Origin: Halobacteriales archaeon QS_1_68_17
Lineage (GTDB): Archaea; Halobacteriota; Halobacteria; Halobacteriales; Haloarculaceae
NCBI GenBank assembly: GCA_003021105.1
Contig: PXRG01000017.1
Span: forward strand, 1-64,000
Length of the DNA: 64,000 nt
Direction: 5' to 3'
Of this stretch, positions 1 to 64,000 are shown one piece after another (the first letter of the stretch is position 1; each line of letters opens with the position of its first letter). The notes beneath the pieces are model-generated. The model searched no databases. It saw only the letters and a program-made list of their open reading frames with translations, and was not told the DNA's origin. Position numbers and translations under genes: made by a program.

Positions 1-105
1 CCTGCGGAGACTGCGCTCCCTGCGGGAACCAGTTCGGTTCCTGCAAAGCGCGTCGTGGAAACAGGAAGCCCCACCCTCAACGAGCGAGCGAAAGCGAGCA
101 AGTAG
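1..105 (+). CDS. tnpB: TnpB (IS200/IS605 OrfB) C-terminal end, partial
   Basis: The first 34 codons in frame 1 read to a TAG at 103-105. The peptide ends VVETGSPTLNERAKASK, the usual tail of haloarchaeal IS1341-type TnpB proteins (remembered family resemblance). The gene starts outside the window, so the RuvC-like nuclease domain and zinc finger are not visible. The stop codon sits inside the right-end hairpin, as is normal for these elements. TnpB is an RNA-guided DNA nuclease; whether this copy is intact cannot be judged from the tail alone. Confidence 0.75.
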   Translation, partial: PAETALPAGTSSVPAKRVVETGSPTLNERAKASK

Positions 106-122
106 GGTGGGGAGGAAGTCAC
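69..122 (+). mobile_element. Right end of an IS200/IS605-type element with subterminal hairpin
   Basis: CCCCACCCT at 69-77 pairs perfectly with AGGGTGGGG at 104-112, giving a 9-bp stem that encloses the last codons of tnpB. It is followed by GGAAGTCAC, a sequence typical of haloarchaeal IS1341-like right ends. IS200/605 elements lack inverted termini and use such hairpins for single-strand transposition. The exact end is uncertain by a few bases around 122. No tnpA is visible. Confidence 0.65.
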
Positions 123-204
123 ATGGTCGCGTCCCGCAGAGCGCGGTCAGACGGACGGCTGACATTTTCAGGGAAACTATATGTCTCTACGCGCAACAGG
201 AGGT

Positions 205-483
205 ATGGCGATCGCATCGCATCCCGCGATCCCGGTCCGCGATCGGGAGCGACTCCTGTTCGGCGTCGGGTTCGCGTTCGGAGTCATGTTCACGATGCTG
301 ATGCTCGCGGTGTCGCTGACGGCCGCCACGCGGGGGGAGATATCGATCAGCGGGCTGTTCGCGTCGGCCGTGACCGCCTCGGTCATGGCGAGCGTCGTCT
401 TCGCGGCGGTGGTCGGCGTCTCGCTGTACCTGCTGTCGTTCCGCGAGAACCAGGCGCTGATCCCGCTGGGCGAGCGGGATTGA
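205..483 (+). CDS. Small two-helix membrane protein, unknown function
   Basis: The product is 92 residues from the ATG at 205. A TATA-like ACTATATG ends at 182, close to the usual haloarchaeal distance, and AGGAGG lies just before the ATG, so I prefer 205 over the in-frame ATG at 181. A short basic/acidic N-terminus (RDRERLL) is followed by a hydrophobic segment at about residues 17-40, a polar link (RGEIS) and a second long hydrophobic stretch at about 50-78. The short tail after it (FRENQALIPLGERD) is charged. I do not recognise a family. It lies just downstream of the transposon end. Confidence 0.6.
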   Translation: MAIASHPAIPVRDRERLLFGVGFAFGVMFTMLMLAVSLTAATRGEISISGLFASAVTASVMASVVFAAVVGVSLYLLSFRENQALIPLGERD

Positions 484-565
484 CGGGCCGGAGTTCGGGT
501 CCGGGCGCGGGACGCGAAACAGCGCGACCGTCCGACTTTTGTCGCCGCTGGCTCTCCGTTCGGGT

Positions 566-886
566 ATGGCCGACTTCGATCCCGACCGGTTCGAGGACAA
601 GTACGCCAACTACTTCGTCGAACTCCAGCAGGCCTACAAGAACGCCTTCGAGACGATGAACGAGCGGTACGACTCGGAACTGATCCACGGCATCGACCAG
701 TTCGTCCTCAACGAGAGCGAACCCTTCTACGAGGGCGACGGCCAGTTCCGGCTGGAACTCCCGGCGGACCCCTACGACCGGTTGCAGGGCGTCCTCGTCG
801 ACGAGGGGAAGTTCGAGGAGGTGCTCGACCGCTACGTCGCCGAGATCGAGTCGGAACTGCGGGCCGTCTTCGGCTTCGAGGAGTGA
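566..886 (+). CDS. Conserved haloarchaeal protein (probably DUF5783)
   Basis: This 106-residue soluble, very acidic protein begins MADFDPDRFEDKYANYF. An in-frame TTG at 539 would add nine residues, but ATG 566 fits the family start I remember. The sequence is rich in Asp, Glu and aromatic residues, and I see no signal peptide, membrane segment or cysteine. The pattern EDKYxxYFxELQxAYKNAFExMN recurs in haloarchaeal proteins that I believe are filed as DUF5783. The function is unknown. It precedes the NifU-like gene by 130 bp, and I see no operon link. Confidence 0.75.
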   Translation: MADFDPDRFEDKYANYFVELQQAYKNAFETMNERYDSELIHGIDQFVLNESEPFYEGDGQFRLELPADPYDRLQGVLVDEGKFEEVLDRYVAEIESELRAVFGFEE

Positions 887-1016
887 CGCGCCGGGGAACG
901 TGCGTCGACGCGAGGGACCGTCTCGGCCCGGGATTTGCCGGACGAGGAAGGGAGAGAAGCGGGGTCGCCAGCGGAGCCAAAGGCCTAAGCCGCCTGGCTG
1001 CATACCTCGGAGTACC

Positions 1017-1382
1017 ATGAGCACCGAGACCGAGGACGCCGACGACGACCTCCGCGAGCGCATCACCAACTTCCTGCGCCGGAACTTCCCGCAGATCCAG
1101 ATGCACGGCGGGACCGCGGCCATCCAGAACATCGACCGCGAGACCGGCGAGGTCTCGATCCAGCTGGGGGGTGCCTGCAGCGGCTGTGGCATCTCCCCGA
1201 TGACGATCCAGGCGATCAAGACGCGGATGGTCAAGGAGATCCCCGAGATCGAACAGGTCCACGCCGACACCGGCATGGAGGGTGGCCACGGCGGCATGGG
1301 CGGCGGCGGCATGAGCCCGTCGTTCCCCGGCGAGACGACCGACGACGGCGACAGCGACGAGGGTCCCGAGGCCCCCTTCTGA
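1017..1382 (+). CDS. NifU-like iron-sulfur scaffold domain protein
   Basis: This 121-residue protein carries the NifU C-terminal domain, which holds a transient Fe-S cluster for delivery to target proteins. The conserved CxxC is at residues 54-57 (GGACSGCGIS), preceded by the typical HGG at 30-32. The last 35 residues form a Gly/Met-rich and acidic tail (GGHGGMGGGGM) not needed by the fold. ATG 1017 is chosen because it starts a normal acidic leader; the open frame extends upstream to 900 without family similarity. It is a single-gene unit. Confidence 0.88.
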   Translation: MSTETEDADDDLRERITNFLRRNFPQIQMHGGTAAIQNIDRETGEVSIQLGGACSGCGISPMTIQAIKTRMVKEIPEIEQVHADTGMEGGHGGMGGGGMSPSFPGETTDDGDSDEGPEAPF

Positions 1383-1500
1383 GCGGCGGCCGGCGGCCGG
1401 GGCGAACCGTATCGGCCGACGGGACGCGATGGAAGCGTCCGGTCGCCGCGGTCGAATAGCCGCGGCCCCGCGGGCGCACGGACCGCGCGAAATCACGGTC

Positions 1501-1506
1501 TTTAAC
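1501..1506 (+). promoter_or_regulatory. TATA box of the sulfatase-like gene
   Basis: TTTAAC lies 26-31 nt before the ATG at 1532, the spacing expected for a haloarchaeal leaderless promoter. Confidence 0.5.
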
Positions 1507-1531
1507 CCGGTTGGCGAGAGCCACGGGAGTA

Positions 1532-3040
1532 ATGAGCGACGCGGCGACCCGGCCGAACGTGCTCTTCGTCGTGATGGACACGGTCCGGGCGGATCACCTG
1601 ACCGTCTACGGGTACGACCGGCCGACGACGCCGACGCTGGAGTCGTTTGCGGAGGGGGCGCGGGTCTACGAGCAGGCGGTCGCACCGGCACCCTGGACGC
1701 TCCCGGTCCACGCATCGATGTTCACTGGGCTGTACCCCAGCGAGCACGGGGCGACCCAGGAGAACCCGTACCTCGAAGGGGTGACGACGCTGGCCGAGTC
1801 GCTGTCGGCCGCGGGCTACGGGACGGCCTGTTACTCCTCGAACGCCTGGATCACCCCCTACACCCACCTCACCGACGGGTTCGACGACCAGGACAACTTC
1901 TTCCAGGTGATGCCCGGCGAGTTCCTCTCCGGGCCGCTGGCGCGGGCCTGGAAGGCGATGAACGACAGCGACCGGCTCCGGAGCCTCGCCGACTGGCTCG
2001 TCAAGGCCGGCAACACCGTCCACGAGTACCTCGCGTCAAGCGGGGGCGGCGACTCGAAAACGCCGGCGGCGATCGACAGCACCATCGACTTCGTCGACGG
2101 CACCGACGGCCCCTTCTTCGCGTTCATCAACCTCATGGACGCCCACCTCCCGTACCACCCGCCCGACGAGTGCCGCGAGGAGTTCGCCCCGGGCGTCGAC
2201 TCGACGGCCGTCTGCCAGAACTCCAAGGAGTACAACTGCGGGGCACGCGACATCGACGACGAGGAGTGGGACGCCATCAGGGGGCTGTACGACGCCGAGA
2301 TCAGACACATCGACGGCGAACTCGGCCGGCTGTTCGAGTGGCTCCGCGCGAACGACGAGTGGGAGGAGACGCTCGTGGTGGTGTGTGCCGACCACGGCGA
2401 ACTCCACGGGGAACACGGCCTCTACGGTCACGAGTTTTGCGTCTACGACCCGCTGGTGAACGTCCCGTTGCTGGTGAAACACCCCGACCTCGACCCGGGA
2501 CGGGACGACCGGCAGGTGGAGTTGCTCGACCTCTACCATACGGTGCTGGACCACGCCGGCGTCGAGGCCGGCGGGGAGCCCCTCGACCCGGCGCGGTCGT
2601 TGCTGGGCGAGGGCTACCGCGAGTTCGGTGACGACGGCGGCAGCGACGGCGACGGCGAGTTCGCGTTCGTCGAGTACCACCGGCCGGTCGTCGAGTTGCG
2701 GCAACTGGAGGGGAAAGCCAGCGCCGCGGGGATCGACCTCGACGAGAACTCCCGCTTTTACTCGCGGATGCGGGCCGCTCGCCGCCCGGACGCGAAGTAC
2801 ATCCGGAACGAGCGCATCGCCGACGAGGCCTACCGGCTCGACGCCGACCCCGGCGAGACCCGCGACCTCGTGGCGACCGGCGACGCCGACGAGGGGGCGG
2901 TCGCGGCCGCCGAGGCGGCCCTCTCGGCGTTCGAGTCGCGCGTGGGCGGCGAGTGGGACGACGTGGGCGAGGAGGACGTGCTCGCGGGGATGGGCGAGGA
3001 GGCCAAAGACCGGCTCCAGGACCTCGGATACCTCGAGTGA
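1532..3040 (+). CDS. Sulfatase-fold hydrolase with unusual active-site residue
   Basis: This 502-residue protein has the alkaline phosphatase/sulfatase fold. The N-terminal metal site is NVLFVVMDTVRADH (residues 9-22, ligand D16), and the late metal site is CADHGELHGEHG. In the catalytic motif C/S-x-P-x-R the sequence reads T56-L-P-V-H60, so neither the formylglycine precursor nor the arginine is present. I therefore would not call it a true sulfatase; a phosphoester or phosphonate hydrolase or transferase is possible. It overlaps the following flippase-like gene by one base (TGATG), suggesting cotranscription and perhaps work on a polyprenyl- or lipid-linked glycan. Confidence 0.82.
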   Translation: MSDAATRPNVLFVVMDTVRADHLTVYGYDRPTTPTLESFAEGARVYEQAVAPAPWTLPVHASMFTGLYPSEHGATQENPYLEGVTTLAESLSAAGYGTACYSSNAWITPYTHLTDGFDDQDNFFQVMPGEFLSGPLARAWKAMNDSDRLRSLADWLVKAGNTVHEYLASSGGGDSKTPAAIDSTIDFVDGTDGPFFAFINLMDAHLPYHPPDECREEFAPGVDSTAVCQNSKEYNCGARDIDDEEWDAIRGLYDAEIRHIDGELGRLFEWLRANDEWEETLVVVCADHGELHGEHGLYGHEFCVYDPLVNVPLLVKHPDLDPGRDDRQVELLDLYHTVLDHAGVEAGGEPLDPARSLLGEGYREFGDDGGSDGDGEFAFVEYHRPVVELRQLEGKASAAGIDLDENSRFYSRMRAARRPDAKYIRNERIADEAYRLDADPGETRDLVATGDADEGAVAAAEAALSAFESRVGGEWDDVGEEDVLAGMGEEAKDRLQDLGYLE

Positions 3041-4068
3041 TGAGCAGGGAGGGCCTCGCGGTCTTGGACTTCGTCGACCGGAAGACCCTCATCCGGATCG
3101 TCGCGGGGTTCGCCGTGGCGGTCCTGCTGTTGTACCTCGTGGCGGTCGGCATCGGGATCGAGGAGGTCACCGCCACCTTCCGGGACGCGCAACTGCGGTG
3201 GCTCGCGGTCGGCTGTCTCTCGACGCTTCTGTGCCTGGCGCTGTGGGGGAAAGCCTGGCAAGTCGTCCTCGAGGTCGCGGGCGTGGGCGTGCCCTACCGG
3301 AAACTGGTCGTCACCTACTTCGCGGCGACGTTCGCCAACTACGTCACGCCGCTGGGCCAGGCCGGCGGCGAGCCCTTCATCGCCTACGTCCTCTCGCGGG
3401 ACACATCGGCCAGCTACGAGGACAGCCTCGCCAGCGTCGTCACGGCCGACCTGCTGAACCTCCTGCCGTTTTTCAGCTTCGCGGCGCTCGGGATGGCCGC
3501 GTTGCTCTGGCAGGCGACCCTCCCCGAGGCCGTCGAGCCGCTGGCGGTGGGGCTGCTGGCGATGGCGCTGGGCGTGCCCCTCCTGGCGGTGGCGACCTGG
3601 CAGTTCCGCCGCCCGCTAACGGCGGCCGTGTTGTGGCTGGTCGCGCCCGTCGCCCGCCGCACCTCGCGGATCAGCCTCGCGGGCGTCCGACGGCGCATCG
3701 AGGAACTCCGGGCGGCCTTCGAGCGCATCGCCGAAAAACCGCGGGCGCTGGTCCGGGCGCTGGTGTTCTCGTACGCGGGGTGGGTGTTTTTCGCCCTCCC
3801 GCTGTACTTCGCCGCCGAGACGCTCGGGCTGACGGTCGATCCGCTGCTCGTGCTCTTTATCGTCCCCGCGAGCACGCTCGCGGGACTCGTCCCCTCGCCG
3901 GGCGGGCTCGGCGGGGTCGAACTGGCACTGGTCGCCCTGCTGGTGGCGGTGGCCGGCGTCTCGACGGCCAGCGCCTACTCCATCTCGCTGGTCTACCGGC
4001 TCGCCAGCTACTGGTTCGCGCTGGGAATCGGGGGGATCGCGGCGCTGTACGTGATCGCGCGGAACTGA
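3040..4068 (+). CDS. Flippase-like membrane protein (UPF0104/LPG synthase TM region)
   Basis: This 342-residue integral membrane protein has about eight hydrophobic segments. It carries family signatures such as YVTPLGQAGGEP and the C-terminal LVPSPGGLGGVELAL, typical of the lysylphosphatidylglycerol synthase membrane region/UPF0104 family. In archaea these are often found with glycosyltransferases or sulfatases, and the family includes AglD-associated domains. ATG 3040 overlaps the upstream TGA by one base, so the two genes form a translationally coupled pair. The substrate is unknown. Confidence 0.85.
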   Translation: MSREGLAVLDFVDRKTLIRIVAGFAVAVLLLYLVAVGIGIEEVTATFRDAQLRWLAVGCLSTLLCLALWGKAWQVVLEVAGVGVPYRKLVVTYFAATFANYVTPLGQAGGEPFIAYVLSRDTSASYEDSLASVVTADLLNLLPFFSFAALGMAALLWQATLPEAVEPLAVGLLAMALGVPLLAVATWQFRRPLTAAVLWLVAPVARRTSRISLAGVRRRIEELRAAFERIAEKPRALVRALVFSYAGWVFFALPLYFAAETLGLTVDPLLVLFIVPASTLAGLVPSPGGLGGVELALVALLVAVAGVSTASAYSISLVYRLASYWFALGIGGIAALYVIARN

Positions 4069-4072
4069 AAGC

Positions 4073-4079
4073 TATTAAC
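4073..4079 (+). promoter_or_regulatory. TATA box of pyrE
   Basis: TATTAAC lies about 27 nt before the pyrE ATG at 4103, directly after the stop of the upstream gene. Confidence 0.5.
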
Positions 4080-4102
4080 CCGCGCCCGCCGGACCGGCGG
4101 GT

Positions 4103-4666
4103 ATGACCGACACGGACCTCGTAGGCGCGCTCCGGGACGCAGACGCCGTCCGCTACGGCGAGTTCGAACTCTCCCACGGCGGCACGAGCGAGTACTACGT
4201 CGACAAGTACGTCTTCGAGACGAACCCCCGGTGTCTCGAACTGATCGCGCGGGCGTTCGCCGACCGGCTGGGCGAGGCGGGGAAACTCGCGGGCGTCGCG
4301 CTCGGGGCGGTTCCGCTGGCGGCCGCCACCAGCGTCGAGAGCGGCCGGCCGTACGTGATCGTCCGGAAGCAGGCCAAGGAGTACGGCACCGGCAACCGGA
4401 TCGAGGGGGACCTGGCGGACGGCGAGCGCGTGGTCGTCCTCGAAGACGTGGCGACGACGGGACAGAGCGCCGCCGACGCGGTCGACGCCCTCAGGGAGGC
4501 GGGTGCGGTCGTCGACCGCGTGCTCGTCGTCGTCGACAGACAGGAGGGCGCCCGCGACCACCTCGCCGACCGCGGCGTGGAACTGGTGGCGCTCGTGACC
4601 GCCGAGGAACTGCTCGCCGACCGGGAGACGGACGCCCGGGACCGGGAGACGGACGCCCGGGAGTGA
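4103..4666 (+). CDS. pyrE: Orotate phosphoribosyltransferase
   Basis: This 187-residue enzyme makes OMP from orotate and PRPP in pyrimidine synthesis. The N-terminal [15 protein letters not shown] and the PRPP loop [13 protein letters not shown] (about residues 112-124) are intact, as is [11 protein letters not shown]. The C-terminus is odd: a 21-bp unit is repeated, giving DRETDAR twice in the last 15 residues. The preceding coding sequence for [14 protein letters not shown] is copied again just after the stop codon. The catalytic core is unaffected, so I expect an active enzyme with a slightly altered tail. Confidence 0.93.
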
Positions 4667-4704
4667 CCGCCGAGGAACTGCTCGCCGACCGGGAGACGGA
4701 CGCC
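4595..4704 (+). repeat. Tandem duplication of the pyrE 3' end
   Basis: A 42-nt sequence at 4595-4636 recurs identically at 4663-4704 (offset 68). Inside the first copy a 21-bp unit (4619-4639) is repeated at 4640-4660. The second 42-nt copy starts within the stop region of pyrE and is not translated as part of it. The pattern suggests replication slippage. It may have introduced the present stop codon. Confidence 0.85.
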
Positions 4705-4768
4705 AGGAAGAGGCCAGCGGCGGCCGGAACCAAAAGAGGTTCAATCGTCCTCGTAGACATCACGTCCG

Positions 4769-6163
4769 ATGGCTGGTCCCCGTTCGCTGCCGCCGCGCCG
4801 CTGGATCGTCAGGTCCGCGATCGCCACCCTGATCGGCGTCCTGTTGCTGTCGGCCGTCGTCGACGCCGCCACCTCCTCCGGGCAGGTCCGGCTCGGCCCC
4901 GGGACGGTCGACGAGCCCGTCGACGAGAGGACCTACGTCAGCATCCAGGGATTCCACTTCCAGGGGATCAGCAACAAGAAGAAACCGGCCAGGCTGGTCG
5001 CCGCCGGCCCCCGGGGCGACACGCAGTGGCTCCACGACGGCGGGCAGACGGGGGCGGTCTGGTTCTACGACGTCGACCCGCTGGCCGACGGCAACCTGCT
5101 GGTCACCTCGACGGTGCCCGGCGACACCGTCGTCTACGAGTACGACCCCGCGAACCGGTCGATCGTCTGGTCCAGGCAACTCGACGCCGAGGACACCCAC
5201 GACGTGGACCTGATCAACGGCGACGAGTTGCTGGTGGCGAACATGCGCAACATGAACGAGACCAGCGGGCAAAGCGACGACCGGGTGTACGTCTACAACC
5301 TCACGACCGACGAGATCACCTGGGAGTGGTACGCCCGGGACCACTACCCGGCCTCGACAGCGGGCGGGTACGGCGAGGACTGGACCCACGTCAACGACGT
5401 CGACAAGGTCGGCGACGGGCGGTACCTGGTGTCGCTCCGGAACTTCGACCAGGCGGTCGTGATCGACCGGCCGAGCGGCGAGATCGTCCGCCGGCTCGGC
5501 AGCGACGGCAACCTCAGCCGGCTCTACGAGCAGCACAACCCCGACTACCTCGAAAGCGAAAACGGGACCCCGACGGTCCTGGTGGCCGACAGCGAGAACG
5601 ACCGGATCGTCGAGTACGCCCGCGAGAACGGCTCCTGGACCCGGACGTGGAAGCTGACGGGGCGGCTCAAGTGGCCCCGGGACGCCGACCGGCTGCCGAA
5701 CGGGAACACCCTGGTGGTCGACACGCTCCACCACCGCGTCATCGAGGTGACGCCGACCGGCGAGATCGTCTGGGAGTACTACGCCGCCTGGGCACCGTAC
5801 GACGCCGAGCGCGGGGCACCGGGATCGAACGGCCCGACGATCCGCGACCTGAACGCCTCCGGGAGCTACGTCGTCTCGGGCGGGGCCGGACGGGGACCGG
5901 CCGGCAGGGTGACCTTCAGCGACTGGCTCGTCGCCACCGTCGAGGGGACGCCGCTCGAAGCGCAGGCCACCTGGTTCGCACAGCGGTGGAGCCACATCAC
6001 GCCGTTCGTCAAGCCCGTCTGGCTCTCCAGTTGGGCGTTCGCCTCCGTCGTCGCCGCGCTCTTGCTCCTGGTCGGGTGGGGAGTCGGCGAGGGCGTCTAC
6101 CAGCGGGCCCGCATCCGCCGGGCGGTCGCCGCGGCCGGGAACCGCATCCGGTCGAAAGTGTGA
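4769..6163 (+). CDS. Arylsulfotransferase (ASST)-like membrane-anchored protein
   Basis: This 464-residue protein has an N-terminal hydrophobic anchor (about residues 14-34), a large extracytoplasmic beta-propeller-like region and a C-terminal membrane segment near residues 420-445, followed by a basic tail. Repeated GEIVWEYY/DEITWEWYARDH motifs, HDVDLINGDELLVANMRN and WPRDADRLPNGNTLVVDT are typical of the archaeal aryl-sulfate sulfotransferase family. The family moves sulfate between phenols in some bacteria; the archaeal substrate is unknown. A nearby sulfatase-fold gene is suggestive but not proof of a shared pathway. Confidence 0.8.
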   Translation: MAGPRSLPPRRWIVRSAIATLIGVLLLSAVVDAATSSGQVRLGPGTVDEPVDERTYVSIQGFHFQGISNKKKPARLVAAGPRGDTQWLHDGGQTGAVWFYDVDPLADGNLLVTSTVPGDTVVYEYDPANRSIVWSRQLDAEDTHDVDLINGDELLVANMRNMNETSGQSDDRVYVYNLTTDEITWEWYARDHYPASTAGGYGEDWTHVNDVDKVGDGRYLVSLRNFDQAVVIDRPSGEIVRRLGSDGNLSRLYEQHNPDYLESENGTPTVLVADSENDRIVEYARENGSWTRTWKLTGRLKWPRDADRLPNGNTLVVDTLHHRVIEVTPTGEIVWEYYAAWAPYDAERGAPGSNGPTIRDLNASGSYVVSGGAGRGPAGRVTFSDWLVATVEGTPLEAQATWFAQRWSHITPFVKPVWLSSWAFASVVAALLLLVGWGVGEGVYQRARIRRAVAAAGNRIRSKV

Positions 6164-6258
6164 CCCGCGTGCCGGCACGTCCAGCCGACGGATTCCGGCG
6201 GTGTGTCGCCCGTACACGACACCAGTGGGCTCTTGAACCGGGGCGGCCTACCCCCTGT

Positions 6259-6507
6259 ATGGCGAACCTCGAACTGTACGAACTCGAAGGCTGTCCCTAC
6301 TGCGCGAAGGTCAAGCGGAAACTCGACGAACTCGGCCTCGAATACGAGTCCCACATGGTACCCCGCTCGCACGGCGAGCGGACCGAAGTGAAGGAGGTCA
6401 GCGGCCAGACCGGCGTTCCCGTCCTCGTCGACCCCGACCACGGCGTCGAGGGGATGCCCGAGAGCGACGACATCGTGGCCTACCTCGAAGAGACGTACGG
6501 GAGCTGA
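6259..6507 (+). CDS. Glutaredoxin-like protein
   Basis: This 82-residue single-domain thioredoxin-fold protein has the dithiol motif CPYC at residues 12-15, a cis-Pro loop (TGVPVLVD) and the C-terminal ESDDIVAYLEETYG found in glutaredoxin/GST N-terminal domains. It reduces disulfides in the cytoplasm, probably with the small thiols of haloarchaea. A similar protein is encoded at 18,153-18,422, so the cell has at least two. It forms its own transcription unit. Confidence 0.88.
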   Translation: MANLELYELEGCPYCAKVKRKLDELGLEYESHMVPRSHGERTEVKEVSGQTGVPVLVDPDHGVEGMPESDDIVAYLEETYGS

Positions 6508-6614
6508 AATAACCGCCCGTAGCGGTCGATACGCACGCAGAGCCGCTCCACTCGGCGGTCGCTCCACTCGACGATCAGTCCGCTGGCGTAAAGAATTACA
6601 GCACCCGGGCAGCG

Positions 6615-6645
6615 CCGGAACGGGTCGCGGATCAGGCGGGTTCTT
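6615..6645 (+). repeat. 31-nt direct repeat, copy 1
   Basis: This segment, covering the last codons and downstream bases of the HTH regulator gene, is identical to 7962-7992 inside tiaS, in the same orientation. The two genes use it in different frames, so protein homology does not explain it. Confidence 0.8.
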
Positions 6646-7525
6646 CGGCCCGCTCGCGGATCAGGTCCCGCAGTTCGTCGGCCTCGCGGATGTCCTCCAT
6701 CTCGGACTCCTCGACCAGCGCGGTCCCGTCGACGGCGTCCCGGCGGGCGCGGTCGACGACGTACACCGACCGCGTGCCCGTGACCCGGCCGACGGAACTC
6801 ATGATCCTGGCGCGCTTCTCGGCGGCCTCGGTAAACTCGGAGTGGCCCGTGAGGACGCTCTCCTGGCGGCGCTCGTCCTCGCTGACGGTCCTGAAGGGGG
6901 CGCGGTCGGTCGGGTGGACGTCGAAGCCGACCCGCGTGAGGACCGTCACCACCAGGTCGTCGCCGGCGTCGAGCGACGGGTCCTCGGGGGTGGGCTCGTC
7001 GTCGTGGACCTCCTCGGCCCCGCCGAGGACGTCGACCGGGCCGGTCAGGGGGGCGTCGAACAGTTCCTCCAGTTGCGCCGCGACCTCGACGCTGGCGTCC
7101 ATGCCGTCCTCGTACTTCGAGACGGTGCGCCTGGAGACGCCGAGTTCGCTCGCCAGCCGACCGAGACTCCAGTCGCGGTCCTCGCGGGCGTCCGCGAGCA
7201 CCTCGCTGTCGATGTTGACGTACAGCCCGCCGGGGGCGGCGTAGATCAGCGGCGGCACCTCCTCGACGAACAGGTCCATCGCGCGGGTCCGCAGCCCGAT
7301 CACCAGCGGGGTCGCGTCCAGGTACTCCCCCAGCCGGCGCATCTCCGCGCCGGTCGTCGCGTCGAAGGCGTCGATGTTCCCCAGGATCTTCAACAGCAGG
7401 ACGCTCTTGCCGCGCCGGGCCGCCACGTCGAAACTCTTGGGACGAATCGCGCACCGGTCGCTGACGAGAAAACCAGCGTCCTCGAGCATGGCGGTCACGT
7501 TGCCGACCAGTGCGGATCGTGGCAT
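6632..7525 (-). CDS. HTH-type transcriptional regulator (archaeal COG1395-like)
   Basis: This 297-residue protein has a central Cro/C1-type helix-turn-helix at about residues 119-140 ([21 protein letters not shown]). It lies between an N-terminal nuclease-like or regulatory region ([19 protein letters not shown]) and an acidic C-terminal region. Archaeal proteins of this layout are annotated as putative HTH transcriptional regulatory proteins; the target is not known. The gene is divergent from tiaS. A 31-nt stretch at its 3' end (6615-6645) recurs inside tiaS. Confidence 0.82.
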
Positions 7526-7670
7526 CGGCAGTATCTAGGACAGTCATCATATAAATGCGTTGCGACGGGGAGGACAGTACTGTCGGGCGATTTCCCGCTC
7601 GGGGAGCGATAGATTGAAGTAGGGACACCGGCCCGAAAGCGGTTAGTCGGGGAGGGCGCTACGGCCGGGC

Positions 7671-8834
7671 GTGACAGTCGTCGCCATCGACGACACCGAC
7701 TCCCGCGAGCGCGGGATGTGCACCACCTACCTCGCCGCTCTGATAGCCGAGCGCCTGGGCGACGTGGACCGGACGCTGCTGGTACGGTTGAACCCCGCGG
7801 TCGAGCACAAGACCAGGGGCAACGCCGCGCTCGCGGTCCACACCGGCGCTGACCCGGACCGGTCGCTGGCAGTCGTCCGCGACGCCCTCGACGGGGCCGA
7901 GACGGCCGACCCCGACACCAACCCCGGTGCGGTGGTCGTCCCGGGCGACCCCGGCGGTGTCCCGGAACGGGTCGCGGATCAGGCGGGTTCTTTGATCGGC
8001 GCGCTGGCGGCCGCCGGGGCCTGGCGGGCCGGCGGGGAGTGGACCTACGAGTGTCTCGCCTACCGTGAGCGACCGCGGTGGGGGACCCCGCGCGAGGTGA
8101 ACCGCGAGTCGGTGTTCGCGGCCGCCGACCGGGCCTACCCCGACGCCTGGGACACCGTCGACCGGACGGAGGGGGAGACGGTCTGTGTCCCCCACACGCC
8201 GGGGCCAGTCCTCTACGGGATCAGGGGCGAGGACCCGGACACCGCCCGGGCGGTGGCCGACCGGATCGAGAGCGAACCGGTCGCCCGGCGGCGGGTGTTC
8301 GTCACCAACCAGGGAACCGACGCCCACCTCAGGGCTGCGGCGCTGTCCGACGTCCGGGACGGCTACGCCTACCGGGTCGAGGGCACGGTGGCCGACCCGC
8401 CCGAGACGCGGGAGGGCGGACACGTCTTCATGGGGATCCGCGAGGGCGACACGCGGCTCCGGTGTGCGGCCTTCGAGCCGACCAAGCGGTTCCGCGACCG
8501 GGTGCGGGCGCTCCGGGCGGGCGACCGGATCATCGCCTGTGGCGAGGTCGGCGGCGGGACGCTCAAACTGGAGAAGTTCGCGGTCCGCCATCTGGTCACC
8601 ACCGAGCGGGTCACGCCGGCCTGTCCGGACTGCGGGCGGTCGATGGAGAGCGCCGGCCGCGGGCAGGGCTACCGGTGTCGAGACTGTGGGACACACCGCG
8701 ACCGGGCGGCCGAGCGGACGCTCGAACGGGACCTCGAACCGGGGTGGTACGAGGTGCCGCCGTGCGCCAGGCGACACGTCTCGAAGCCGCTCGTCCGCGG
8801 CGGCTTCGACGCACCGGTCCACCCCGAGCGGTAG
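7671..8834 (+). CDS. tiaS: tRNA(Ile2) 2-agmatinylcytidine synthetase, probably internally shortened
   Basis: TiaS attaches agmatine to C34 of tRNA-Ile(CAU) so that it reads AUA codons. The 387-residue product starts at GTG 7671 (VVAIDDTDSRERGMCTTY, the family start). It keeps the mid-protein WTYECLAYRERPRWGTPREV, an OB-like region and a C-terminal zinc ribbon (CPDC...CRDC). Compared with family members I remember, about 35 residues that end in a conserved NGRGxIGALAAVGAW are missing. The frame jumps from [10 protein letters not shown] to SLIGALAAAGAW, and exactly there lies the 31-nt repeat shared with 6615-6645. An in-frame deletion with templated insertion is likely. Confidence 0.88.
   Translation: MTVVAIDDTDSRERGMCTTYLAALIAERLGDVDRTLLVRLNPAVEHKTRGNAALAVHTGADPDRSLAVVRDALDGAETADPDTNPGAVVVPGDPGGVPERVADQAGSLIGALAAAGAWRAGGEWTYECLAYRERPRWGTPREVNRESVFAAADRAYPDAWDTVDRTEGETVCVPHTPGPVLYGIRGEDPDTARAVADRIESEPVARRRVFVTNQGTDAHLRAAALSDVRDGYAYRVEGTVADPPETREGGHVFMGIREGDTRLRCAAFEPTKRFRDRVRALRAGDRIIACGEVGGGTLKLEKFAVRHLVTTERVTPACPDCGRSMESAGRGQGYRCRDCGTHRDRAAERTLERDLEPGWYEVPPCARRHVSKPLVRGGFDAPVHPER
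7962..7992 (+). repeat. 31-nt direct repeat, copy 2
   Basis: Identical to 6615-6645. It encodes part of [11 protein letters not shown] at the point where TiaS lacks a conserved block, so it may be filler copied during repair of a break. Confidence 0.8.
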
Positions 8835-9076
8835 TCGCCGGGTCGGGCCGAAAATGGGGGATGGGCGGCAGCGGCGTCAGGCCCCCAGGTGTTCCCGTTC
8901 CCGTTCCCCGTTCCGACAGGCGGGACAGTACGAGGCGGATCGTCCGCCTCGTCCGACCAGTAAGCACGGGTTAGTATTGTTATGCGGTCTTTACTGCCCG
9001 GTATCAGCTAAATAACAAACCCCGAACCGTCCCGGAAAACAGCCGTGACGGGCCCGACGGCCCGGGGTGAGACCGG

Positions 9077-9316
9077 ATGAGCGACACCGACCACACGAGC
9101 GAGACTGACCCCGCCAGCGACGCCGATCCGGAGGTCGTCTGTCACAGTGCCGTGCCGGAACTACCGCCCGAGGCACTAGTCCACCGGATCGAACGGTACG
9201 AGAACCGCCCCGACGAGTGTACGATTTATCCCTCCGACGCCGACGAGAGCGCGGTGACCACACAGTGGCTAGCCGCGACAGAGGACGCCTTCGTGGACTG
9301 TAGCCGGGCGCGGTGA
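9077..9316 (+). CDS. Small conserved haloarchaeal protein (DUF7511-like)
   Basis: This 79-residue acidic protein has a Ser/Thr/Asp-rich start and the block VHRIERYENRPDECTIYPSD, then TTQWLAATEDAFVD. I have seen this pattern in small haloarchaeal proteins that I think are filed as DUF7511; the function is unknown. The AT-rich stretch 8964-9022 upstream probably holds its promoter. It is convergent with the threonine-synthase-like gene, with only two bases between the stops. Confidence 0.7.
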   Translation: MSDTDHTSETDPASDADPEVVCHSAVPELPPEALVHRIERYENRPDECTIYPSDADESAVTTQWLAATEDAFVDCSRAR

Positions 9317-9318
9317 GT

Positions 9319-10413
9319 CTAGGCCCGCCCCGTCAGCGCCACCACCACATCGGTGCCCGCGTCGAGCGCGCCGCGCTCGCGGAACCGCCGGAGCGCCGCG
9401 GGGGCGAGCGCACAGGTGGCCTCGACGCCGAACCCGGCCCGCCGGAGGCGATCCAGTTCCCGCCGGGTCGCCGCGGCGTCGAGCGCGACGGCGTCCCCGC
9501 CGGTCGCCTCGACGGCCGCCACGAGCTGGTCCAGACGGGCCGGACGCGCGACCTGGACGCCGTCCGCGAGGTCGTTCCGGGGGCCACCACCGCCGCTGCT
9601 CTCGGTGCCCTCGTCACCGAGACGGGCCGCGACCGGCGCGACGCCGGCCGCCTGTGCGCCGAACAGCCGCGGCACCCGGTCGATCCAGCCCGCCTCGGAC
9701 AGCAGCCGGAATCCGCGGTAGGCACCGAGCAACAGCGTCCCGTGGCCGACGGGAAGGACGACGGCGTCGGGGGCCGTCCAGCCCCGCTGGGCGGCGACCT
9801 CGACGGCGAACGTTTCCGTCCCGGCGAAAAAGGCGGGGTTCCAGGCGTGGCTGGCGTACCATCCCGCGCCGCGCTCGACGGCCTCGATGCACGCCTCGCT
9901 GACCGCCGCCCGGTCGCCCTCGACGCGGATCACGTCCGCCCCCGTCCGCTCGATGGCCCGCACCTTCGAGGCTTTCGCGTCCGCCGGGACGTATATCCCG
10001 GCGTCGATGCCGGCCCGTGCCGCGTAGGTGGCGACGGCGGCCCCCGCGTTGCCCGAGGAGTCCTCGACCACCCGGTCGACGCCCAGTTCGACCGCCCGGG
10101 AGAGCGTCGTCGTCGCCCCGCGGTCCTTGAAACTCCCCGTCGGGAAGACGTACTCCAGTTTGAACCGCGCGTCCCAGGCGGGGGCGTCGACCAGCGGCGT
10201 CCACCCCTCCCCCAGCGTGACGCGGGGCGCGACCGGCAGCAGGTCCGCGAACGCCCACAGACCCCGGGCCGTCTCCAGGTCGGCGACTGCGGGCGGGTCC
10301 TCGCTGTCGGGCGTCGGCCGGCCGGCGAAATCGAGCGCGTGGCCGCAGTCGCACCGCCAGGGACCGTCGGCGGTGTCGGGGTATTCGGCCCCGCAGGACT
10401 CGCAGACGAGCAT
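9319..10413 (-). CDS. Threonine synthase-family PLP enzyme
   Basis: This 364-residue fold-type II PLP enzyme begins with a zinc-ribbon-like CESCG/CDCG pair (residues 4-23), then has the PLP lysine in SFKDRG (K96) and the Ser/Gly-rich SSGNAGAAVATYAARAG loop. Threonine synthase converts O-phosphohomoserine to threonine. Haloarchaea carry several paralogues, so the true substrate of this copy is uncertain. ATG 10413 is chosen because the upstream extension to 10626 has no family similarity and the zinc-ribbon start is typical. Confidence 0.85.
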   Translation of the reverse strand: MLVCESCGAEYPDTADGPWRCDCGHALDFAGRPTPDSEDPPAVADLETARGLWAFADLLPVAPRVTLGEGWTPLVDAPAWDARFKLEYVFPTGSFKDRGATTTLSRAVELGVDRVVEDSSGNAGAAVATYAARAGIDAGIYVPADAKASKVRAIERTGADVIRVEGDRAAVSEACIEAVERGAGWYASHAWNPAFFAGTETFAVEVAAQRGWTAPDAVVLPVGHGTLLLGAYRGFRLLSEAGWIDRVPRLFGAQAAGVAPVAARLGDEGTESSGGGGPRNDLADGVQVARPARLDQLVAAVEATGGDAVALDAAATRRELDRLRRAGFGVEATCALAPAALRRFRERGALDAGTDVVVALTGRA

Positions 10414-10750
10414 GGATGACCCGACGGGTGGGAGCCATCTGTAGCTGGCGGTCGTCCCCGAAAGTCCGCGAGCGACAGTACTCACGGGCCGACCGAACGG
10501 TTTCGGACAACCCCGTTTCTCGATGGTCGGCGAACACGGAGCGGCCAGAACCGTCGGTTCCCCGCGACCGAACGCCACACTCCGCGCGGCGTTTCGCGGA
10601 CGGCAGTTCCGGCCCGCGACCAGCATACGGCGGCCGGAGGCCGCCGTTTCACCGGACGCTCGGTTTCGCCTCGCGTCCGATTTTTTCGCCCACGTTTTTC
10701 GAGGAGGGTGCGCGAGCGACGCGAGCGCACCCGACGACGAAAAAAATGGT
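10414..10750. other. Intergenic region with hairpin/terminator of the downstream minus-strand gene
   Basis: This 337-bp stretch has no supported gene. Its right part holds GGGTGCGC/GCGCACCC (10707-10733) as an inverted repeat flanked by T-rich and A-rich runs. On the minus strand this directly follows the stop of the deacylase gene with a run of T, consistent with transcription termination. A very similar GC-rich motif lies after the KaiC-like gene near 47,590-47,640. The remainder shows nothing recognisable. Confidence 0.55.
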
Positions 10751-11707
10751 TTAGTAGGAGTCGACGTCGGTGCCGACCGAGCAGACGTACTCGCCGGTAG
10801 CGACCTGGGGGAGCCGGCGGGTACGCCAGAAGACGCCGGTCGAGTCGGCCTCGACGCGGGCCTTCGGTTCGCCGAAGACGTCGGTCACCTCGAAGAGGGT
10901 GTCCCCGCGGGCGACGCGTTCGCCGAGGTCCCGCTCGAAGGAGACGACGCCGCCGGTCGGGGAGCCGTACTGTTCGAAGCCGGTCGCCCGGACCTGGGAA
11001 TCGGGGCGGACCGTCCCGTCGAGGAAGCCGTACGACCGGAGGACGTTGAACACGCCCTCGACGCCGACTTCGATGCTGTGTTCGTCCCAGCCGACGGAGC
11101 CGCCCAGTTCCGGGTCGATGGTCGGGACGCCCTCGTCGGGGGCGGCGCGGGCGAGTTGTCCGTCGGGACCTTTCTGGTCGAGGATGTAGCCACAGCCGAA
11201 CACTTTGGCGAGTTCGAGACACTCCTCGTGGAGGCGGTGGCGGGTGCCACAGCGGACGCGACACTCCTCGATCATGCGGCTGGTCGACCCCTGGTGGAGG
11301 TCGAGCGCCAGGTCGGCGCGGGTCGCGGCGTCGAAGGTGGCCGCGGCGATGCGCTCGGTCGAGGTGCCCGTCTCGTCGCCCGGGTAGGCGCGGTTGGTCT
11401 TGGTGTCGTCGATGGGATTGCGGTGTTCGGCGACCTGGAAGCCGTGGTAGTTGACGACGCCCACGATCAGGATCGTCCCCGAGAGGTCGGCCGGATCGAG
11501 CCGCGGGACGAGCCGGCGGATCACCCCGACGCCGTTGAGTTCGTCGCCGTCGCTGGCCGCCTGCAGGTAGAGAGTCTTCCCGCCGGCCGCGCCGTTGACG
11601 ACCGCCACCGGCAGCCCCATCTCCGTCCCGTCGCGGGTCTGCCCGACCGGCAGCCGCCCCGTATCGATTTCACCCGGGGCCGCGCTCGCCGTCCCGAGGG
11701 TTGTCAT
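10751..11707 (-). CDS. Succinylglutamate desuccinylase/aspartoacylase-family deacylase
   Basis: This 318-residue zinc carboxypeptidase-fold protein has ASDGDELNGVGVIRRL (a variant of the usual HGDE zinc motif), the central NPIDDTKTNRAYPGD and the third-ligand region ALDLHQG. A C-terminal barrel-sandwich (biotinyl-like) domain contains GVVSFERDLGERVARGDTLFEV. The family removes acyl groups from amino acids or polyamines; the substrate is unknown. The usual H of the first metal motif reads S in ASDGDE, which may matter. ATG 11707 is preferred to an upstream codon at 11731. Confidence 0.82.
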   Translation of the reverse strand: MTTLGTASAAPGEIDTGRLPVGQTRDGTEMGLPVAVVNGAAGGKTLYLQAASDGDELNGVGVIRRLVPRLDPADLSGTILIVGVVNYHGFQVAEHRNPIDDTKTNRAYPGDETGTSTERIAAATFDAATRADLALDLHQGSTSRMIEECRVRCGTRHRLHEECLELAKVFGCGYILDQKGPDGQLARAAPDEGVPTIDPELGGSVGWDEHSIEVGVEGVFNVLRSYGFLDGTVRPDSQVRATGFEQYGSPTGGVVSFERDLGERVARGDTLFEVTDVFGEPKARVEADSTGVFWRTRRLPQVATGEYVCSVGTDVDSY

Positions 11708-11819
11708 TGTCACAACGGGGCGGCCCCACACTCTTAGGCGGTTCGATACGGGCCATCACCTACCGGAATCGGCGGGCCGAACCGACGCGGTCTTGAGACG
11801 CCGGCCCGTAGCGCCGGGC

Positions 11820-12158
11820 GTGACCGGCGACGCCGACGGCCCGGCGCGGAGCGACCGCGAAGAGTCGGCCGGCCGCGAGAGGTCGGACGATGGCGAAAAG
11901 CCGACCGACCGCGAGCAGCCGGGCGGCCGCGCGGCCCTCGTCGAGGCACTGGAGGTGCCGCGCAACGCCAGGCGGGGGTTCGCGTTCGGCCTCCTGTTTA
12001 CCGTCGCCGTCTTCGTCTTCTTCGTGGTGCTCCCGGGAACCTACCGGTCGCCGTTGTTTTATGTAGGGCTGGGGTTCGTGCTGGCGGTGGCGGTCGGCGG
12101 CCTGGCGACGACGGTCCTGACCGCGATCACGGCCTACCGGCTCTCGAGGGAACTGTGA
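11820..12158 (+). CDS. Small membrane protein with two helices, conserved in haloarchaea
   Basis: This 112-residue product from GTG 11820 has an acidic Asp/Arg/Glu-rich first 45 residues, then VPRNARRGFAFG and two hydrophobic segments at about 58-78 and 84-107. There is no catalytic motif. The pattern NARxGFxFGLLFTxxVFxFFVVLPGT resembles a haloarchaeal membrane family of unknown role. Its 3' end overlaps the end of the opposite-strand PhoU/TrkA gene by 25 bases. Confidence 0.68.
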   Translation: MTGDADGPARSDREESAGRERSDDGEKPTDREQPGGRAALVEALEVPRNARRGFAFGLLFTVAVFVFFVVLPGTYRSPLFYVGLGFVLAVAVGGLATTVLTAITAYRLSREL

Positions 12159-13375
12159 GACAGTTTCCGGAGTCGCTCCGCGCCCGAGCGGGTTCCCTTG
12201 GCGATGAACACGTCGCCGGCCCCCAGTTCCGTCTCGGGGCCGGGGGAGATTTCCCAGTCGGCCGTCTCCCGGCCGTCGGCCTCACCCCCGGGCCGGCGGA
12301 CGGCGATCACGCGCATGCCGGTGTCGGTCTTGACCTCGCGGGCACCGAGCGTCGTCCCGTCGAGGTCGCTCCCGGCGTCGACGGTCAGGCGGACGATCAC
12401 CTCGTCGCTGGCCCGGACGGCCTCTGCGATGACCGGGTGGGCGCCCAGCCCGCGGATGACGCCCTCGCTGATCTCCAGGGCGGCGTCGCTGATGACCTCG
12501 GTGGCGCTGGCGAGGTGGACCAGCCCCCGGAGCGCCACCGGGTCGTCGACGCGACCGGCCGCCCGGAGCGTCCAGGCCTCGAACCGCGACTGGAGGGCGT
12601 CGACCTCGGCCTCCAGTTCCAGCACCTCCTCGGCGAGGTCCTCGCTGTCGAAGATGATCGCGCCGTAGGCCAGGTCAACCGCGAGTTCGCTGATGTTTTT
12701 CATCAACACGATGGAGTCGACCGCCCGTTCGAGGTCGTCGATGGCCGGTTCGGCGGGTTCGGGCCGGTCGTAGGGCTCGCCCGCGGCGGTCTCGTACACC
12801 TTCGCGGTGGCCTCGGCGGGGCCGCGGAGCAGGACCACGTCGCCGGCTCGCAGGACCGTCTCCGCGTCGGGATTGGGCAGCCAGTCGCCCTGCCGGCGGA
12901 TGGCGATGACGCGGACGCCGGTCGTGGTTTCGAGGTTGAGGTCGCCGAGGTCGCGGTCGGCGTACGCCGACGCCGGGTCGAGTTCGGCCCGGACGACAGT
13001 CTCCAGGGCTTCGGGCAGGGCCGCCCGCATCGCGTCGGGGAGGCCGATGTCCTCCAGGACGACCTTGGCGATGTCGCCGGCGGCGTCGCTGACCTTCTCG
13101 GCGGCCCCGACGACCCCGAGGACGGGCGCGAGTGCCTCGGCGTCCGCCGGGTTGCGGGCGGCCATCAGCAGGCTCATCCGGGCGCGCAACTGGAGGACGT
13201 CCATCCGCGATTCCAGTTCCAGTACCTCGCTGGCGACCTCGTCGCTGCCCAGCAGGACCGCGGAGTACGAGAGGTCGATGAGGAGTTCGGCGGTGTCTTT
13301 CATCTCCGCCAGCACCTCCTTGACGCTGACTGGCTCGTATTTCACCTCGACCTCCGCCTCGTCGCCGGCTGCCAT
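12134..13375 (-). CDS. PhoU/TrkA-C regulator of a potassium channel type
   Basis: This 413-residue soluble protein has two repeats of a PhoU-like helical domain followed by a TrkA-C (RCK_C) domain. Repeat one covers residues 1-200 (GVRVIAIRRQGDWLPNPDAETVLRAGDVVLL), repeat two 215-413 (GMRVIAVRRPG... GAGDVFIAKG). Such tandem proteins (COG3273) bind nucleotides and control K+ channels or transporters. No membrane segment is present, so it must act on a partner. Potassium control fits a salt-in halophile. The partner gene is not adjacent. Confidence 0.85.
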   Translation of the reverse strand: MAAGDEAEVEVKYEPVSVKEVLAEMKDTAELLIDLSYSAVLLGSDEVASEVLELESRMDVLQLRARMSLLMAARNPADAEALAPVLGVVGAAEKVSDAAGDIAKVVLEDIGLPDAMRAALPEALETVVRAELDPASAYADRDLGDLNLETTTGVRVIAIRRQGDWLPNPDAETVLRAGDVVLLRGPAEATAKVYETAAGEPYDRPEPAEPAIDDLERAVDSIVLMKNISELAVDLAYGAIIFDSEDLAEEVLELEAEVDALQSRFEAWTLRAAGRVDDPVALRGLVHLASATEVISDAALEISEGVIRGLGAHPVIAEAVRASDEVIVRLTVDAGSDLDGTTLGAREVKTDTGMRVIAVRRPGGEADGRETADWEISPGPETELGAGDVFIAKGTRSGAERLRKLSHSSLESR

Positions 13376-13656
13376 ACGCTCGCTTCCCGGCCGCCGGGCA
13401 AAAGCGTTACCCGCCGGAGCGCGGCGAGTCGGGGGGAGCGCCGTGGACCGACGACGGCGGCGCGACCGGGTTCCGGACTGCCGGAGCGCGGGAACCCGGC
13501 GACCGCGACCTACTGCCGGGAGCGCCGAGGGCGCAAGAATCCGGCGACAGTCCGACCCCGGGTCGGGGTGGTCCCGGGACCGCCCGACTTTGGAGTGGCG
13601 GCAGGTACCAAGCGAAAGATAATGCTTTTCCGGGCAGCAAGGGAAGCGACAGTCGT

Positions 13657-14799
13657 ATGTCCGACGACCTCAAGAAAGGCCTGGAGGGGGTCCTCGTCGC
13701 CGAGTCCGAGTTGAGCGACATCGACGGCGACGCGGGCAGGCTCATCTACCGCGGCTACGCCATCGAGGAGCTAGCCCGGCAGGCCAGCTACGAGGAAGTG
13801 CTCTCTCTGCTCTGGCACGGCCACCTGCCCGACGAGTCGGAGCTGTCGGCGTTCGCCGGGGAGATGAGCGCCGACCGGCGGCTCGATCCGGGGGTGATGG
13901 CCACGGTGCGCGAACTCGCCGAGCAGGACGAGGCGCCCATGGCGGCGCTCCGGACGGCCGCCTCGATGCTCTCGGCGTACGACCCGGATGCGGTGGGCGT
14001 GGACGACCCGACCGACCGGGAGGTGAACGTCCGGAAGGGCCGGCGCATCACCGCCAAACTCCCCACCATCGTCGCCGCGTTCAAGCGGCTTCGCGACGGC
14101 GACGAGCCCGTCGCCCCGCGGGAGGAGTTGGGGCACGCCGCGAACTTCCTGTACATGCTCAACGACGAGGAACCCGACGACGTGCTCGCGGACACCTTCG
14201 ACATGGCGCTGGTCCTCCACGCCGACCACGGCCTGAACGCCTCGACGTTCTCGGCGATGACCACCGCCTCGACGCTGGCGGACCTCCACGCCGCGGTCAC
14301 CAGCGCCGTCGGCACCCTCTCGGGGTCGCTCCACGGCGGGGCCAACCAGGACGTCATGGAGATGCTCACCGAGGTCGACGAGAGCGACAAGGACCCCGTC
14401 AGGTGGGTGACCGACGCCCTCGAAGCGGGCCGGCGCATCCCGGGGTTCGGCCACCGCGTCTACAACGTCAAGGACCCCCGTGCGAAGATCCTCGGCGCGG
14501 AGTCGAAGGCCCTGGGCGAGGCCGCCGGCGACACCCGCTGGTACGAGTACAGCACCGCCATCGAGGAGTTCCTCCACGGCGAGAAGGGCCTGGCCCCCAA
14601 CGTCGACTTCTACTCGGCCTCGACGTACTACCAGATGGGCATCCCCATCGACATCTTCACCCCCATTTTTGCGATGAGCCGCGTCGGCGGCTGGATCGCC
14701 CACGTCCTCGAACAGTACGACGACAACCGCCTGATCCGTCCCCGGGCGCGGTACGTCGGTCCCGAGGACCGGGAGTTCGTCCCCCTCGAAGAGCGGTGA
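13657..14799 (+). CDS. citZ: Citrate synthase
   Basis: This 380-residue enzyme of the citrate cycle condenses acetyl-CoA and oxaloacetate. The catalytic residues are in place: His in GSLHGGANQDV (about 225-235), His in PGFGHRVYNVKDPRA and Asp in APNVDFYSAS. The length matches archaeal type II enzymes. ATG 13657 is followed by MSDDLKKGLEGVLVAESELS, the family start. The stop overlaps the GTG of the MOSC gene (GTGA), so the two are likely cotranscribed although functionally unrelated. Confidence 0.95.
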   Translation: MSDDLKKGLEGVLVAESELSDIDGDAGRLIYRGYAIEELARQASYEEVLSLLWHGHLPDESELSAFAGEMSADRRLDPGVMATVRELAEQDEAPMAALRTAASMLSAYDPDAVGVDDPTDREVNVRKGRRITAKLPTIVAAFKRLRDGDEPVAPREELGHAANFLYMLNDEEPDDVLADTFDMALVLHADHGLNASTFSAMTTASTLADLHAAVTSAVGTLSGSLHGGANQDVMEMLTEVDESDKDPVRWVTDALEAGRRIPGFGHRVYNVKDPRAKILGAESKALGEAAGDTRWYEYSTAIEEFLHGEKGLAPNVDFYSASTYYQMGIPIDIFTPIFAMSRVGGWIAHVLEQYDDNRLIRPRARYVGPEDREFVPLEER

Positions 14800-15605
14800 G
14801 GACCGCCGACCCCCACCTGGCCCGGATCGCGGTCTATCCGATCAAATCTCTCGACCCGCTGGTCCGGGACCGGGCGCGGATCGTCGAGAACGCCGCCCTC
14901 GAACACGACCGCGAGTACGCCGTCGTCGACGGCGAGGGCGAGTACGTCAACGGGAAACGAACCGCGGCCGTCCACCGCGTCCGGGCCGACTTCGACCGGG
15001 ACGTGACCGAGGTGACGCTCCGCCGCCAGGGGAGCCGCGACGGGCGCACCTACGGCCTCCCCGACGAACGCGGGGCGGCGGCCGACTGGCTGGGCGACCA
15101 CTTCGGGACGGACGTGCGCCTGATCCGGGACCCCGAGGGCGGGTATCCCGACGACACGGACCTCTCGGGGCCGACGCTCATCTCGACGGGGACGGTCGAG
15201 GAAATCGCGTCCTGGTACGACCTCGACCCCGAGAGCGTGCGGTTGCGGTTCCGCGCGAACCTCGAAGTCGGCGGCGTCCCGCCGTTCTGGGAGGACCGGC
15301 TCCTCTCGGACCGCGACCACTGCGTGGCCGTCCGGATCGGCGACGCCGAACTGTGGGGCGTCAACCCCTGCCAGCGGTGTGTCGTCCCCTCGCGGGACCC
15401 CTACACCGGGGCGGAAACCGAGGGCTTCCGGGAGACGTTCCTCCGAAAACGCGAGGAGACGTTCCCCGAGTGGGCCGACCCCGCGCGGTTCGACCACTAC
15501 TTCCGGGTCATGATCAACACGCTCGTCCCCGAATCCGAATGGGGGACCGAACTCGCTGTCGGGGACGAAATCGAGATCCTGGGAGAGCGTCCGCTCAATA
15601 TTTGA
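14796..15605 (+). CDS. MOSC domain protein (YcbX-like)
   Basis: This 269-residue protein has an N-terminal beta-barrel MOSC_N domain (LARIAVYPIKSLDP) and a MOSC domain ending near residue 265. The conserved cysteine is in GVNPCQRCVVPSRDPYTG. Family members carry sulfur or reduce N-hydroxylated compounds with molybdenum cofactor. The GTG start at 14796 shares bases with the citZ stop. The AT-rich sequence after the stop (15,602-15,645) is probably the promoter zone of the next gene. Confidence 0.86.
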   Translation: MRTADPHLARIAVYPIKSLDPLVRDRARIVENAALEHDREYAVVDGEGEYVNGKRTAAVHRVRADFDRDVTEVTLRRQGSRDGRTYGLPDERGAAADWLGDHFGTDVRLIRDPEGGYPDDTDLSGPTLISTGTVEEIASWYDLDPESVRLRFRANLEVGGVPPFWEDRLLSDRDHCVAVRIGDAELWGVNPCQRCVVPSRDPYTGAETEGFRETFLRKREETFPEWADPARFDHYFRVMINTLVPESEWGTELAVGDEIEILGERPLNI

Positions 15606-15708
15606 GATATTTGTATTATAAACCATACAATCACACATAATTTCTGCTCTTGCGGATCGGGTAGGGCGTATCGAAAAGGACTACTGACCGCGCGCCCACG
15701 TCCCAGGT

Positions 15709-16602
15709 ATGAACGAGCCGGGGCTCCAGGTACTGATGGATCAGGAGACGATCCGGCGGCGGGCCGCCGACGGGGACCTGCCGGACTGGGCCGTCGCCCA
15801 CGTCGAGAGTTTCACTGCGGGGCTGTTGGGCGAGCGCAACGGGACGCCGTTTCCCTGCCACTTCGGCGTCCACGCGGTCAGCGAGGGGCTGGCGCTGTAC
15901 ACCGTCTGTCCGTCGACGACGGGGCGGGACGCCCTGGTGGGGCTGCGGGACGTCCTCATGGAGTATCTCGACGTCTACGAGGACTACAGCGACTACGCGT
16001 CGCTAGTGACGTTCTTCGGGCCGCCGGACCGGGAGTTGACCGAGCGCGAGTACCACGAACGACTGTGGCACGTGCTCCAGTTCCTCCACGTCCACGACCC
16101 GGAGCCGTGGCCGGCGGACATCCCGACCGACCCGGACACGCCGCGGTGGGAGTTCTGTTTCGGCGGCGAACCGATGTTCCCGACCTGCCGGGCGCCGTTC
16201 TACGAGGAACGGAAGAGCCGCTACTGTCCCGTGGGGCTGGAGATCACGTTCCAACCACGGACACTGTTCGAGGGACTGGAAGCCGACACCGCGGCCGGCC
16301 AGCGCGCCCGGGAGAAGATCCACGACCGGCTGGAGTCGTACGACGGCGTCTGCCCGCACGCCGACCTCGGCGGGTGGGGGATCGAGGGCGACCGGGAGTG
16401 GCCCCAGTACATGCTCTCGGAGGATCCCGAGCAGGCCCCCGACGAGTGCCCGATCACCACGACGCGCGAACACCCAAAGAGCCCGCTGGCCGCCGACCAC
16501 CGCGGAATCGCCCGGGACGGACCGGACGGCGAACGCGGGCCGATCGGCGGGGACAGTTCGGACGGCAAAAGGGGAGACGGGCCGGGGCCGCTCCAGCTAT
16601 GA
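15709..16602 (+). CDS. YqcI/YcgG family protein
   Basis: This 297-residue protein has the family signature [10 protein letters not shown], then [38 protein letters not shown], and several conserved cysteines and histidines. The biochemical role of YqcI/YcgG proteins is unknown. The last 50 residues are an acidic, Gly/Asp-rich tail that looks disordered. The stop overlaps the ATG of the isochorismatase-like gene (ATGA), so the two probably form an operon. Confidence 0.8.
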
Positions 16603-17027
16603 CGGCCGACCTGCCGTCGCCGTCCGCGGGTGCCGTCCTGGTGCTGGTGGACTTCCAGCAGGGGTTCGACGACCCATCGTGGGGGACGCGGAACAACCCC
16701 GACGCCGAGGTGCGGGCCGCCGACCTGCTCGGGGCCTGGCGGCGGGCCGGCGGCCCCGTGGTGCACGTCCGGCACGACTCGACGGAGCCGGACTCGATCG
16801 CGGGACTGACGACCGACCACTGCGTGTCGACGACCGCCCGGATGGCCGAGAACCTGGGCTTCGAGACCTGGGTCGTGAGCGACGCCACCGCGACGTTCGA
16901 CCGCGAGGCCCCGGACGGAATCCACCTCCCGGCCGCGGAGAGCCACCGGGCGGCGCTGGCGCACCTCGACGGGGAGTTCGCAACCGTCGTCGACGCCGCG
17001 ACGATCCTCGACGCGGTCGAGGCGTAG
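16599..17027 (+). CDS. Isochorismatase-family hydrolase, internally deleted
   Basis: The 142-residue product starts with the family Asp ([14 protein letters not shown]) and contains the nucleophile region [19 protein letters not shown]. Intact haloarchaeal members are about 190 residues and have some 50 residues between [11 protein letters not shown] and VAGLTTDHC, including the catalytic Lys. Here HDSTEPDS runs straight into IAGLTTDHC, in frame, with GACTCG at the junction as a possible deletion microhomology. The triad Lys is missing, so the protein is probably inactive. ATG 16599 overlaps the upstream stop. Confidence 0.82.
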
Positions 17028-17047
17028 GCCGGCCGCAGGGGGGAAAG

Positions 17048-17641
17048 TCAGTTCGATCCGAGCCAGTCCGCGATTTCGTCGGCCAGGTCGCCGCGGCGGT
17101 GGATCTCGCCCGCCTGCACGTCGACGACGGTGCTGCCGGTGCCGCCGGTGGTACCGCCGTCGAGGACGACCGCGGCGGCCTCGCGGATCTCGACGTCGAG
17201 TTCCGAGACGGCGCGGGCGCTCGGGCGGCCGCTGACGTTCGCGCTGGTGGCGGTGATCGGGGCGAACTCCGCCAGCAGCGCCAGCGCCACGTCGTGGTCG
17301 GGGACGCGAACGCCGACGCGGTCCCGGCCGGCGGTCAGCGCGTCCGGGACGACGTCGCGGCGCTCGACGACGACCGTCACGGGGCCGGGGAGAAACGCCC
17401 GCATGAACGCCAGTTCGCGGTCGGTCGGATCGGTGTACTCCAGGGCCGCCTGGACGCTCGGGACCGCCAGCGAGACCGGGTCGTCCCGCGAGCGGCCCTT
17501 GGCCTCGAAGACCCGCTCGACGGCCGCGAAGTCCAGCGCGTCCGCGCCGAGGCCGTAGACGGTCTCCGTCGGGTAGACCACCAGGTCGCCGTCCCGGAGC
17601 GCGTCGACCGCGTCGACGAGCGCGTCCGGTCCGACCGTCAT
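17048..17641 (-). CDS. L-threonylcarbamoyladenylate synthase (Sua5/YrdC)
   Basis: This 197-residue YrdC-fold protein makes threonylcarbamoyl-AMP for the universal t6A37 modification of ANN-reading tRNAs. Signatures are YPTETVYGLGADA (residues 22-34), AKGRSRDDPVSLAV, the SANVSG motif and a C-terminal STVVDV. It lacks the extra Sua5 C-terminal domain. ATG 17641 overlaps the stop of the upstream redoxin by four bases, so glutaredoxin, redoxin and this gene form one minus-strand operon. Confidence 0.92.
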   Translation of the reverse strand: MTVGPDALVDAVDALRDGDLVVYPTETVYGLGADALDFAAVERVFEAKGRSRDDPVSLAVPSVQAALEYTDPTDRELAFMRAFLPGPVTVVVERRDVVPDALTAGRDRVGVRVPDHDVALALLAEFAPITATSANVSGRPSARAVSELDVEIREAAAVVLDGGTTGGTGSTVVDVQAGEIHRRGDLADEIADWLGSN

Positions 17642-18153
17642 ACGAGGTCTTCGATGGCGGCCTCGATCTCGTCGTATGGCGGGAACTCGGGCCACTCGCC
17701 GGCCACCCAGGCGTACCGGACCGTCCGGTCGCCGTCGACGACGAACGCGGCGGGCCGTGGCTCGCTGACGCCGGCCATCCCGTCGAGGTCGTTGACCACG
17801 CCGAACTGCTCGGCGACGCCGTTGCCGGGGTCGGCGAACAGTTTGTGGTCGATGCCGACCTCCTCGATGAGATCCTTGTGGGCGTACGGCGTCGAGATGG
17901 ACACCCCCACGACGGTGGCGTCGTAGTCGCGCCACTCGCGCTCGCGGACCTGCTTCCAGACGTAGGTCGCGGGAAAGGAGCCGTCCATCGGGTGGAAGAG
18001 CAACACGACCGGCCGCTCGGCAACGAGGTCGGACAGCGCGGCGTCCTCCCAGTACTCGTCGTTGACCAGCGGGCGCTCGAAGTCGGGGGCGCACTCGCCC
18101 TCGGCGACGTGGTCGGCGGGCGGGAACTCGACCACCTCGAAGTCCCAGGCCAT
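17638..18153 (-). CDS. Redoxin-domain protein lacking the peroxidatic cysteine
   Basis: This 171-residue protein has the AhpC/TSA fold: the start ECAPDFERPLVND, RPVVLLFHPMDGSFPATYVW where peroxiredoxins have TPVCTxE, and the AFVVDGDRTVRYAW strand. The peroxidatic Cys position is therefore non-Cys; the only cysteine is C21 near the N-terminus. It may not be a peroxidase. It lies between a glutaredoxin gene (1-base overlap) and Sua5 (4-base overlap), so a redox role with the glutaredoxin is plausible. Confidence 0.82.
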   Translation of the reverse strand: MAWDFEVVEFPPADHVAEGECAPDFERPLVNDEYWEDAALSDLVAERPVVLLFHPMDGSFPATYVWKQVREREWRDYDATVVGVSISTPYAHKDLIEEVGIDHKLFADPGNGVAEQFGVVNDLDGMAGVSEPRPAAFVVDGDRTVRYAWVAGEWPEFPPYDEIEAAIEDLV

Positions 18154-18422
18154 CAGGCCACCTCCCCGTCGCCGTAGGCCCGCTCGACGTAGTCGACGAT
18201 GTTGGCCGACTCGGACATCGTGACGCCCGTGTTCTCGTCGACGATGGCGGGGACGGTCCGCTTGCCGGTCAGCCGCTTGACCGCGTTGCGCTCGGAGTGC
18301 ATCGGCTCGACGAACCGCGAGCGGTAGTCGATGCCGTGCTCCCTGAGCGTGCGGACGACGCGCTCGCAGTACGGGCAGGCCTGGAGCCGGTAGAGCGTGA
18401 TCGGGGGGTCGGAATCGGACAT
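18153..18422 (-). CDS. Glutaredoxin
   Basis: This 89-residue protein begins MSDSDPPITLYRLQACPYCE. The CPYC dithiol motif is near residue 16, followed by the GKRTVPAIVDENTG cis-Pro loop and ESANIVDYVERAYG. It is the first gene of a three-gene minus-strand operon with redoxin and Sua5. It is more like an N-terminal GST/glutaredoxin domain than bacterial Grx1. It differs clearly from the copy at 6,259, so it is not a recent duplicate. Confidence 0.9.
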   Translation of the reverse strand: MSDSDPPITLYRLQACPYCERVVRTLREHGIDYRSRFVEPMHSERNAVKRLTGKRTVPAIVDENTGVTMSESANIVDYVERAYGDGEVA

Positions 18423-18499
18423 ACGCGGGTGGGTACGGGCGAGCGTGGGGTAAGCGCTTCGTCTGTCGCCGTCAACGATCCGCTCGGGGAGGAGGTACT

Positions 18500-18964
18500 G
18501 TGAAACCCAGCGGGAACATCGAAGCGTTCGTCGAGAACGAGAATACGGGAACGACGGAGCGGAAGGTGTACCGGAACAGGGAGTTCTACGAGTACACCCG
18601 CGTCGAACTCGGTGACAACGGCGGAAAACCGGGTGCGGAGTGGGATCACGTTCTGCTCCGGTACAAGGTGTCGCCCGAACCGATCGTCGAGGTCGGCTCC
18701 CGGGACGCGACGGCGAGTACCGCGGCCCCGGACGAAACGCGGACCGAAACGGCAACCGCGCAACGAGAGACGTCGCAATCGACGATCCAGGACACCGACG
18801 GGGACGGCGTCACCGACTCGGAGGACTACGCTCCCCGGGACGCCGACGTGCAGGAACGGGACGACCTGGCCGAGACGACGAGCGGATCCGGATCCGGATT
18901 CGGCGTCGGTCCCGGCCTCGCGGCCCTCGTCCTGGCCGCGTTGGCGAGGCGTCCCAGGCGGTAA
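18500..18964 (+). CDS. Fragment of a cell-surface protein with PGF-CTERM-like tail
   Basis: The 154-residue product from GTG 18500 has GGAGGAGG just upstream. The first 65 residues look like an adhesion-type beta domain, followed by a Thr-rich linker, DTDGDGVTDSEDYAPRDADV (thrombospondin type 3-like Ca2+ site) and a C-terminal hydrophobic helix with Arg tail (GPGLAALVLAALARRPRR) like archaeosortase-processed PGF-CTERM anchors. There is no signal peptide, although such proteins need one. I think it is the 3' remnant of a larger surface-protein gene. Confidence 0.5.
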   Translation: MKPSGNIEAFVENENTGTTERKVYRNREFYEYTRVELGDNGGKPGAEWDHVLLRYKVSPEPIVEVGSRDATASTAAPDETRTETATAQRETSQSTIQDTDGDGVTDSEDYAPRDADVQERDDLAETTSGSGSGFGVGPGLAALVLAALARRPRR

Positions 18965-19032
18965 AGCCCGGGAATCCGCGACGGGACGGTAGACACATCG
19001 GTCCGCGCGCGTTCGAACAGGCGCGCCCCGGG

Positions 19033-19992
19033 TCAGTCGGCAGACGGGTCCAGGTCGGGGTCGAGGTCGGGATTGAGGTCGGGGTCGGGGTCCTCGTCGA
19101 TGTCTATCGCCCGGCGCTCGCCGGAGGGGAGCGCGTCCCGGAACCGGTCGAGGACGGACCGGGCCTCGGCCAGTTCCGTGCTCCCGAGCGCGCGGACCAG
19201 CGAGAGGGCCCGCCGGGCGCGCGTGCGCCGCCACGACTCCTGGCGGTGCTGGTAGGTGCGGATGATCCGGAGAAAATCGACCCTGCGGAACTCCGGCCAG
19301 TAGGGCGTACAGAAGTAGGCCGCGGCCTCGTTGCCGTTGGCGTGCCACGGGAGGAAATTCGAGGTGCGCTCGTCGCCGCCGGTGCGGATGATCAGGTCGA
19401 CGTCCCGCTCGGGGCCGTCGTAGAGGCGGTCGTCGACCGTCGCGGCGTCGATGTCGGCCGGATCGAGGTCGCAGTCGGCCACCTCGCGTGCGATCTCGCG
19501 GGCCGCCCCGAGCAGTTCCGCGCGGCCGCCGTAGGCCAGCGCGATGTTCAACTGGAGGCGGTCGTACCCGCGGGTGCGGTCCTCGGCGTACCGGACCGCC
19601 TCCCGGACGCGCTCGGGGAGGCGGTGGCACTCGCCGATGGCGCGGATGCGGACCTCGGCGTCGTGGACGCGGTCGGCGTCGGCGAACTCGACGAGTTTCT
19701 CCTCGATGAGGTCGAACAGCGCCTCCCGTTCGTCGGCGGGACGTTCGAAGTTCTCCGTCGAGAACGCGTACAGCGTCAACTCCCGGATGCCGAGGTCGTC
19801 ACACCAGTCGAGCATCGCCTCGGTCGTCTTCGCGCCCTCGCGGTGGCCGTCCGTCGTCTCCCGGCCGCGCTCGTCGGCGTACCGACGATTGCCGTCCTGG
19901 ATGACGGCGACGTGGGTCGGTGCCCCCGACAGTTCCCGTTCGAGCACCCGCTCGTACCACCGCACTGCGCGCTCCCGGACCCGCGCGAGCAT
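19033..19992 (-). CDS. uppS: Polyprenyl (undecaprenyl-type) diphosphate synthase
   Basis: This 319-residue cis-prenyltransferase makes the long isoprenoid carrier used for glycosylation (dolichol-like in archaea). Motifs are HVAVIQDGNRRYA (D33), LYAFSTENF, and the C-terminal DLIIRTGGDERTSNFLPWH. The tail after residue 295 is a repeated acidic Asp-Pro/Leu segment (DPDPDLNPDLDPDLDPSAD), an expansion without function in the fold. It is a single gene with ATG 19992. Confidence 0.93.
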   Translation of the reverse strand: MLARVRERAVRWYERVLERELSGAPTHVAVIQDGNRRYADERGRETTDGHREGAKTTEAMLDWCDDLGIRELTLYAFSTENFERPADEREALFDLIEEKLVEFADADRVHDAEVRIRAIGECHRLPERVREAVRYAEDRTRGYDRLQLNIALAYGGRAELLGAAREIAREVADCDLDPADIDAATVDDRLYDGPERDVDLIIRTGGDERTSNFLPWHANGNEAAAYFCTPYWPEFRRVDFLRIIRTYQHRQESWRRTRARRALSLVRALGSTELAEARSVLDRFRDALPSGERRAIDIDEDPDPDLNPDLDPDLDPSAD

Positions 19993-20057
19993 CAGGTAAG
20001 GCGTCCCGGGCGCCCGATATCAGTCTTGTGCAAGCGACCGGGGTTCGACCCGCAGGG

Positions 20058-20066
20058 TTTTAATAG
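20058..20066 (+). promoter_or_regulatory. TATA box of cspA
   Basis: TTTTAATAG lies about 29 nt before the ATG at 20091. Confidence 0.55.
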
Positions 20067-20090
20067 GGTGCCACCCACGGCTAAACTGCA

Positions 20091-20285
20091 ATGGCGACCG
20101 GTACGGTTGATTTCTTCAACGATTCGGGCGGCTACGGATTCATCGAAACCGACGACGCTGACGAGGACGTGTTCTTCCACATGGAGGACGTGGGCGGCCC
20201 GGACCTCGAGGAAGGTCAGGAAGTGGAGTTCGACATCGTACAGGCAGACAAGGGACCGCGCGCCGAGAACCTGCAACGGCTGTAG
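20091..20285 (+). CDS. cspA: Cold-shock domain protein
   Basis: This 64-residue OB-fold RNA/DNA-binding protein has RNP1 (GGYGFIE, residues 13-19) and RNP2 (DVFFHM). It is the normal length for the haloarchaeal CspA family and acts as an RNA chaperone. A good TATA box at 20058-20066 indicates its own, probably strong promoter. Confidence 0.93.
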   Translation: MATGTVDFFNDSGGYGFIETDDADEDVFFHMEDVGGPDLEEGQEVEFDIVQADKGPRAENLQRL

Positions 20286-20381
20286 CGGCACCCGCCGCGC
20301 CGCCGTCCGGATCCTCGGCTGTCGGGTTTTTCATCTCGGCGATACCGTGAGGTGTATTACGCCAGCGGGCGACCGCCCGAT

Positions 20382-20786
20382 ATGGACGCGGCAGAGACCG
20401 ACAGCGAACTCTACGAGCGGACGCGGGCACTCCTCGAACCGGGCGAGATCGACCTCGACGGGCTGGTGGTCCACACGGAACTCGGGAGCGACCAGGAGCC
20501 GTCGCTCCACGAACTCACCCTGGCGGTCGGGGACGTCATCGCCGAGCACGCGGGCCACGACCCCGCGGACACCTACGTCTTCTCGGGCAACGACGACCCC
20601 GAGTTCGGGCTCAACCAACACCAGGGGCTGACCATCGACGGCGACGAGTTCGTCTGGGAGTGCCAGCAACTGCTCCGGGACGGCACCTTCGACGTCGTCT
20701 TCTACTTCGAGGCCGACGCCGACCGCGAGGCCATCGCCGCGGACGTGCGCGAGGCGGGCTACGAGGCCGTCGGGGTCGAAGGGTAG
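20382..20786 (+). CDS. Conserved haloarchaeal protein (probably DUF5778)
   Basis: This 134-residue acidic soluble protein has AVGDVIAEHAGHDPADTYVFSGNDDPEF, NQHQGLTIDGDEFVWECQQLLRDGTFDVVFYFEA and a terminal GYEAVGVEG. I recognise this as a conserved haloarchaeal family, I believe DUF5778, of unknown function. ATG 20382 is preferred to the in-frame upstream start at 20352 because it begins the conserved region. No partner is obvious. Confidence 0.75.
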   Translation: MDAAETDSELYERTRALLEPGEIDLDGLVVHTELGSDQEPSLHELTLAVGDVIAEHAGHDPADTYVFSGNDDPEFGLNQHQGLTIDGDEFVWECQQLLRDGTFDVVFYFEADADREAIAADVREAGYEAVGVEG

Positions 20787-20898
20787 GGACCGCGACACGC
20801 CGATCTGTCCACCACGTCGTTGCGATATTCCCCCCTGTTTCGTGTATTCGACGTGCCGGGTTCTCACCGACGGTTCCGCGGTGACTGCCGGGTGCTGA

Positions 20899-21006
20899 TA
20901 CTGGTGGCTGTAAGTACGTGAAAACTCGAATTGAGAATCCAGGCGGAAAGGGTCTGTATCCGCAGATAACAGAGACTATTGAGTAAAAGAATTACAGCCA
21001 CCAGTA
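20899..21006. mobile_element. Miniature inverted-repeat element family A, copy 1
   Basis: This 108-bp element has perfect 15-bp terminal inverted repeats, TACTGGTGGCTGTAA at 20899-20913 and its complement at 20992-21006, with TGA on both sides (20896-20898, 21007-21009). A second copy lies at 44,051. It is too short to encode a transposase and must be moved in trans. The TGA flanks fit a 3-bp TNA target duplication, as I remember for IS1031-type IS5 elements. Confidence 0.8.
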
Positions 21007-21108
21007 TGACCCGGCGGCCCGGCGGTGGGGCCGATCCGGCTCGCGCACGCTCCGGTCGACGACGATACAACAGCATTTTTATAATTTTGTCTGACAAACT
21101 TCGGGCGT

Positions 21109-21909
21109 ATGTCCCTGCGCATCGGCGCTGCCCTCCAGGAGGGTTTCAGCCGCACCTTCAGGCGAAACGGTCTGGTACTGGTCGCGGTGTTCGTGTTGTT
21201 CGGACTGGCCAACGCCGTCGTGTCACAGTCGTTCACCGCCGCGCAAACCGCGCTCATGGCAGACGGATTCGGTCAGATGCCGGGCGGCCAACCCGGAGGC
21301 GCGCCCGGCGTCGGCGAACTGGTCCCGGGGGTCGGATCCGGCGACCCGACGCCGCTGGCGCTCCCGATCCCGCTCCCCGTGGCGGGGCTGCTGGCGCTGG
21401 CGTTCGCGTTCGTGGCCGAAGGGCTGCGGATCGTCTCGATCCGCGTGTTTGCGAGCGACGAAACCGCGGTCGTTCCGGGCGAACTGGTCCGGCGCAACAT
21501 CGGCGTGGCCGTGCTCAACGGCGTCGTCGCCGGTATCATCGTCACTATTGCCGTCGTGCTCGGACTGATCGCGCTGATCTTGCCGGGCATCTTCCTCGCC
21601 GTGTCGTTTTTCTTCATCCGGCAGGCCATCGCCGTGGAGGACGAGAACTTCATGGGCGCGCTGTCGCGCTCGTGGGAACTCACGAAGGGGAACCGCTTCG
21701 GCCTGTTGGGCCTTGCGATCATCGTCTGGGTGATCAACCTGATCGTCGGCATCCCGACGGCCGGATTCCTCTTCCTGAATCCCCTCGCCGGGACGTTGCT
21801 GTCGGTCGTCATCAGCGGCTTCACCACCGTCTTCGGCATCGCCGTGGCGACGCGTGCGTTCGAGCAGGTCCGCCGCGGTCAGGCCGATCCGGTCGACACG
21901 TCCATGTAG
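21109..21909 (+). CDS. Haloarchaeal multi-pass membrane protein (DUF7847-like)
   Basis: This 266-residue protein has about five or six hydrophobic segments. A first helix (LVLVAVFVLFGLANAVV) is followed by a Gly/Pro-rich loop (GGQPGGAPGVGELVPGVGSG). Later come IALILPGIFLAVSFFFIRQAIAVEDENFMGALSRSWELTKGN, a pattern shared with glycerophosphodiester phosphodiesterase membrane domains and haloarchaeal DUF7847, and VVISGFTTVFGIAVATRAFEQVR. The function is unknown. The TATA-like TTTTTATAATTTT at about 21075-21090 gives a close promoter. Confidence 0.75.
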   Translation: MSLRIGAALQEGFSRTFRRNGLVLVAVFVLFGLANAVVSQSFTAAQTALMADGFGQMPGGQPGGAPGVGELVPGVGSGDPTPLALPIPLPVAGLLALAFAFVAEGLRIVSIRVFASDETAVVPGELVRRNIGVAVLNGVVAGIIVTIAVVLGLIALILPGIFLAVSFFFIRQAIAVEDENFMGALSRSWELTKGNRFGLLGLAIIVWVINLIVGIPTAGFLFLNPLAGTLLSVVISGFTTVFGIAVATRAFEQVRRGQADPVDTSM

Positions 21910-22030
21910 CGACCCCCCGGCCGTCCACCGCTGGTGGGCGGGCCGCCCCGCGGTACCGCCCGCTGTCGTCTGCCGTGGCGTTCGCGGCGCGTGTCCCCCG
22001 TTCCCAGGCGCTGGGAAGCGAGCGAGGCCC

Positions 22031-22036
22031 TTATAG
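22031..22036 (+). promoter_or_regulatory. TATA box of the haem operon
   Basis: TTATAG at 22031-22036 lies about 27 nt before the ATG of the siroheme decarboxylase gene at 22060. Confidence 0.55.
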
Positions 22037-22059
22037 GATCGCGGTCCCGAGATGCGACC

Positions 22060-23121
22060 ATGAGTGACGACCTCGGAACGCGGGACAGGGCCATGGTGAA
22101 CGCGTTCCAGGGGGGGTTCCCGGTCGTCGAGCGGCCGTTCGAACCGGCGGCCGCGGCGCTCCGCGAGCGCGGGGTCGACATCTCGGCCGCGGAACTGCTC
22201 GAGTGCATCCGGACGCTGGACGAGACGGGCGTGCTGACCCGCTTCGGCGCGCTGATCAACGCCGAGGAGATCGGCGGGACCGCGACGCTGGTGGCGATGC
22301 ACGCACCCGAAGCGCGGTTCGACGAGGTCGTCGAGGCGGTCAACGCCCACGACGAGGTGGCCCACAACTACGAGCGCGAGCACCCGCACCTGAACGTCTG
22401 GTTCGTCGTCTCCGTGGCGGACCCGTCGCGGGTCGACGAGGTGCTCGCGGCCATCGAGGACGAGACCGGCCAGGAGACGTACAATATGCCCAAACGGCGG
22501 GAGTTCCGCGTCGAGGCGAAGTTCCTCGTCAACGGGCCGATCCCCGACGGCGACGTCGATCTCTCGGATATCGGTCCCGACGTGGCCCCGACCGACAGGC
22601 AGTCGCTGACGCCCGCCGAGCGGGACCTGGTGCTGGAGATCCAGGACGGCCTGCCGCTGGCCGCGACACCGTACCGGGACGTGGCCGAGGCCGTCGGTGC
22701 CGACGTCGAGTGGGTCGTCGAGACGATACAGCGGTTCGACGCGGAGGGGAAGGTCCGGCGGGTCGGCGTCGTCCCCAACCACTACGCGCTGGGGTACACC
22801 GAGAACGGGATGACAGTCTGGGACGTTCCGGACGGGAAACTCGACGAGGTGGGGCCGGACGTGGCGTCGCTGGAGTTCGTGACCCACTGCTACCACCGGC
22901 CGCGCCACGAGGGCGTCTGGCCGTACAACTTCTTTGCGATGACCCACGGCCGGAGCGAGGCCGAGAGCCGGCGGCGCATCGAGCAGGTGCGCGAGCGGAT
23001 GGCGTCCCACTGGGACGTCGGCGAGGACGACTGGGACAGTCTCTTCTCGACGCAAATCTTAAAGAAGACGGGCATCAGATTGGACGAGCGAGCCGAGGCG
23101 AACACCGCATCGACCCAATGA
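22060..23121 (+). CDS. ahbB: Siroheme decarboxylase, two Lrp/AsnC-type halves in one chain
   Basis: This 353-residue protein consists of two tandem AsnC/Lrp-like halves, one to about 175 (LLECIRTLDETGVLTRFGALIN) and one from 185 (DLVLEIQDGLPLAATPYRDVAEAVGADVEWVVETIQRFDAEGKVRRVGVV). In the alternative haem pathway, AhbA/AhbB decarboxylate sirohaem to didecarboxysirohaem. A fused form serves both parts in haloarchaea. It is followed by precorrin-2 dehydrogenase and hemA with 4-base overlaps, which confirms the pathway assignment. Confidence 0.88.
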   Translation: MSDDLGTRDRAMVNAFQGGFPVVERPFEPAAAALRERGVDISAAELLECIRTLDETGVLTRFGALINAEEIGGTATLVAMHAPEARFDEVVEAVNAHDEVAHNYEREHPHLNVWFVVSVADPSRVDEVLAAIEDETGQETYNMPKRREFRVEAKFLVNGPIPDGDVDLSDIGPDVAPTDRQSLTPAERDLVLEIQDGLPLAATPYRDVAEAVGADVEWVVETIQRFDAEGKVRRVGVVPNHYALGYTENGMTVWDVPDGKLDEVGPDVASLEFVTHCYHRPRHEGVWPYNFFAMTHGRSEAESRRRIEQVRERMASHWDVGEDDWDSLFSTQILKKTGIRLDERAEANTASTQ

Positions 23122-23765
23122 TACCGCTGTTCCACGACTTCACGGACGAGACAGTCCTCGTCTTCGGGGGCGGCCCGGTGGGCGCGCGGAAGGCCCGCCG
23201 GTTCGCCCGCGAGGCGCGGGTCGTCGTCGTCAGCCCCGCGTTCGCGGACCGCGCGTTTGGCGGGGCCGATCTGGTCCGCGCCGCGCCAGCCCCCGGAGAC
23301 GTGGGTGCGTGGTTGGACCGGGCGGACCCGGCGCTCGTCGTGGCCGCGACCGACGACCCCGAGGTCAACGCGGCCGTCGCGCGGGCGGCACGCGAGCGGG
23401 AGGTGCTGGTCAACCGGACCGACGAGTCGGGGAGCCGGGACGCGGGCAGCGTCGTCGTTCCGGCGACGGTCCGGGACGACCCCGTCGCGGTCGCCGTCTC
23501 GACCGGCGGGACCAGCCCGGCGCTTTCCAAACACCTGCGCGAACGGCTGGAGGCCGACCTCGACGGCGCGGGCGCGATGGCCGAACTGACCGCGGACATC
23601 CGGGCGGACCTGCAGGCGCGGGGCGTGGCTCCCGACCGCCGCCGCGACGCGGTCCGGGCGGTCGTCCGCGACGAGCGCGTTTGGAAGGCTTTAGATACCG
23701 GACCGTCCAAGGCAAAGGACACGGCAGCGGACGTGATCTCCGACGTGCGAGGTGAACCATCGTGA
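23118..23765 (+). CDS. Precorrin-2 dehydrogenase
   Basis: This 215-residue Rossmann protein has the N-terminal NAD site VLVFGGGPVGARKARRF (residues 12-28), VAATDDPEVNAAVARAAR, VNRTDESG and AVSTGGTSPALSKHLRERLE, as in the Met8p/CysG N-terminal domain. It oxidises precorrin-2 to sirohydrochlorin on the way to sirohaem. It overlaps the upstream gene (ATGA) and the hemA start (GTGA region), so the three are translated as a unit. Confidence 0.92.
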   Translation: MIPLFHDFTDETVLVFGGGPVGARKARRFAREARVVVVSPAFADRAFGGADLVRAAPAPGDVGAWLDRADPALVVAATDDPEVNAAVARAAREREVLVNRTDESGSRDAGSVVVPATVRDDPVAVAVSTGGTSPALSKHLRERLEADLDGAGAMAELTADIRADLQARGVAPDRRRDAVRAVVRDERVWKALDTGPSKAKDTAADVISDVRGEPS

Positions 23766-25114
23766 CTGCTGGCACGGGCGTCATCGCGGGCGCGAGCGTC
23801 GCCCACGACCGCGCGACGATCGACCAGATCGAGGCGAGCCGGGCCGAGAGCCAGCGCGCCGCCGTCGAGCGGCTGGTCGACCGGCCGGCGGTCGCGGAGG
23901 CGGTCGTCCTCCAGACGTGCAACCGGACGGAGGCCTACGTCGTGACCGACGACCCCGACACCGGGCGCGCGGTGCTCGGTTCCTTCTTCGCGGACGTCCC
24001 CGAGGAGGTACTCGTCGAGATGGGCCACGAGGCGAGCCTGCGCCACCTCCTCCGCGTGGCGGCGGGCCTGGAGTCGCTCGTGCTCGGCGAGGACCAGATC
24101 CTCGGGCAGGTCCGGACGGCCTACGAGGACGCCCGGAGCGTCGGCGGGGTCGGCCCCGTGCTGGAGGAGGGGCTGACGAAGGCGCTCCACGTCGGCGAGC
24201 GAGCCCGCACGGAGACGGCGATCAACGAGGGCATCGTCTCGCTGGGCTCGGCGGCCGTCGAACTGGCCGACCGCGAGGGCGACATAGCGGGCGCGACCGC
24301 GCTGGTCGTCGGCGCGGGCGAGATGGGGTCGCTGGCCGCCGGCGCGCTCGCCGACGCGGTCGACCGGCTGCTGGTCGCCAACCGGACGGTCCCCCACGCC
24401 GAACACGTCGTCGAGACGACGGCGGTCGAGGGCAGCGCGGTCGCGCTCGACGCGCTCCCGGCCGCCGTCGAGCGCGCGGACGTGGTCATCTCGGCGACCG
24501 GCAGCCCGGACCCGGTCCTGGGGACCGAAGCGCTCGCGGGCGCGGGCGAGACGCTGATCGTGGACATCGCCCACCCGCGGGACGTGTCCCCGGCGGCCGA
24601 GGAGTTGCCGAACGTGACCGTCTACGATCTCGACGCCCTGGAGTCGATCACCGACGAGTCCCGCCACCAGCGGGCCGCCGCCGCCGAGCGGGTCGAGGCG
24701 ATGATCGACCGCGAGTTCGAGCGCCTGCTGACCCAGTACAAGCGCCGCCGCGCCGACGACGCGATCGCCACCATGTACGAGAGCGCAGAGCGGGTGAAAG
24801 CCGCCGAACTCGACACCGCCTTCGCCAAGCTCGACGACCTCTCGGCGGAGCAACGGGCGGTCGTCGAGTCGATGGCCGACTCGCTGGTGAACAAGCTGCT
24901 CGCCCCGCCCACCCGGAGCCTCCGGAAGGCCGCCGAGGACGACGACTGGACGACGATCAACACCGCCCTCCAGCTGTTCGACCCCGACTTCGATGGCGAC
25001 CCGGACGCCGACGGCCCCCCCGCGTCGGTCGCGGACATGGACCCCTCGGACATCCCCGAGGGGATGAAATCCGAGATCCCGACCGCGGTCCTCGAGGAGA
25101 TCACCGACGACTGA
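23762..25114 (+). CDS. hemA: Glutamyl-tRNA reductase
   Basis: This 450-residue enzyme makes glutamate-1-semialdehyde from Glu-tRNA, the first committed step of tetrapyrrole synthesis. The catalytic Cys is C53 in VLQTCNRTEAY. GLESLVLGEDQILGQV, the NADP fold (TALVVGAGEMGSLAAGAL) and the C-terminal dimerisation helices are intact. The tail after about 400 is acidic. GTG 23762 overlaps the precorrin-2 dehydrogenase stop. A miniature element is inserted exactly after the stop TGA (25112-25114). Confidence 0.95.
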   Translation: MTAGTGVIAGASVAHDRATIDQIEASRAESQRAAVERLVDRPAVAEAVVLQTCNRTEAYVVTDDPDTGRAVLGSFFADVPEEVLVEMGHEASLRHLLRVAAGLESLVLGEDQILGQVRTAYEDARSVGGVGPVLEEGLTKALHVGERARTETAINEGIVSLGSAAVELADREGDIAGATALVVGAGEMGSLAAGALADAVDRLLVANRTVPHAEHVVETTAVEGSAVALDALPAAVERADVVISATGSPDPVLGTEALAGAGETLIVDIAHPRDVSPAAEELPNVTVYDLDALESITDESRHQRAAAAERVEAMIDREFERLLTQYKRRRADDAIATMYESAERVKAAELDTAFAKLDDLSAEQRAVVESMADSLVNKLLAPPTRSLRKAAEDDDWTTINTALQLFDPDFDGDPDADGPPASVADMDPSDIPEGMKSEIPTAVLEEITDD

Positions 25115-25223
25115 TAGTGATTGTTGCGGCTCTTTACCGCCGAGAAGTCACAATTCGTGGGCTTCAGCCCGCGAACCAACCGTTCACGTAACGTGGTCAC
25201 GAAAACAATCGCAACAATCACTA
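25115..25223. mobile_element. Miniature inverted-repeat element family B, copy 1
   Basis: This 109-bp element begins TAGTGATTGTTGCG and ends CGCAACAATCACTA, with TGA on each side (25112-25114, which is the hemA stop, and 25224-25226). The interior contains a strong hairpin, GTGGGCTTCAGCCCGC. Near-identical copies lie at 42,992 and 60,039. It has no coding capacity. Confidence 0.85.
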
Positions 25224-25292
25224 TGAAACCGTCGGCTTTCCGGCACCGCGCGGACGCGGGCCGACGTTCGCCAGGAGTGTGCCGTCGATAGG

Positions 25293-25364
25293 ACGACCAC
25301 CTTCGACGGTACGACCGCCTGCGACGGTACGACCGCCTGCGGCGGTACGACCACCTTCGGCGTG
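25293..25364 (+). repeat. Four tandem 18-bp units
   Basis: Units ACGACC-A/G-CCT-T/G-CG start at 25293, 25311, 25329 and 25347, differing at two to four positions each. They lie in the 230-bp gap between the family B element and the PCD gene. The period is a multiple of three and the sequence is open in some frames, but I see no start signal. Confidence 0.75.
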
Positions 25365-25424
25365 ACGACAATTCCACCGGGGTTGCGGGTCGACGACTGT
25401 TTTCCGGCGGGGCGGCGGGACAAT

Positions 25425-25431
25425 CATTAAC
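25425..25431 (+). promoter_or_regulatory. TATA box of the PCD gene
   Basis: CATTAAC lies about 28 nt before ATG 25455. Confidence 0.5.
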
Positions 25432-25454
25432 CCCGCGGCCGGGGAAGGGAACCC

Positions 25455-25730
25455 ATGGCAGACCTGCTCTCCGACGAGGAGATCGCCGACCGCCTCCCGG
25501 ACGGCTGGAGCCGGGAGGACGACGAGATCGCGCGCACGTTCGAGTTCGACGCCTACCTGGAGGGGATCGGCTTCGCCGCGGCCGTCGGCGGCCTGGCCGA
25601 GGAGGCCTTCCACCACCCGGAAATCATCGTCGGGTGGCGCGAGGTCGAGGTCAGGCTGACGACCCACGACGCCGGGGGCATCACGGCAAACGACACCGAC
25701 CTCGCGGCCCGGATCGACGACCTCGCGTGA
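25455..25730 (+). CDS. Pterin-4a-carbinolamine dehydratase
   Basis: This 91-residue protein has the family core FEFDAYLEGIGFAAAVGGLAEEAFHHPEIIVGWREVEVRLTTHDAGGIT. The catalytic His pair in EAFHHPEI and the later TTHDAGG are present. It dehydrates 4a-hydroxytetrahydropterin to recycle pterin cofactor, or serves an unassigned role in archaea. The stop overlaps the GTG start of the LWR-salt gene by four bases. Confidence 0.92.
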   Translation: MADLLSDEEIADRLPDGWSREDDEIARTFEFDAYLEGIGFAAAVGGLAEEAFHHPEIIVGWREVEVRLTTHDAGGITANDTDLAARIDDLA

Positions 25731-26155
25731 CCGACGGAACCGACGGCGGCGGGGACGACGGGGACGACGGGAACGCGAGCGCCGGGAGCGCCAGCTACGT
25801 CCTCGGCGTCCGGTTTCGCCTGGAGCCGGCCGCCGCGGGCGTCTCGGTCGAGCCGGCGGCGTTCGAGACGACCCTCTTCCGCGCGGCCGACCCGCCGGGA
25901 ACCGATGGGTGGCTCTTCTTCCGGGACAACCTCTGGCGCGGCGAACTCAACGACCCCGCCCACGTCCGCGACCTCGCGGCGGAGGTGCTGGACGTGCCAG
26001 TAGTGGCCGTCGACTTCCGGGAGCTACGGACCGACGAGGCGTACCTCGACGCGCTGAAGGCGGCAATTGCCGACGACCTCGCGCTGTTCAACGCCGACTC
26101 GACCGCGGAGGTCATCTCGAAGTACCTCGGGTCGAGCATCCGGGTCGTCGAGTAG
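25727..26155 (+). CDS. LWR-salt protein
   Basis: This 142-residue halophile-specific protein has the signature GWLFFRDNLWRGELNDPAHVR and the ending ADSTAEVISKYLGSSIRVVE, which I recognise as the LWR-salt family (named for the LWR motif). The function is unknown. GTG 25727 overlaps the PCD stop. The first 22 residues are a Gly/Asp-rich disordered leader. Confidence 0.88.
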   Translation: MTDGTDGGGDDGDDGNASAGSASYVLGVRFRLEPAAAGVSVEPAAFETTLFRAADPPGTDGWLFFRDNLWRGELNDPAHVRDLAAEVLDVPVVAVDFRELRTDEAYLDALKAAIADDLALFNADSTAEVISKYLGSSIRVVE

Positions 26156-26258
26156 CGCCCGGGCCGCCCGGCGTCCGCCCGGGACGGTGGTGAGCTGACG
26201 GACGAGGGTGCCGTCCGCCCAAAAAAACTATTCCCGGGCGGCTTCGACCACCTGCCGG

Positions 26259-27395
26259 ATGAGTCGGAAACGGGTCGTCCTCGTAGCCGGGATCGTCGTG
26301 CTGGTGGTCGGCGCGCTGGCGGTCCTCGGCGTCCTCGGCATTCCTGGCGTCGTCGCCGTCGAGAACCGCTTCGGCGGCGTCAACGCCTCGGCGACCGTCG
26401 TCGAGACCGACCTCGTGGTCGAGAACCCCAATCCGGTCGGGATCTCGCTGGGCGGGGTCACTGTAGACTACACCGTCAGAATGAACGACATCCCGATGGC
26501 GAACGGGACGAAAGACGGCGTCGCCGTCGGGGCGGGGAACTCGACCGTCGAGACGACGATGCTGCTCTACAACGAGCGCATCCCGGGCTGGTGGGTCAGC
26601 CACGTCCGCGACGGCGAGCGGACCGACCTGGCGGTCGACGCCCGCGTCCGGTCGTCGACGCTCGGACAGTCGGTCTCGACGACGCCGGCCACCCGCGAAA
26701 TCGAAACCGACGTCCTCTCGGCGGTCAACTCCGACCGGACCCGGCCGATCAACGCGAGCCGACCCCCGGTGTCGGATCCGGTCCTGTACGTCAACGAGAC
26801 CCGGGCCGAGTGGGGGGCGGTCACCGAGTCCGAGACGCCGATCCGCATGGCGTTCGTCGTCTACAATCCCAGGCCCTACCCGGTCTCCGTCTCGGAACTG
26901 GGCTACAACGCGACCATGAACGACGTCGCCGTCGGCGAGGGCGCGACCGAGAAGTCCATCGTGATTCCGCCGGAGTCCACCCGGACCGTCGAGGCGACCA
27001 CGACGATCCGGACCGACCGCCTCGACGAGTGGTGGGTCACCCACGTCGAGCGCAATCAGGTGACGACCCTCCGGCTCGACTTCTACGTGCGCGTCGACCT
27101 CTCGGCGGTCGGCGCTGGATCGATCCGGATCCCGCTCGAACCGTACACCACGACCATCGAGACGGACGTCTTCGGTACCAAGCCCGAAACCGGAACGGAC
27201 CAAGGGACGGCGACGCCGACCGCAACGGCCTCCGCGACCGAGAGGCCCATCCCCGGCGGCACGCCCGCCGCGACCGGAACGCCGACCGCCACCCGAACGG
27301 ACGCGACGGAGACCGCCGGCGACGTGATAGACGCCCCGACGGAGACGCCCGCGCCGACGACCACGACCGACGACGGCGGCATCCTCGACCTCTGA
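26259..27395 (+). CDS. LEA type 2 (WHy domain) membrane-anchored protein
   Basis: This 378-residue protein has a signal-anchor helix (residues 5-30, VVLVAGIVVLVVGALAVLGVLG) and two LEA14/WHy beta domains at about 35-150 (TDLVVENPNPVGISLGGVTVDYTVRMNDIPMANG) and 180-300 (MAFVVYNPRPYPVSVSELGYNATMNDVAVGEG). A Thr/Pro-rich low-complexity tail follows from 315. Such proteins are stress-associated and probably protect or bind ligands at the cell surface. ATG 26259 is chosen as the start of the signal region. Confidence 0.86.
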   Translation: MSRKRVVLVAGIVVLVVGALAVLGVLGIPGVVAVENRFGGVNASATVVETDLVVENPNPVGISLGGVTVDYTVRMNDIPMANGTKDGVAVGAGNSTVETTMLLYNERIPGWWVSHVRDGERTDLAVDARVRSSTLGQSVSTTPATREIETDVLSAVNSDRTRPINASRPPVSDPVLYVNETRAEWGAVTESETPIRMAFVVYNPRPYPVSVSELGYNATMNDVAVGEGATEKSIVIPPESTRTVEATTTIRTDRLDEWWVTHVERNQVTTLRLDFYVRVDLSAVGAGSIRIPLEPYTTTIETDVFGTKPETGTDQGTATPTATASATERPIPGGTPAATGTPTATRTDATETAGDVIDAPTETPAPTTTTDDGGILDL

Positions 27396-27484
27396 TAGCC
27401 GGCGACTTCGCACCCGTAGCGAGCGGATAACTGCTCGCGCCGGCGGAAAGCACTTACTTGTGAATCACGTACCTGCACAGTCCG

Positions 27485-28138
27485 ATGGCACAGGTCCCCG
27501 ACGCGTACGACTTCTGGCTGCTCGACCTGGACGGGACGTTGATCGACGTCGAGCCGTCGTATCCACGGCGGGTGTTCGACGAGATCGGCGACCGCCTCGG
27601 CCACGGGTTCACCGACGACGACGTCGAGACGATCTGGCGGGGGCTCGGCGAGTCGCCGAACGCGCGGCTCGAACGCCTGGGGATCGACCCCTCCCGGTTC
27701 TGGGACGTCTTCCACGAGGTCGAGGACCCGGTCGCCCGTGCCGAGTCGACGTTCCTCTACGAGGACGCCGCCGTCGTCGGGGAACTGGACGGGCCGACGG
27801 GGATCGTCACCCACTGCCAGGACTACCTGACGGGACCGGTGCTCGACCACCTCGGCATCCGCGACTGGTTCGACGTCGTCGTCTGCTGTGACGACGACCT
27901 CGGCTGGAAGCCGGACCCCGGGCCGGTCGAGCGGGCCATGGCCGACCTCGGCGTGGCTCACAACGGCCACGAGGGGGTGCTGGCCGGCGACGGACCACAC
28001 GACATCGGGGCGGCCTGGAACGCCGGCCTCGACGGCATCCACGTCGAGCGCCACAGCCCCGAGCGCCGGGGCCACTGCGTGCGGGGCGACTACCGGGTGA
28101 CCGGCTTCGACAACCTCTTCGATTCCGCCGGCGACTGA
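27485..28138 (+). CDS. HAD-superfamily hydrolase
   Basis: This 217-residue phosphatase-like protein has motif I LLDLDGTLIDVEPSY (D13/D15 region), motif II GIVTHCQDYLTG and motif III/IV GWKPDPGP...GVLAGDGPHDIGAAWNAG. The cap is small. The substrate is unknown; phosphoglycolate or sugar phosphates are typical. It is convergent with the moeA pair. Confidence 0.88.
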   Translation: MAQVPDAYDFWLLDLDGTLIDVEPSYPRRVFDEIGDRLGHGFTDDDVETIWRGLGESPNARLERLGIDPSRFWDVFHEVEDPVARAESTFLYEDAAVVGELDGPTGIVTHCQDYLTGPVLDHLGIRDWFDVVVCCDDDLGWKPDPGPVERAMADLGVAHNGHEGVLAGDGPHDIGAAWNAGLDGIHVERHSPERRGHCVRGDYRVTGFDNLFDSAGD

Positions 28139-28183
28139 CCCGTTTCCCGTCGGGATTGCCCGATGCGGCCGGCGACCGCACCG

Positions 28184-30064
28184 TCACCGACTGATCCCGG
28201 CCAGCGCCCCGAACACGTCGTCGCCGGTCTCGATGGCGCGGCGGAGTCCCTCGACGCCGGGTTTGTCGGCCCGGTCCGGGTTCGCCAGCACCCGGACCGC
28301 CTCCTCCCCGACGGGGACGAACCCCAGGTCGAGTTTCACCGCGGTCGTGCGCAGGCCGAGGCCGGCGTCCGCGCTCCCGGCGGCCACCTTCCGGGCGGGG
28401 CTCTCGTGGGCCTTGACCGTCAGGTCGTAGCCGTCGACGGCGTCGGTCAGGTCCCGCCGGCCGGTCCCGCGCTCGTCGGCCAGCGCCGCGAACGCGTCGT
28501 CGAGCGAGCGCCGGAGCCCGGAGTCGGTCCCGCGGTTGATCAGCCGCAGGTCCCGGTCGACGAGGTCGGCCAGTCCCGTCACGTCGTCGGGATTGCCCGC
28601 GGGGACGACCAGCCCCCACTCGCGGGCCCACCCGCCGAGGTCGACGGCGTCGATCCCGGGGTCGCCGGCCGTGGTGACCGCCACGTCGGGGACGCCGTTC
28701 CGGAGCCGGCGGACCCCCTCGCGGCTGCCGACGCCGAGATACCGGGGCCGTTCGACCCGGTCGAGCAGCCGCGAGAGCGCGGGGTCGTCCTCGCCGACGC
28801 CGAACAGCGTCGGGGGACGGACCTCCGACGAGAACAACCGCACCTCGACGTCCTCCCCGGCGGCGAGGTAGGCCGTGTCCGGGTCGACCGCGACGATGCC
28901 GTCGGCCTCGACGAGGCTGGTGGTCGCGCCGCTGCCCTTGTCGACGGGGTAGACGAGCGTGCCGCCGTCGCCGTCCTCGACCAGGCCGACGGGCATCAGG
29001 CGCAACCGCCCCTCGTCGTAGCGTTCCTCGACGGCCATCGACCCCCGGACCGTGGCCGTCCGGGGTTCGGGCAGGCCCGCGGCCTCGCGGATCGCGGGCG
29101 CGACGAACGCCCGGAAGATCGTCAGCGCCGAGACTGGGTAGCCCGGCAGGCCGACGTAGGCCGACCCGTCCAGCCGGCCGATCAGCATCGGTTTCCCGGG
29201 CTTGACCGCGACGCCGTGCAGGAGGAGTTCGCCACGCTGTTCGACGACGCGGTAGATCACGTCCACGGCGGAGGCGCTGGTCGATCCCGACGAGAGCACG
29301 AGGTCGCACTCGTCGGCGGCCCGGACGAGAATCCGCTCCATCTCGTCGTAGTCGTCGCCGGCGTGGGGGTAGAGGTCGGCCTCGCCGCCGGCCTCCTCGA
29401 CGGCCGCCGCGATGGTGTAGCTGTTCACGTCGTAGATCTGTCCGGCGGCGCTGTCGAGGTCGCCGCCGGGCCGGACGAGTTCGTCGCCGGTCGAGATGAT
29501 CCCCACGGTCGGGCGCTCGCGGACCGGCACCGTCGCGCGCCCGAGCGCCGAGAGGAGACCGATCTCGCGGGCCGTCAGTTCCGTGCCGGGGCCCAGCGCC
29601 CGCTCGCCGGCGGCCACGTCCGTCCCCGCGAGCATGACGTTGTCGCCGGGCGCCAGCGAGGTGCGGACCGCGACCGTCCCGTCCCGCTCGTCGGTCCGCT
29701 CGACCATCACCACCGCGTCGGCCCCGTCGGGCATCACCGCGCCGGTCGATATCTCGGCGGCCGTGCCCGGTTCCACGACGACGGCGGGTTCCTCGCCGGC
29801 GTGGACCGCCCCGACCAGTTCCAGGTTGGCGGGATCGGCCTCGTCGGCCCCGAAGGTGTCGCGGGCGCGGACGGCGTAGCCGTCCATCGTCGCGCGGTCG
29901 AACCCCGGCACGTCGATGTCGGCGTCGATCCGCTCGGCCAGTACGCGACCGCGCGCCGCCTGGAGCGGGACCTGCTCGGTCTCCCCGCCCAGGTCCAGCG
30001 AGGCGATGGCCTCGTGGGCCCGTTCGGGCGGCACGAGTTCGTGGAACTCCTTGCGTTCGCTCAC
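28184..30064 (-). CDS. moeA: MoeA-type molybdopterin protein fused to a periplasmic-binding-like domain
   Basis: This 626-residue protein has an N-terminal MoeA (residues 1-400: FDRATMDGYAVRARDTF, IISTGDELVRPGGDL, VLSSGSTSASAVDVIYRVV) that inserts molybdenum into molybdopterin. A C-terminal domain (about 420-626) with RLINRGTDSGLRRSLDDAFA and GYDLTVKAHESPARKVAAGSADAGLGLRTTA is a PBP-like/LysR-substrate-type ligand domain that probably senses molybdate or tungstate. It begins at GTG 30064 and overlaps the upstream moeA paralogue by four bases. Confidence 0.9.
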   Translation of the reverse strand: MSERKEFHELVPPERAHEAIASLDLGGETEQVPLQAARGRVLAERIDADIDVPGFDRATMDGYAVRARDTFGADEADPANLELVGAVHAGEEPAVVVEPGTAAEISTGAVMPDGADAVVMVERTDERDGTVAVRTSLAPGDNVMLAGTDVAAGERALGPGTELTAREIGLLSALGRATVPVRERPTVGIISTGDELVRPGGDLDSAAGQIYDVNSYTIAAAVEEAGGEADLYPHAGDDYDEMERILVRAADECDLVLSSGSTSASAVDVIYRVVEQRGELLLHGVAVKPGKPMLIGRLDGSAYVGLPGYPVSALTIFRAFVAPAIREAAGLPEPRTATVRGSMAVEERYDEGRLRLMPVGLVEDGDGGTLVYPVDKGSGATTSLVEADGIVAVDPDTAYLAAGEDVEVRLFSSEVRPPTLFGVGEDDPALSRLLDRVERPRYLGVGSREGVRRLRNGVPDVAVTTAGDPGIDAVDLGGWAREWGLVVPAGNPDDVTGLADLVDRDLRLINRGTDSGLRRSLDDAFAALADERGTGRRDLTDAVDGYDLTVKAHESPARKVAAGSADAGLGLRTTAVKLDLGFVPVGEEAVRVLANPDRADKPGVEGLRRAIETGDDVFGALAGISR

Positions 30065-31284
30065 GGGTAGTACTCCCAGTTTTCGACCGCGACGGTCGCG
30101 CCCTCGTCGAGGCCCTCCCGCGGTTCGGGCACCTGGACCCAGCCGTCGGCCAGCGCGACCGACGAGAGGACGCCGGCCCCGCTGGCGCGGGTCGGGTGGG
30201 CCACGAGGTCGCCGTCCTCCTCGCGGAGTTCGACGCGGGCGAACGTGCGGATGCCCGGTTCGCTCGAAATCTTCCGCCCGAGGCGGGCCTCCCGGGTGGG
30301 GTGTGGCTCCAGGGGCATGTTCCCGGCCCACTTGATCGCCGGCCGGAGGAACTGGACGGCGTTGATGATGCAGGCGACGGGGTAGCCCGGCAGCATCAAC
30401 ACCGGCGTCTCGCGGACGACGCCGAACGCGACGGGGGGACCCGGCTTGAGAGCGACGCCGTGGACCAGCACCTCGCCCAGCTCGTCGACGACCGCCGGGA
30501 GGAGGTCGCGCTCGCCGACCGACGAGCCGCCAGTCGTGACGATGACGTCCTTGGTGAGGTCGCGCTCTATGGCCGCCCGGAGGGCCTGTTCGTCGTCGGT
30601 GACGACGTTGCGGTACTCGGGGTTCCCGCCCCACCGCTCGACGTACTGGGCGACGGTCAGGCCGTTGGTCTCGATGACCTCGCCGGGGTCGGGATCGCGC
30701 TGGACCAGTTCCTCGCCCGTCGGGATCACCCCGACCGTCGGCCGCTGGTAGCACTCGACTTCGGTGACGCCCGTCGATTTCAGCAACCCCACGTCCGATG
30801 GCCGGATCCGGTCGCCCGGTTCGTAGAGCAACTGGTCGGCCGCGACGTCCTCGCCGGCGGGCGCGACGTTCTCCCCCTCGGCGAGCGCGTCGAACACCTC
30901 CACGTCGTCGCCGTACTCGTCGACGTGCTCGATCATCACGACGGCGTCCGCGCCGTCGGGGATCTCGCTGCCGGTGTGGACGCGGACTGCCTCCCCGGGA
31001 CCGACCGCGTCGGCCCCGGCCCCCCGCCCCCGGAGAATCGCCGGCGAGCGGTCGCTCGCGCCGAACGTGTCCTCGGCCCGGACGGCGTACCCGTCCATCG
31101 CGGCCCGCCGGTAGTGCGGGACGTCGCGCCTGGCCCGGACCTCGGTCGCACACACCCGGCCGTCCGCGATCGACAGCGGGAGGCGCTCGGTCCGCCCGTG
31201 CGGGACGACCGCCTCGCGCAACCGCTCGCGGGCGTCGGCCAGCCGCGTCTTCTCCTTGAAACCCGACTCCTGTAGGTCGCTCAT
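30061..31284 (-). CDS. moeA: Molybdopterin molybdotransferase MoeA
   Basis: This 407-residue MoeA has AAMDGYAVRAEDTFG (about 58-72), GVIPTGEELVQRDPDPGEVIETNG, the catalytic loop VTTGGSSVGERDLLP and VALKPGPPVAFG, then the C-terminal beta domain. It is shorter than its downstream neighbour and has no extra domain. The two paralogues overlap (GTGA), and haloarchaea commonly keep both, perhaps for Mo versus W. ATG 31284 is the start of the typical N-terminal helix. Confidence 0.92.
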   Translation of the reverse strand: MSDLQESGFKEKTRLADARERLREAVVPHGRTERLPLSIADGRVCATEVRARRDVPHYRRAAMDGYAVRAEDTFGASDRSPAILRGRGAGADAVGPGEAVRVHTGSEIPDGADAVVMIEHVDEYGDDVEVFDALAEGENVAPAGEDVAADQLLYEPGDRIRPSDVGLLKSTGVTEVECYQRPTVGVIPTGEELVQRDPDPGEVIETNGLTVAQYVERWGGNPEYRNVVTDDEQALRAAIERDLTKDVIVTTGGSSVGERDLLPAVVDELGEVLVHGVALKPGPPVAFGVVRETPVLMLPGYPVACIINAVQFLRPAIKWAGNMPLEPHPTREARLGRKISSEPGIRTFARVELREEDGDLVAHPTRASGAGVLSSVALADGWVQVPEPREGLDEGATVAVENWEYYP

Positions 31285-31395
31285 GTCCCCCCGTTTGGCC
31301 GGCGAGTACAAAGTCCCCGCGGAGACACAGCGGTCCGTCTCGCGGCGGAAACCGATACCACGGCCTTTTTCGCGGAGCGTTCCCAACGAATCGGT

Positions 31396-31752
31396 ATGTC
31401 AGCCCTGCGCGACGCGCTCCGGGATCTGCCGGAGACGGTGTTCGCGGACCTCCTGGAGAGCGAGGACGCGTATCTGCTGGTGATCGACCTGCCGGGCGCG
31501 ACCGCCGAGACGGTGGACGTCGATGTCGAGTCCGGCCGGTTGCGGATCGAGGCCCGCCGGGAGAAGGACCTCCCGCCCGAGTTCCGCTACCTCCGGGAGG
31601 ACCGCGCGCTCTTTCTCGACGCCGAGTTGCCGCTGCCGCCGGACGCCACCGGGTCGGGCGCAGAGGGGGCCGTCGAGCGGGGCGTCCTCGAGCTCACGAT
31701 CCCGAAGGCGTCGGCCGCGCCGGAAACGTCGGTGCCGATCAGCGGCGCCTGA
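31396..31752 (+). CDS. Hsp20/alpha-crystallin-type small heat shock protein
   Basis: This 118-residue protein has LLVIDLPGATAETVDVDVESGRLRIEARREKD and a C-terminal GVLELTIPK, the alpha-crystallin core strands. It lacks a clear IXI tail (ends ETSVPISGA), so oligomerisation may differ. Hsp20 proteins hold unfolded clients without ATP. It precedes the UbiB-like kinase by 15 bases and may be cotranscribed. Confidence 0.85.
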   Translation: MSALRDALRDLPETVFADLLESEDAYLLVIDLPGATAETVDVDVESGRLRIEARREKDLPPEFRYLREDRALFLDAELPLPPDATGSGAEGAVERGVLELTIPKASAAPETSVPISGA

Positions 31753-31767
31753 CGGGGTGGCCTGCCG

Positions 31768-33591
31768 GTGAACGTCCGTGCGTACTGGCGGTTTTTCGTC
31801 GTCGTCAGGCAGTTCCTCCCGCTGTTGCTCGCGTACGCACGCGACCGCCGGCGGTTCCTCCTCTTCGGGGGGAGCCGCCGGGTCACGCCCGAGGTCCGGC
31901 ACCGCCGGGCGGTGGCGCTGCTGGACTCGCTTCTGACGCTCGGTCCGACGTTCATCAAACTGGGGCAGTTGCTCTCGACGCGGCCGGACATCCTCCCGCC
32001 GGAGTACGTCGACGAGTTCTCGAAACTCCAGGACCGCGTTCCCCCGGCGGACTGGGCGGAGGCCCGCGAGGTGATCGCGGCGGAACTCGGGGCGGTCGAC
32101 GACCGGTTCGACAACTTCGACACCGAGGCGATCAGCGGCGCGAGCCTCGGCCAGGTCTACTACGCCGAGGTCGACGGCGACCCCGTGGCGGTGAAGGTCC
32201 GCCGGCCGGGCATCGAGGCGCTGGTCGAGGCCGACCTCCGGGTGATCCGGTGGTCGCTGCCGATCCTGATTCGCTTTGTCGACGAGGCCCGGTCGTTCTC
32301 GCTGGAGACGCTGGCCGACGAGTTCGCCAAGACGATCCGCGAGGAGATGGACTACCGCCGCGAGGCCCGCATGTTGGAGGAGATCCGCGGCAACTTCGCC
32401 GACCGGTCCGACGTCCGCATCCCCGCCGTGATCGAGACCCACTCGACGGGGCGGGTACTCACCATGGAGTACGTCCCGGGGACCAAGATCAACGACCTCG
32501 ATGCGCTCGACGAGTTGGGCATCGACCGCACGGAGGTCGCCACCACCCTCCAGCGGGTCTACCTCCAGATGATCATCGGGGACGGCATCTTCCACGCCGA
32601 CCCCCACCCCGGGAACCTCGCCGTGCAGGACGACGGGACGCTCGTCTTCTACGACTTCGGGATGAGCGGCCGGGTCGACCCGTTCGTCCAGGAGAAGATC
32701 ATCGACTTCTACGCGGCCGTGGCCGACCAGGACATCGACGCTATCCTCGACGCGCTCGTCGAGATGGGGACGCTCTCGCCGGAGGCCGACCGGCAGGTGA
32801 TGGGCGAGGTGATGGAACTGGCCATCGCCGACGCCCGCGGCGAGGACATCGAGCAGTACCGCGTCCAGCAGATCGTCCAGCAGGTCGAGGATACCATCTA
32901 CGAGTTCCCGCTCCGGTTGCCCGCGAACCTGGCGCTCGTGTTGCGCGTGGCGACGGTCGTCGAGGGGGTCTGCGTGACGCTCGATCCGGAGTTCGACTTC
33001 ATCGCCGTGGCGACCGGCTTCCTCCGCGACCAGGGGTACTTCGAGGAGGGCGTCCGCCAGTTCGTCGAGGAACGGGTCGACGAGGTCCAGCAGGCCGCCC
33101 GGTCGGCGGTCCGGGCCCCGCCCAAGCTAGAGCGGGCGCTCGACCGGATCGACCGCGAGGACTTCCACGTCAGGGCGGACATCGAGGACTCCGACGACCA
33201 CCTGGAGGTGCTGGCAAAGCGGGTCGTCTACGGGATGGTGCTGGCCGCCACCCTCGTCTCGACGGCCCTGCTGTACGCGTTCGCCACCCTCGAAGCGACA
33301 GCCGTCGCGGGCGTCGTCGCGCTGGCGGTCGTCGTCCGCCTGTACGTCTCGTTCCGGAAAGAGCGCGGTATCCGCGCCCAGCCACAGTTCACCCGCCAGG
33401 CCATGCGCGAACGCCAGGAAGGCGGGGGCGGCAGCCTCGTGGACAACCTCGGCGGGCAGGGCGGAGCGGGACCGGGAACCGGAATCTCGGGCGTCCAGCC
33501 GGCGACCGAGGCGGACGGGGACGCGACCGCGGACGCGGACGTGGAGTCGATCGAGGTGGAGTCCGGGAGTCCCGACGACTCGAAGGAGTGA
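31768..33591 (+). CDS. ABC1/UbiB-family atypical protein kinase
   Basis: This 607-residue protein starts at GTG 31768. The ABC1 signature KLGQLLSTRPDILPPEYVDEFSKLQD (Lys-x-Gly-Gln motif) is at about 69-94, followed by SGASLGQVYYAEV, VAVKVRRPGIE, the catalytic IFHADPHPGNLAV and YDFGMSGR. Two C-terminal transmembrane helices (about 495-535) and a Gly/acidic tail follow. The family supports quinone or lipid metabolism; archaeal targets are unknown. All catalytic motifs are intact. Confidence 0.92.
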   Translation: MNVRAYWRFFVVVRQFLPLLLAYARDRRRFLLFGGSRRVTPEVRHRRAVALLDSLLTLGPTFIKLGQLLSTRPDILPPEYVDEFSKLQDRVPPADWAEAREVIAAELGAVDDRFDNFDTEAISGASLGQVYYAEVDGDPVAVKVRRPGIEALVEADLRVIRWSLPILIRFVDEARSFSLETLADEFAKTIREEMDYRREARMLEEIRGNFADRSDVRIPAVIETHSTGRVLTMEYVPGTKINDLDALDELGIDRTEVATTLQRVYLQMIIGDGIFHADPHPGNLAVQDDGTLVFYDFGMSGRVDPFVQEKIIDFYAAVADQDIDAILDALVEMGTLSPEADRQVMGEVMELAIADARGEDIEQYRVQQIVQQVEDTIYEFPLRLPANLALVLRVATVVEGVCVTLDPEFDFIAVATGFLRDQGYFEEGVRQFVEERVDEVQQAARSAVRAPPKLERALDRIDREDFHVRADIEDSDDHLEVLAKRVVYGMVLAATLVSTALLYAFATLEATAVAGVVALAVVVRLYVSFRKERGIRAQPQFTRQAMRERQEGGGGSLVDNLGGQGGAGPGTGISGVQPATEADGDATADADVESIEVESGSPDDSKE

Positions 33592-33709
33592 CCGCCGCCC
33601 CGCCGACGGGAACGACGGCCGGCGGCGGACGGCCGGAAGCGACGGACGGGAGGGCCCTCCGGTCGACGGCAGGCCCGGGCAGTCCTCGCCGCCGGCCGCT
33701 CCGGACGTT

Positions 33710-34570
33710 TCACGGCTGGTCCAGTTCCATCTGTTCGAAGATGGCCTCGCAGAGCGGGCTCTCGGCGTCGAGGAACCCCTCGATGGCCGTGAAGTGGTTG
33801 TCACCCGGTTGCGGGAGGTAGGTCCCGTCGAGTCCGTGCTCGCGCCAGGCTTCGAGGAAGTCGTCGGACTGGCGGCACATCTCCCCGGGTTCGTCGTCGC
33901 CGTAGGTGACGATCAGCGGCGGCGCGTCGTCGGGGATGTGCCGGATCGGGCTGTTCCGGCGGACCTGGCCCCAGGTCAACTGGAGTTTCGGCTGGAGCCA
34001 GGTGTACGGGAACGGCTCCAGATCGAACAGCCCGCTGATCGAACAGGCCCCCTCGATGACGTCCGCCGGAAGGCCGTACTCGTCCTCCCAGTCGGTCGCC
34101 AGCAGCATCGCCGTCAGGTGCCCGCCCGCCGAGTGGCCGGCCACGTGGATGCGGTCGGCGTCGCCGTAGTCGGCCTCGTCGTGGAGCCACGCGACGGCCG
34201 CGCGGCTCTGTCTGACGATCTCGTCGATCGTCACGTGCGGACACAGCGCGTAGTTCAACACGACGGTCGTGACGCCCGCCGACACCGGCCCGCGGGCGAC
34301 GAAACTGAACTCCTTGCTGCTGAGGCTGTGCCAGTACCCGCCGTGGATGTACAGGAGCATGGGCGCGTCCGGATCGTCGGCTGGGAAGACGTCGACGTGT
34401 TCGGCTAGCGTCGGCCCGTACGGGACGTCGAGGTCGCAGTCGAGGTCCTCGCGGGCCCGCTCGCTCTGCTCGACGAAGAACGCGGCGTACTCCCCGAAGT
34501 CGTCGACGGCGCTTTCGACGTCGTACTGCTCGTCGAGTTCCGCCTGGGTCTCGAAGTCGCGGTAGAGCAT
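33710..34570 (-). CDS. Alpha/beta hydrolase (kynurenine formamidase-like esterase)
   Basis: This 286-residue hydrolase has the oxyanion motif LLYIHGGYWHSLS, the nucleophile elbow VAGHSAGGHLTAMLLA (around residues 145-160) and a terminal His region GDNHFTAIE. The HGGYW form is typical of arylformamidase-like esterases that act in tryptophan degradation. No other kynurenine gene is adjacent, so the substrate is uncertain. It is divergent from the aminotransferase gene. Confidence 0.87.
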   Translation of the reverse strand: MLYRDFETQAELDEQYDVESAVDDFGEYAAFFVEQSERAREDLDCDLDVPYGPTLAEHVDVFPADDPDAPMLLYIHGGYWHSLSSKEFSFVARGPVSAGVTTVVLNYALCPHVTIDEIVRQSRAAVAWLHDEADYGDADRIHVAGHSAGGHLTAMLLATDWEDEYGLPADVIEGACSISGLFDLEPFPYTWLQPKLQLTWGQVRRNSPIRHIPDDAPPLIVTYGDDEPGEMCRQSDDFLEAWREHGLDGTYLPQPGDNHFTAIEGFLDAESPLCEAIFEQMELDQP

Positions 34571-34704
34571 CCCGCTCTCGTTTCCGGCAGAGTGACATCA
34601 GGATTGTGCTACGTGTTATCGAGGCTACTGCTACCGGCGGCCGGTCCCCTCGAGTCCGCGCGGTTCGCCGGGACGCTTTTGTCCCGTCGCGGCGAGGATC
34701 GGGC

Positions 34705-35769
34705 GTGCGGATCGACGCCTTCGCCCTGGAGCGGTGGTTCGCCGAACACGAACACGGGGCCGACCTGATGCTCGCCGAGAGCGGCGTGCGGAGCCTCCCC
34801 GCCTCCCGGTTCGACACCGACCCGGGCGAGTTGGGATACGTGATCCCGACCGACGGCGACCCCGCGCTCAGGGAGCGGGTCGCCGACCGATACGGCCGCG
34901 GGGCCGACGAGGTGGTGTTCACCTGCGGCACCCAGGAGGCGAACTTCCTTTCGTTTCTGGCGCTCGTGGGCGCGGGCGACCACGCCGTCGTCGTGACGCC
35001 GACCTACCAGGCGCTCCACGCGGTGCCCGACGCCCTCGGCGCGGTGACGCGGGTGACCCTGGAGCCGCCGGACTGGGACCTCGACCCGGACGCGGTCGCC
35101 GCGGCGATCCGGCCCGAGACGGCCGTGGTCGTCCTGAACAACCCGAACAACCCCACGGGCCGGTATCACCCCCGCGAAACGGTCGCGGCGGTGGCCGACC
35201 TCGCGGCCGACGCCGGCGCGTACCTGCTCTGTGACGAGGTCTACCGGCTGCTCGCCGACGACCCGCTCGATCCGGTCGCGGCGGCGTCCCACGGGATCAG
35301 CACGACCGGCCTCTCGAAGGCGTGGGGGCTGGCGGGGCTCCGGTTCGGCTGGCTGGCCGGCCCGCCCGCGGTCGCAAACGCGGTCCGGCACTGGAAGGAC
35401 TACACGACCATCTCGCCGCCCCGGATCGCCCAGCACGTCGCCCGGCAGGCGCTCGACCGCGAGGACGAGATCATCGCCGAGAACCGCGCGCTCGTGCGGG
35501 AGAACCGCGCCCACGTCGCGTCGTTCCTCGACGACCACGGGCTCGGGTGGTCCGACCCGGTCGGCGTCAACGCCCTGATCGAGGTGCCCGGGGGGTTCGA
35601 CGGCGGCGAGGCGTTCTGCCGGCGGGTCGTCCGCGAGGAGAGCGTCGTCCTCGCGCCCGGCGAGTGCTTCGACGTCCCGGGGTACTTCCGGCTCGGGTTC
35701 GGCCTGGAGACGGACGCCCTCCGGGAGGGCCTGTCGCGGCTCGACGCGTTCCTGGCGCGGCACGCCTGA
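34705..35769 (+). CDS. Class I/II aminotransferase
   Basis: This 354-residue PLP enzyme has [48 protein letters not shown] and the PLP lysine in [15 protein letters not shown] (about K205). GTG 34705 starts a protein of normal length. An open frame reaches back to 34606, but those residues are Arg-rich and unlike the family. The amino-acid specificity cannot be read. It is divergent from the hydrolase, and a shared operator is possible. Confidence 0.87.
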
Positions 35770-35814
35770 TCCATGCTCCCGGCCCCACTGCCCGCTCTCG
35801 ATCCCGGCCAGGAC

Positions 35815-35950
35815 CGCGGGAGCAAAGCGGAAGCGAAAGCGAGCGTCGAGAGCGGGAACGAGAGCCGGTACGGGAGTCGAGCGTCGAGAGTCGGGAATCG
35901 AGATCGAAAGGGGGAGCGAGAGCCGGGAGCCGGGGGTCGGGAGACGGGCG
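35815..35950 (+). repeat. Purine-rich low-complexity stretch
   Basis: Between the aminotransferase and aIF5A genes the sequence is a run of related GAGCG/GAGAGC/GGGAG units without a clear period. No gene is supported here. Confidence 0.6.
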
Positions 35951-35981
35951 ACTCCACGTCGTCCGGGACGGTTCCAAACCG

Positions 35982-35987
35982 TTTATA
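35982..35987 (+). promoter_or_regulatory. TATA box of the aIF5A operon
   Basis: TTTATA lies about 27 nt before ATG 36012. Confidence 0.6.
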
Positions 35988-36011
35988 CCGCGACGCGGGC
36001 AATCACGCGAC

Positions 36012-36392
36012 ATGGCAAAGGAGCAGACCGAGGTTCGGGACCTCGACGAGGGGAGTTACGTGATGATGGACGACACGCCCTGCAAGATCGACTCCTACAG
36101 CACGGCCAAGCCGGGCAAACACGGCAGCGCCAAGGCCCGGATCGAGGGGACGGGCGTGTTCGACGACCAGAAACGGAGCCTCTCACAGCCCGTCGACGCG
36201 AAGGTGTGGGTGCCGATCATCAACCGGAAGCAGGGCCAGGTCGTCTCGGTCACCGGCGACGACGCCCAGGTGATGGACCTGGATACCTACGAGACGTTCA
36301 CGATGCGGGTTCCCGATGATGTCGACTTCTCGCCGGACGACGAGATCGAGTACCTGGAGTACGAGGGCCAGCGCAAGGTCGTCAGGGCGTAG
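36012..36392 (+). CDS. Translation factor aIF5A
   Basis: This 126-residue two-domain protein has an SH3-like domain with the modification loop [12 protein letters not shown], where K36 receives (deoxy)hypusine, and a C-terminal OB domain from about residue 70 ([30 protein letters not shown]). aIF5A helps ribosomes through Pro-rich stretches. The stop is followed without gap by the ATG of an agmatinase-family gene, a pairing that makes sense for polyamine-dependent modification. Confidence 0.96.
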
Positions 36393-37202
36393 ATGTTCCC
36401 CGGGGCCGTGGCCGACCGCGACGGGGCGGCCTACGCCGTCGTCGGCGCGCCGCTGGACGCCTCTACCTCCTTCTATCCGGGCGCGCGTTTCGGCCCCCGC
36501 CGCGTGCGACACTTCGCCGAACCGTTCGACGACTACGACCGCCGCACCGACCGGCAGTTCACCGACCAGTCCGTCCACGACCACGGCGACGTCCCGCCGG
36601 GCGAGGACGTCGCGGAGTACCTCGACTACCTCCGCGGGACGCTGTGGGACTACCGACAGGAGGGGACGGTCCCGCTGGTGATCGGCGGCGAGCACACCGT
36701 CTCGGTCGCGGGCGTCCGCGCGGTCGAACCCGACGCGTTCGTCTGTCTCGACGCCCACCTCGACCTGCGCACCGAGTACGCCGGCGACCCCCTGAGCCAC
36801 GCGACGGTGACCCGCCACGCGCTGGACGTGGCAGACGAGGCCGTCGTCCTCGGGGCCCGGACCGGCAGCAAAAGCGAGTGGGAACGGGCCGACGCCGACG
36901 ACGTGACCGTCGTCCCGCCCGCCGAGGTAGCCGGCTGGACGCCCGACTTCCCGCCCGACGCGTCGGTGTACCTGTCGGTCGACGTCGACGCCGCCGACCC
37001 GGGGTTCGCACCCGGCACCGGGACGATGGAGCCGTTCGGCCTGCGACCGCGGACGATCCGGGACGTCGTCCGGGCGGTCGCGCCGCTGGCCGAGGGGTTC
37101 GACGTGGTCGAGGTCAACGACCGCGACGACGGCCAGGCCGCGGCGCTGGCGGCGAAACTCCTCCGGGAGTTCGTCTACGCGCACGCCGACGCGGGCCGGT
37201 AG
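36393..37202 (+). CDS. speB: Agmatinase/arginase-family protein
   Basis: This 269-residue ureohydrolase has the metal ligands in GGEHTVSVAG, CLDAHLDLRTEYAG (D, H, D) and LSVDVDAADPGFAPGTGTMEP. In haloarchaea the aIF5A modification pathway runs through an aminopropylagmatine intermediate and an agmatinase-family enzyme. I recall Haloferax work supporting this. Direct abutment to the aIF5A gene fits that role better than simple putrescine synthesis. Confidence 0.92.
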   Translation: MFPGAVADRDGAAYAVVGAPLDASTSFYPGARFGPRRVRHFAEPFDDYDRRTDRQFTDQSVHDHGDVPPGEDVAEYLDYLRGTLWDYRQEGTVPLVIGGEHTVSVAGVRAVEPDAFVCLDAHLDLRTEYAGDPLSHATVTRHALDVADEAVVLGARTGSKSEWERADADDVTVVPPAEVAGWTPDFPPDASVYLSVDVDAADPGFAPGTGTMEPFGLRPRTIRDVVRAVAPLAEGFDVVEVNDRDDGQAAALAAKLLREFVYAHADAGR

Positions 37203-37300
37203 GCGGCCGCTCCGGTTTGACCCGTTCGTTGCCGTCACGCGCCCGGCACCGGGCGTCGGGCGATACACTCTTTTGTACGCGGTCGCACTCCAAGAGCAAG

Positions 37301-38023
37301 ATGGAACGCCTCTCGTCGTGTTACTTCTGTGGAGCCGCACCGGACGCCTCCCTGTCGGAGTACCCGGTCGTGCCGCGCGACGTCGACCCGGACCCGGATC
37401 GGGGGCCGACGGTGGTGCTGTGCCCGACCTGCAAGCGGAAACTCGGGACCGTCGTCGAGGCCGTCCTCGACGCCGCCGACGCCGGGGCGAGCGCCGACGC
37501 GGCGGAGACGGGGACGGACCCGGACGCGAGCGCCGACCCCGCCGGGAGCGGACCCGGCCGGGACGCGAACCCGGACCCGGCCGAGGACGTCGAAGCGCAC
37601 CTGGACGAGGCCCCGGACCTGCTGAACGGGATCGACGACGACCCGGCGGCGCTCGCGGGCGACGACGCGGGGGATCCGCTCGGCCGCTCCGGCGGGTCGG
37701 AAAACGGCCGGACCGGGGACGACGAGGCGACGCCGGACCGACGCGAGGGTGGCGACGACCCGTCGCGTGCGGATTCCAGCGCCGACGCGGACGAGGGCGG
37801 CGGGACGGCCGACGACGGCGACGATCCGCTCTCGACGCCGGCCGCGAACAAGGTCGTCAAGCTCCTCCAGAACCGCGAGTTCCCGGTCGACCGGGGTGAG
37901 ATCGAAACCGTGGCATCGAGCGCCTACGACCTGCCGGCCCGGGACTGCGCGGCGGTCCTGGACGCGCTGATCGACCGCGGGTACGTCGCCGAGCGCGGCG
38001 GGCAGCTCGTCCGGCCGGACTGA
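37301..38023 (+). CDS. Zinc-ribbon and winged-helix-like haloarchaeal protein
   Basis: This 240-residue protein has an N-terminal zinc site (CYFCGAAP near residue 7 and CPTCKRKLG near 47). A long Asp/Gly/Ala-rich linker (60-180) has strong acidic bias. The C-terminal helical domain (AANKVVKLLQNREFPVDRGEIETVASSAYDLPARDCAAVLDALIDRGYV) looks like a winged helix. A role in transcription or RNA binding is plausible. The linker makes it unlike most families. ATG 37301. Confidence 0.72.
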   Translation: MERLSSCYFCGAAPDASLSEYPVVPRDVDPDPDRGPTVVLCPTCKRKLGTVVEAVLDAADAGASADAAETGTDPDASADPAGSGPGRDANPDPAEDVEAHLDEAPDLLNGIDDDPAALAGDDAGDPLGRSGGSENGRTGDDEATPDRREGGDDPSRADSSADADEGGGTADDGDDPLSTPAANKVVKLLQNREFPVDRGEIETVASSAYDLPARDCAAVLDALIDRGYVAERGGQLVRPD

Positions 38024-38065
38024 CGGAGCGCAACGCTCACGGACGCCGCCGCCGAAGCCGCCGAC

Positions 38066-38833
38066 ATGCGACTCTCCGAGTGCTGTGCGCGACTCGACGA
38101 GCGCCTGGCGACCGCCGACTACGCCGACGTGGACGCCAGCGCCAACGGCCTCCAGGTCGGCCCCCCGGAGGCCGACGTCGACCACGCCGCCGTCGCCGTC
38201 GACGCGGCGGTCGAGACCATCGAGCGGGCGGCCGACGCCGGCGCTGACCTGCTGGTGGTCCACCACGGCCTCTCGTGGGGCGGGTTCGACCGCGTGACCG
38301 GCCGGCAGTACCGCCGGATCGCCCCCCTGATCGAGCGGGACCTCGCGCTGTACGTCTCCCACCTGCCGCTGGACGGCCACCGGGAACTCGGGAACGCCGC
38401 CGGACTGGCCGACCTGCTGGGGCTGGTCGACCGCGAACCGTTCGGCACGATGGGACCGGTCCACGTCGGCCAGCGGGGCCGGGCCCCCGACCCGTACGGG
38501 ACCGACGACCTCCGGGAACTGCTGGCCGCCGAACTCGACCACGGCGGGGCGGGTGTGCAGGTGCTCGACTTCGGCCCCGACCGCATCGAGGACGTCGCCA
38601 TCGTCACGGGCAGCGGCGTCGACTGGCTCGACGAGGCCCGGGCGGCGGGCGCGGACGCGCTGCTGACCGGCGAGGGCAAACAGCAGGTCTACCACGAGGC
38701 CCGGGAGGCGGGCGTGACCGTCTTCCTGGCGGGCCACTACGCGACCGAGACCTTCGGCGTGCGGGCGCTCGCGGACCTCCTCGACGGGTGGGGTCTGGAG
38801 ACGACCTACGTGGACTGCCCGACGGGCCTGTGA
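38066..38833 (+). CDS. Nif3-like dinuclear metal protein
   Basis: This 255-residue protein has metal-site motifs LLVVHHGLSWGG (about 72-83), YVSHLPLDGHRELGNA, LTGEGKQQVYHEARE and FLAGHYATETFGV, as in the Nif3/GTP cyclohydrolase I type 2-like hexamer. Haloarchaeal Nif3-like proteins are known to form metal-binding hexamers; the reaction is unsettled. It is followed after 42 bases by nurA. Confidence 0.92.
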   Translation: MRLSECCARLDERLATADYADVDASANGLQVGPPEADVDHAAVAVDAAVETIERAADAGADLLVVHHGLSWGGFDRVTGRQYRRIAPLIERDLALYVSHLPLDGHRELGNAAGLADLLGLVDREPFGTMGPVHVGQRGRAPDPYGTDDLRELLAAELDHGGAGVQVLDFGPDRIEDVAIVTGSGVDWLDEARAAGADALLTGEGKQQVYHEAREAGVTVFLAGHYATETFGVRALADLLDGWGLETTYVDCPTGL

Positions 38834-38875
38834 CACCGGCGGGCTTTTTGTCGGTCGGGCGCACACGACCCGTCT

Positions 38876-40062
38876 GTGACGCTGGATCCGGTGCACTTCG
38901 ACGGCATCGCGCGGCTGGCCGGCCGCATCGAGCGCGGCGTCGACGACGGCGACCACCGGGACCTCGCGGAGACGGTCTGGGCGGAGTGGCTCGACCCGCT
39001 CCTGAAAGACGGCGACCCCGCACTCGAACCCCTCGGGGAACAGCGGCGCCGGCAGGTGGACGTCGAGGCCGTCGCCCTCGGGGACCGGCCGTTTCCCACC
39101 CAGCACGGGCTGGACTCCGGGACGATCAACCCCACGACGTTCAAGAACGGGCTGGTGCTCGACGTCGCCCAGGCCGCGATGAGCCGGGTCCCCTCGGACC
39201 TGGAGTTACACCGCGCCCGGACGGTCGTGGCGACGGTCCACTCCAACGACGCGACGGTCGTCTTCGAGGAGGAGTGGACGCCCTGGGACGGGGGGTACAG
39301 CCGCGGGCGCATCCTCCACGCCCCGCGTATCGACCGCTACGAGCAGACGGTCGTCCACGCGCTGGCGCTGTACCTGGCCGAGAGCGAACACGCCACGACC
39401 CAGGCGGAGGTGGTCGACGACCTGCTGGTCCTCGACGGCCCCATCTATCCGACCGGACTCCTGCGGTGGGCCGACCAGGACACCGCGCTCCGGGAGTTGC
39501 TCGTCGAGGACGAGCGTCCCCGCGACGTGGTCGCCAACTACGTCGACCTCGTGGAGACGTTCGTCGAGCGGGACGTGCCCCTGATCGGGTTCGTCAAGAA
39601 CAGCGCCGCGAAGGGGATCACCCGCACGCTCCGGTCGAAAGTCGGCGCACCGTGGGTCGACGACGCCGCCTTCTTCTCGCGGGTGCTCGAACGCCGCGAG
39701 GACGGCGAGACCCGGACTGACTGCCTGACGTTCACCAACTGGTTCGTCTCCCGGCTCGGGACCGACCGGGTGCTCTCGGCCGACGGCGACGCGCTCGACA
39801 TCGACCGGGCGCTTTCGCCCGACGCCTACGAGGTGACCTTCTTCGTCGTCTACGACCCGCGGGATGATCTCCTCTACCGCGTGGAGGCTCCCCGGGCGTT
39901 CACCCGCGACCCCGACCGGCGCGAGCGGCTCGCCCGGCAGGTGGTGGCCGACGTGGCCGCCGAGCGCGGCTCCGGCGCAAACTGGAGGGGCTGTTCGACG
40001 CCGACCGCCAGCGGAGCTACGACGACCTCCGGTGGGCCTCGGAGTTCGAGCCGGCGTTCTAA
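38876..40062 (+). pseudogene. nurA: NurA nuclease gene with C-terminal deletion/frameshift
   Basis: GTG 38876 starts a NurA-type 5'-3' nuclease that works with HerA in double-strand break repair. The body is intact: HGLDSGTINPTTFKNGLVLDVAQAAM, GPIYPTGLL and LIGFVKNSAAKGITRTLR. After VVADVAAERGSG the frame is lost. Another frame from 39970 reads LRRKLEGLFDADRQRSYDDLRWASEFEPAF and stops at 40062, the expected NurA tail. A segment including the usual KADELARI region appears to be missing, leaving a frameshift. As written, the ORF runs on to 40123 with a nonsense tail. Confidence 0.8.
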
Positions 40063-40119
40063 CCGACCGGCAATCCCCGACCCCCTTTTCCCGTCGTTCG
40101 CCGGAACGTTCCCCGTGGA

Positions 40120-40599
40120 ATGACGGTCACTGCACTCGGGAAGTACGGACTCGAATCGATGGACGAGGCGGCGATCCGGGAGTTTCTGACGAACAGGGGC
40201 GTGGGCGTGCTCGGGCTCCCCACCGAGGACGGGCCGTACCTGCTGTCGATGTCCTACGGGTGCGACGGCGACGCCGCGCTCTATTTCACCTACGTCGGCG
40301 GGGACGACAGCCGGAAGGCGTCGCTGAGCGACCGGGCGGAGACGGCCGGCTTTCTCGTCTACGGCGCCGGGACGGCGTTCACCTGGGCGTCGGTGTTTCT
40401 GCGCGGGGCCCTCGAACGGGTCCCCGAACCGGAAGGGGACGTCCACGGGGACGCGATGAGCAACGCGTGGCGGCCGGCGGTCTTCGAGACGGCCGACGTC
40501 GACGTGGCCGTCTACCGGTTCCGGATCGCTGAGCGGTCGGGCATCAGGCACACTGGCCTCCCGCCGGGGTTCGAACCCCGCGAAAGCGAGTCCGGCTGA
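40120..40599 (+). CDS. Pyridoxamine 5'-phosphate oxidase-like flavin protein
   Basis: This 159-residue split beta-barrel protein has FLTNRGVGVLGLPTEDGPYLLSMSYGCDGDAALYFTYVGGDDSRKA and GFLVYGAGTAFTWASVFLRGALERV. This is the haloarchaeal branch of the PPOX/FMN-binding family, which may bind FMN or F420 and reduce small molecules. It lies after nurA; its ATG overlaps the end of the frameshifted nurA ORF only by accident of that shift. Confidence 0.85.
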   Translation: MTVTALGKYGLESMDEAAIREFLTNRGVGVLGLPTEDGPYLLSMSYGCDGDAALYFTYVGGDDSRKASLSDRAETAGFLVYGAGTAFTWASVFLRGALERVPEPEGDVHGDAMSNAWRPAVFETADVDVAVYRFRIAERSGIRHTGLPPGFEPRESESG

Positions 40600-40662
40600 C
40601 GGCCGGCCCCGCGGAGACGAGCGCTACACAGTCCTTAAACGTCCGAGCGGCCTATCGGGGAC

Positions 40663-40995
40663 ATGTACCTGGTCCGCGGTCGTGCCGGCGGGACGACGCT
40701 CACCGGCACGCTCTACGAGCGGGGGGAGACCCCGCCATCGTTCAAGGGTGCGCCGGACGAGGACGCCCCCTACGTGTGGGTTTGCGACGAATTCTACGAG
40801 GTCGACAGCGGCGGGACCGCCCAGACAGTCGCCGGCCGGGAGATCCACGTCGCCTTCGAGTCGCCGATGCCCCGGGGGTTCGAGACGCGCGAGCAGGCCG
40901 TCGACGCGGCCGAGGAACACGTCCGGACGCAGTTCGCCCGGATCGGCGTTCCGCCCGGCGACGTCGAAGTGGAGTTAGTCAAGCAAGACCCGTAG
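40663..40995 (+). CDS. Conserved haloarchaeal protein (probably DUF7113)
   Basis: This 110-residue acidic protein has MYLVRGRAGGTTLTGTLYERGETPPSFKGAPDEDAPYVWVCDEFYEVDSGG and a helical C-terminal half with TREQAVDAAEEHVRTQFARIGV. I believe this is the family called DUF7113. I see no catalytic residues or membrane segment. The function is unknown. Confidence 0.7.
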   Translation: MYLVRGRAGGTTLTGTLYERGETPPSFKGAPDEDAPYVWVCDEFYEVDSGGTAQTVAGREIHVAFESPMPRGFETREQAVDAAEEHVRTQFARIGVPPGDVEVELVKQDP

Positions 40996-41152
40996 CGGTA
41001 TCGATCCCCGGTTATCCCGCGATTGTTACTGGCGTAAAATACCTAATTTTACCAATTCTATAGACGTATATCGGGGCGTCAGACTTTCGTTCGACGGGGG
41101 TGTGTGCGATCCGGTACAGTTACCACCGACCGTTCGCTATCTCGGTAGGGCG

Positions 41153-42520
41153 ATGGACGAGGGTAGTCAGACGGTCGGCGACGCGATCGACGAGATACCG
41201 CTCGGGCGGTTCCACCGTCGGTTGTTCCTGATCACCGGCGTGCTCTGGGCGGCGATGGCGGTGTCGGTGCTCGGCATCTCGTTCGTGCTCCCGACGCTGA
41301 TCGCGCGCTGGAACCTCTCGGGGTTCGCGGCCGGCGTCCTCGGGAGCGCCAGCCTCGCCGGGATGATGGTCGGCAACACCGCCGGCGGCTGGTACGCCGA
41401 CCGCGCCGGCCGGAAGCGGACGCTGGTGGTGACCGTCACCGTCTTTCCCCTGTTCACGGCGCTGACCGCGCTGGCGGTCGGCCTCTACTCGGCGGTCGTC
41501 CTGCGCTTTCTGACCGGCGTCGGTCTCGGCGGGGCGCTGGTCGCCGGCGCGACCTACCTGGCCGAGTACTTCCCGACCGAGAACCGCGGGCGCTACGTGA
41601 CCTACCTGGAGGCGTTCTTCTCGGTGGGGAGTCTCGTGACGGTCGCGGCCGCCTGGCTCGTCCTCCGTCGGCTGGCGACCGACGGGACCGTCTGGAACGT
41701 CGCCGCCTGGCGGCTGTACTTCGCTGCCGGGGGGATCCCGATCCTGCTGGCGCTGGCCATCTACTGGTACCTCCCGGCGTCGCCGTACTTCCTGGCCAGC
41801 AAGGGCCGGACGGAGGCGGCCACCGAACGGCTGGCGTCGGTGGCGCGGGAAAACGACGCCGCCGCCCCGTCGGTCGGCGGATCGCTGTCGGTCGGCCGGT
41901 CGGACGAGGCCGGGCTCCGGCGGCTGTTCGACGTCGACCTCCGCGGGACGACGCTTTTGATGGCCGGCCTGTGGTTCGGCGTCAACCTCGCGTACTACGG
42001 CATCTTCACCTGGCTGCCGAGTACTGTCCAGGCGGCCGGGTACGTCGACAGCCTCTACCGATACCTGTTCGTCGTCGCGGTGTTCCAGTTGCTCGGCCAG
42101 GTCAGCGCCGCCTATCTCATCGAGGTGATCGGCCGGAAGTGGACCGTCGGCTCGTACATGCTCCTCGGCGGGGCCGCGACCTACCTCTTCGCCTCCGCCA
42201 TCCCCGACGGGACCACCGGCACGGGCGACCAGACCCTCTTTACCGTCGGCCTGTTCGCAATGGGCTTTGCCCTCTTCGGCGCGTGGGCCGTGCTGTACGC
42301 CTACACCGCGGAGATATTCCCGACGGAGGTCCGCAGTTCCGGCCTCGGGTTCGCGGGCACCGTCGGCAAGGTCGCCGCCACCGCCGGTCCCGTCCTGTTT
42401 GGGACGCTCGTCCAGTTCGGCTACCTGGCGGCACTCGCTCCCGTCACCGTCGTCCTCGTCGTCGCCGGCCTCGTCCTGCTCGCCGTCGGCCGCGAGACGA
42501 AAGACCGGACGCTGATCTGA
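41153..42520 (+). CDS. Major facilitator superfamily transporter (aromatic acid/sugar porter type)
   Basis: This 455-residue protein has 12 predicted membrane segments. MFS signatures are NTAGGWYADRAGRKRTLVV (loop 2-3), LAEYFPTENRGRYVTYLEAFFSVGS (after helix 4-5) and YTAEIFPTEVRSSGLGFAG, as in aromatic-acid:H+ and sugar porters. ATG 41153 is preferred to the frame-open 41102. It ends 330 bp before the peptide cluster; a role in peptide export is possible but unsupported. Confidence 0.88.
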   Translation: MDEGSQTVGDAIDEIPLGRFHRRLFLITGVLWAAMAVSVLGISFVLPTLIARWNLSGFAAGVLGSASLAGMMVGNTAGGWYADRAGRKRTLVVTVTVFPLFTALTALAVGLYSAVVLRFLTGVGLGGALVAGATYLAEYFPTENRGRYVTYLEAFFSVGSLVTVAAAWLVLRRLATDGTVWNVAAWRLYFAAGGIPILLALAIYWYLPASPYFLASKGRTEAATERLASVARENDAAAPSVGGSLSVGRSDEAGLRRLFDVDLRGTTLLMAGLWFGVNLAYYGIFTWLPSTVQAAGYVDSLYRYLFVVAVFQLLGQVSAAYLIEVIGRKWTVGSYMLLGGAATYLFASAIPDGTTGTGDQTLFTVGLFAMGFALFGAWAVLYAYTAEIFPTEVRSSGLGFAGTVGKVAATAGPVLFGTLVQFGYLAALAPVTVVLVVAGLVLLAVGRETKDRTLI

Positions 42521-42847
42521 CGCCCGAAAGCGGACGTCCCCGTCCGGGGACGGGAGGACGTCGCTGCCCGCGGTTTCTGCCCTTCCTAAAAACGAATAAA
42601 TTTTGCTTCAGAAAGCGTTATTTGAGCGTGGCATTTCAGCATTCGAACCCCACTGCAATCGACCGGCAACGACGCTCGAACGGCGTGCGAACGCGATGTC
42701 GCTCATTCCGCCCTGCGAACTGATGCCATCGGTTTGCTACTGTCGGACCTTTCCCTGTCCGTTGCTCTGATCTCGGAGCATAAAATATAAATAAAATCTA
42801 ATTTAATTTAAGATAATTTTATTAGAAGTCAGGTAAAATAGCGACAC
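42521..42847 (+). promoter_or_regulatory. Non-coding leader with AT-rich promoter of the first small peptide gene
   Basis: No gene is supported in this 327-bp gap. The last 70 bases are strongly AT-rich, in contrast to the genome. TTTTATTA at 42817-42824 is about 27 nt before the ATG at 42848. TATA-like AAAATATAAATAAAAT lies at about 42780. The earlier half shows nothing recognisable. Confidence 0.6.
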
Positions 42848-42991
42848 ATGCGCTCCACTGACGAAACCCGCGCGGAAGAACTCGAACGGCGTACAAACGA
42901 CTGTGTTTGTCCGGGCGATCCGGTCTGTCCGCCCCTGCCACCGCTACCGCCGCTCCCCGGTCCGCTCCCCGGTCCGCTCCAACCGAACTGA
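42848..42991 (+). CDS. 47-residue Cys/Pro-rich peptide, candidate RiPP precursor
   Basis: ATG 42848 has a TATA box 27 nt upstream. The charged N-terminal half (RSTDETRAEELERRTND) is followed by CVCPGDPVCPP and then a Pro/Leu/Gly repeat (PPLPGPLPGPL) ending QPN. Charged leader then Cys-rich, Pro-rich C-terminus fits a modified-peptide precursor, but it lacks the HFVADL leader of its three neighbours and has no TTxxxxEE core. It may be a different precursor or a non-ribosomal-peptide-unrelated secreted peptide. A family B miniature element begins immediately after its TGA stop. Confidence 0.5.
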   Translation: MRSTDETRAEELERRTNDCVCPGDPVCPPLPPLPPLPGPLPGPLQPN

Positions 42992-43100
42992 TAGTGATTG
43001 TTGCGACTCTTTACCGCCGAGAAGTCACAATTCGTGGGCTTCAGCCCGCGAACCAACCGTTCACGTGATGTGGTCGCAAAAATAATCGCAACAATCACTA
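42992..43100. mobile_element. Miniature inverted-repeat element family B, copy 2
   Basis: 109 bp with the family B inverted ends TAGTGATTGTTGCG/CGCAACAATCACTA and TGA on both sides (42989-42991, the stop codon of the 47-residue peptide gene, and 43101-43103). It differs from copy 1 at a few internal bases only. Confidence 0.85.
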
Positions 43101-43130
43101 TGAGGCACGGATCGCACCAACCACGCTTTT

Positions 43131-43208
43131 TTACGTTTTTCGCTGCGTACGTTGTGTTTATAAAAGCGAAAGTTTTATTTATGATTATTGTTTAAGTTGA
43201 ACTGCACC
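43131..43208 (+). promoter_or_regulatory. Promoter of peptide A, duplicated upstream of peptide C
   Basis: This 78-bp region matches 43790-43867 with about 12 mismatches. It contains a shared TATA motif GTTTTATTTA (about 43172-43181), 28-32 nt before the ATG, and a shared upstream GTACGTT. The duplication includes promoter plus leader coding sequence. Confidence 0.65.
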
Positions 43209-43361
43209 ATGTCACGAGATTCACAGGGTGAGGGCGAATCGAGCGAGGTCCACTTCGTCGCCGACCTCGACGAACGAAAGAATACCTTCCACAACGGTCC
43301 CACCACGCAGGCCTGTTACGAGACCGGCTGTAGCGGTGGCGGCGGCGGCGGCGGTTACTGA
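43209..43361 (+). CDS. Graspetide-like precursor peptide A
   Basis: This 50-residue peptide has the leader MSRDSQGEGESSEVHFVADL followed by DERKN, nearly identical to peptide C. The core is variable: NGPTTQACYETGC, then a Gly run ending GGGY. TT at 32-33 is followed by four residues and Glu38, one Glu short of the TTxxxxEE core motif. CYETGC gives a CX4C pair also present in peptide C. It has its own TATA box. Conserved leader with a divergent C-terminus and a nearby ATP-grasp ligase identify it, by inference, as a RiPP precursor. Confidence 0.72.
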   Translation: MSRDSQGEGESSEVHFVADLDERKNTFHNGPTTQACYETGCSGGGGGGGY

Positions 43362-43573
43362 GGATTGCTCGCGCCGGACGTCCGGTCGTCATTCCTCTTG
43401 ACCGGTCTCGCTGCTGTGCGTCGTCGGGGTAGTTCCCGACGGCGAGATCACTTCTGTCGGACCAGGGAACATCTCGGGAAGAACCGACTGTGCCGGTATA
43501 TAATCAGAATATCCAGTATAAAATTTACTAGAAAGAACATTTATTCTCCCGCTACGTTGTCGCCACCGGAGCC
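43362..43573 (+). promoter_or_regulatory. Spacer with promoter of peptide B
   Basis: No gene is supported. The right half is AT-rich; TTTATT at 43540-43545 lies about 30 nt before ATG 43574. A perfect palindrome CCGGACGTCCGG is at 43374-43385, just after peptide A, and could be part of a terminator or operator. Confidence 0.5.
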
Positions 43574-43729
43574 ATGAGTCACGAACAGCCCTCCAGGGAC
43601 GGTGAATCGGGTGGGATCCACTTCGTCGCGGACCTCGAAGAGCGGAAGGCCGGGTCCCACCCCTGCGTGCCCGGCGTGGAGTGTACGACGGCCAACCACT
43701 TCGAGGAATCCGACTACGACGGCTGGTGA
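43574..43729 (+). CDS. Graspetide-like precursor peptide B with TTxxxxEE core
   Basis: This 51-residue peptide has the leader block GGIHFVADLEERK (13-25), then GSHPCVPGVEC and TTANHFEESDYDGW. The TTxxxxEE at residues 38-45 is the core motif of plesiocin-type graspetides, where Thr and Glu side chains are joined as esters by an ATP-grasp ligase. CX5C at 31-37 precedes it, and a C-terminal Trp is shared with peptide C. It has a separate promoter. The precursor assignment is inference from motif, leader and neighbour. Confidence 0.78.
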   Translation: MSHEQPSRDGESGGIHFVADLEERKAGSHPCVPGVECTTANHFEESDYDGW

Positions 43730-43867
43730 CCGCACGCTGGTCCGGTTCCCGGCTGGCGGCGACGCCGCCAGCATCGCCCCGCTAACCGGTTACATTTTTC
43801 GCTGTGTACGTTATGTTTACAAGAGCAATAGTTTTATTTATAATTACCATCTAAGTTGAACTGCACC

Positions 43868-44050
43868 ATGACACGAGATTCACAGGGTGGGGACGAATCG
43901 AGCGAGGTCCACTTCGTCGCCGACCTCGACGAACGGAAGAACGCACAGGACGCGATCACGCAGGCGTGCTACGAGACCGGGTGTGGGGGTCCGCCCGAGC
44001 CGCCGATCACGACGTTCGCAATCGGCGAAGAGAGTCCCGGCGACTGGTAA
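43868..44050 (+). CDS. Graspetide-like precursor peptide C with TTxxxxEE core
   Basis: This 60-residue peptide has a leader almost identical to peptide A (SSEVHFVADLDERKN), then TQACYETGC (CX4C), a Pro-rich link and TTFAIGEESPGDW. TT48-49, four residues, E54-E55 gives TTxxxxEE, as in peptide B, with shared EES and terminal Trp. ATG 43868 is chosen over 43856 because it matches peptide A and the conserved promoter. A family A miniature element is inserted exactly at its TAA stop. The reading frame is complete. Confidence 0.78.
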   Translation: MTRDSQGGDESSEVHFVADLDERKNAQDAITQACYETGCGGPPEPPITTFAIGEESPGDW

Positions 44051-45053
44051 TACTGGTGGCTGTAAGTACGTGAAAACTCGAATTGAGAATCCAGGCGGAA
44101 AGGGTCTGTATCCGCAGATAGCAGAGACTGTTGAGTAAAAGAATTACAAGGTGGCCGGCAACGTCGGTCCCGGCGTGTGCGTCGAAGCCGGCGAACATCG
44201 GCGACGGGTTCGCTTCGAGCACCGCGAAGTCGTCGCCGTCGACGAGGAAGTCGACAGCGGTGAACGCGAGGTCGAAACAGCCGGCCGCACGGACCGCCGT
44301 CTCCGCGATGTCGGGGCCGATCTCGTACCGTTCGAGTCCTTCTTCGGAGCCACGGTAGTCGAGGTCGTCCGACAGGATGCGGGCCGCGGCGACGGCCTCG
44401 CCGCCGATGACGAACACCCGGACGTCGTCCCCGTCGACCCGTTCCTGGAACTGGACGGGCGCGTTCGCAAGGCGGCCGAGCCGGTCGTCGGTGAGGTCCT
44501 CCTGGCCGACCGGGCGGGCCTGGCCGCCGCCGCCGACGGGCTTGTAGATGGCGTCGTCGATCCGGTCGACGAACGCCCGGACCCGCTCTGGATCGTTGGC
44601 GGCGAGCGTCTCGGGGACGGGAACGCCGGCCTCGGCCAGCTGCGACAGCTGGTACGGCTTGTTGGCGTGGATGCCGGACGAGTCCGGGGGGTTGACCACC
44701 CGGACGCCGGCCTCCTCGAGGTACATGAGCACCGACCGCAACAGGCCCCGGTACTCGCGGTACTGATTGAGCACGGCGATGGGTCGCTCGTCGAACTCGT
44801 CGTCCTCCCGGTCGACCACGCGGGGGTCGAACCCCATGCGCCGGAGGTAGACCGCGTCGAGTTCGTCCGGATCGACGACGTCCTCGCCGACGCGAATCCG
44901 CGTCTCCGTCCCGGCCTGTTCCATCCACAGCGGCGTCTCCCCCGGCCAGGCGTCGGCGTCCCAGACCGTCCAGTCCGCCCCCCGGTCGTCGAGTTCACGG
45001 CCGACTGACTGTACCTGTGCATCCCCCGGCGAGCCGAGCAGCGCGATGCGCAA
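44007..45053 (-). CDS. ATP-grasp peptide ligase (graspetide maturase-like), 3' end altered
   Basis: The product has 348 residues, of which the first about 302 are native. The N-terminal domain contains DAVYLRRMGF (67-75), like the RR motif of MvdC/MvdD/PsnB enzymes, then VNPPDSSGIHANKPYQLSQLAEAGVPVPETLAANDPERVRAF, the ATP loop YKPVGGGGQARPV and the metal site AVLEANPSPMF. These enzymes join Thr/Ser/Lys to Glu/Asp side chains. The start is ambiguous: TATA ATTATAAT is at 45091-45098, so leaderless TTG 45053 (LRIALLG) is preferred to ATG 45092. After GHL the frame reads through the miniature element (303-348). Convergent with the peptide genes. Confidence 0.8.
   Translation of the reverse strand: MRIALLGSPGDAQVQSVGRELDDRGADWTVWDADAWPGETPLWMEQAGTETRIRVGEDVVDPDELDAVYLRRMGFDPRVVDREDDEFDERPIAVLNQYREYRGLLRSVLMYLEEAGVRVVNPPDSSGIHANKPYQLSQLAEAGVPVPETLAANDPERVRAFVDRIDDAIYKPVGGGGQARPVGQEDLTDDRLGRLANAPVQFQERVDGDDVRVFVIGGEAVAAARILSDDLDYRGSEEGLERYEIGPDIAETAVRAAGCFDLAFTAVDFLVDGDDFAVLEANPSPMFAGFDAHAGTDVAGHLVILLLNSLCYLRIQTLSAWILNSSFHVLTATSITSRRDSLRRLRTS
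44051..44148. mobile_element. Miniature inverted-repeat element family A, copy 2, right end lost
   Basis: It matches 20899-20996 with only a few differences and starts TACTGGTGGCTGTAA directly after TAA (44048-44050, stop of peptide C). The right inverted repeat is cut after TTACA (44144-44148); the next bases belong to the ATP-grasp gene on the other strand. The missing last 10 bases show a deletion joining element and ligase gene. Confidence 0.82.
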
Positions 45054-45090
45054 GTGTGACCCCCTCGGGGAACCTGTTACTTCGCGGGGC

Positions 45091-45098
45091 ATTATAAT
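45091..45098 (-). promoter_or_regulatory. TATA box of the ATP-grasp ligase gene
   Basis: ATTATAAT on the minus strand would place transcription start near 45067, upstream of TTG 45053 but downstream of ATG 45092. This is the basis for choosing the TTG start. Confidence 0.45.
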
Positions 45099-45189
45099 CT
45101 ACCGGACGGGCTGAAATGATGACGAGCGTGCCGGAAAATAACCGTCGGCGGGGGAAACGCGTTTGGGGGACGGGTTCGATGGGTGGGCT

Positions 45190-47019
45190 ATGTCCGATCT
45201 CGGCGACTTCACCGACTTCGAGGGCGACGACGGCGACGAGGAGGCCGCGGGGAGCGACGCGGCGGAGGACGGCGGCCAAGCGGCCGGGGACCGAGGCGAT
45301 GAGTCGTTCGAGACCGTCGACGTGCGGCCGGTCGGCGAGGACCGCGGGATCGGCGTGCTCTCGGCGTCGGAGGGGCTGGCGCTCAGCGAGGACGAGCGGG
45401 ACACCCTGTTGCAGGCGTACGTGACAGTCGGCAACCGGTCGGACATCCGGATCGGGAAGTACCTGCTCGTCCCGTACCCCGACGGCGAGCGGCTGTTCTG
45501 TCGGATCACGGCCCTCGAATACGCCCAGGAGTTCCGCTCGGACGACGCCACCGAGATCCACGCCCGGCGGGCGATGCGGTCCCGCGAGATCGACGAACAG
45601 GATTTCAAGCTGCTGGCGACGCTCGATCCGGTGGCGGTCCTGTTCACGGAGGGCGGCGAGACGAAACGGCGGATGACCGACCGCGTTCCGAAACCCGAGA
45701 CGGTCGTCCGGCCGGCTACCGACACCGACGAGATCAAGACCGGCCTGAAGATCCCGGACGCGGGCGTGTTCCTGGGCCACCTGGCGGTCGGGGGCGAGAA
45801 GGTCCGGACCGCCGCGGAGCCGCCGACCATCGACTACCGGCTGAAAGACGACTACGCGACCGGCGACCCGCTGGTGTTCCGGCACACGCTGGTCGCCGGG
45901 GGGACCGGCTCCGGGAAGACCCACGCCGCGAAGAACGTCCTCCGGCAGTACCTCGACGCCGACCGGGCCTACCCCGTCGAGGCGGGCAGCGACCGCCGGG
46001 TCAGTCCCGCGGTCGTCCAGTTCGACCCCCAGGACGAGTACGCCCAGATGCACGACGACAACCCCGCGGTGACCGACGACGACCGCCGGCGGTTCGAGCG
46101 CGAGGGGATCGCCCACGGCGGCCACGGGGACACCGTCGCGTTCGTCCCGGCCGTCGAGGGGGCGACCTACGCGGCCGACCACCACCGCGCGGAGCAGGTC
46201 TCCTTTACGATCCCGTTCTCGATGGTCCGGTCGAACAAGTGGCTGGTCGCGGGCGGCCGACTCAACGACAACCAGTACAACGCCCTCTCGTACCTGCTGG
46301 ACCGGTTCTTCCGCGAGCACGGCGACGGGGGCACCTACGCGGAGTTCTTGTCCTCCCTCGACGACCCGGCGATCAGGGAGGAACTCGACGAGACCGGCCG
46401 CGTCCACGAGGCGACCTTCGACGCGGTCAAGCGCCGCGTCTCGGTGGCGGCGTTCCGGCGGGTGTTCGACCGGGACGCCCGCCCGATCACCGAGCAGGTC
46501 CACGAGTTCGTCCGCCCCGGGGGGCTGTCGGTCGTGCCGACATACCACATCACCGACAGCCGCGCGACGGAGGTGGTGGTGCTCGCGGTCGCCAGCCTGC
46601 TGGTCGACGAGAAACTCTCGAACGATCCGGCGTACGACCGGATCAAGGAGACGCCGCTGGTCGTCGGGATGGACGAGGCCCACAACTTCCTGACCGACGC
46701 CGAGAGCGCCCAGGCCCGGCGGGTCATCGGGAAGTTCACTGAGGCCGCAAAACAGGGCCGGAAGGAACGGCTCGGCCTCTTTCTGATCACCCAGGACCCG
46801 CAGGACATCGCCGACCCCGTCTTCAAGCAGATAAACACGACTGTCGTGTTGAACCTGGGCGACGAGGACGCCATCGCGTCCGTGAACATCCCGTCGAGCC
46901 TGGAGGCGAAGGTCCCCTACATGGAGAAAGGCCAGATGGTCGTCTACTCGCCGGACAACTCCGAGCCGGTCGAACTGATCGGCCTCCCGACGTGCCTGAC
47001 GAAACACGGCCGGGAGTAG
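45190..47019 (+). CDS. HerA-like ATPase (FtsK/HerA superfamily)
   Basis: This 609-residue protein has an acidic N-terminal tail (1-45), then a HAS-barrel-like region with IRIGKYLLVPYPDGERLFCRITALEY. Walker A is VAGGTGSGKTHAAKNVL near 236-245, Walker B LVVGMDEAHNFL near 490-500, and FLITQDPQDIADPVFKQINTTVVLNL follows. HerA pumps DNA and partners with NurA in end resection. The nurA gene lies 5 kb upstream and is frameshifted. The peptide cluster sits between them. ATG 45190. Confidence 0.88.
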   Translation: MSDLGDFTDFEGDDGDEEAAGSDAAEDGGQAAGDRGDESFETVDVRPVGEDRGIGVLSASEGLALSEDERDTLLQAYVTVGNRSDIRIGKYLLVPYPDGERLFCRITALEYAQEFRSDDATEIHARRAMRSREIDEQDFKLLATLDPVAVLFTEGGETKRRMTDRVPKPETVVRPATDTDEIKTGLKIPDAGVFLGHLAVGGEKVRTAAEPPTIDYRLKDDYATGDPLVFRHTLVAGGTGSGKTHAAKNVLRQYLDADRAYPVEAGSDRRVSPAVVQFDPQDEYAQMHDDNPAVTDDDRRRFEREGIAHGGHGDTVAFVPAVEGATYAADHHRAEQVSFTIPFSMVRSNKWLVAGGRLNDNQYNALSYLLDRFFREHGDGGTYAEFLSSLDDPAIREELDETGRVHEATFDAVKRRVSVAAFRRVFDRDARPITEQVHEFVRPGGLSVVPTYHITDSRATEVVVLAVASLLVDEKLSNDPAYDRIKETPLVVGMDEAHNFLTDAESAQARRVIGKFTEAAKQGRKERLGLFLITQDPQDIADPVFKQINTTVVLNLGDEDAIASVNIPSSLEAKVPYMEKGQMVVYSPDNSEPVELIGLPTCLTKHGRE

Positions 47020-47073
47020 CTCCCGGGTGGTCCGCCGCGGTAGCTTCAAAACCCGTGGCTGTCAATATCACGC

Positions 47074-47502
47074 ATGAGCAAACGCATCCTGGTTCCGGTC
47101 GACCGGTCGGAGCAGGCGATGCGGGCCGTCGACTTCGCCGTCGAGGAGTTTCCCGCGGCCGAACTGGTCCTCTTCCATGTCATCAACCCGACGGATGCGG
47201 GCTACAGCGCCCAGGCGAGCATCCCGAGCTACTCCGAGGAGTGGTACGAGAACGAAAAGCAAAACGCCCGACGGCTGTTCGAGGAGGTCCGCGAGCGGAC
47301 CGCGGACCGCGGGATCGAGACCGAGACGGCGACGGAGGTCGGGAAGCCGAGCCGCGCCATCGTCGCGTACGCCGACGAGCACGACATCGACCACATCGTG
47401 ATGGGGAGCCACGGCCGCGAGGGCGTCACGCGCATCCTGCTGGGCAGCGTCGCGGAAGCGGTGGTCCGCCATTCCCCGGTGTCGGTGACGGTCGCGCGGT
47501 AA
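47074..47502 (+). CDS. Universal stress protein A family
   Basis: This 142-residue UspA-fold protein has the N-terminal KRILVPVDRSEQAMRAVDFAVEEF and the ATP-binding motif GSHGREGVTRILLGSVAEAVVRHSPVSVTVAR. The G-2x-G-9x-G-S/T pattern predicts nucleotide binding. It is the expected length for one domain. It is followed by a terminator-like repeat region rather than another gene. Confidence 0.93.
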   Translation: MSKRILVPVDRSEQAMRAVDFAVEEFPAAELVLFHVINPTDAGYSAQASIPSYSEEWYENEKQNARRLFEEVRERTADRGIETETATEVGKPSRAIVAYADEHDIDHIVMGSHGREGVTRILLGSVAEAVVRHSPVSVTVAR

Positions 47503-47531
47503 CGGAGCGTGGCCGCCGTGTCTCCGCGAGC

Positions 47532-47579
47532 GTCCGGGACGTTTTTCCCCACGTTGTCCGGGACGTTTTTCCCCACGTT
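47532..47579 (+). repeat. Two tandem 24-bp units in a termination zone
   Basis: A 24-bp unit containing ACGTTTTTCCCCACGTT occurs twice in a row (47532-47555 and 47556-47579). It is followed by a GC-rich motif at about 47,585-47,640 that resembles the one at 10,700-10,740, and together they form the gap after the UspA gene and the KaiC-like gene. T-runs on the plus strand and hairpins suggest bidirectional termination. Confidence 0.6.
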
Positions 47580-47645
47580 GTTACGAGGCGAGGTACGCGA
47601 GCGGAGCGAGCGCACCCGACGCCGTAAAACGTGGTCGAGCCGCGG

Positions 47646-48728
47646 TCAGAAGATGCTCGCCTGTTCGTAGACGGAGATGCCCTGGCCGGTAATCTCGTAG
47701 GGTTTCGTCTCCCGGGAGTGGTTGGCGTTGCGGATCTTCTGGATTTCGACCGCGAGGCGGGTCTCCCGGGTGCCGTCCCGGACGTACTGGAGGACGATCA
47801 CGGCGTCGGTGAGGTACTCGATGATGCCGTGGCGGGAGGCGTAGGGGTTGGACTCGTTGGCCTCGCTGGTGAGCATCGTCGTGACCCCGGCGTCCTTGAG
47901 ACTGCGGGTAAAATCGAACACCTCGGTGCGGCGGCCGGCCTGGTCGTCGTACATCATCTCCAGCAACGACACGGAGTCCAGCACGAGCCGATCGGCCTCG
48001 AACTCCTCGATGAGGGGCGGCAGTTCGCCCCGGATGTTGTCGATGCTGTTGGCCATCTCGACGGGGTCGAGGTCGATCACCGCGAGGCGGTCGGCGTCGG
48101 CGTAGTCGTCGAACGCCCAGCCCCGCTCGTTGGCGGTGTCCATGATGGCGGTGCGGCTCTGTTCGAGCGTGATGAAGACGGCGTCCTCGTCCTGTTCGAG
48201 GCCGTTGTGGAGAAACTGGAGGCCGAACGTCGTCTTCCCGGTCCCGGGGCCGCCGACGGTGACGATCAGCGAGCGCTCGGGGACGCCGCCCTGGATCATG
48301 CGGTCGAGCCCTTCGATCCCGAGGTCGATCCGGGGAATCTCCGACTCGAAGTCCTCGTCGTCGAAGCCGGCGTCGCCGCCGCCCGCCGACCCCATGGCCG
48401 ACGCGAAGTCCTCGTCGAACAGTCCTCCGCCCCCGCCGCCTCCGCCGTCGTCGCCGCCGAAGGGGCCGTCGGCCGCGTCGCCGAAGGGATCCCCGGCGGC
48501 GTCGCCCTCGAACGGTCCCGACTCCGGCGCGTCCGCGTCGGCGAACTCCTCCTCGAAGGAGGCGTCGAACGGCGACTCCCCGTCGCGGTCGGCGTCGTCC
48601 CTGCGGTCCGCGTCGCCCTCGCGGGATCCCGATCTGTCGTCGCTCCCGGAGCCGTCCCCCGCGTCGCGTTCCTCGTCCTCCAGGTCCGAGAGGGCGCTTT
48701 CGAACCAGTCTTCCTCGTCGTCGCTCAT
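47646..48728 (-). CDS. KaiC-like/RAD55-type ATPase
   Basis: This 360-residue protein has an acidic and Gly-rich N-terminal 120 residues ([18 protein letters not shown]), then a single KaiC/RecA-like domain with [37 protein letters not shown] (Walker A near 157-165), [28 protein letters not shown] (Walker B) and [16 protein letters not shown]. Haloarchaeal members are often called HTR-like or KaiC-domain proteins and act in signalling or motility control; the role here is unknown. Confidence 0.87.
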
Positions 48729-48882
48729 CTGTCCGTCCCCGGCCAGGGCTGGCCGTATCCGATCCTTGGAGCGCACCAAATTAACAGTATTGCCGGGACG
48801 GTCCTCTGGCGGGACCGGCCGGCCGGGTTCAGCCCGGCGTGTGCGGGGGCCGGGCGGCCGTCGGCACCGGCCCCGCGGGGAC

Positions 48883-48890
48883 TTTATAAC
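48883..48890 (+). promoter_or_regulatory. TATA box of the NAD kinase gene
   Basis: TTTATAAC lies about 27 nt before ATG 48913. Confidence 0.55.
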
Positions 48891-48912
48891 CCGGACGGGC
48901 GAACCCCGACAC

Positions 48913-49758
48913 ATGGAAGTCGGCGTGGTCGGCCAGCAGGACAACCCCAGGGCGGCCGAGCTGGCGGCGGAGATCGCCGAGACGCTGACCGACCTGGACG
49001 CGACCGTCGTGGTCGACGCGGCGACGGCCGCGACGCTCGGGTCGGGAGCGACGCCGTCGGTCCGGTCGGGCCCGGTCGAGGAGATGGACGACCGCGACCT
49101 GGTCGTCAGCATCGGCGGCGACGGGACCTTCCTGTTTGCGGCCCGCGGTGCCGGGACGACGCCGATCATGGGCGTCAACCTCGGCGAGGTGGGGTTTCTG
49201 AACGCGGTGTCGCCGGCGGACGCCCCGGCGGTCGTCGCCAGGGAGGTCGAGCACATCCGCGAGACCGGGCGGGCCCGGACCGTCGAGATGCCGCGGTTGT
49301 GCGCCAGCGGCGACGGGTGGGAGCTCTCCCCGGCGATCAACGAGGTGACGGTGCTGGGTCCACAGCGCGGCCACGGCAACGGCGTCGGCGTCGAGGTCAG
49401 GGTCGACGGGTCGCTGTACGCCAGCGGCCACGCCGACGGCGTCCTGGTGGCGACGCCGACCGGGAGCACCGCCTACAATCTGAGCGAGGGCGGGCCGCTC
49501 GTCCACCCGCGGGTCGACGGACTCGTCGTCACCGAGATGTGCGCCGCCGAGTCGATGCCGCCGCTGGTGGTCGAACTCGACAGCGAGATCGAGGTCGGCG
49601 TGGCCGACGCCGAGGGTGCCGTCGTCGTCGTCAGCGACGGCCGCATCTCCCGGGAGATCGACCCGCCCGCGCGGGTCCAGTTGCGCCGCGCGGGCCACCC
49701 CGTCCGGATCGCGGGACCGCCGCTCGATTTCTTCACCGCGCTCGGAAAACTCGACTAG
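48913..49758 (+). CDS. nadK: NAD kinase
   Basis: This 281-residue NAD(+) kinase-fold protein has the signature [15 protein letters not shown] (GGDG near 69-72), [18 protein letters not shown] and the [25 protein letters not shown] strand. It phosphorylates NAD to NADP. ATG 48913 follows the TATA box. Its end overlaps the end of the opposite-strand membrane protein gene by four bases. Confidence 0.93.
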
Positions 49759-50015
49759 CGGCGGGCCGTGATGAACAGCATCGGCCCCAACACCAAAAGC
49801 GCGATGCCGATGAACTTGAAGTAGAGGTCCTCGAGGAGGCTCTGTGGCGTCACCAGGAACAGCAGCCCGAAGACAATGACGTGGAGCGACAGAACCTTCC
49901 TGGATCGCAGCGGGAGCGTCGCCAGGGCTCCGAGGACGAACGCCAGCAGGAGCACCTGCCCGATGTTGTACTGGATCAGGAAGTTGTCGATCACCTGCAG
50001 CGGTAACGCGAGCAT
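49755..50015 (-). CDS. Small three-helix membrane protein
   Basis: This 86-residue, very hydrophobic protein has three segments at about 15-35 ([20 protein letters not shown]), 42-60 ([17 protein letters not shown]) and 63-82 ([18 protein letters not shown]). It is unusually poor in acidic residues for this genome. I do not recognise the family; it recalls DUF2304-type or other small membrane proteins. Tail-to-tail with nadK. Confidence 0.6.
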
Positions 50016-50136
50016 TCCTGTCCGGGAATCGCCCTGACACAGCCTTTAAGCTTCCGTTCCACCCTGACTCCGCTTCGCGGCCGAACGCGACGGCGGTTCA
50101 CGGCCGAACGCGACGGGTCGAGTCGCGGGGTGCAAA

Positions 50137-50144
50137 CTTATATG
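50137..50144 (+). promoter_or_regulatory. TATA box of the HalX regulator gene
   Basis: CTTATATG lies about 28 nt before ATG 50169. Confidence 0.5.
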
Positions 50145-50168
50145 ACACCCTGACCGCCACTACGTGGT

Positions 50169-50747
50169 ATGGCCGAGGAACCGGAGCGGGCGACCGTCCT
50201 CGTGGTCGACGACGAGGAGGAAGTGGCCGACGTGTACGCCCTCACACTCGAGCAGGCTTACGACACCCGGACGGCCTACGGCGGCGAGGCGGCCATCGAG
50301 GCACTCGACGGGACAGTCGACGTCGTCCTGCTCGACCGCCGGATGCCGGACATCTCCGGCGACGAGATCCTCGAGGAGATCAGAGCCCGCGAACTCGACT
50401 GCCGGGTCATCATGATCACCGCCGTCGATCCCGACTTCGACATCATCGACATGCCGTTCGACGACTACCTCTGCAAACCGGTCGAGGGCGACGACCTGAC
50501 GACGGCCGTCGAGCAGCAACTCGCCGCCCGGACCTACGACGCCCGGCTCTCGGAGTATCTCGAACTCGTGTCGAAACTGGCCCTGCTGGAGTCCGAAAAG
50601 ACGTCACAGGAACTGGAGTCGAGCGAGGAGGTCGCCCGACTGCGCGAGCGGACCCAGACGCTCAAGGCCGAGATGGACGCGGCCCTCGAGGAGTTCGAGG
50701 ACATCGAGCTGGCCTTCCGGGAGATCGGCCGTCGGCCCGGGCGCTGA
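50169..50747 (+). CDS. HalX-domain response regulator
   Basis: This 192-residue protein has a receiver domain with acid pocket DDEEE (14-18), phosphoacceptor D56 (VVLLDRRMPDISG), VIMITAVD and the Lys in YLCKPVEG. The C-terminal HalX domain (about 125-190, YLELVSKLALLESEKTSQELESSEE) is found almost only in haloarchaea. No histidine kinase is adjacent. It probably works with an orphan kinase. Confidence 0.93.
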   Translation: MAEEPERATVLVVDDEEEVADVYALTLEQAYDTRTAYGGEAAIEALDGTVDVVLLDRRMPDISGDEILEEIRARELDCRVIMITAVDPDFDIIDMPFDDYLCKPVEGDDLTTAVEQQLAARTYDARLSEYLELVSKLALLESEKTSQELESSEEVARLRERTQTLKAEMDAALEEFEDIELAFREIGRRPGR

Positions 50748-51030
50748 TCCGCGCGTCGCAGCGAACAACGGCTGGCTAGTTTACGAGCGTTTGAAGTAGA
50801 TATACCACGCTGGCAGCCAACTACGGCGTAGGCAGCACGGCACGGTCAGCCGTCCGGCCGCGCCGTCGCGCCCTCCGAACAATGTCCAGGGGCCAGGTTC
50901 CGGTGTACTCGGTGGTGGTCGCGGCCGGCGTCGACCGCGGGGTTTCGGCGGTCCGGCGGCCGGGGGTGTCGCCCGTCGACAGCGACGGTCCAGTCGTCCG
51001 GAGCGACCGGCGTCCGGTGGTGGTCGCGTC
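50748..51030 (+). other. Intergenic region with possible short leader ORF
   Basis: This 283-bp gap has AGATATACC (about 50806-50814) as a possible TATA box. An ORF of 50 codons (ATG 50882 to TGA 51034) overlaps the GTG start of the transporter gene by four bases (GTGA). The peptide is Val/Arg-rich (VYSVVVAAGVDRGVSAVRRP). It could be a translated leader or chance; no family is recognised. Confidence 0.35.
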
Positions 51031-53529
51031 GTGAGCGTCGACTACCAGGCGGCCATCGACTGGGTCGACGACCGCATCGCCAACAGCCCCGGCAGGATCA
51101 TCGTCCTCTTTCTGGTCGTCACGGCCGCGTTCGGGACGGGGCTCGGGGCCATCGAGACCGAGACCGGCCAGGAGCAGTTCATCGAGGACCTGCCCTCCTA
51201 CAATGCCCTGGAGGACATCCAGCGCGACTTCGGCCCCTCGTTCGGGAGCGGCCCCTCGACGAGCACGACCCTGTTACAGGAGGGCGGGAACGTCCTCTCG
51301 AAGCCGGCGATGGAGCGGCTGTTGCGCGCCCAGCAGCGCGTGGCCGACCAGAGCGAGATGCGGGTCACGGACACGTCGAGTCCGGCGGCGACGGTGGCAC
51401 GGACGCTCGACCCGAACGCGACGACGCTCGACGCACAGATCGACGCCATCGAGCGGGCGTCGCCGGCCGAAATCGACGCCGCGATCCGGACGGCCGCCCA
51501 GCAAAACCCCGGTTTCACCGACCAGCTCAGCACCGACTTCAACCGACGGTCCGCGTCGGCGTCGGCCGCGGAAGCGACAATCACGCACGGCACCGACGAC
51601 GTCCAGGACCGCGAGGACCGCGTCCGGCGGATCGTCGGCTCGGTCGGGGGCGACATCCGCGTGCTCGGGAGTTCGCCGGACACCATCACGGACTCGCTGA
51701 CGCTCGTCCTGCCGGCCGCGTTCCTGTTTATCGTCCTGTTTCTCGTGGTCGCCTACCGCGACTTCGCCGACCTCGTGCTCGGGGTGGTGTCGATCGTCGT
51801 CGCGCTGGTCTGGACGTTCGGCTTCCTGGGGCTGGCCGGCATCAAGTTCAACCCCCTGCTGGTGGCGGTCCCGCCGCTTCTGATCGCGGTCGGCATCGAC
51901 TTCGGTATCCACGCGGTGAACCGCTACCGCGAGGAGCGCATCCGGGGGAAAGACATCGAGGAGTCGATGCGGCTGACGACCGACCAGTTGCTCGTGGCCT
52001 TCTTCATCGTGACCGGGACGACCGTCATCGGCTTCCTCTCGAACCTGGTGAGCGCGTTCCCGCCGACCCGGGACTTCGGGGTCGCGGCCGCCGTCGGCAT
52101 CGTGTTCACGTTCCTGATCTTCGGGATCTTCCTGCCCGCGGCGAAGGTGTACTTCGACCGCCTCCGCGAGCGGTACCCGATCCCGACGATCAGCGACACG
52201 CCCCTGGGGTCCGAGGAGTCGGCGCTCGGGCGGGTGCTCTCGGGCGGCGTCGTCGTCGCCGAGCGCGCGCCAGTGCTCTTTTTGCTCGTGGTGCTGGTGG
52301 GGACGGCCGTCGCGGGGTCGTACGCCACGGGCGTCCAGACCGGCTTCGACTCCGACGACTTCCTCCCGGCCGAGGAGCCGCCGGACCACCTGCAGGCGCT
52401 GCCGGAACCGATCGCGCCGCCCCCGGAGTACCAGTACGTCAAGAACAAGAACTTCCGCGAGCGGCGGTTCGACCTCGACGGCGACGTCCTGTTCTACGTC
52501 GAGGGGCCGATGAAACGCGACGACGCCCTCGAATCGCTCCACCGGGCCACCCGGAATCCGCCGGAGACGTTCCGCGGCGACCGAGAGGCGGAGGTCAACA
52601 GCATCGTCACCGTCATCCGGCAGCGCGCCGAGCAGGACCCCGAGTTCCGGCGACTCGTCGAACGCAACGACCAGAACGACAACGGCATCCCCGACCAGAA
52701 CCTCCCCCGCATCTACGCGGCCCTGGAGGACTCGCCGGCGAGCGACCAGGTCGACCAGTTCCTCGGGGACGACCGCCGGAGCGCGCAGGTCGTCTACAAG
52801 GTCGACGACGGCGCGGCCAACGACGCCGTCACGGCCGACGCGTACGCGGTCGCCGACCGGTACCGCCAGGAGGCATCGCCGACCGGCTTCGCCGTCATCT
52901 TCGAGGAGGCCGGCGACCTGATCCTCGAGACGGTGGTCGAGAGCCTCCTGATCACGCTCGCCGGCGCCTCGGCCTTCCTGGTGGTGATCTACTGGGTGCT
53001 GGAGGGCCGCCCGTCGCTGGGCATCGCCAACGTGATCCCCATCGGTGTCGGCGTCGTGTTCGTGGTCGCGTCGATGCGGTACGCCGGGGTCAAATTCAAC
53101 GCCGTGAACGGGACGATTCTGGCGATCACTATCGGTCTGGGTATCGACTACTCGGTCCACATCGTCCACCGTTTCGCCGACGAATTCGAGTGCCGCGACC
53201 TCGAACCGGCGCTCCGGCGTACCATCGTCGGCACGGGCGGGGCGCTGACCGGCAGCATGCTCACCACGGTCTCCGGCGTCGGCGTGCTGGTGCTCGCGCT
53301 GAACCCCGCCGTCGGCGTGTTCGGCCTGCTGACCGCCCTGTCGGTCGTCTACGCCTACCTCGTCTCGCTTTTCGTTCTCCCGTCGGTGCTGGTGGTCTGG
53401 GACCGGGTGTGCAACCGCACCAGCCGGGCGTTCGGGCCGGACCTCTCCGAGACGGACCTCGGCTGGCGGCCCGTCGGGGAGGCAGACGCCGACGGCGACG
53501 GCGACGGCGATGTCGACGTCGACGACTGA
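51031..53529 (+). CDS. MMPL/RND superfamily transporter (SSD-like)
   Basis: This 832-residue protein has the RND layout twice: an N-terminal helix (23-43), an extracytoplasmic domain to about 225, a 5-helix block with the proton-relay motif LLIAVGIDFGIHAVNRYREE, a second external domain (about 440-620), and a second block with ITIGLGIDYSVHIVHRFADEF. Both GIDF/GIDY motifs suggest proton-driven transport of lipids or similar. The end is an acidic Asp/Gly repeat. GTG 51031. Confidence 0.9.
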   Translation: MSVDYQAAIDWVDDRIANSPGRIIVLFLVVTAAFGTGLGAIETETGQEQFIEDLPSYNALEDIQRDFGPSFGSGPSTSTTLLQEGGNVLSKPAMERLLRAQQRVADQSEMRVTDTSSPAATVARTLDPNATTLDAQIDAIERASPAEIDAAIRTAAQQNPGFTDQLSTDFNRRSASASAAEATITHGTDDVQDREDRVRRIVGSVGGDIRVLGSSPDTITDSLTLVLPAAFLFIVLFLVVAYRDFADLVLGVVSIVVALVWTFGFLGLAGIKFNPLLVAVPPLLIAVGIDFGIHAVNRYREERIRGKDIEESMRLTTDQLLVAFFIVTGTTVIGFLSNLVSAFPPTRDFGVAAAVGIVFTFLIFGIFLPAAKVYFDRLRERYPIPTISDTPLGSEESALGRVLSGGVVVAERAPVLFLLVVLVGTAVAGSYATGVQTGFDSDDFLPAEEPPDHLQALPEPIAPPPEYQYVKNKNFRERRFDLDGDVLFYVEGPMKRDDALESLHRATRNPPETFRGDREAEVNSIVTVIRQRAEQDPEFRRLVERNDQNDNGIPDQNLPRIYAALEDSPASDQVDQFLGDDRRSAQVVYKVDDGAANDAVTADAYAVADRYRQEASPTGFAVIFEEAGDLILETVVESLLITLAGASAFLVVIYWVLEGRPSLGIANVIPIGVGVVFVVASMRYAGVKFNAVNGTILAITIGLGIDYSVHIVHRFADEFECRDLEPALRRTIVGTGGALTGSMLTTVSGVGVLVLALNPAVGVFGLLTALSVVYAYLVSLFVLPSVLVVWDRVCNRTSRAFGPDLSETDLGWRPVGEADADGDGDGDVDVDD

Positions 53530-53573
53530 CCGCGCCCGCCTCGGTCGTCGAACGACGCGCCGACGCCGACCGC

Positions 53574-53675
53574 TCAGTCGACGATGCCCACGTCGTGGAC
53601 GTGCCTGTCGAGTTCGCGTTCGGTGTCGAACTCCTCGCCGCAGACCTCGCACCGGTAGGTCCCGCGGTCGGTCAT
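53574..53675 (-). CDS. 33-residue single zinc-finger protein
   Basis: ATG 53675 encodes TYRCEVCGEEFDTERELDRHVHDVGIVD, a complete C2H2 zinc finger (CX2C...HX2H, RCEVC then RHVH). It is one of the minimal zinc-finger proteins common in haloarchaea, which can affect growth and biofilm. It is too short for ordinary gene finding. It lies between the transporter and the HxlR gene. Confidence 0.7.
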   Translation of the reverse strand: MTDRGTYRCEVCGEEFDTERELDRHVHDVGIVD

Positions 53676-53741
53676 GGACCGACAGACGGCGGCCGCGCCA
53701 AAGAACCTCTCGCCGTCGTGTGCCGGGGAATCCCGCGGGAA

Positions 53742-53756
53742 GTTACAATCCGTAAC
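53742..53756. promoter_or_regulatory. Dyad operator candidate upstream of the HxlR regulator
   Basis: GTTACAATCCGTAAC is a perfect 5-bp inverted repeat with a 5-bp spacer, about 20 nt upstream of the TATA box TATTTATC (53775-53782). A further GGTAACTA lies next to the TATA box. The arrangement suits autoregulation by the encoded HxlR protein. Confidence 0.45.
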
Positions 53757-53804
53757 TGACTGCCCGCGGGTAACTATTTATCCCCGACCGCCGAAGGCCG
53801 ACAC

Positions 53805-54173
53805 ATGGCGGCCGACGACCCGCTCGAAATCTGGTGTGCGGGCGAGGAGTGGTGTGCGGTGACCGCGACGGCGACGCTGGTCGGCAAGAAGTGGCACCCG
53901 GTCATCGTCGACCGGTTGCTCCAGCACGGGCCGCTGGGGTTCAACGCGCTGAAAGACGCCGTCGACGGCATCTCCAGCAAGGTGCTCTCGGACAGCCTCG
54001 ACGACCTGGAGGAGAGCGGCATGGTCACCCGGGAGGTCATAAGCGAGAAGCCGTTCCGGGTCGAGTACTCCCTGACCGAGCGCGGCGAGGACCTCCAGCC
54101 GGTCATCGCGGCGATGCGCGAGTGGGGCCGGGACTACCTCGTCCCGACCTCCGACGCGGAGACGGGCCGGTAG
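53805..54173 (+). CDS. HxlR/DUF24-family transcriptional regulator
   Basis: This 122-residue winged-helix protein has ATATLVGKKWHPVIVDRLLQHGPLGFNALKDAVDGISSKVLSDSLDDLEESGMVTREV, the HxlR DNA-binding core. Two cysteines lie close to the N-terminus (C11 and C17 in WCAGEEWC), like redox-sensing members such as Haloferax OxsR. The adjacent convergent gene is a disulfide-type oxidoreductase, which supports a thiol-stress role. TATA 53775-53782 and a dyad just upstream suggest autoregulation. Confidence 0.88.
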   Translation: MAADDPLEIWCAGEEWCAVTATATLVGKKWHPVIVDRLLQHGPLGFNALKDAVDGISSKVLSDSLDDLEESGMVTREVISEKPFRVEYSLTERGEDLQPVIAAMREWGRDYLVPTSDAETGR

Positions 54174-55580
54174 CTACTCCGTCCCGACCTCGTCTGCGGC
54201 CTCGCGGAGGAGGCCGTCGATGATCTCGGGCGTCGTCGGGTGGTAGGCCCGGTCGGGGACCGCGCGGACGTCCATGCCGTTCTCGACGACGACCTGCATC
54301 GTCTTGGCCATCACGTCGGCGTGGTAGTGGAGTCCCTGGTAGCCCAGAACGGTGCCGTCGCCGGCGTCGACGACGAGTTTCGCCAGCCCCTCGGGGACCG
54401 CCTTCGTCTTGAAGACGCCGTCGTCGCTGGCCTCGCGGACGACCGCGACGACGTCGCGGCCCGCGGCCCGCGCGGACGCCTCGGAGTGGCCGACGCGGGC
54501 GAACGGGTAGACGCCCAGACCCGAGAAGACGACGTGGTGGTGGACGTTCTCGTACTCGCGGAGCGGTTCGCCGCGGACCTGGCGGCGGATGTTCGCCGCC
54601 GCGGTGAACCCCTGTTCCTTGGCGACGTGGAGGATCGGCTCCTTTCCGTTGACGTCCCCGACGACGTAGACCCGGTCGTCGTCGCGGGCGCGCATCGTGT
54701 CCCGGACCCACCCCGGTCCCGGCTCCAGCGCCGTCCGGTCGAGCCCGAGTCCGTCGAGGTTCGGGCGGCGGCCCGTGAACAAAAACAGGTCGTCGGCTTC
54801 GACGGTCGCGCGGTCGTCCTCGCGGTCGGTGTGCAGGCGGACGCCCCCGTCGGCGGTCGGTTCGACCGACCGCTCGCGGGTTTCGGTCAAAACCTCGATC
54901 CCGAACTCCTCCCGGTACAGCTCTAAGAGCGCGTCCCCGAACGGGGGGTCGGCCTCGTCCAGCGGCCGGGCGTCGTGTTCGATCACGGTCAGGTCCATCC
55001 CCCCGGCCTCCGCGAGGTACGGGACCAGTTCCAGGCCGACGTAGCCGAAACCCATCACGATCCCCGAGTCCGGGAACGCCGTGGCGTCCAGTACGTCCGC
55101 GCTCGTCGCGTAGTCGACGTCGTCGATCCCCGGCAGGTCGGGGACGCTGACCGTCGACCCGGTGGCGACGACCACGTAGTCCGGCTCGAACTCCCGGTCG
55201 CCGACGACCACGGTGCGGTCGTCCGCGAACCGGGCGGTGTCGTGGTGGAAATCGACGTGCTCGCGGTCGGCCATCCGCCCGACGGCGGCGCGGCGGTGTT
55301 CGGCGAACCCGTGGACGTGCTCGTCTTTCGTCTCGACGACCGCGTCGAGGTCGACCGACGGGACCCCTTCGATCCGGCCGTCGTGGCGGGCCTGGAAGCG
55401 GTGGGCCCCCGCCGAGAGGATCTCCTTCGAGGGCATACACCCCCGCAGGATACAGAGGCCGCCGCCCGGCTCGCCGTCGTCGACGAGCGTCAGGCGGTCG
55501 ACCTCCGGGGCGTCGACGAGGTCGTCGGCGACGGCTACCCCCGCGCTCCCGTACGCGCCGATGATCAGCACGTGAACCAT
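54174..55580 (-). CDS. Pyridine nucleotide-disulfide oxidoreductase (class I)
   Basis: This 468-residue flavoprotein has FAD fold LIIGAYGSAGVAVADDL, the redox disulfide C43/C48 (GGGLCILRGCMPSKE), VVVATGSTVSVPDLPG, the NAD fold GIVMGFGYVGLELVPYL, VYVVGDVNG and the C-terminal YHPTTPEIIDG. It resembles dihydrolipoyl dehydrogenase, mercuric reductase and related thiol reductases; the substrate is unknown. Its stop touches the stop of the HxlR gene. No dehydrogenase partners are near. Confidence 0.88.
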   Translation of the reverse strand: MVHVLIIGAYGSAGVAVADDLVDAPEVDRLTLVDDGEPGGGLCILRGCMPSKEILSAGAHRFQARHDGRIEGVPSVDLDAVVETKDEHVHGFAEHRRAAVGRMADREHVDFHHDTARFADDRTVVVGDREFEPDYVVVATGSTVSVPDLPGIDDVDYATSADVLDATAFPDSGIVMGFGYVGLELVPYLAEAGGMDLTVIEHDARPLDEADPPFGDALLELYREEFGIEVLTETRERSVEPTADGGVRLHTDREDDRATVEADDLFLFTGRRPNLDGLGLDRTALEPGPGWVRDTMRARDDDRVYVVGDVNGKEPILHVAKEQGFTAAANIRRQVRGEPLREYENVHHHVVFSGLGVYPFARVGHSEASARAAGRDVVAVVREASDDGVFKTKAVPEGLAKLVVDAGDGTVLGYQGLHYHADVMAKTMQVVVENGMDVRAVPDRAYHPTTPEIIDGLLREAADEVGTE

Positions 55581-55764
55581 ACCGGTATGGCGGCGGCCGC
55601 GCGGTTGACTGTTGCGGTCGCGGCCGGCACGCCGACACGGCCGCTCGCCGGCCGGGATGCCGGCGGGCTAACCGCCCGGTAATCCGCTTACGTTGTGGTG
55701 TGCTAACACTTATCAGTATCGGGCGGTAACTTACTACTGTCGGGTACCCATCCCCGCGCTTCCG

Positions 55765-55935
55765 ATGACAATGTACACAACGGACAGCACCGAGGCGGCC
55801 GCGACCGACGACCGACCCGAGAGCCGGTACGCCGGCATCGAGATCGAGGGCGAACGGTTGCTGGTCTACGACCGCGAGAACCACCGGGCCTGGCTCCAGT
55901 CCGACGCGGCCGTCCCGGTCGCCGACGCGCGCTGA
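55765..55935 (+). CDS. Small conserved haloarchaeal protein (DUF7331-like)
   Basis: This 56-residue product (MTMYTTDSTEAAATDDRPESR) ends GIEIEGERLLVYDRENHRAWLQSDAAVPVADAR. The C-terminal half matches small haloarchaeal proteins I believe are DUF7331. The start may be ATG 55765 or ATG 55771. Upstream, the divergent space to the oxidoreductase holds repeated GTAAC/TTACT sequences. The function is unknown. Confidence 0.6.
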   Translation: MTMYTTDSTEAAATDDRPESRYAGIEIEGERLLVYDRENHRAWLQSDAAVPVADAR

Positions 55936-56040
55936 TACCGCCGGTCGCAGGCTACGAAGTCGCCACGACGTGGTGGCGCTAGACGGCGCGAACGGCCCTC
56001 CACTCCACCGCCGGACCTCGGTCCGCGCGGATCGCCCTCC

Positions 56041-56046
56041 TTTATG
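56041..56046 (+). promoter_or_regulatory. TATA box of the KDG kinase gene
   Basis: TTTATG lies 25-30 nt before ATG 56071. Confidence 0.5.
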
Positions 56047-56070
56047 CTCGCTCGCGGCCGACGGCCTACC

Positions 56071-57024
56071 ATGACGGACCTTGCGACGTTCGGCGAGACG
56101 ATGTTGCGGCTCTCGCCGCCGGACGACCAGCCCATCGAGATGGCCGAGCAGTTCGACGTCCACGCGGCGGGGGCCGAGAGCAACGTCGCGGTCGCGGCCA
56201 GCCGGCTCGGCCTCGACGCGGCGTGGCTCTCGAAGCTCCCGGATTCGCCGCCGGGCAGGCGGGTCGCCGGTGCTCTTCGCCGGTACGGCGTCGATCCGGT
56301 GGTCGTCTGGAGCGACGAGGGCCGCCAGGGCACCTACTACCTGGAGACGGGACGCCGCCCCCGCGGGGCGAACGTGGTCTACGACCGCGCGGACGCGGCT
56401 GTCACCACGGCGACGGCCGACGAACTCCCCACCGGTCGGATCGAGGCGGCCGACGCCTTCCACACGACCGGCATCACGCCGGCGCTCTCGGCGACGCTCG
56501 CGGAGACCACCGCCGACCTCCTGGCGCTGGCCCGCGAGGCCGGGACGACGACCAGCCTCGATTTGAACTACCGGTCGAAGCTCTGGTCCCCGGCCGCGGC
56601 CCGCGAGACGCTCCGGGAACTGTTCCCGCTGGTCGACCTGCTGGTCGTGGCGGACCGCGACGCCGAGACCGTCCTCGACCGGGCGGGCGATCCGGCCGCG
56701 GTCGCGCGGTCGCTGGCCGCCGACCACGGCTTCGAGACGGTCGTGGTCACCCGCGGCGCGGAGGGCGCGGCCGCCCACCACGACGGCGAGACGGTCGAAC
56801 AGCCCGTGTTCCCGGCCGACAGCCCCTACCCGGTCGGGACCGGCGACGCCTTCGTCGGGGCCTTTCTCGCCCGCCGTCTCCGCGGGGGCAGCGTCGCCGA
56901 CGCGCTGGAGTACGGCGCGGCCGCCGCGGCGCTGAAACGGACCGTCCCGGGCGACATGGCCGTCGTCTCCCGCGAGGACGTCGAGTCGGTCGTCGCCGGC
57001 GGGACCGACGACATCTCGCGGTAG
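56071..57024 (+). CDS. kdgK: PfkB-family 2-keto-3-deoxygluconate kinase
   Basis: This 317-residue ribokinase-fold kinase has [12 protein letters not shown], the sugar-binding [15 protein letters not shown], the conserved YDRADAAV and the ATP/anion hole [15 protein letters not shown] (near 253-266). The sequence type matches haloarchaeal KDG kinases of the semi-phosphorylative Entner-Doudoroff pathway. It abuts the alpha-glucosidase gene convergently. Substrate choice among ketoacids and sugars is inferred, not proved. Confidence 0.85.
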
Positions 57025-57025
57025 C

Positions 57026-58756
57026 CTACAGCCCGTAGACACGCGCCTCGTAGGGCCGCAGGGAGAGCACGCCGGGGTCGTTCCCGGGGCCGTCGTCGAC
57101 GGGAGCGCCGTCCTCGGACCCGTCCGCGGGGTAGTTGCCGATCAGCAGGTCGGCGTCGTCGGTCGGGGCGTCCCCGGGCGGGCGGAACGTCGCCGTTTCC
57201 GGGGCGACGTTCAGCGCCACGAGGGCGCGCCGGTCGTCTAACGTCCGGCGGTAGGCGAAGACGGTGTCGTGGTCGGGCGAGACAAGTTCGTAGTCGCCGT
57301 AGATCAGGACGGGTTCGCGGTCCCGGAGGGTGATCAGCTCGCGGTAGTAGTGCCACACCGAGTCCGGGTCCGCGCGCTCGCGTTCGACGTTGATCTCGGT
57401 GTAGTTGGGGTTGACGGTGATCCACGGGTCGCCGTCGGTGAAGCCGGCGGCGCGGTCGTCGGACCACTGCATCGGCGTGCGGGCGTTGTCCCGGGAGCGG
57501 TAGCTGACGAGGTCGCTGAGTTCGGCGTAGTCGTCGATGCCGCGCTCGGCCATCAGCAGGTCGACGTGCTGGCGGGTGTCCACATCGCGGATGTCCTCGA
57601 TGCGGTCGAACGGGGCGTTGGTCATCCCGATCTCCTCGCCCTGGTAGATGAAGGGGGTCCCGCGGAGGGTGAAAAGCAGCGTGGCGAGCAGCTTCGCCGA
57701 CTCGGCGCGGTACCGGTCGTCGTCGCCGAACCGCGAGACGCTCCGGGGCTGGTCGTGGTTGTTCAGAAAGAGGGTGTTCCACCCATCGCCGGCCAGCCCC
57801 TCCTGCCAGCGGGTGAACACCTCCCTGAACTCCGGGACGGTCCACTCGCCGATGTCCCAGCGCCCGGCCTCGCCGTAGTCGAGCTGGACGTGCTCGAACT
57901 GGAAGGCCATGTCGAGCGCCCCGTCCTCGCCGACGTGTTTCCGGGCGGACTCGACGGTGAGTTCCGGCATCTCCCCGACGGTCATCGCGTCGTAGTGGTC
58001 GAACACCTCTGTGCGCATCCCCCGGAAGTAGTCGTGGATGCGCGGCCCGTCGACGAAGTGCTTGACGCCGGTCCAGTCGCTGTCGGGGTCGCCGTCGGGG
58101 AACTCGCGGGGTTTCGACAGGAGGTTGATCACGTCCAGCCGGAAGCCGTCGATGCCCTCCTCCAGCCACCAGCGCATGATCTCGTAGATCGACTCCCGCA
58201 CGTCGGGGTTCGCCCAGTTGAGGTCCGGCTGGCGGTGGTGGTAGAGGTGGAGGTAGTACTCGCCGGTCCGCTGGTCGTACTCCCAGGCGGACCCGCCGAA
58301 GTGGGACTCCCAGTTGTTCGGCGGCTCCCCCGGCTCGCCGGGGTGCCAGATGTAGTAGTCCCGGTAGGGGTTGTCCCGGGACTTCCGGGCAGCGCGGAAC
58401 CACTCGTGCTCGTCGGAGGTGTGGTTGACCGCCAGGTCCATGATGAGCTTCATCCCCCGGTCGTGGAGGTCCGACAGGAGCGCGTGCAGGTCGTCGAGAC
58501 CGCCGAACTCCGGCAGGATCGCCCGGTAGTCGCGGATGTCGTAGCCGTTGTCGACCTTCGGGGAGTCGTAGACGGGGGTGAGCCACACCACGTCCACCCC
58601 CAGGTCGTGGAGGTAGTCGACCTTCTCGCGGACGCCCGGCAGGTCGCCGATGCCGTCCCCCCTGGAGTCGTTGAAGCTCCAGGGGTAGATCTGGTAGACG
58701 ACGGCCTCCTTCCACCAGGCGCGGTCCCGCTCGTCGGTCGATCGGTGTACTATCAT
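57026..58756 (-). CDS. GH13 alpha-glucosidase (oligo-1,6-glucosidase type)
   Basis: This 576-residue enzyme begins ERDRAWWKEAVVYQIYPWSFNDSRGDGIGDLPG. The catalytic residues are the Asp in DGFRLDVINLLSK (about 205), the Glu in VGEMPEL (about 260) and the Asp in NNHDQPR (about 333). It hydrolyses alpha-1,4 or 1,6 glucosides such as maltose or isomaltose inside the cell. ATG 58756 rather than 58780 begins the usual N-terminus. It is divergent from the fructokinase-like gene. Confidence 0.92.
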   Translation of the reverse strand: MIVHRSTDERDRAWWKEAVVYQIYPWSFNDSRGDGIGDLPGVREKVDYLHDLGVDVVWLTPVYDSPKVDNGYDIRDYRAILPEFGGLDDLHALLSDLHDRGMKLIMDLAVNHTSDEHEWFRAARKSRDNPYRDYYIWHPGEPGEPPNNWESHFGGSAWEYDQRTGEYYLHLYHHRQPDLNWANPDVRESIYEIMRWWLEEGIDGFRLDVINLLSKPREFPDGDPDSDWTGVKHFVDGPRIHDYFRGMRTEVFDHYDAMTVGEMPELTVESARKHVGEDGALDMAFQFEHVQLDYGEAGRWDIGEWTVPEFREVFTRWQEGLAGDGWNTLFLNNHDQPRSVSRFGDDDRYRAESAKLLATLLFTLRGTPFIYQGEEIGMTNAPFDRIEDIRDVDTRQHVDLLMAERGIDDYAELSDLVSYRSRDNARTPMQWSDDRAAGFTDGDPWITVNPNYTEINVERERADPDSVWHYYRELITLRDREPVLIYGDYELVSPDHDTVFAYRRTLDDRRALVALNVAPETATFRPPGDAPTDDADLLIGNYPADGSEDGAPVDDGPGNDPGVLSLRPYEARVYGL

Positions 58757-59078
58757 CGTGTGTCGCTCCCGGATGTCCACTCGCCGGCAGCCCCCGCCGC
58801 CGGCCGCCCTCCTCGTCGGCCGGTCGCGGGAGGGACTGCCGTTCGCGCCGTCTCACCGCCCGGCAGCGGCCGCCGCGGGTTGCAGCGGCCGCCTCGGCCA
58901 TGGAACGGTACGGGAAGCGGGGGATTTATGTGTAACCCTTCGCCCCCGTGCCGGCCGTCGCCGGATTGCCGGTAATCGCACGTGCCGCGACCCCGCAGAG
59001 GGCGGTATCGGGGTCGAGGGCCCGTGCGCGCCGGACGGACCGGCGGGCTTTATCGGCCGCGCGCCCGGACGGGGGCAC
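58757..59078. promoter_or_regulatory. Divergent promoter region between alpha-glucosidase and sugar kinase
   Basis: This 322-bp region encodes no supported protein. TTTATC at 59049-59054 is about 27 nt before the kinase ATG at 59079. GATTTATGTG near 58921 is a further TATA-like site. I see no clear operator. Confidence 0.5.
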
Positions 59079-60038
59079 ATGACCGACAGGGACATCCTCG
59101 TCGCCGGCGAGACGCTGATCGACTTCCTGCCCGGCCGGGCGGGCCCGCTGTCGGACGTCGAGCAGTTCAGGCGGCGGGCGGGCGGCGCACCGGCGAACGT
59201 GGCGGTGGCGCTGGCCCGCCTCGACCGGACGCCCTGGTTCTGGACCCGGGTCGGCGACGACCCGTTCGGCGACCACCTCGTCGAGACGCTCGACTCCTCC
59301 GGCGTTCCCCGCCGGTTCGTCGAGCGCGACCCGACCGCGAAGACCTCGCTGGCGTTCGTCAGCCACGACGCCGACGCCGACCGCGCGTTCACGTTCTACC
59401 GCGACGACACCGCCGACACGCGGCTCGAACCCGGCGGCGTCCCCGACGAGGCGCTCGACGCCGTCGACTGGGTGTACGTCGGCGGCGTGATGCTGGCCCA
59501 GGAACCCGCCCGCGGCGCGACGCTCGATCTCGCCGAGCGCGCCCGCGAGCGTGGCTGTACGGTCGCGTTCGACCCGAACGCCCGGCCCGAACTCTGGACG
59601 CCCGGCGAGTTCGAGACACTGGTCGGCCGGGCGCTCGAACTGGCCGACGTGGTGAAGGCCACCCCGGCGGACCTGCGCGCGGCCGGGATCGACGCCGACG
59701 GCCCCGCGGCGCTCGCCGAGGCAGTCGCCGCGACCGGCCCCCACACCACGCTGCTGACGCTGGGCGACGAAGGGGCATACGCGCGCTCGACCGACGCCGC
59801 GCCCTGGGGGAGCGGCGAGGCGTCCCACCCGGGGTACGCGGTCGATCCCGTCGACACGACCGGGGCCGGCGACGCGTTCACCGCGGGTGCGATCGCGGCG
59901 CTGTCCGACGGCGAACCCCTCGACGAGGTTCTGGCGTTCGCCAACGCCGTCGCGGCCGTCACCACGACCGCCCCCGGCGCGATGGCGGCGCTGGCCACCC
60001 GGGAGGAGGTCGCCCAGTTCCGCACCTCCCGGGACTGA
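59079..60038 (+). CDS. PfkB-family sugar kinase (fructokinase-like)
   Basis: This 319-residue kinase has VAGETLIDFLPGRAGPLSDVEQFRRRAGGAPANVAVALARL (substrate lid), FVSHDADADRAFTFYRDDTADTRL, VAFDPNARPELW and PVDTTGAGDAFTAGAIAAL (near 257-270). It is the fructokinase branch of PfkB and phosphorylates free fructose or a similar sugar. A family B miniature element lies directly on its TGA stop. Promoter TTTATC is at 59049-59054. Confidence 0.88.
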   Translation: MTDRDILVAGETLIDFLPGRAGPLSDVEQFRRRAGGAPANVAVALARLDRTPWFWTRVGDDPFGDHLVETLDSSGVPRRFVERDPTAKTSLAFVSHDADADRAFTFYRDDTADTRLEPGGVPDEALDAVDWVYVGGVMLAQEPARGATLDLAERARERGCTVAFDPNARPELWTPGEFETLVGRALELADVVKATPADLRAAGIDADGPAALAEAVAATGPHTTLLTLGDEGAYARSTDAAPWGSGEASHPGYAVDPVDTTGAGDAFTAGAIAALSDGEPLDEVLAFANAVAAVTTTAPGAMAALATREEVAQFRTSRD

Positions 60039-60147
60039 TAGTGATTGTTGGGACTCTTTACCGCCGAGAAGTCACAATTCGTGGGCTTCAGCCCGCGAAC
60101 CAACCGTACACGTGACGTGGTAGCGAAAACAATCGCAACAATCACTA
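60039..60147. mobile_element. Miniature inverted-repeat element family B, copy 3
   Basis: 109 bp with TAGTGATTGTTG/CAACAATCACTA ends and TGA at 60036-60038 (kinase stop) and 60148-60150. It has one base change in the left inverted repeat (TTGGG against TTGCG) but an intact right repeat. Confidence 0.85.
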
Positions 60148-60276
60148 TGATTGCCCGGGCCCGAATATTTCGGGAGTGCTCGCCCGGTTTCGCGCCCCTC
60201 GTGACGCCGCCGGGCGTCGGTTCGGACCGCCGCGAGCACCGTGGATCGCGGCGTCGCCGTGCTCGGGCCGTCACGC

Positions 60277-60370
60277 CCCGGTCCCGCAGGTATAACGCCC
60301 TCTGGCGGGACAGTCGGCTTTCTCGCATGGGGCGTCTGGACCCGGTCCCGCAGGTATAACGCCCTCTGGC
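60277..60370 (+). repeat. Duplicated 30-bp promoter sequence
   Basis: A 30-nt sequence containing GGTATAAC occurs identically at 60277-60306 and 60341-60370, spaced 64 nt. Both are TATA-bearing. The second is about 27 nt upstream of ATG 60385 and is the likely promoter. The first precedes a short open stretch at about 60,327 and may be a remnant or second start site. Confidence 0.7.
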
Positions 60371-60384
60371 CCATACCCCGTGGT

Positions 60385-60636
60385 ATGAGCACCGATCGGC
60401 TCGACGACGCCGCAGCGGAGACAGAGGAGACGGAAACCTGGCCCGAACTGGCGATCAGCCTCTACGAACGGCTCACCGGCCGGGGCGCGACCATCTCCTA
60501 CGAGTTCGAGGACATGGAGATCGAGGTTCCCAACAGGGTCGGCGAGGACGCCGACCACGCCCACTGGCGGGTCGACGGCACGCTCCGTGTCAGCACTGAC
60601 GAACGGGAACTGGACGGGACCCCCGACCGGGAGTAA
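60385..60636 (+). CDS. Small conserved protein, possible paralogue of 61000-61278
   Basis: This 83-residue acidic protein is WPELAISLYERLTGRGATISYEFEDMEIEVP followed by HAHWRVDGTLRVSTDE. The second half aligns with the protein at 61000 (P...A-x-WRxDGxxxVSxD). It resembles small haloarchaeal amphi-Trp-type proteins, but I am not sure. The function is unknown. TATA GGTATAAC at 60353-60360 gives a leaderless start. Confidence 0.62.
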   Translation: MSTDRLDDAAAETEETETWPELAISLYERLTGRGATISYEFEDMEIEVPNRVGEDADHAHWRVDGTLRVSTDERELDGTPDRE

Positions 60637-60643
60637 CCCGGCC

Positions 60644-60952
60644 GTGGACGTCGACGCGGAACTCAGGCTCGAACGGGACGGCACCGAGTTCGGCGTCTGG
60701 ACCGAGGGGGACCTGCTGGTCGTCGCCGCCCCGTCGTTGCGGGCACTCGGCGACCTCGCGTCGCTCGAACGGCTCGTCCCGGCCGACGCGCTGGCGACCC
60801 GGGTCGGGGCCGTCGAACTCCGCGTGCGCCGTGCGACGGTCGCGCGCATCGGCGACGGTCCCCCGAGCCGCGTCGCCCGCCGGCTGTTCGGCCTCGACGC
60901 GCGCGTCCGCTGGCCGGGCGTGGCCGTCGCGGCGGTCCGGGCGCTGGGGTGA
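60644..60952 (+). CDS. Small conserved haloarchaeal protein between two paralogues
   Basis: This 102-residue product from GTG 60644 is AELRLERDGTEFGVWTEGDLLVVAAPSLRALGDLASLERLVPADALATRVGAVELRVRRATVARIGDG, ending VRWPGVAVAAVRALG. It has no signal, cysteine or known motif. It starts eight bases after the stop of the gene before it, so they are probably cotranscribed. I do not recognise a family. Confidence 0.58.
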   Translation: MDVDAELRLERDGTEFGVWTEGDLLVVAAPSLRALGDLASLERLVPADALATRVGAVELRVRRATVARIGDGPPSRVARRLFGLDARVRWPGVAVAAVRALG

Positions 60953-60999
60953 CGGGGGGACGCGAAACAACAAGGTAGCTGGGGTGTGACTGCCCGCAT

Positions 61000-61278
61000 A
61001 TGGATACCGAGACCGGCGACGCCAGCCCCGCCCCGGAGACGTGGCTCGACGCCATCGACGAGATGTTGGACGAGGGCGTCGACAGCGACGAGGCGGTGAC
61101 CCTGACCGCCGAGGAACTGACCGTCGACGTGCCGATGGCGTTCGGTGCCGACGCCCCGCGGGCGACCTGGCGGTTCGACGGCAGCGTCACGGTCAGCGTC
61201 GACGGGATGCGCCGCCCGCTGGCCGGGTGGCTCCGCCTGTGGGCTCGCGGTCCCCGGTCCGACGACGAGTCGCCCTGA
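61000..61278 (+). CDS. Small conserved protein related to 60385-60636
   Basis: This 92-residue acidic protein is LDAIDEMLDEGVDSDEAVTLTAEELTVDVPMAFGADAPRATWRFDGSVTVSVDGMRRPL. The WRFDGSVTVSVD block aligns with the first gene of this small cluster. An additional gene (60644) lies between them. The function is unknown. A short promoter-like AACAAGGTAGC precedes the ATG, but no good TATA box. Confidence 0.6.
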   Translation: MDTETGDASPAPETWLDAIDEMLDEGVDSDEAVTLTAEELTVDVPMAFGADAPRATWRFDGSVTVSVDGMRRPLAGWLRLWARGPRSDDESP

Positions 61279-61347
61279 GCCGTCCGGTCACCGCCCCGTC
61301 ACTGCCCCGTCACCGCTACAGCGCCCGATTTCGGGGCCGCTGTCCAG

Positions 61348-62330
61348 TCATCGCCACAGGACGCCGTGGCGTTCGATTTCCGGGCCGCCGCCGACCGGTT
61401 CGACGGCCGCGGTCGGCCACTCGCCCGTCGCCGACAGCACCTCGGTCCCGTCGGCGGTCACGAGCACCGTGTCCTCGCTTTTCGCTCCCTGCACGGTGGG
61501 GTTCCAGGCGTAGGCCATCGGGAGCGCGACGGGCGCGTCGCCGGCGGGCGTGGCGATCCACTCCCGCCGGCGGTCCCGCCCTCGCGGCCCGCGTCGCGGG
61601 TGGCCGCCAGCGCCGTCGCCTCGACGCGGGCGGCCGCGCGGTGCCGGTCGGCCAGCCAGTCCGGGGCGTCGAACGCCACCGTCCGGGTGAGGCTGGCGTG
61701 GAGGCCGCCGCGGCTCGCGGTCACCGACACGAGCGCGTACTCGCCGAGCGGCTCGTCTTTCGGGGTGTAGTGGCGGTATGCCCGCGCGCGCTCCCCGCCG
61801 CCGACGAGCACGACCGGCGACTCGACGCCGCGCTCGAACAGCCGCCCCCGGAGGTCGGCCGCGACGGCACGCTCGGCGTCCGTCGCCGCGGCCTCGCGGC
61901 AGACCGACTCCACGACCGCCGCACAGTCCGCCGCGAGGTCGCGGTAGCGCGCAACGTCCCCGTCGGTCAGGGGCTGCCGGAGCGGCGACGCGTCGACCGA
62001 CGCGAGACCGGGCACGTCGAAGTCCGCGGCGGCCGGGCGCGGCGTGACCGCGGCGACGGCGTCCGCGAGCGACCGCTCGTACCAGTCGAACGCGACCAGC
62101 GACGCGTCGGCCGGCAGTTCCTCGGCCCGCAACCGGGGGGCCTCGATGTTGCTCGTCACGACCGTCAGCCCCTCGCCGTCGTAGCCCGCGGCCGCCACGC
62201 CCGTCGTCCCCGCGCGGTCGACGACGTTGTCCCCGCCGGTCAGCCACGCGAACGAACCCGGCCGCGCGAACCAGACCGCCGCCAGGTCCCGTTCGTCGAG
62301 GTAGTCGTCCAGCCTGTCCGTCCGGGTCAC
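61348..62330 (-). pseudogene. M24-type (Xaa-Pro peptidase-like) protein gene with internal deletion and frameshift
   Basis: GTG 62330 starts TRTDRLDDYLDERDLAAVWFARPGSFAWLTGGDNVV, continuing to AARVEATALAATRDAGREGGTAG in one frame, which then ends at 61458 in nonsense. A second frame from about 61570 reads REWIATPAGDAPVALPMAYAWNPTVQGAKSEDTVLV to a stop at 61348, the expected C-terminus of M24 peptidase-fold proteins. About 30-40 residues between are missing, together with a frameshift. The catalytic region is therefore lost and the gene is probably non-functional. Confidence 0.78.
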
Positions 62331-62402
62331 TGGCCCCACCCCCGCCGGGGCGGGACTGCGCTCGTTCCGGTCACGGTTGGTTTCGCCGCCCGGAGGCGCA
62401 TA

Positions 62403-62433
62403 GTTTATTCGAAATTGAGTAAACTTCTTATCG
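62403..62433. promoter_or_regulatory. Divergent promoter with TrmB-like dyad
   Basis: GTTTATTCGAAATTGAGTAAAC carries an imperfect inverted repeat. TATT-N7-GAGTA (62406-62421) is one base from the TACT-N7/8-GAGTA motif reported for the Halobacterium sugar regulator TrmB. CTTATCG (62427-62433) is about 27 nt before the GapN gene start and could be its TATA box. Confidence 0.45.
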
Positions 62434-62454
62434 GAAGCGAACATAGGCGGTGGT

Positions 62455-63885
62455 ATGGCCACGACGCGACTCCAGCACGACGCGGAACTGTACATCGACG
62501 GCGAGTGGGTAGGCTCCGACGGCCACCTGGAGGTGACCGACCTGGCGGACGGTGGTGTGTTCGCGCGGGTCGCGGCGGCGAGCCCGGAGCAGGCCGAGCG
62601 GGCGCTGGCGGCGGCCGACGGGGCCAAGCGGCCGATGCGCGAGACGACCATCGTCGAGCGGGTCGAGTGGCTCGAGACCATCGCCGACGAGATCGAGGCC
62701 CGGAAGGACACGCTGGCCGAGGTGATCGTCCGGGAGGCCGGCAAGCCGATCTCCAGCGCCAGGGGCGAGGTGGACTCGGCGGCCGAGCGGTTCCGGCGCG
62801 CGGTCGAGGAGGCCCGCGACCAGCAGGGCGAGTTCGTCGAGGGGACGACCGAGGGCCACGAGGGCTGGCGGGCGATCGTCACGCCCGAGCCCATCGGGAC
62901 GGTCCTGTGTATCACGCCGTACAACTACCCGCTCTCGACGACGGCGCTCCAGCTCGCGCCGGCGCTGGCGGCGGGCAACAGCGTCGTCCTGAAGCCGGCG
63001 TCGAAGACCCCGATCAGCGCGGCCATCCTCGCGGAGTGCATCGAGGCCGCGGACCTGCCCGACGGGGCGTTCAATTTCGTGGCGGGCCGCGGCAGCGAGA
63101 TCGGCGACGTGCTGGCGGGGGACGACCGGGTCAACGCCATCGCCATGACCGGCTCCTCGGGGGCCGGCAAGCACGTCGCCCGCGAGAGCGGCATCGTCAA
63201 CCTCCACATGGAACTGGGCGGCAACGCGCCCGCGATCGTCTTCCCGGACGCCGACCTCTCGGCGGCCGTGAGCAGCTGCGCGAAGGGGTCGTTCAAGTAC
63301 GCCGGCCAGCGCTGTTCGGCCGTCTCGCGGGTGCTCGCCCACGAGTCGGTCCACGACGAACTGGTCGACCGGCTCGACGCCGAGATGGACGACTGGGTCG
63401 CCGGCGACCTCTTCGAGGAGGAGACGATGTTCGGCCCGCTCATCTCCGAGGGCCAGGCCGACTGGGTCGAGGAACTCGTCGAGGACGCCGTGGCGAAAGG
63501 TGCCGACCTCGTGCGCGGCGGCGAACGCGACGGCCAGTTCTTCGAGCCGACGCTTCTGGCGAACGTGCCCCACGACGCCCGCATCGTCCACGAGGAGCAG
63601 TTCGGCCCGGTCGCAGTCGTGACCTCCTTCGCCGAGGAACCCGAGGCCGTCGAGATCGCCAACGGCGGCGACCTCGGGCTCGACGCCGCGGTCTTTACGT
63701 CCGACTACGACCGCGCGATGCGGGTCGCGGACGCCATCGAGGTCGGTGCCGTCCGGATCAACGGCGCGCCCTCCCACGGCCTCGGTGACATCCCCTTCGG
63801 CGGCGTCAAGGACTCGGGAATCGGCCGCGAGGGCATCGGCTACAGCATCGAGGAGTTCACGACCACCAAGAGCATCGTCCTGTAG
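62455..63885 (+). CDS. Aldehyde dehydrogenase, NADP-dependent glyceraldehyde-3-phosphate dehydrogenase type
   Basis: This 476-residue enzyme has TPYNYPLSTTALQLAPALAAGNSVVLKPASKTP, the general base Glu in MELGGNAPAIVF (about 252) and the nucleophile Cys in YAGQRCSAVSRVL (about 286). The C-terminal GLGDIPFGGVKDSGIGREG is intact. It resembles non-phosphorylating GapN, which oxidises glyceraldehyde 3-phosphate to 3-phosphoglycerate in the archaeal Entner-Doudoroff route. The pyruvate kinase gene directly downstream supports that. The promoter is at about 62,403-62,433. Confidence 0.88.
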   Translation: MATTRLQHDAELYIDGEWVGSDGHLEVTDLADGGVFARVAAASPEQAERALAAADGAKRPMRETTIVERVEWLETIADEIEARKDTLAEVIVREAGKPISSARGEVDSAAERFRRAVEEARDQQGEFVEGTTEGHEGWRAIVTPEPIGTVLCITPYNYPLSTTALQLAPALAAGNSVVLKPASKTPISAAILAECIEAADLPDGAFNFVAGRGSEIGDVLAGDDRVNAIAMTGSSGAGKHVARESGIVNLHMELGGNAPAIVFPDADLSAAVSSCAKGSFKYAGQRCSAVSRVLAHESVHDELVDRLDAEMDDWVAGDLFEEETMFGPLISEGQADWVEELVEDAVAKGADLVRGGERDGQFFEPTLLANVPHDARIVHEEQFGPVAVVTSFAEEPEAVEIANGGDLGLDAAVFTSDYDRAMRVADAIEVGAVRINGAPSHGLGDIPFGGVKDSGIGREGIGYSIEEFTTTKSIVL

Positions 63886-63946
63886 GGGCCCCGTTCCTCC
63901 CCGACTGTACCCAACTGCTGAATAGTCTGCCCGGAGAGACCCCGTT

Positions 63947-64000
63947 ATGCGCAACGCAAAGATCGTCTGTACCCTCGGCCCGGCCTCGGAGACGGCGGCG
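63947..64000 (+). CDS. pykA: Pyruvate kinase, start only
   Basis: Eighteen codons from ATG 63947 read MRNAKIVCTLGPASETAA, the invariant pyruvate kinase N-terminus. The rest lies beyond the window. It follows the GapN gene by 61 bp and makes ATP from phosphoenolpyruvate at the end of glycolysis. Confidence 0.9.
   Translation, partial: MRNAKIVCTLGPASETAA

Follow-up and report, generated by a model that had tools for sequence, protein, structure and literature searches.

A haloarchaeal locus of three leader-sharing peptides and a PsnB-type ligase, predicted to make plesiocin-type graspetides

Three short peptide genes with a common leader lie beside the gene of an ATP-grasp enzyme in the 64-kb stretch of haloarchaeal DNA analysed here (the window), and the question is what such a set of genes would make. 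The first-pass annotation proposed a graspetide-like locus on the basis of the conserved leader, the variable core and the neighboring ligase; this reading is now supported by the kinship of the ligase, by TTxxxxE motifs in the cores and by the co-occurrence of the parts across genomes. It seems very probable to us that the locus combines three shared-leader peptides with a PsnB-type ligase and is of the kind predicted to make plesiocin-type graspetides: since the peptides stand beside a close relative of PsnB, the expected products would be ring-closed, ester-stapled peptides. The leader common to the peptides, their TTxxxxE cores, the relationship of the ligase to PsnB and the joint occurrence of ligase, precursor and protease genes in haloarchaea can each be read from the sequences.

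The three peptide genes predicted at 43209, 43574 and 43868, said to encode 50-60 residues with a common HFVADL-[DE]-ERK block, are indeed open reading frames on the plus strand, and all carry the leader [VI]HFVADL[DE]ERK. Precursor 1 (43209..43361, 50 aa) has the core TTQACYETGC and a Gly run; precursor 2 (43574..43729, 51 aa) has the core motif TTANHFEE; and precursor 3 (43868..44050, 60 aa) has two core modules, TQACYETGC and TTFAIGEE, in the reverse of the order seen in two-module relatives. The core motif of plesiocin is TTxxxxEE, which precursors 2 and 3 match in full, while precursor 1 reads TTxxxxET; the plesiocin-type TTxxxxE (TTx4E) is present in all three window cores (joint shuffle probability 5e-6). 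This motif, which links the peptides to plesiocin, was absent from the first-pass annotation. A further frame of 47 aa (42848..42991, plus strand) is a possible fourth precursor, diverged or decayed, with its own AT-rich stretch, a leader-like EELERRTN and a Cys/Pro-rich tail; its translation contains neither HFV nor TTx4E, and its membership is weak. Neither Pfam nor NCBIfam holds a family that matches the window precursors, and phmmer with one precursor as query found no similar chain in the PDB. One single-precursor protein search returned two matches, both the window's own, and a second gave only weak matches outside the window's genome (those in G063 and G065 being real precursors); single-sequence searches thus perform poorly with these peptides, and profiles were required.

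The peptide genes were also said to have a TATA box about 30 nt upstream of each. This holds for peptides 1 and 3, where the AT content between -40 and -20 is 90% (local background about 40%), and fails for peptide 2, with 60% in that interval and its best AT run some 45-60 nt upstream. The TATA-like stretch of precursor 1 lies at 43169..43195 (plus strand), with similar stretches at 43515-43530 and 43827-43847, and of the window's 75 12-mers that have 11 or 12 A/T, 63 fall upstream of the three precursors and the 42848 frame. A 152-nt block comprising the promoter and leader of precursor 1 (43131..43282, plus strand) recurs with 89% identity at 43790-43941; judged by this block, genes 1 and 3 are products of one duplication, promoter included. 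A 117-bp repeat element with 25-nt inverted ends lies at 42988..43104 and has at least 40 long matches in the genome, its own copy counted (40 of 69 candidates scored).

The neighboring enzyme gene lies on the minus strand, its homologous part spanning 44149..45053 (start codon TTG at 45053, with an ATG in frame at 45092). The motifs AVYLRR and PETLAANDPERVRAF, by which it had been recognized as an ATP-grasp ligase, are both present in the frame, and its Pfam match, PF08443 (RimK-like ATP-grasp), is over the cut-off. Among solved structures, its nearest relative is PsnB, the macrocyclase of plesiocin: a profile of 33 ligase relatives matched PDB entry 7drm over its full length with 267.6 bits (7drm-7drp are PsnB with its precursor, by their entry titles), followed by 9bou (81.4), CdnC and MdnC (71.9) and RimK (69.3). 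Foldseek with the AlphaFold2 model of the ligase (pLDDT 91.6) likewise placed PsnB chains in its first 15 rows (TM 0.80-0.87, 36-39% identity), followed by PruB, MdnC, AMdnB, CdnC and MdnB and then by LysX/ArgX/RimK. In NCBIfam, the best-scoring model is the graspetide maturase TIGR04187, far under its cut-off (99 bits, with 60 and 59 for TIGR04185 and TIGR04184; cut-offs 350, 425 and 475), so that annotation by these models would leave the ligase unnamed.

A search of 392 genomes of the order with the ligase profile matched 21 at E<=1e-40: 8 at E ~1e-143 or better (clade A, to which the window belongs) and 13 more weakly (clade B). Clades A and B group together (46 rows, SH-aLRT 83) in a tree that was built quickly from 80 rows, has two long outgroup rows and was not used to pick the nearest bacterial ligase; one bacterial-labelled metagenome row (P0056) falls inside the group and one clade-B ligase (L152) outside it. 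The group shares a larger assemblage with the bacterial PsnB-like ligases and with PsnB, MdnC and CdnC, and two RimK-type rows lie on the opposite side (95); the branches between ligase groups are weak, and so is the exact placement beside PsnB. Profile, tree and fold thus agree with the proposed kinship, grouping the enzyme with the characterized macrocyclases and away from RimK.

At ten other clade-A loci (L022, L023, L024, L029, L030, L031 and L137-L140; L032 and L033 are duplicates of L024 and L137), each ligase is adjoined by a frame of 39-49 aa with HF[VI]E[DE]LEER, and TTx4E occurs in 13 of 13 clade-A cores, the window's three included, with 0.68 expected from shuffling; paired Ser/Thr and Asp/Glu residues are therefore found in the cores of the window's clade. 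Searched with a precursor profile, a set of 5.8 billion proteins yielded 61 relatives (E<=0.01), of which 52 differ from every profile row within the last 25 residues. TTx4E is present in 49 of those 52 (2.25 expected; the remaining three have ST- or PT-x4E), a count that is not a fully independent test, since the profile contains the core and some relatives are near-copies; CxETGC occurs in 34 of the 52. Among bacterial loci (33 of 73 scanned), two cyanobacterial PsnB-like ones (L049, L071) have precursors with repeated TT[LK]ALGEEGG. Clade B has diverged precursors of its own, identified by pattern and by eye, with the leader H[FYLV][IV]..L...E.RE; some of their cores are without TTx4E, and some, such as ALTGVMGNVYFGA, are without the core Asp/Glu that would supply the acid for an ester ring, so that a different chemistry may operate in the wider family. 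Precursors next to the ligase, with a constant leader and a changing core, were thus found in both clades, with none at L026, L152 and L156.

The clade-A precursor profile matched at E<=1e-9 exactly the 8 genomes with a clade-A ligase; the next match (1e-7), a frame resembling a decayed precursor, comes from G356, where the ligase profile had no match. Three further matches (G245, G062 and G218; E 0.003-0.016) look like unrelated frames and were left uncounted. Leader peptides occurring widely without an ATP-grasp neighbor had been named beforehand as evidence that would count against the graspetide reading, and they do not so occur: all 8 clade-A genomes carry the leader, as against 1 of the 384 others, with its decayed copy. 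With the clade-B profile, 11 of the 13 genomes of that clade gave matches at E<=1e-6, and one further genome gave a weak match (G420, E 0.0075); the profile was built without two of the genomes (G206, G299), and the matches in both adjoin a ligase-protease pair. Fisher tests of the co-occurrence of ligase, precursor and protease give p ~1e-16 to 1e-29, values that are too small given the kinship of the genomes and the partly circular profiles. That the peptides might be unmodified signalling or antimicrobial peptides with the ligase and protease as chance neighbors, a reading to which the lack of any known chemistry lends something, is scarcely credible and was rejected, since the genome distributions of ligase, precursor and protease coincide in a clean pattern far beyond chance, even with p-values that are too small.

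The protease in these counts, a conserved partner that the first-pass annotation did not include, is a membrane protein of 300-350 aa. In 19 of 29 loci, its gene follows that of the ligase immediately on the same strand (with a 4-nt overlap in 11, one of these, at L156, being a 170-aa fragment). It lies 340-369 nt from the ligase on the opposite strand in 3 of the 29, and at 7 of the 29 no protease gene was found among the gene calls; L034/L141 and L038/L144 are each one locus present in duplicate, and L024, whose ligase was missed by the gene caller, stands outside the 29 and yet has the ligase-protease pair. Across the order, 18 of 392 genomes encode the protease, and each of them is among the 21 with the ligase. 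Its motifs HExGH and GDG are invariant, giving the HExxH and second Asp motif of site-2 proteases. Family models score it low: 11-22 bits for Pfam PF02163 in 6 of 6 proteins (12.9 for the window genome's own copy; cut-off 27.2), and, in NCBIfam, 45-54 bits for the daptide protease in 6 of 6 and 14-29 bits for YydH/LiaK in 5 of 6 (cut-offs 300 and 225). Foldseek alone, with the protease model (pLDDT 86.5) against the PDB, gave no useful match; with VIA-align, residues 124-297 align with RseP, SpoIVFB and the M. jannaschii S2P, and residues 6-72 with a leader-bound lasso-peptide B1 protein. From the model, we read this third conserved part as a domain like a RiPP recognition element (RRE) fused to a site-2-type metalloprotease (RRE-S2P).

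In the window itself, the locus departs from this arrangement. The ligase frame is normal up to VAGHL and then, in place of its last few codons, continues with 46 foreign residues (44007..44148, minus strand), read from a truncated repeat and from the strand opposite precursor 3, while a 97% identical relative (P0003) ends with AEYLCS. The repeat (44050..44148), with terminal inverted repeats (ATACTGGTGGCTGTAA...) and its right end missing, has at least 40 matches in the genome, its own copy counted (40 of 55 candidates scored), and its inner end forms the junction at 44148. The abnormal 3' end is an observation that the first-pass annotation did not make. In Halomicrobium zhouii (L023) and at L024, the order is HerA, one or two small genes, ligase, protease, precursor and NurA; the window keeps the HerA and NurA flanks, and the repeat stands at the expected position of the protease, whose gene is instead found as an open reading frame on another contig (C12), close to a gene for an ABC transporter ATPase. 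As far as the sequence goes, the altered end is most simply explained by a deletion that ran from the repeat into the ligase; it may also be an assembly error, because the genome is 60.8% complete.

The window copy (as distinct from the family) could accordingly be a decaying remnant, in which a repeat-associated deletion took the protease gene and the ligase end and the peptides are now unmodified. We regard this as rather unlikely, if deserving of consideration: the replaced tail at a truncated repeat and the unlinked protease gene fit it, as do the degenerate frame at 42848 and the decayed precursor of G356, but the ATP-grasp domain is open and conserved up to VAGHL, the three precursors are open, with their upstream AT-rich stretches and duplication, the genome keeps an open protease gene elsewhere, and there is a nearly identical ligase that ends normally.

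A second alternative takes the ATP-grasp enzyme for a peptide-amino-acid ligase (as are RimK and LysX), which would add an amino acid or another amine to peptide carboxyls in a scaffold-peptide chemistry, with the M50 protease later freeing the product from the peptide's C-terminus as in pearlins. The RimK-like Pfam domain, the clade-B cores without Asp/Glu and the action of the M50 proteases TglG/TmoG on C-terminal residues of pearlins, as related in the excerpted text of PMC10885120, all lean this way. Yet profile and fold place the enzyme with PsnB far ahead of RimK, and a RimK/LysX-type identity was rejected for that reason; the conserved paired Thr...Glu is needed for side-chain rings and not for C-terminal extension, and the C-terminal residues of clade-A precursors vary. 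We consider this alternative improbable.

If the locus does make plesiocin-type graspetides, the ligase would bind the precursor leader and join Thr side chains of the core to Glu side chains as esters; by analogy with PsnB, each Glu side chain would be phosphorylated with ATP and attacked by the Thr hydroxyl, with one water lost per ring and presumably up to two rings in TTxxxxEE and one in TTxxxxET. Unmodified and with the start Met, the three window peptides have monoisotopic masses of 5181.18, 5599.42 and 6410.82 Da, from which ring formation would be predicted to take up to 18, 36 and 54 Da, respectively. After ring formation, the RRE-like domain of the RRE-S2P protease may recognize the leader, and the protease may cut it in or at the membrane, perhaps aiding export; the cut would be expected close to or beyond the LEERxN block. 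Our guess at the biological role, by analogy, is a secreted protease inhibitor, because all characterized graspetides are protease inhibitors according to the sections used of Makarova et al. (2022; PMC8939145).

Like PsnB, the ligase (36-39% identical over its whole length) has the same predicted fold, and the window peptides have a TTxxxxEE-type core. Plesiocin belongs to graspetide group 2. Unlike plesiocin, with its four tandem repeats, the haloarchaeal precursors have one or two core modules, and the window has several separate precursors and a Cys-containing second module, TxxCxETGC. The partner also differs: in the haloarchaeal hosts it is the RRE-S2P protease, whereas in group 2 it is an NHLM-type transporter, as described in the consulted part of PMC13097080; no such transporter was found among the five window neighbors scanned with Pfam. 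A single ligase for all the rings, as described in PMC8939145, is a further point of resemblance to plesiocin. The cyanobacterial TT[LK]ALGEEGG is nearly identical to the haloarchaeal TTLALGEEG, in precursors that are longer, multi-repeat and have another leader. The M50 proteases of epipeptides (YydH/EpeP) and daptides are also membrane proteases of RiPP clusters, with weak NCBIfam similarity, but the haloarchaeal proteins have an RRE-like domain at the N-terminus and are paired with a ligase of the ATP-grasp type. For graspetides, a review of the proteases of RiPPs, in the portion cited, gives PCATs; for epipeptides and pearlins it gives M50 enzymes, with EpeP of epipeptides thought to do both leader removal and export (PMC10885120).

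Archaeal graspetides are not wholly new. The 2026 RODEO update, in the text available to us, adds 19 groups to 24 graspetide groups, some with protease neighbors, and one predicted group (36) is confined to Thermoprotea, with haloarchaea unnamed there (PMC13097080); a taxonomy look-up resolves Thermoprotea to the archaeal class Thermoprotei. Compared by that description, group 36 resembles our loci as predicted archaeal ATP-grasp RiPP loci and differs in its archaeal phylum and in its partner, a chromosome-segregation-like protein. Makarova et al. searched bacterial and archaeal genomes and use 'archae' just twice, in general terms. A 2025 survey that covered 11,644 archaeal genomes (PMC12144867) describes lanthipeptides, whose chemistry is LanM thioether formation, among the RiPPs of haloarchaea, and reports that lanthipeptide loci failed in E. 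coli and B. subtilis; 'grasp' and 'microviridin' are absent from its main text, which is thus silent on graspetides in haloarchaea. Our literature search, with supplements outside its scope, found no haloarchaeal plesiocin-type graspetides with an RRE-S2P partner, and the Thermoprotea group as the only archaeal graspetides.

The best reading is therefore a haloarchaeal plesiocin-type branch with predicted leader removal by RRE-S2P. We give roughly even chances to a more specific form of it, in which this is a branch of its own, the RRE-S2P protease shares the ligase's leader and makes an intramembrane cut that needs no transporter, and TxxCxETGC adds a ring or disulfide. The leader-cleaving enzyme of graspetides remains unknown according to the cited sections of PMC8939145, and the RRE-S2P protease is a testable candidate for this missing step. 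The haloarchaeal precursors may have gone unnoticed so far because they are very short (some under 40 aa). The records name host strains (Halomicrobium zhouii, Halocatena salina, and Natrinema and Halorussus species), and with these and the Haloferax volcanii expression system reported for lanthipeptides in the main text of PMC12144867, the claim is directly testable; if true, it would extend a well-characterized bacterial peptide chemistry to the haloarchaea.

In four Haloarculaceae genomes (the window, at 38876-47019, and the loci L023, from Halomicrobium zhouii, L024 and L026), the ligase gene is placed between genes of the NurA and HerA families, and this interval is a conserved insertion site. 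The gene for the RRE-S2P protease, the membrane metalloprotease that usually partners the ligase, is unlinked in the window's genome and has an ABC transporter ATPase gene nearby (locus L161, 6842-9516, contig C12).

The window also carries members of two short repeat families, both with inverted ends, at 42988-43104 and 44050-44148, and each family has at least 40 long matches in the partial genome of 2 Mb. At the copy in L183, the first element appears to break up the second element. The end of a 47-aa ORF at 42848-42991 coincides with the start of a repeat; this ORF, with its own AT-rich stretch, a leader-like EELERRTN and a Cys/Pro-rich tail, is perhaps a fourth precursor, or a decayed one. 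A frame with DDVHSVEDLEERSNAPPMATVLAPAKKG (locus L170, 1375-1854), from a genome without a ligase match (G356), is apparently a decayed precursor.

The precursors of the second haloarchaeal ligase clade, clade B (L146, L151 and others), are 28-40 aa long; several share a small core word (e.g., YTGG, HTSG, or LTGV), and some lack Asp/Glu in the core. At three loci (L147, L148, and L149), two ligase paralogues from different subclades stand in tandem, adjoining one ETFIEAL-type precursor—an arrangement that recalls the MvdC/MvdD ligase pair.

Four relatives (P0150, P0156, P0157, and P0158), Lys-rich or otherwise unhalophilic in look, are probably bacterial precursors; their cores are TTLAIGEE-like, and their leader, [LH]F[VI]E[DE]LE, is nearly that of the haloarchaeal peptides and seems to cross domains.
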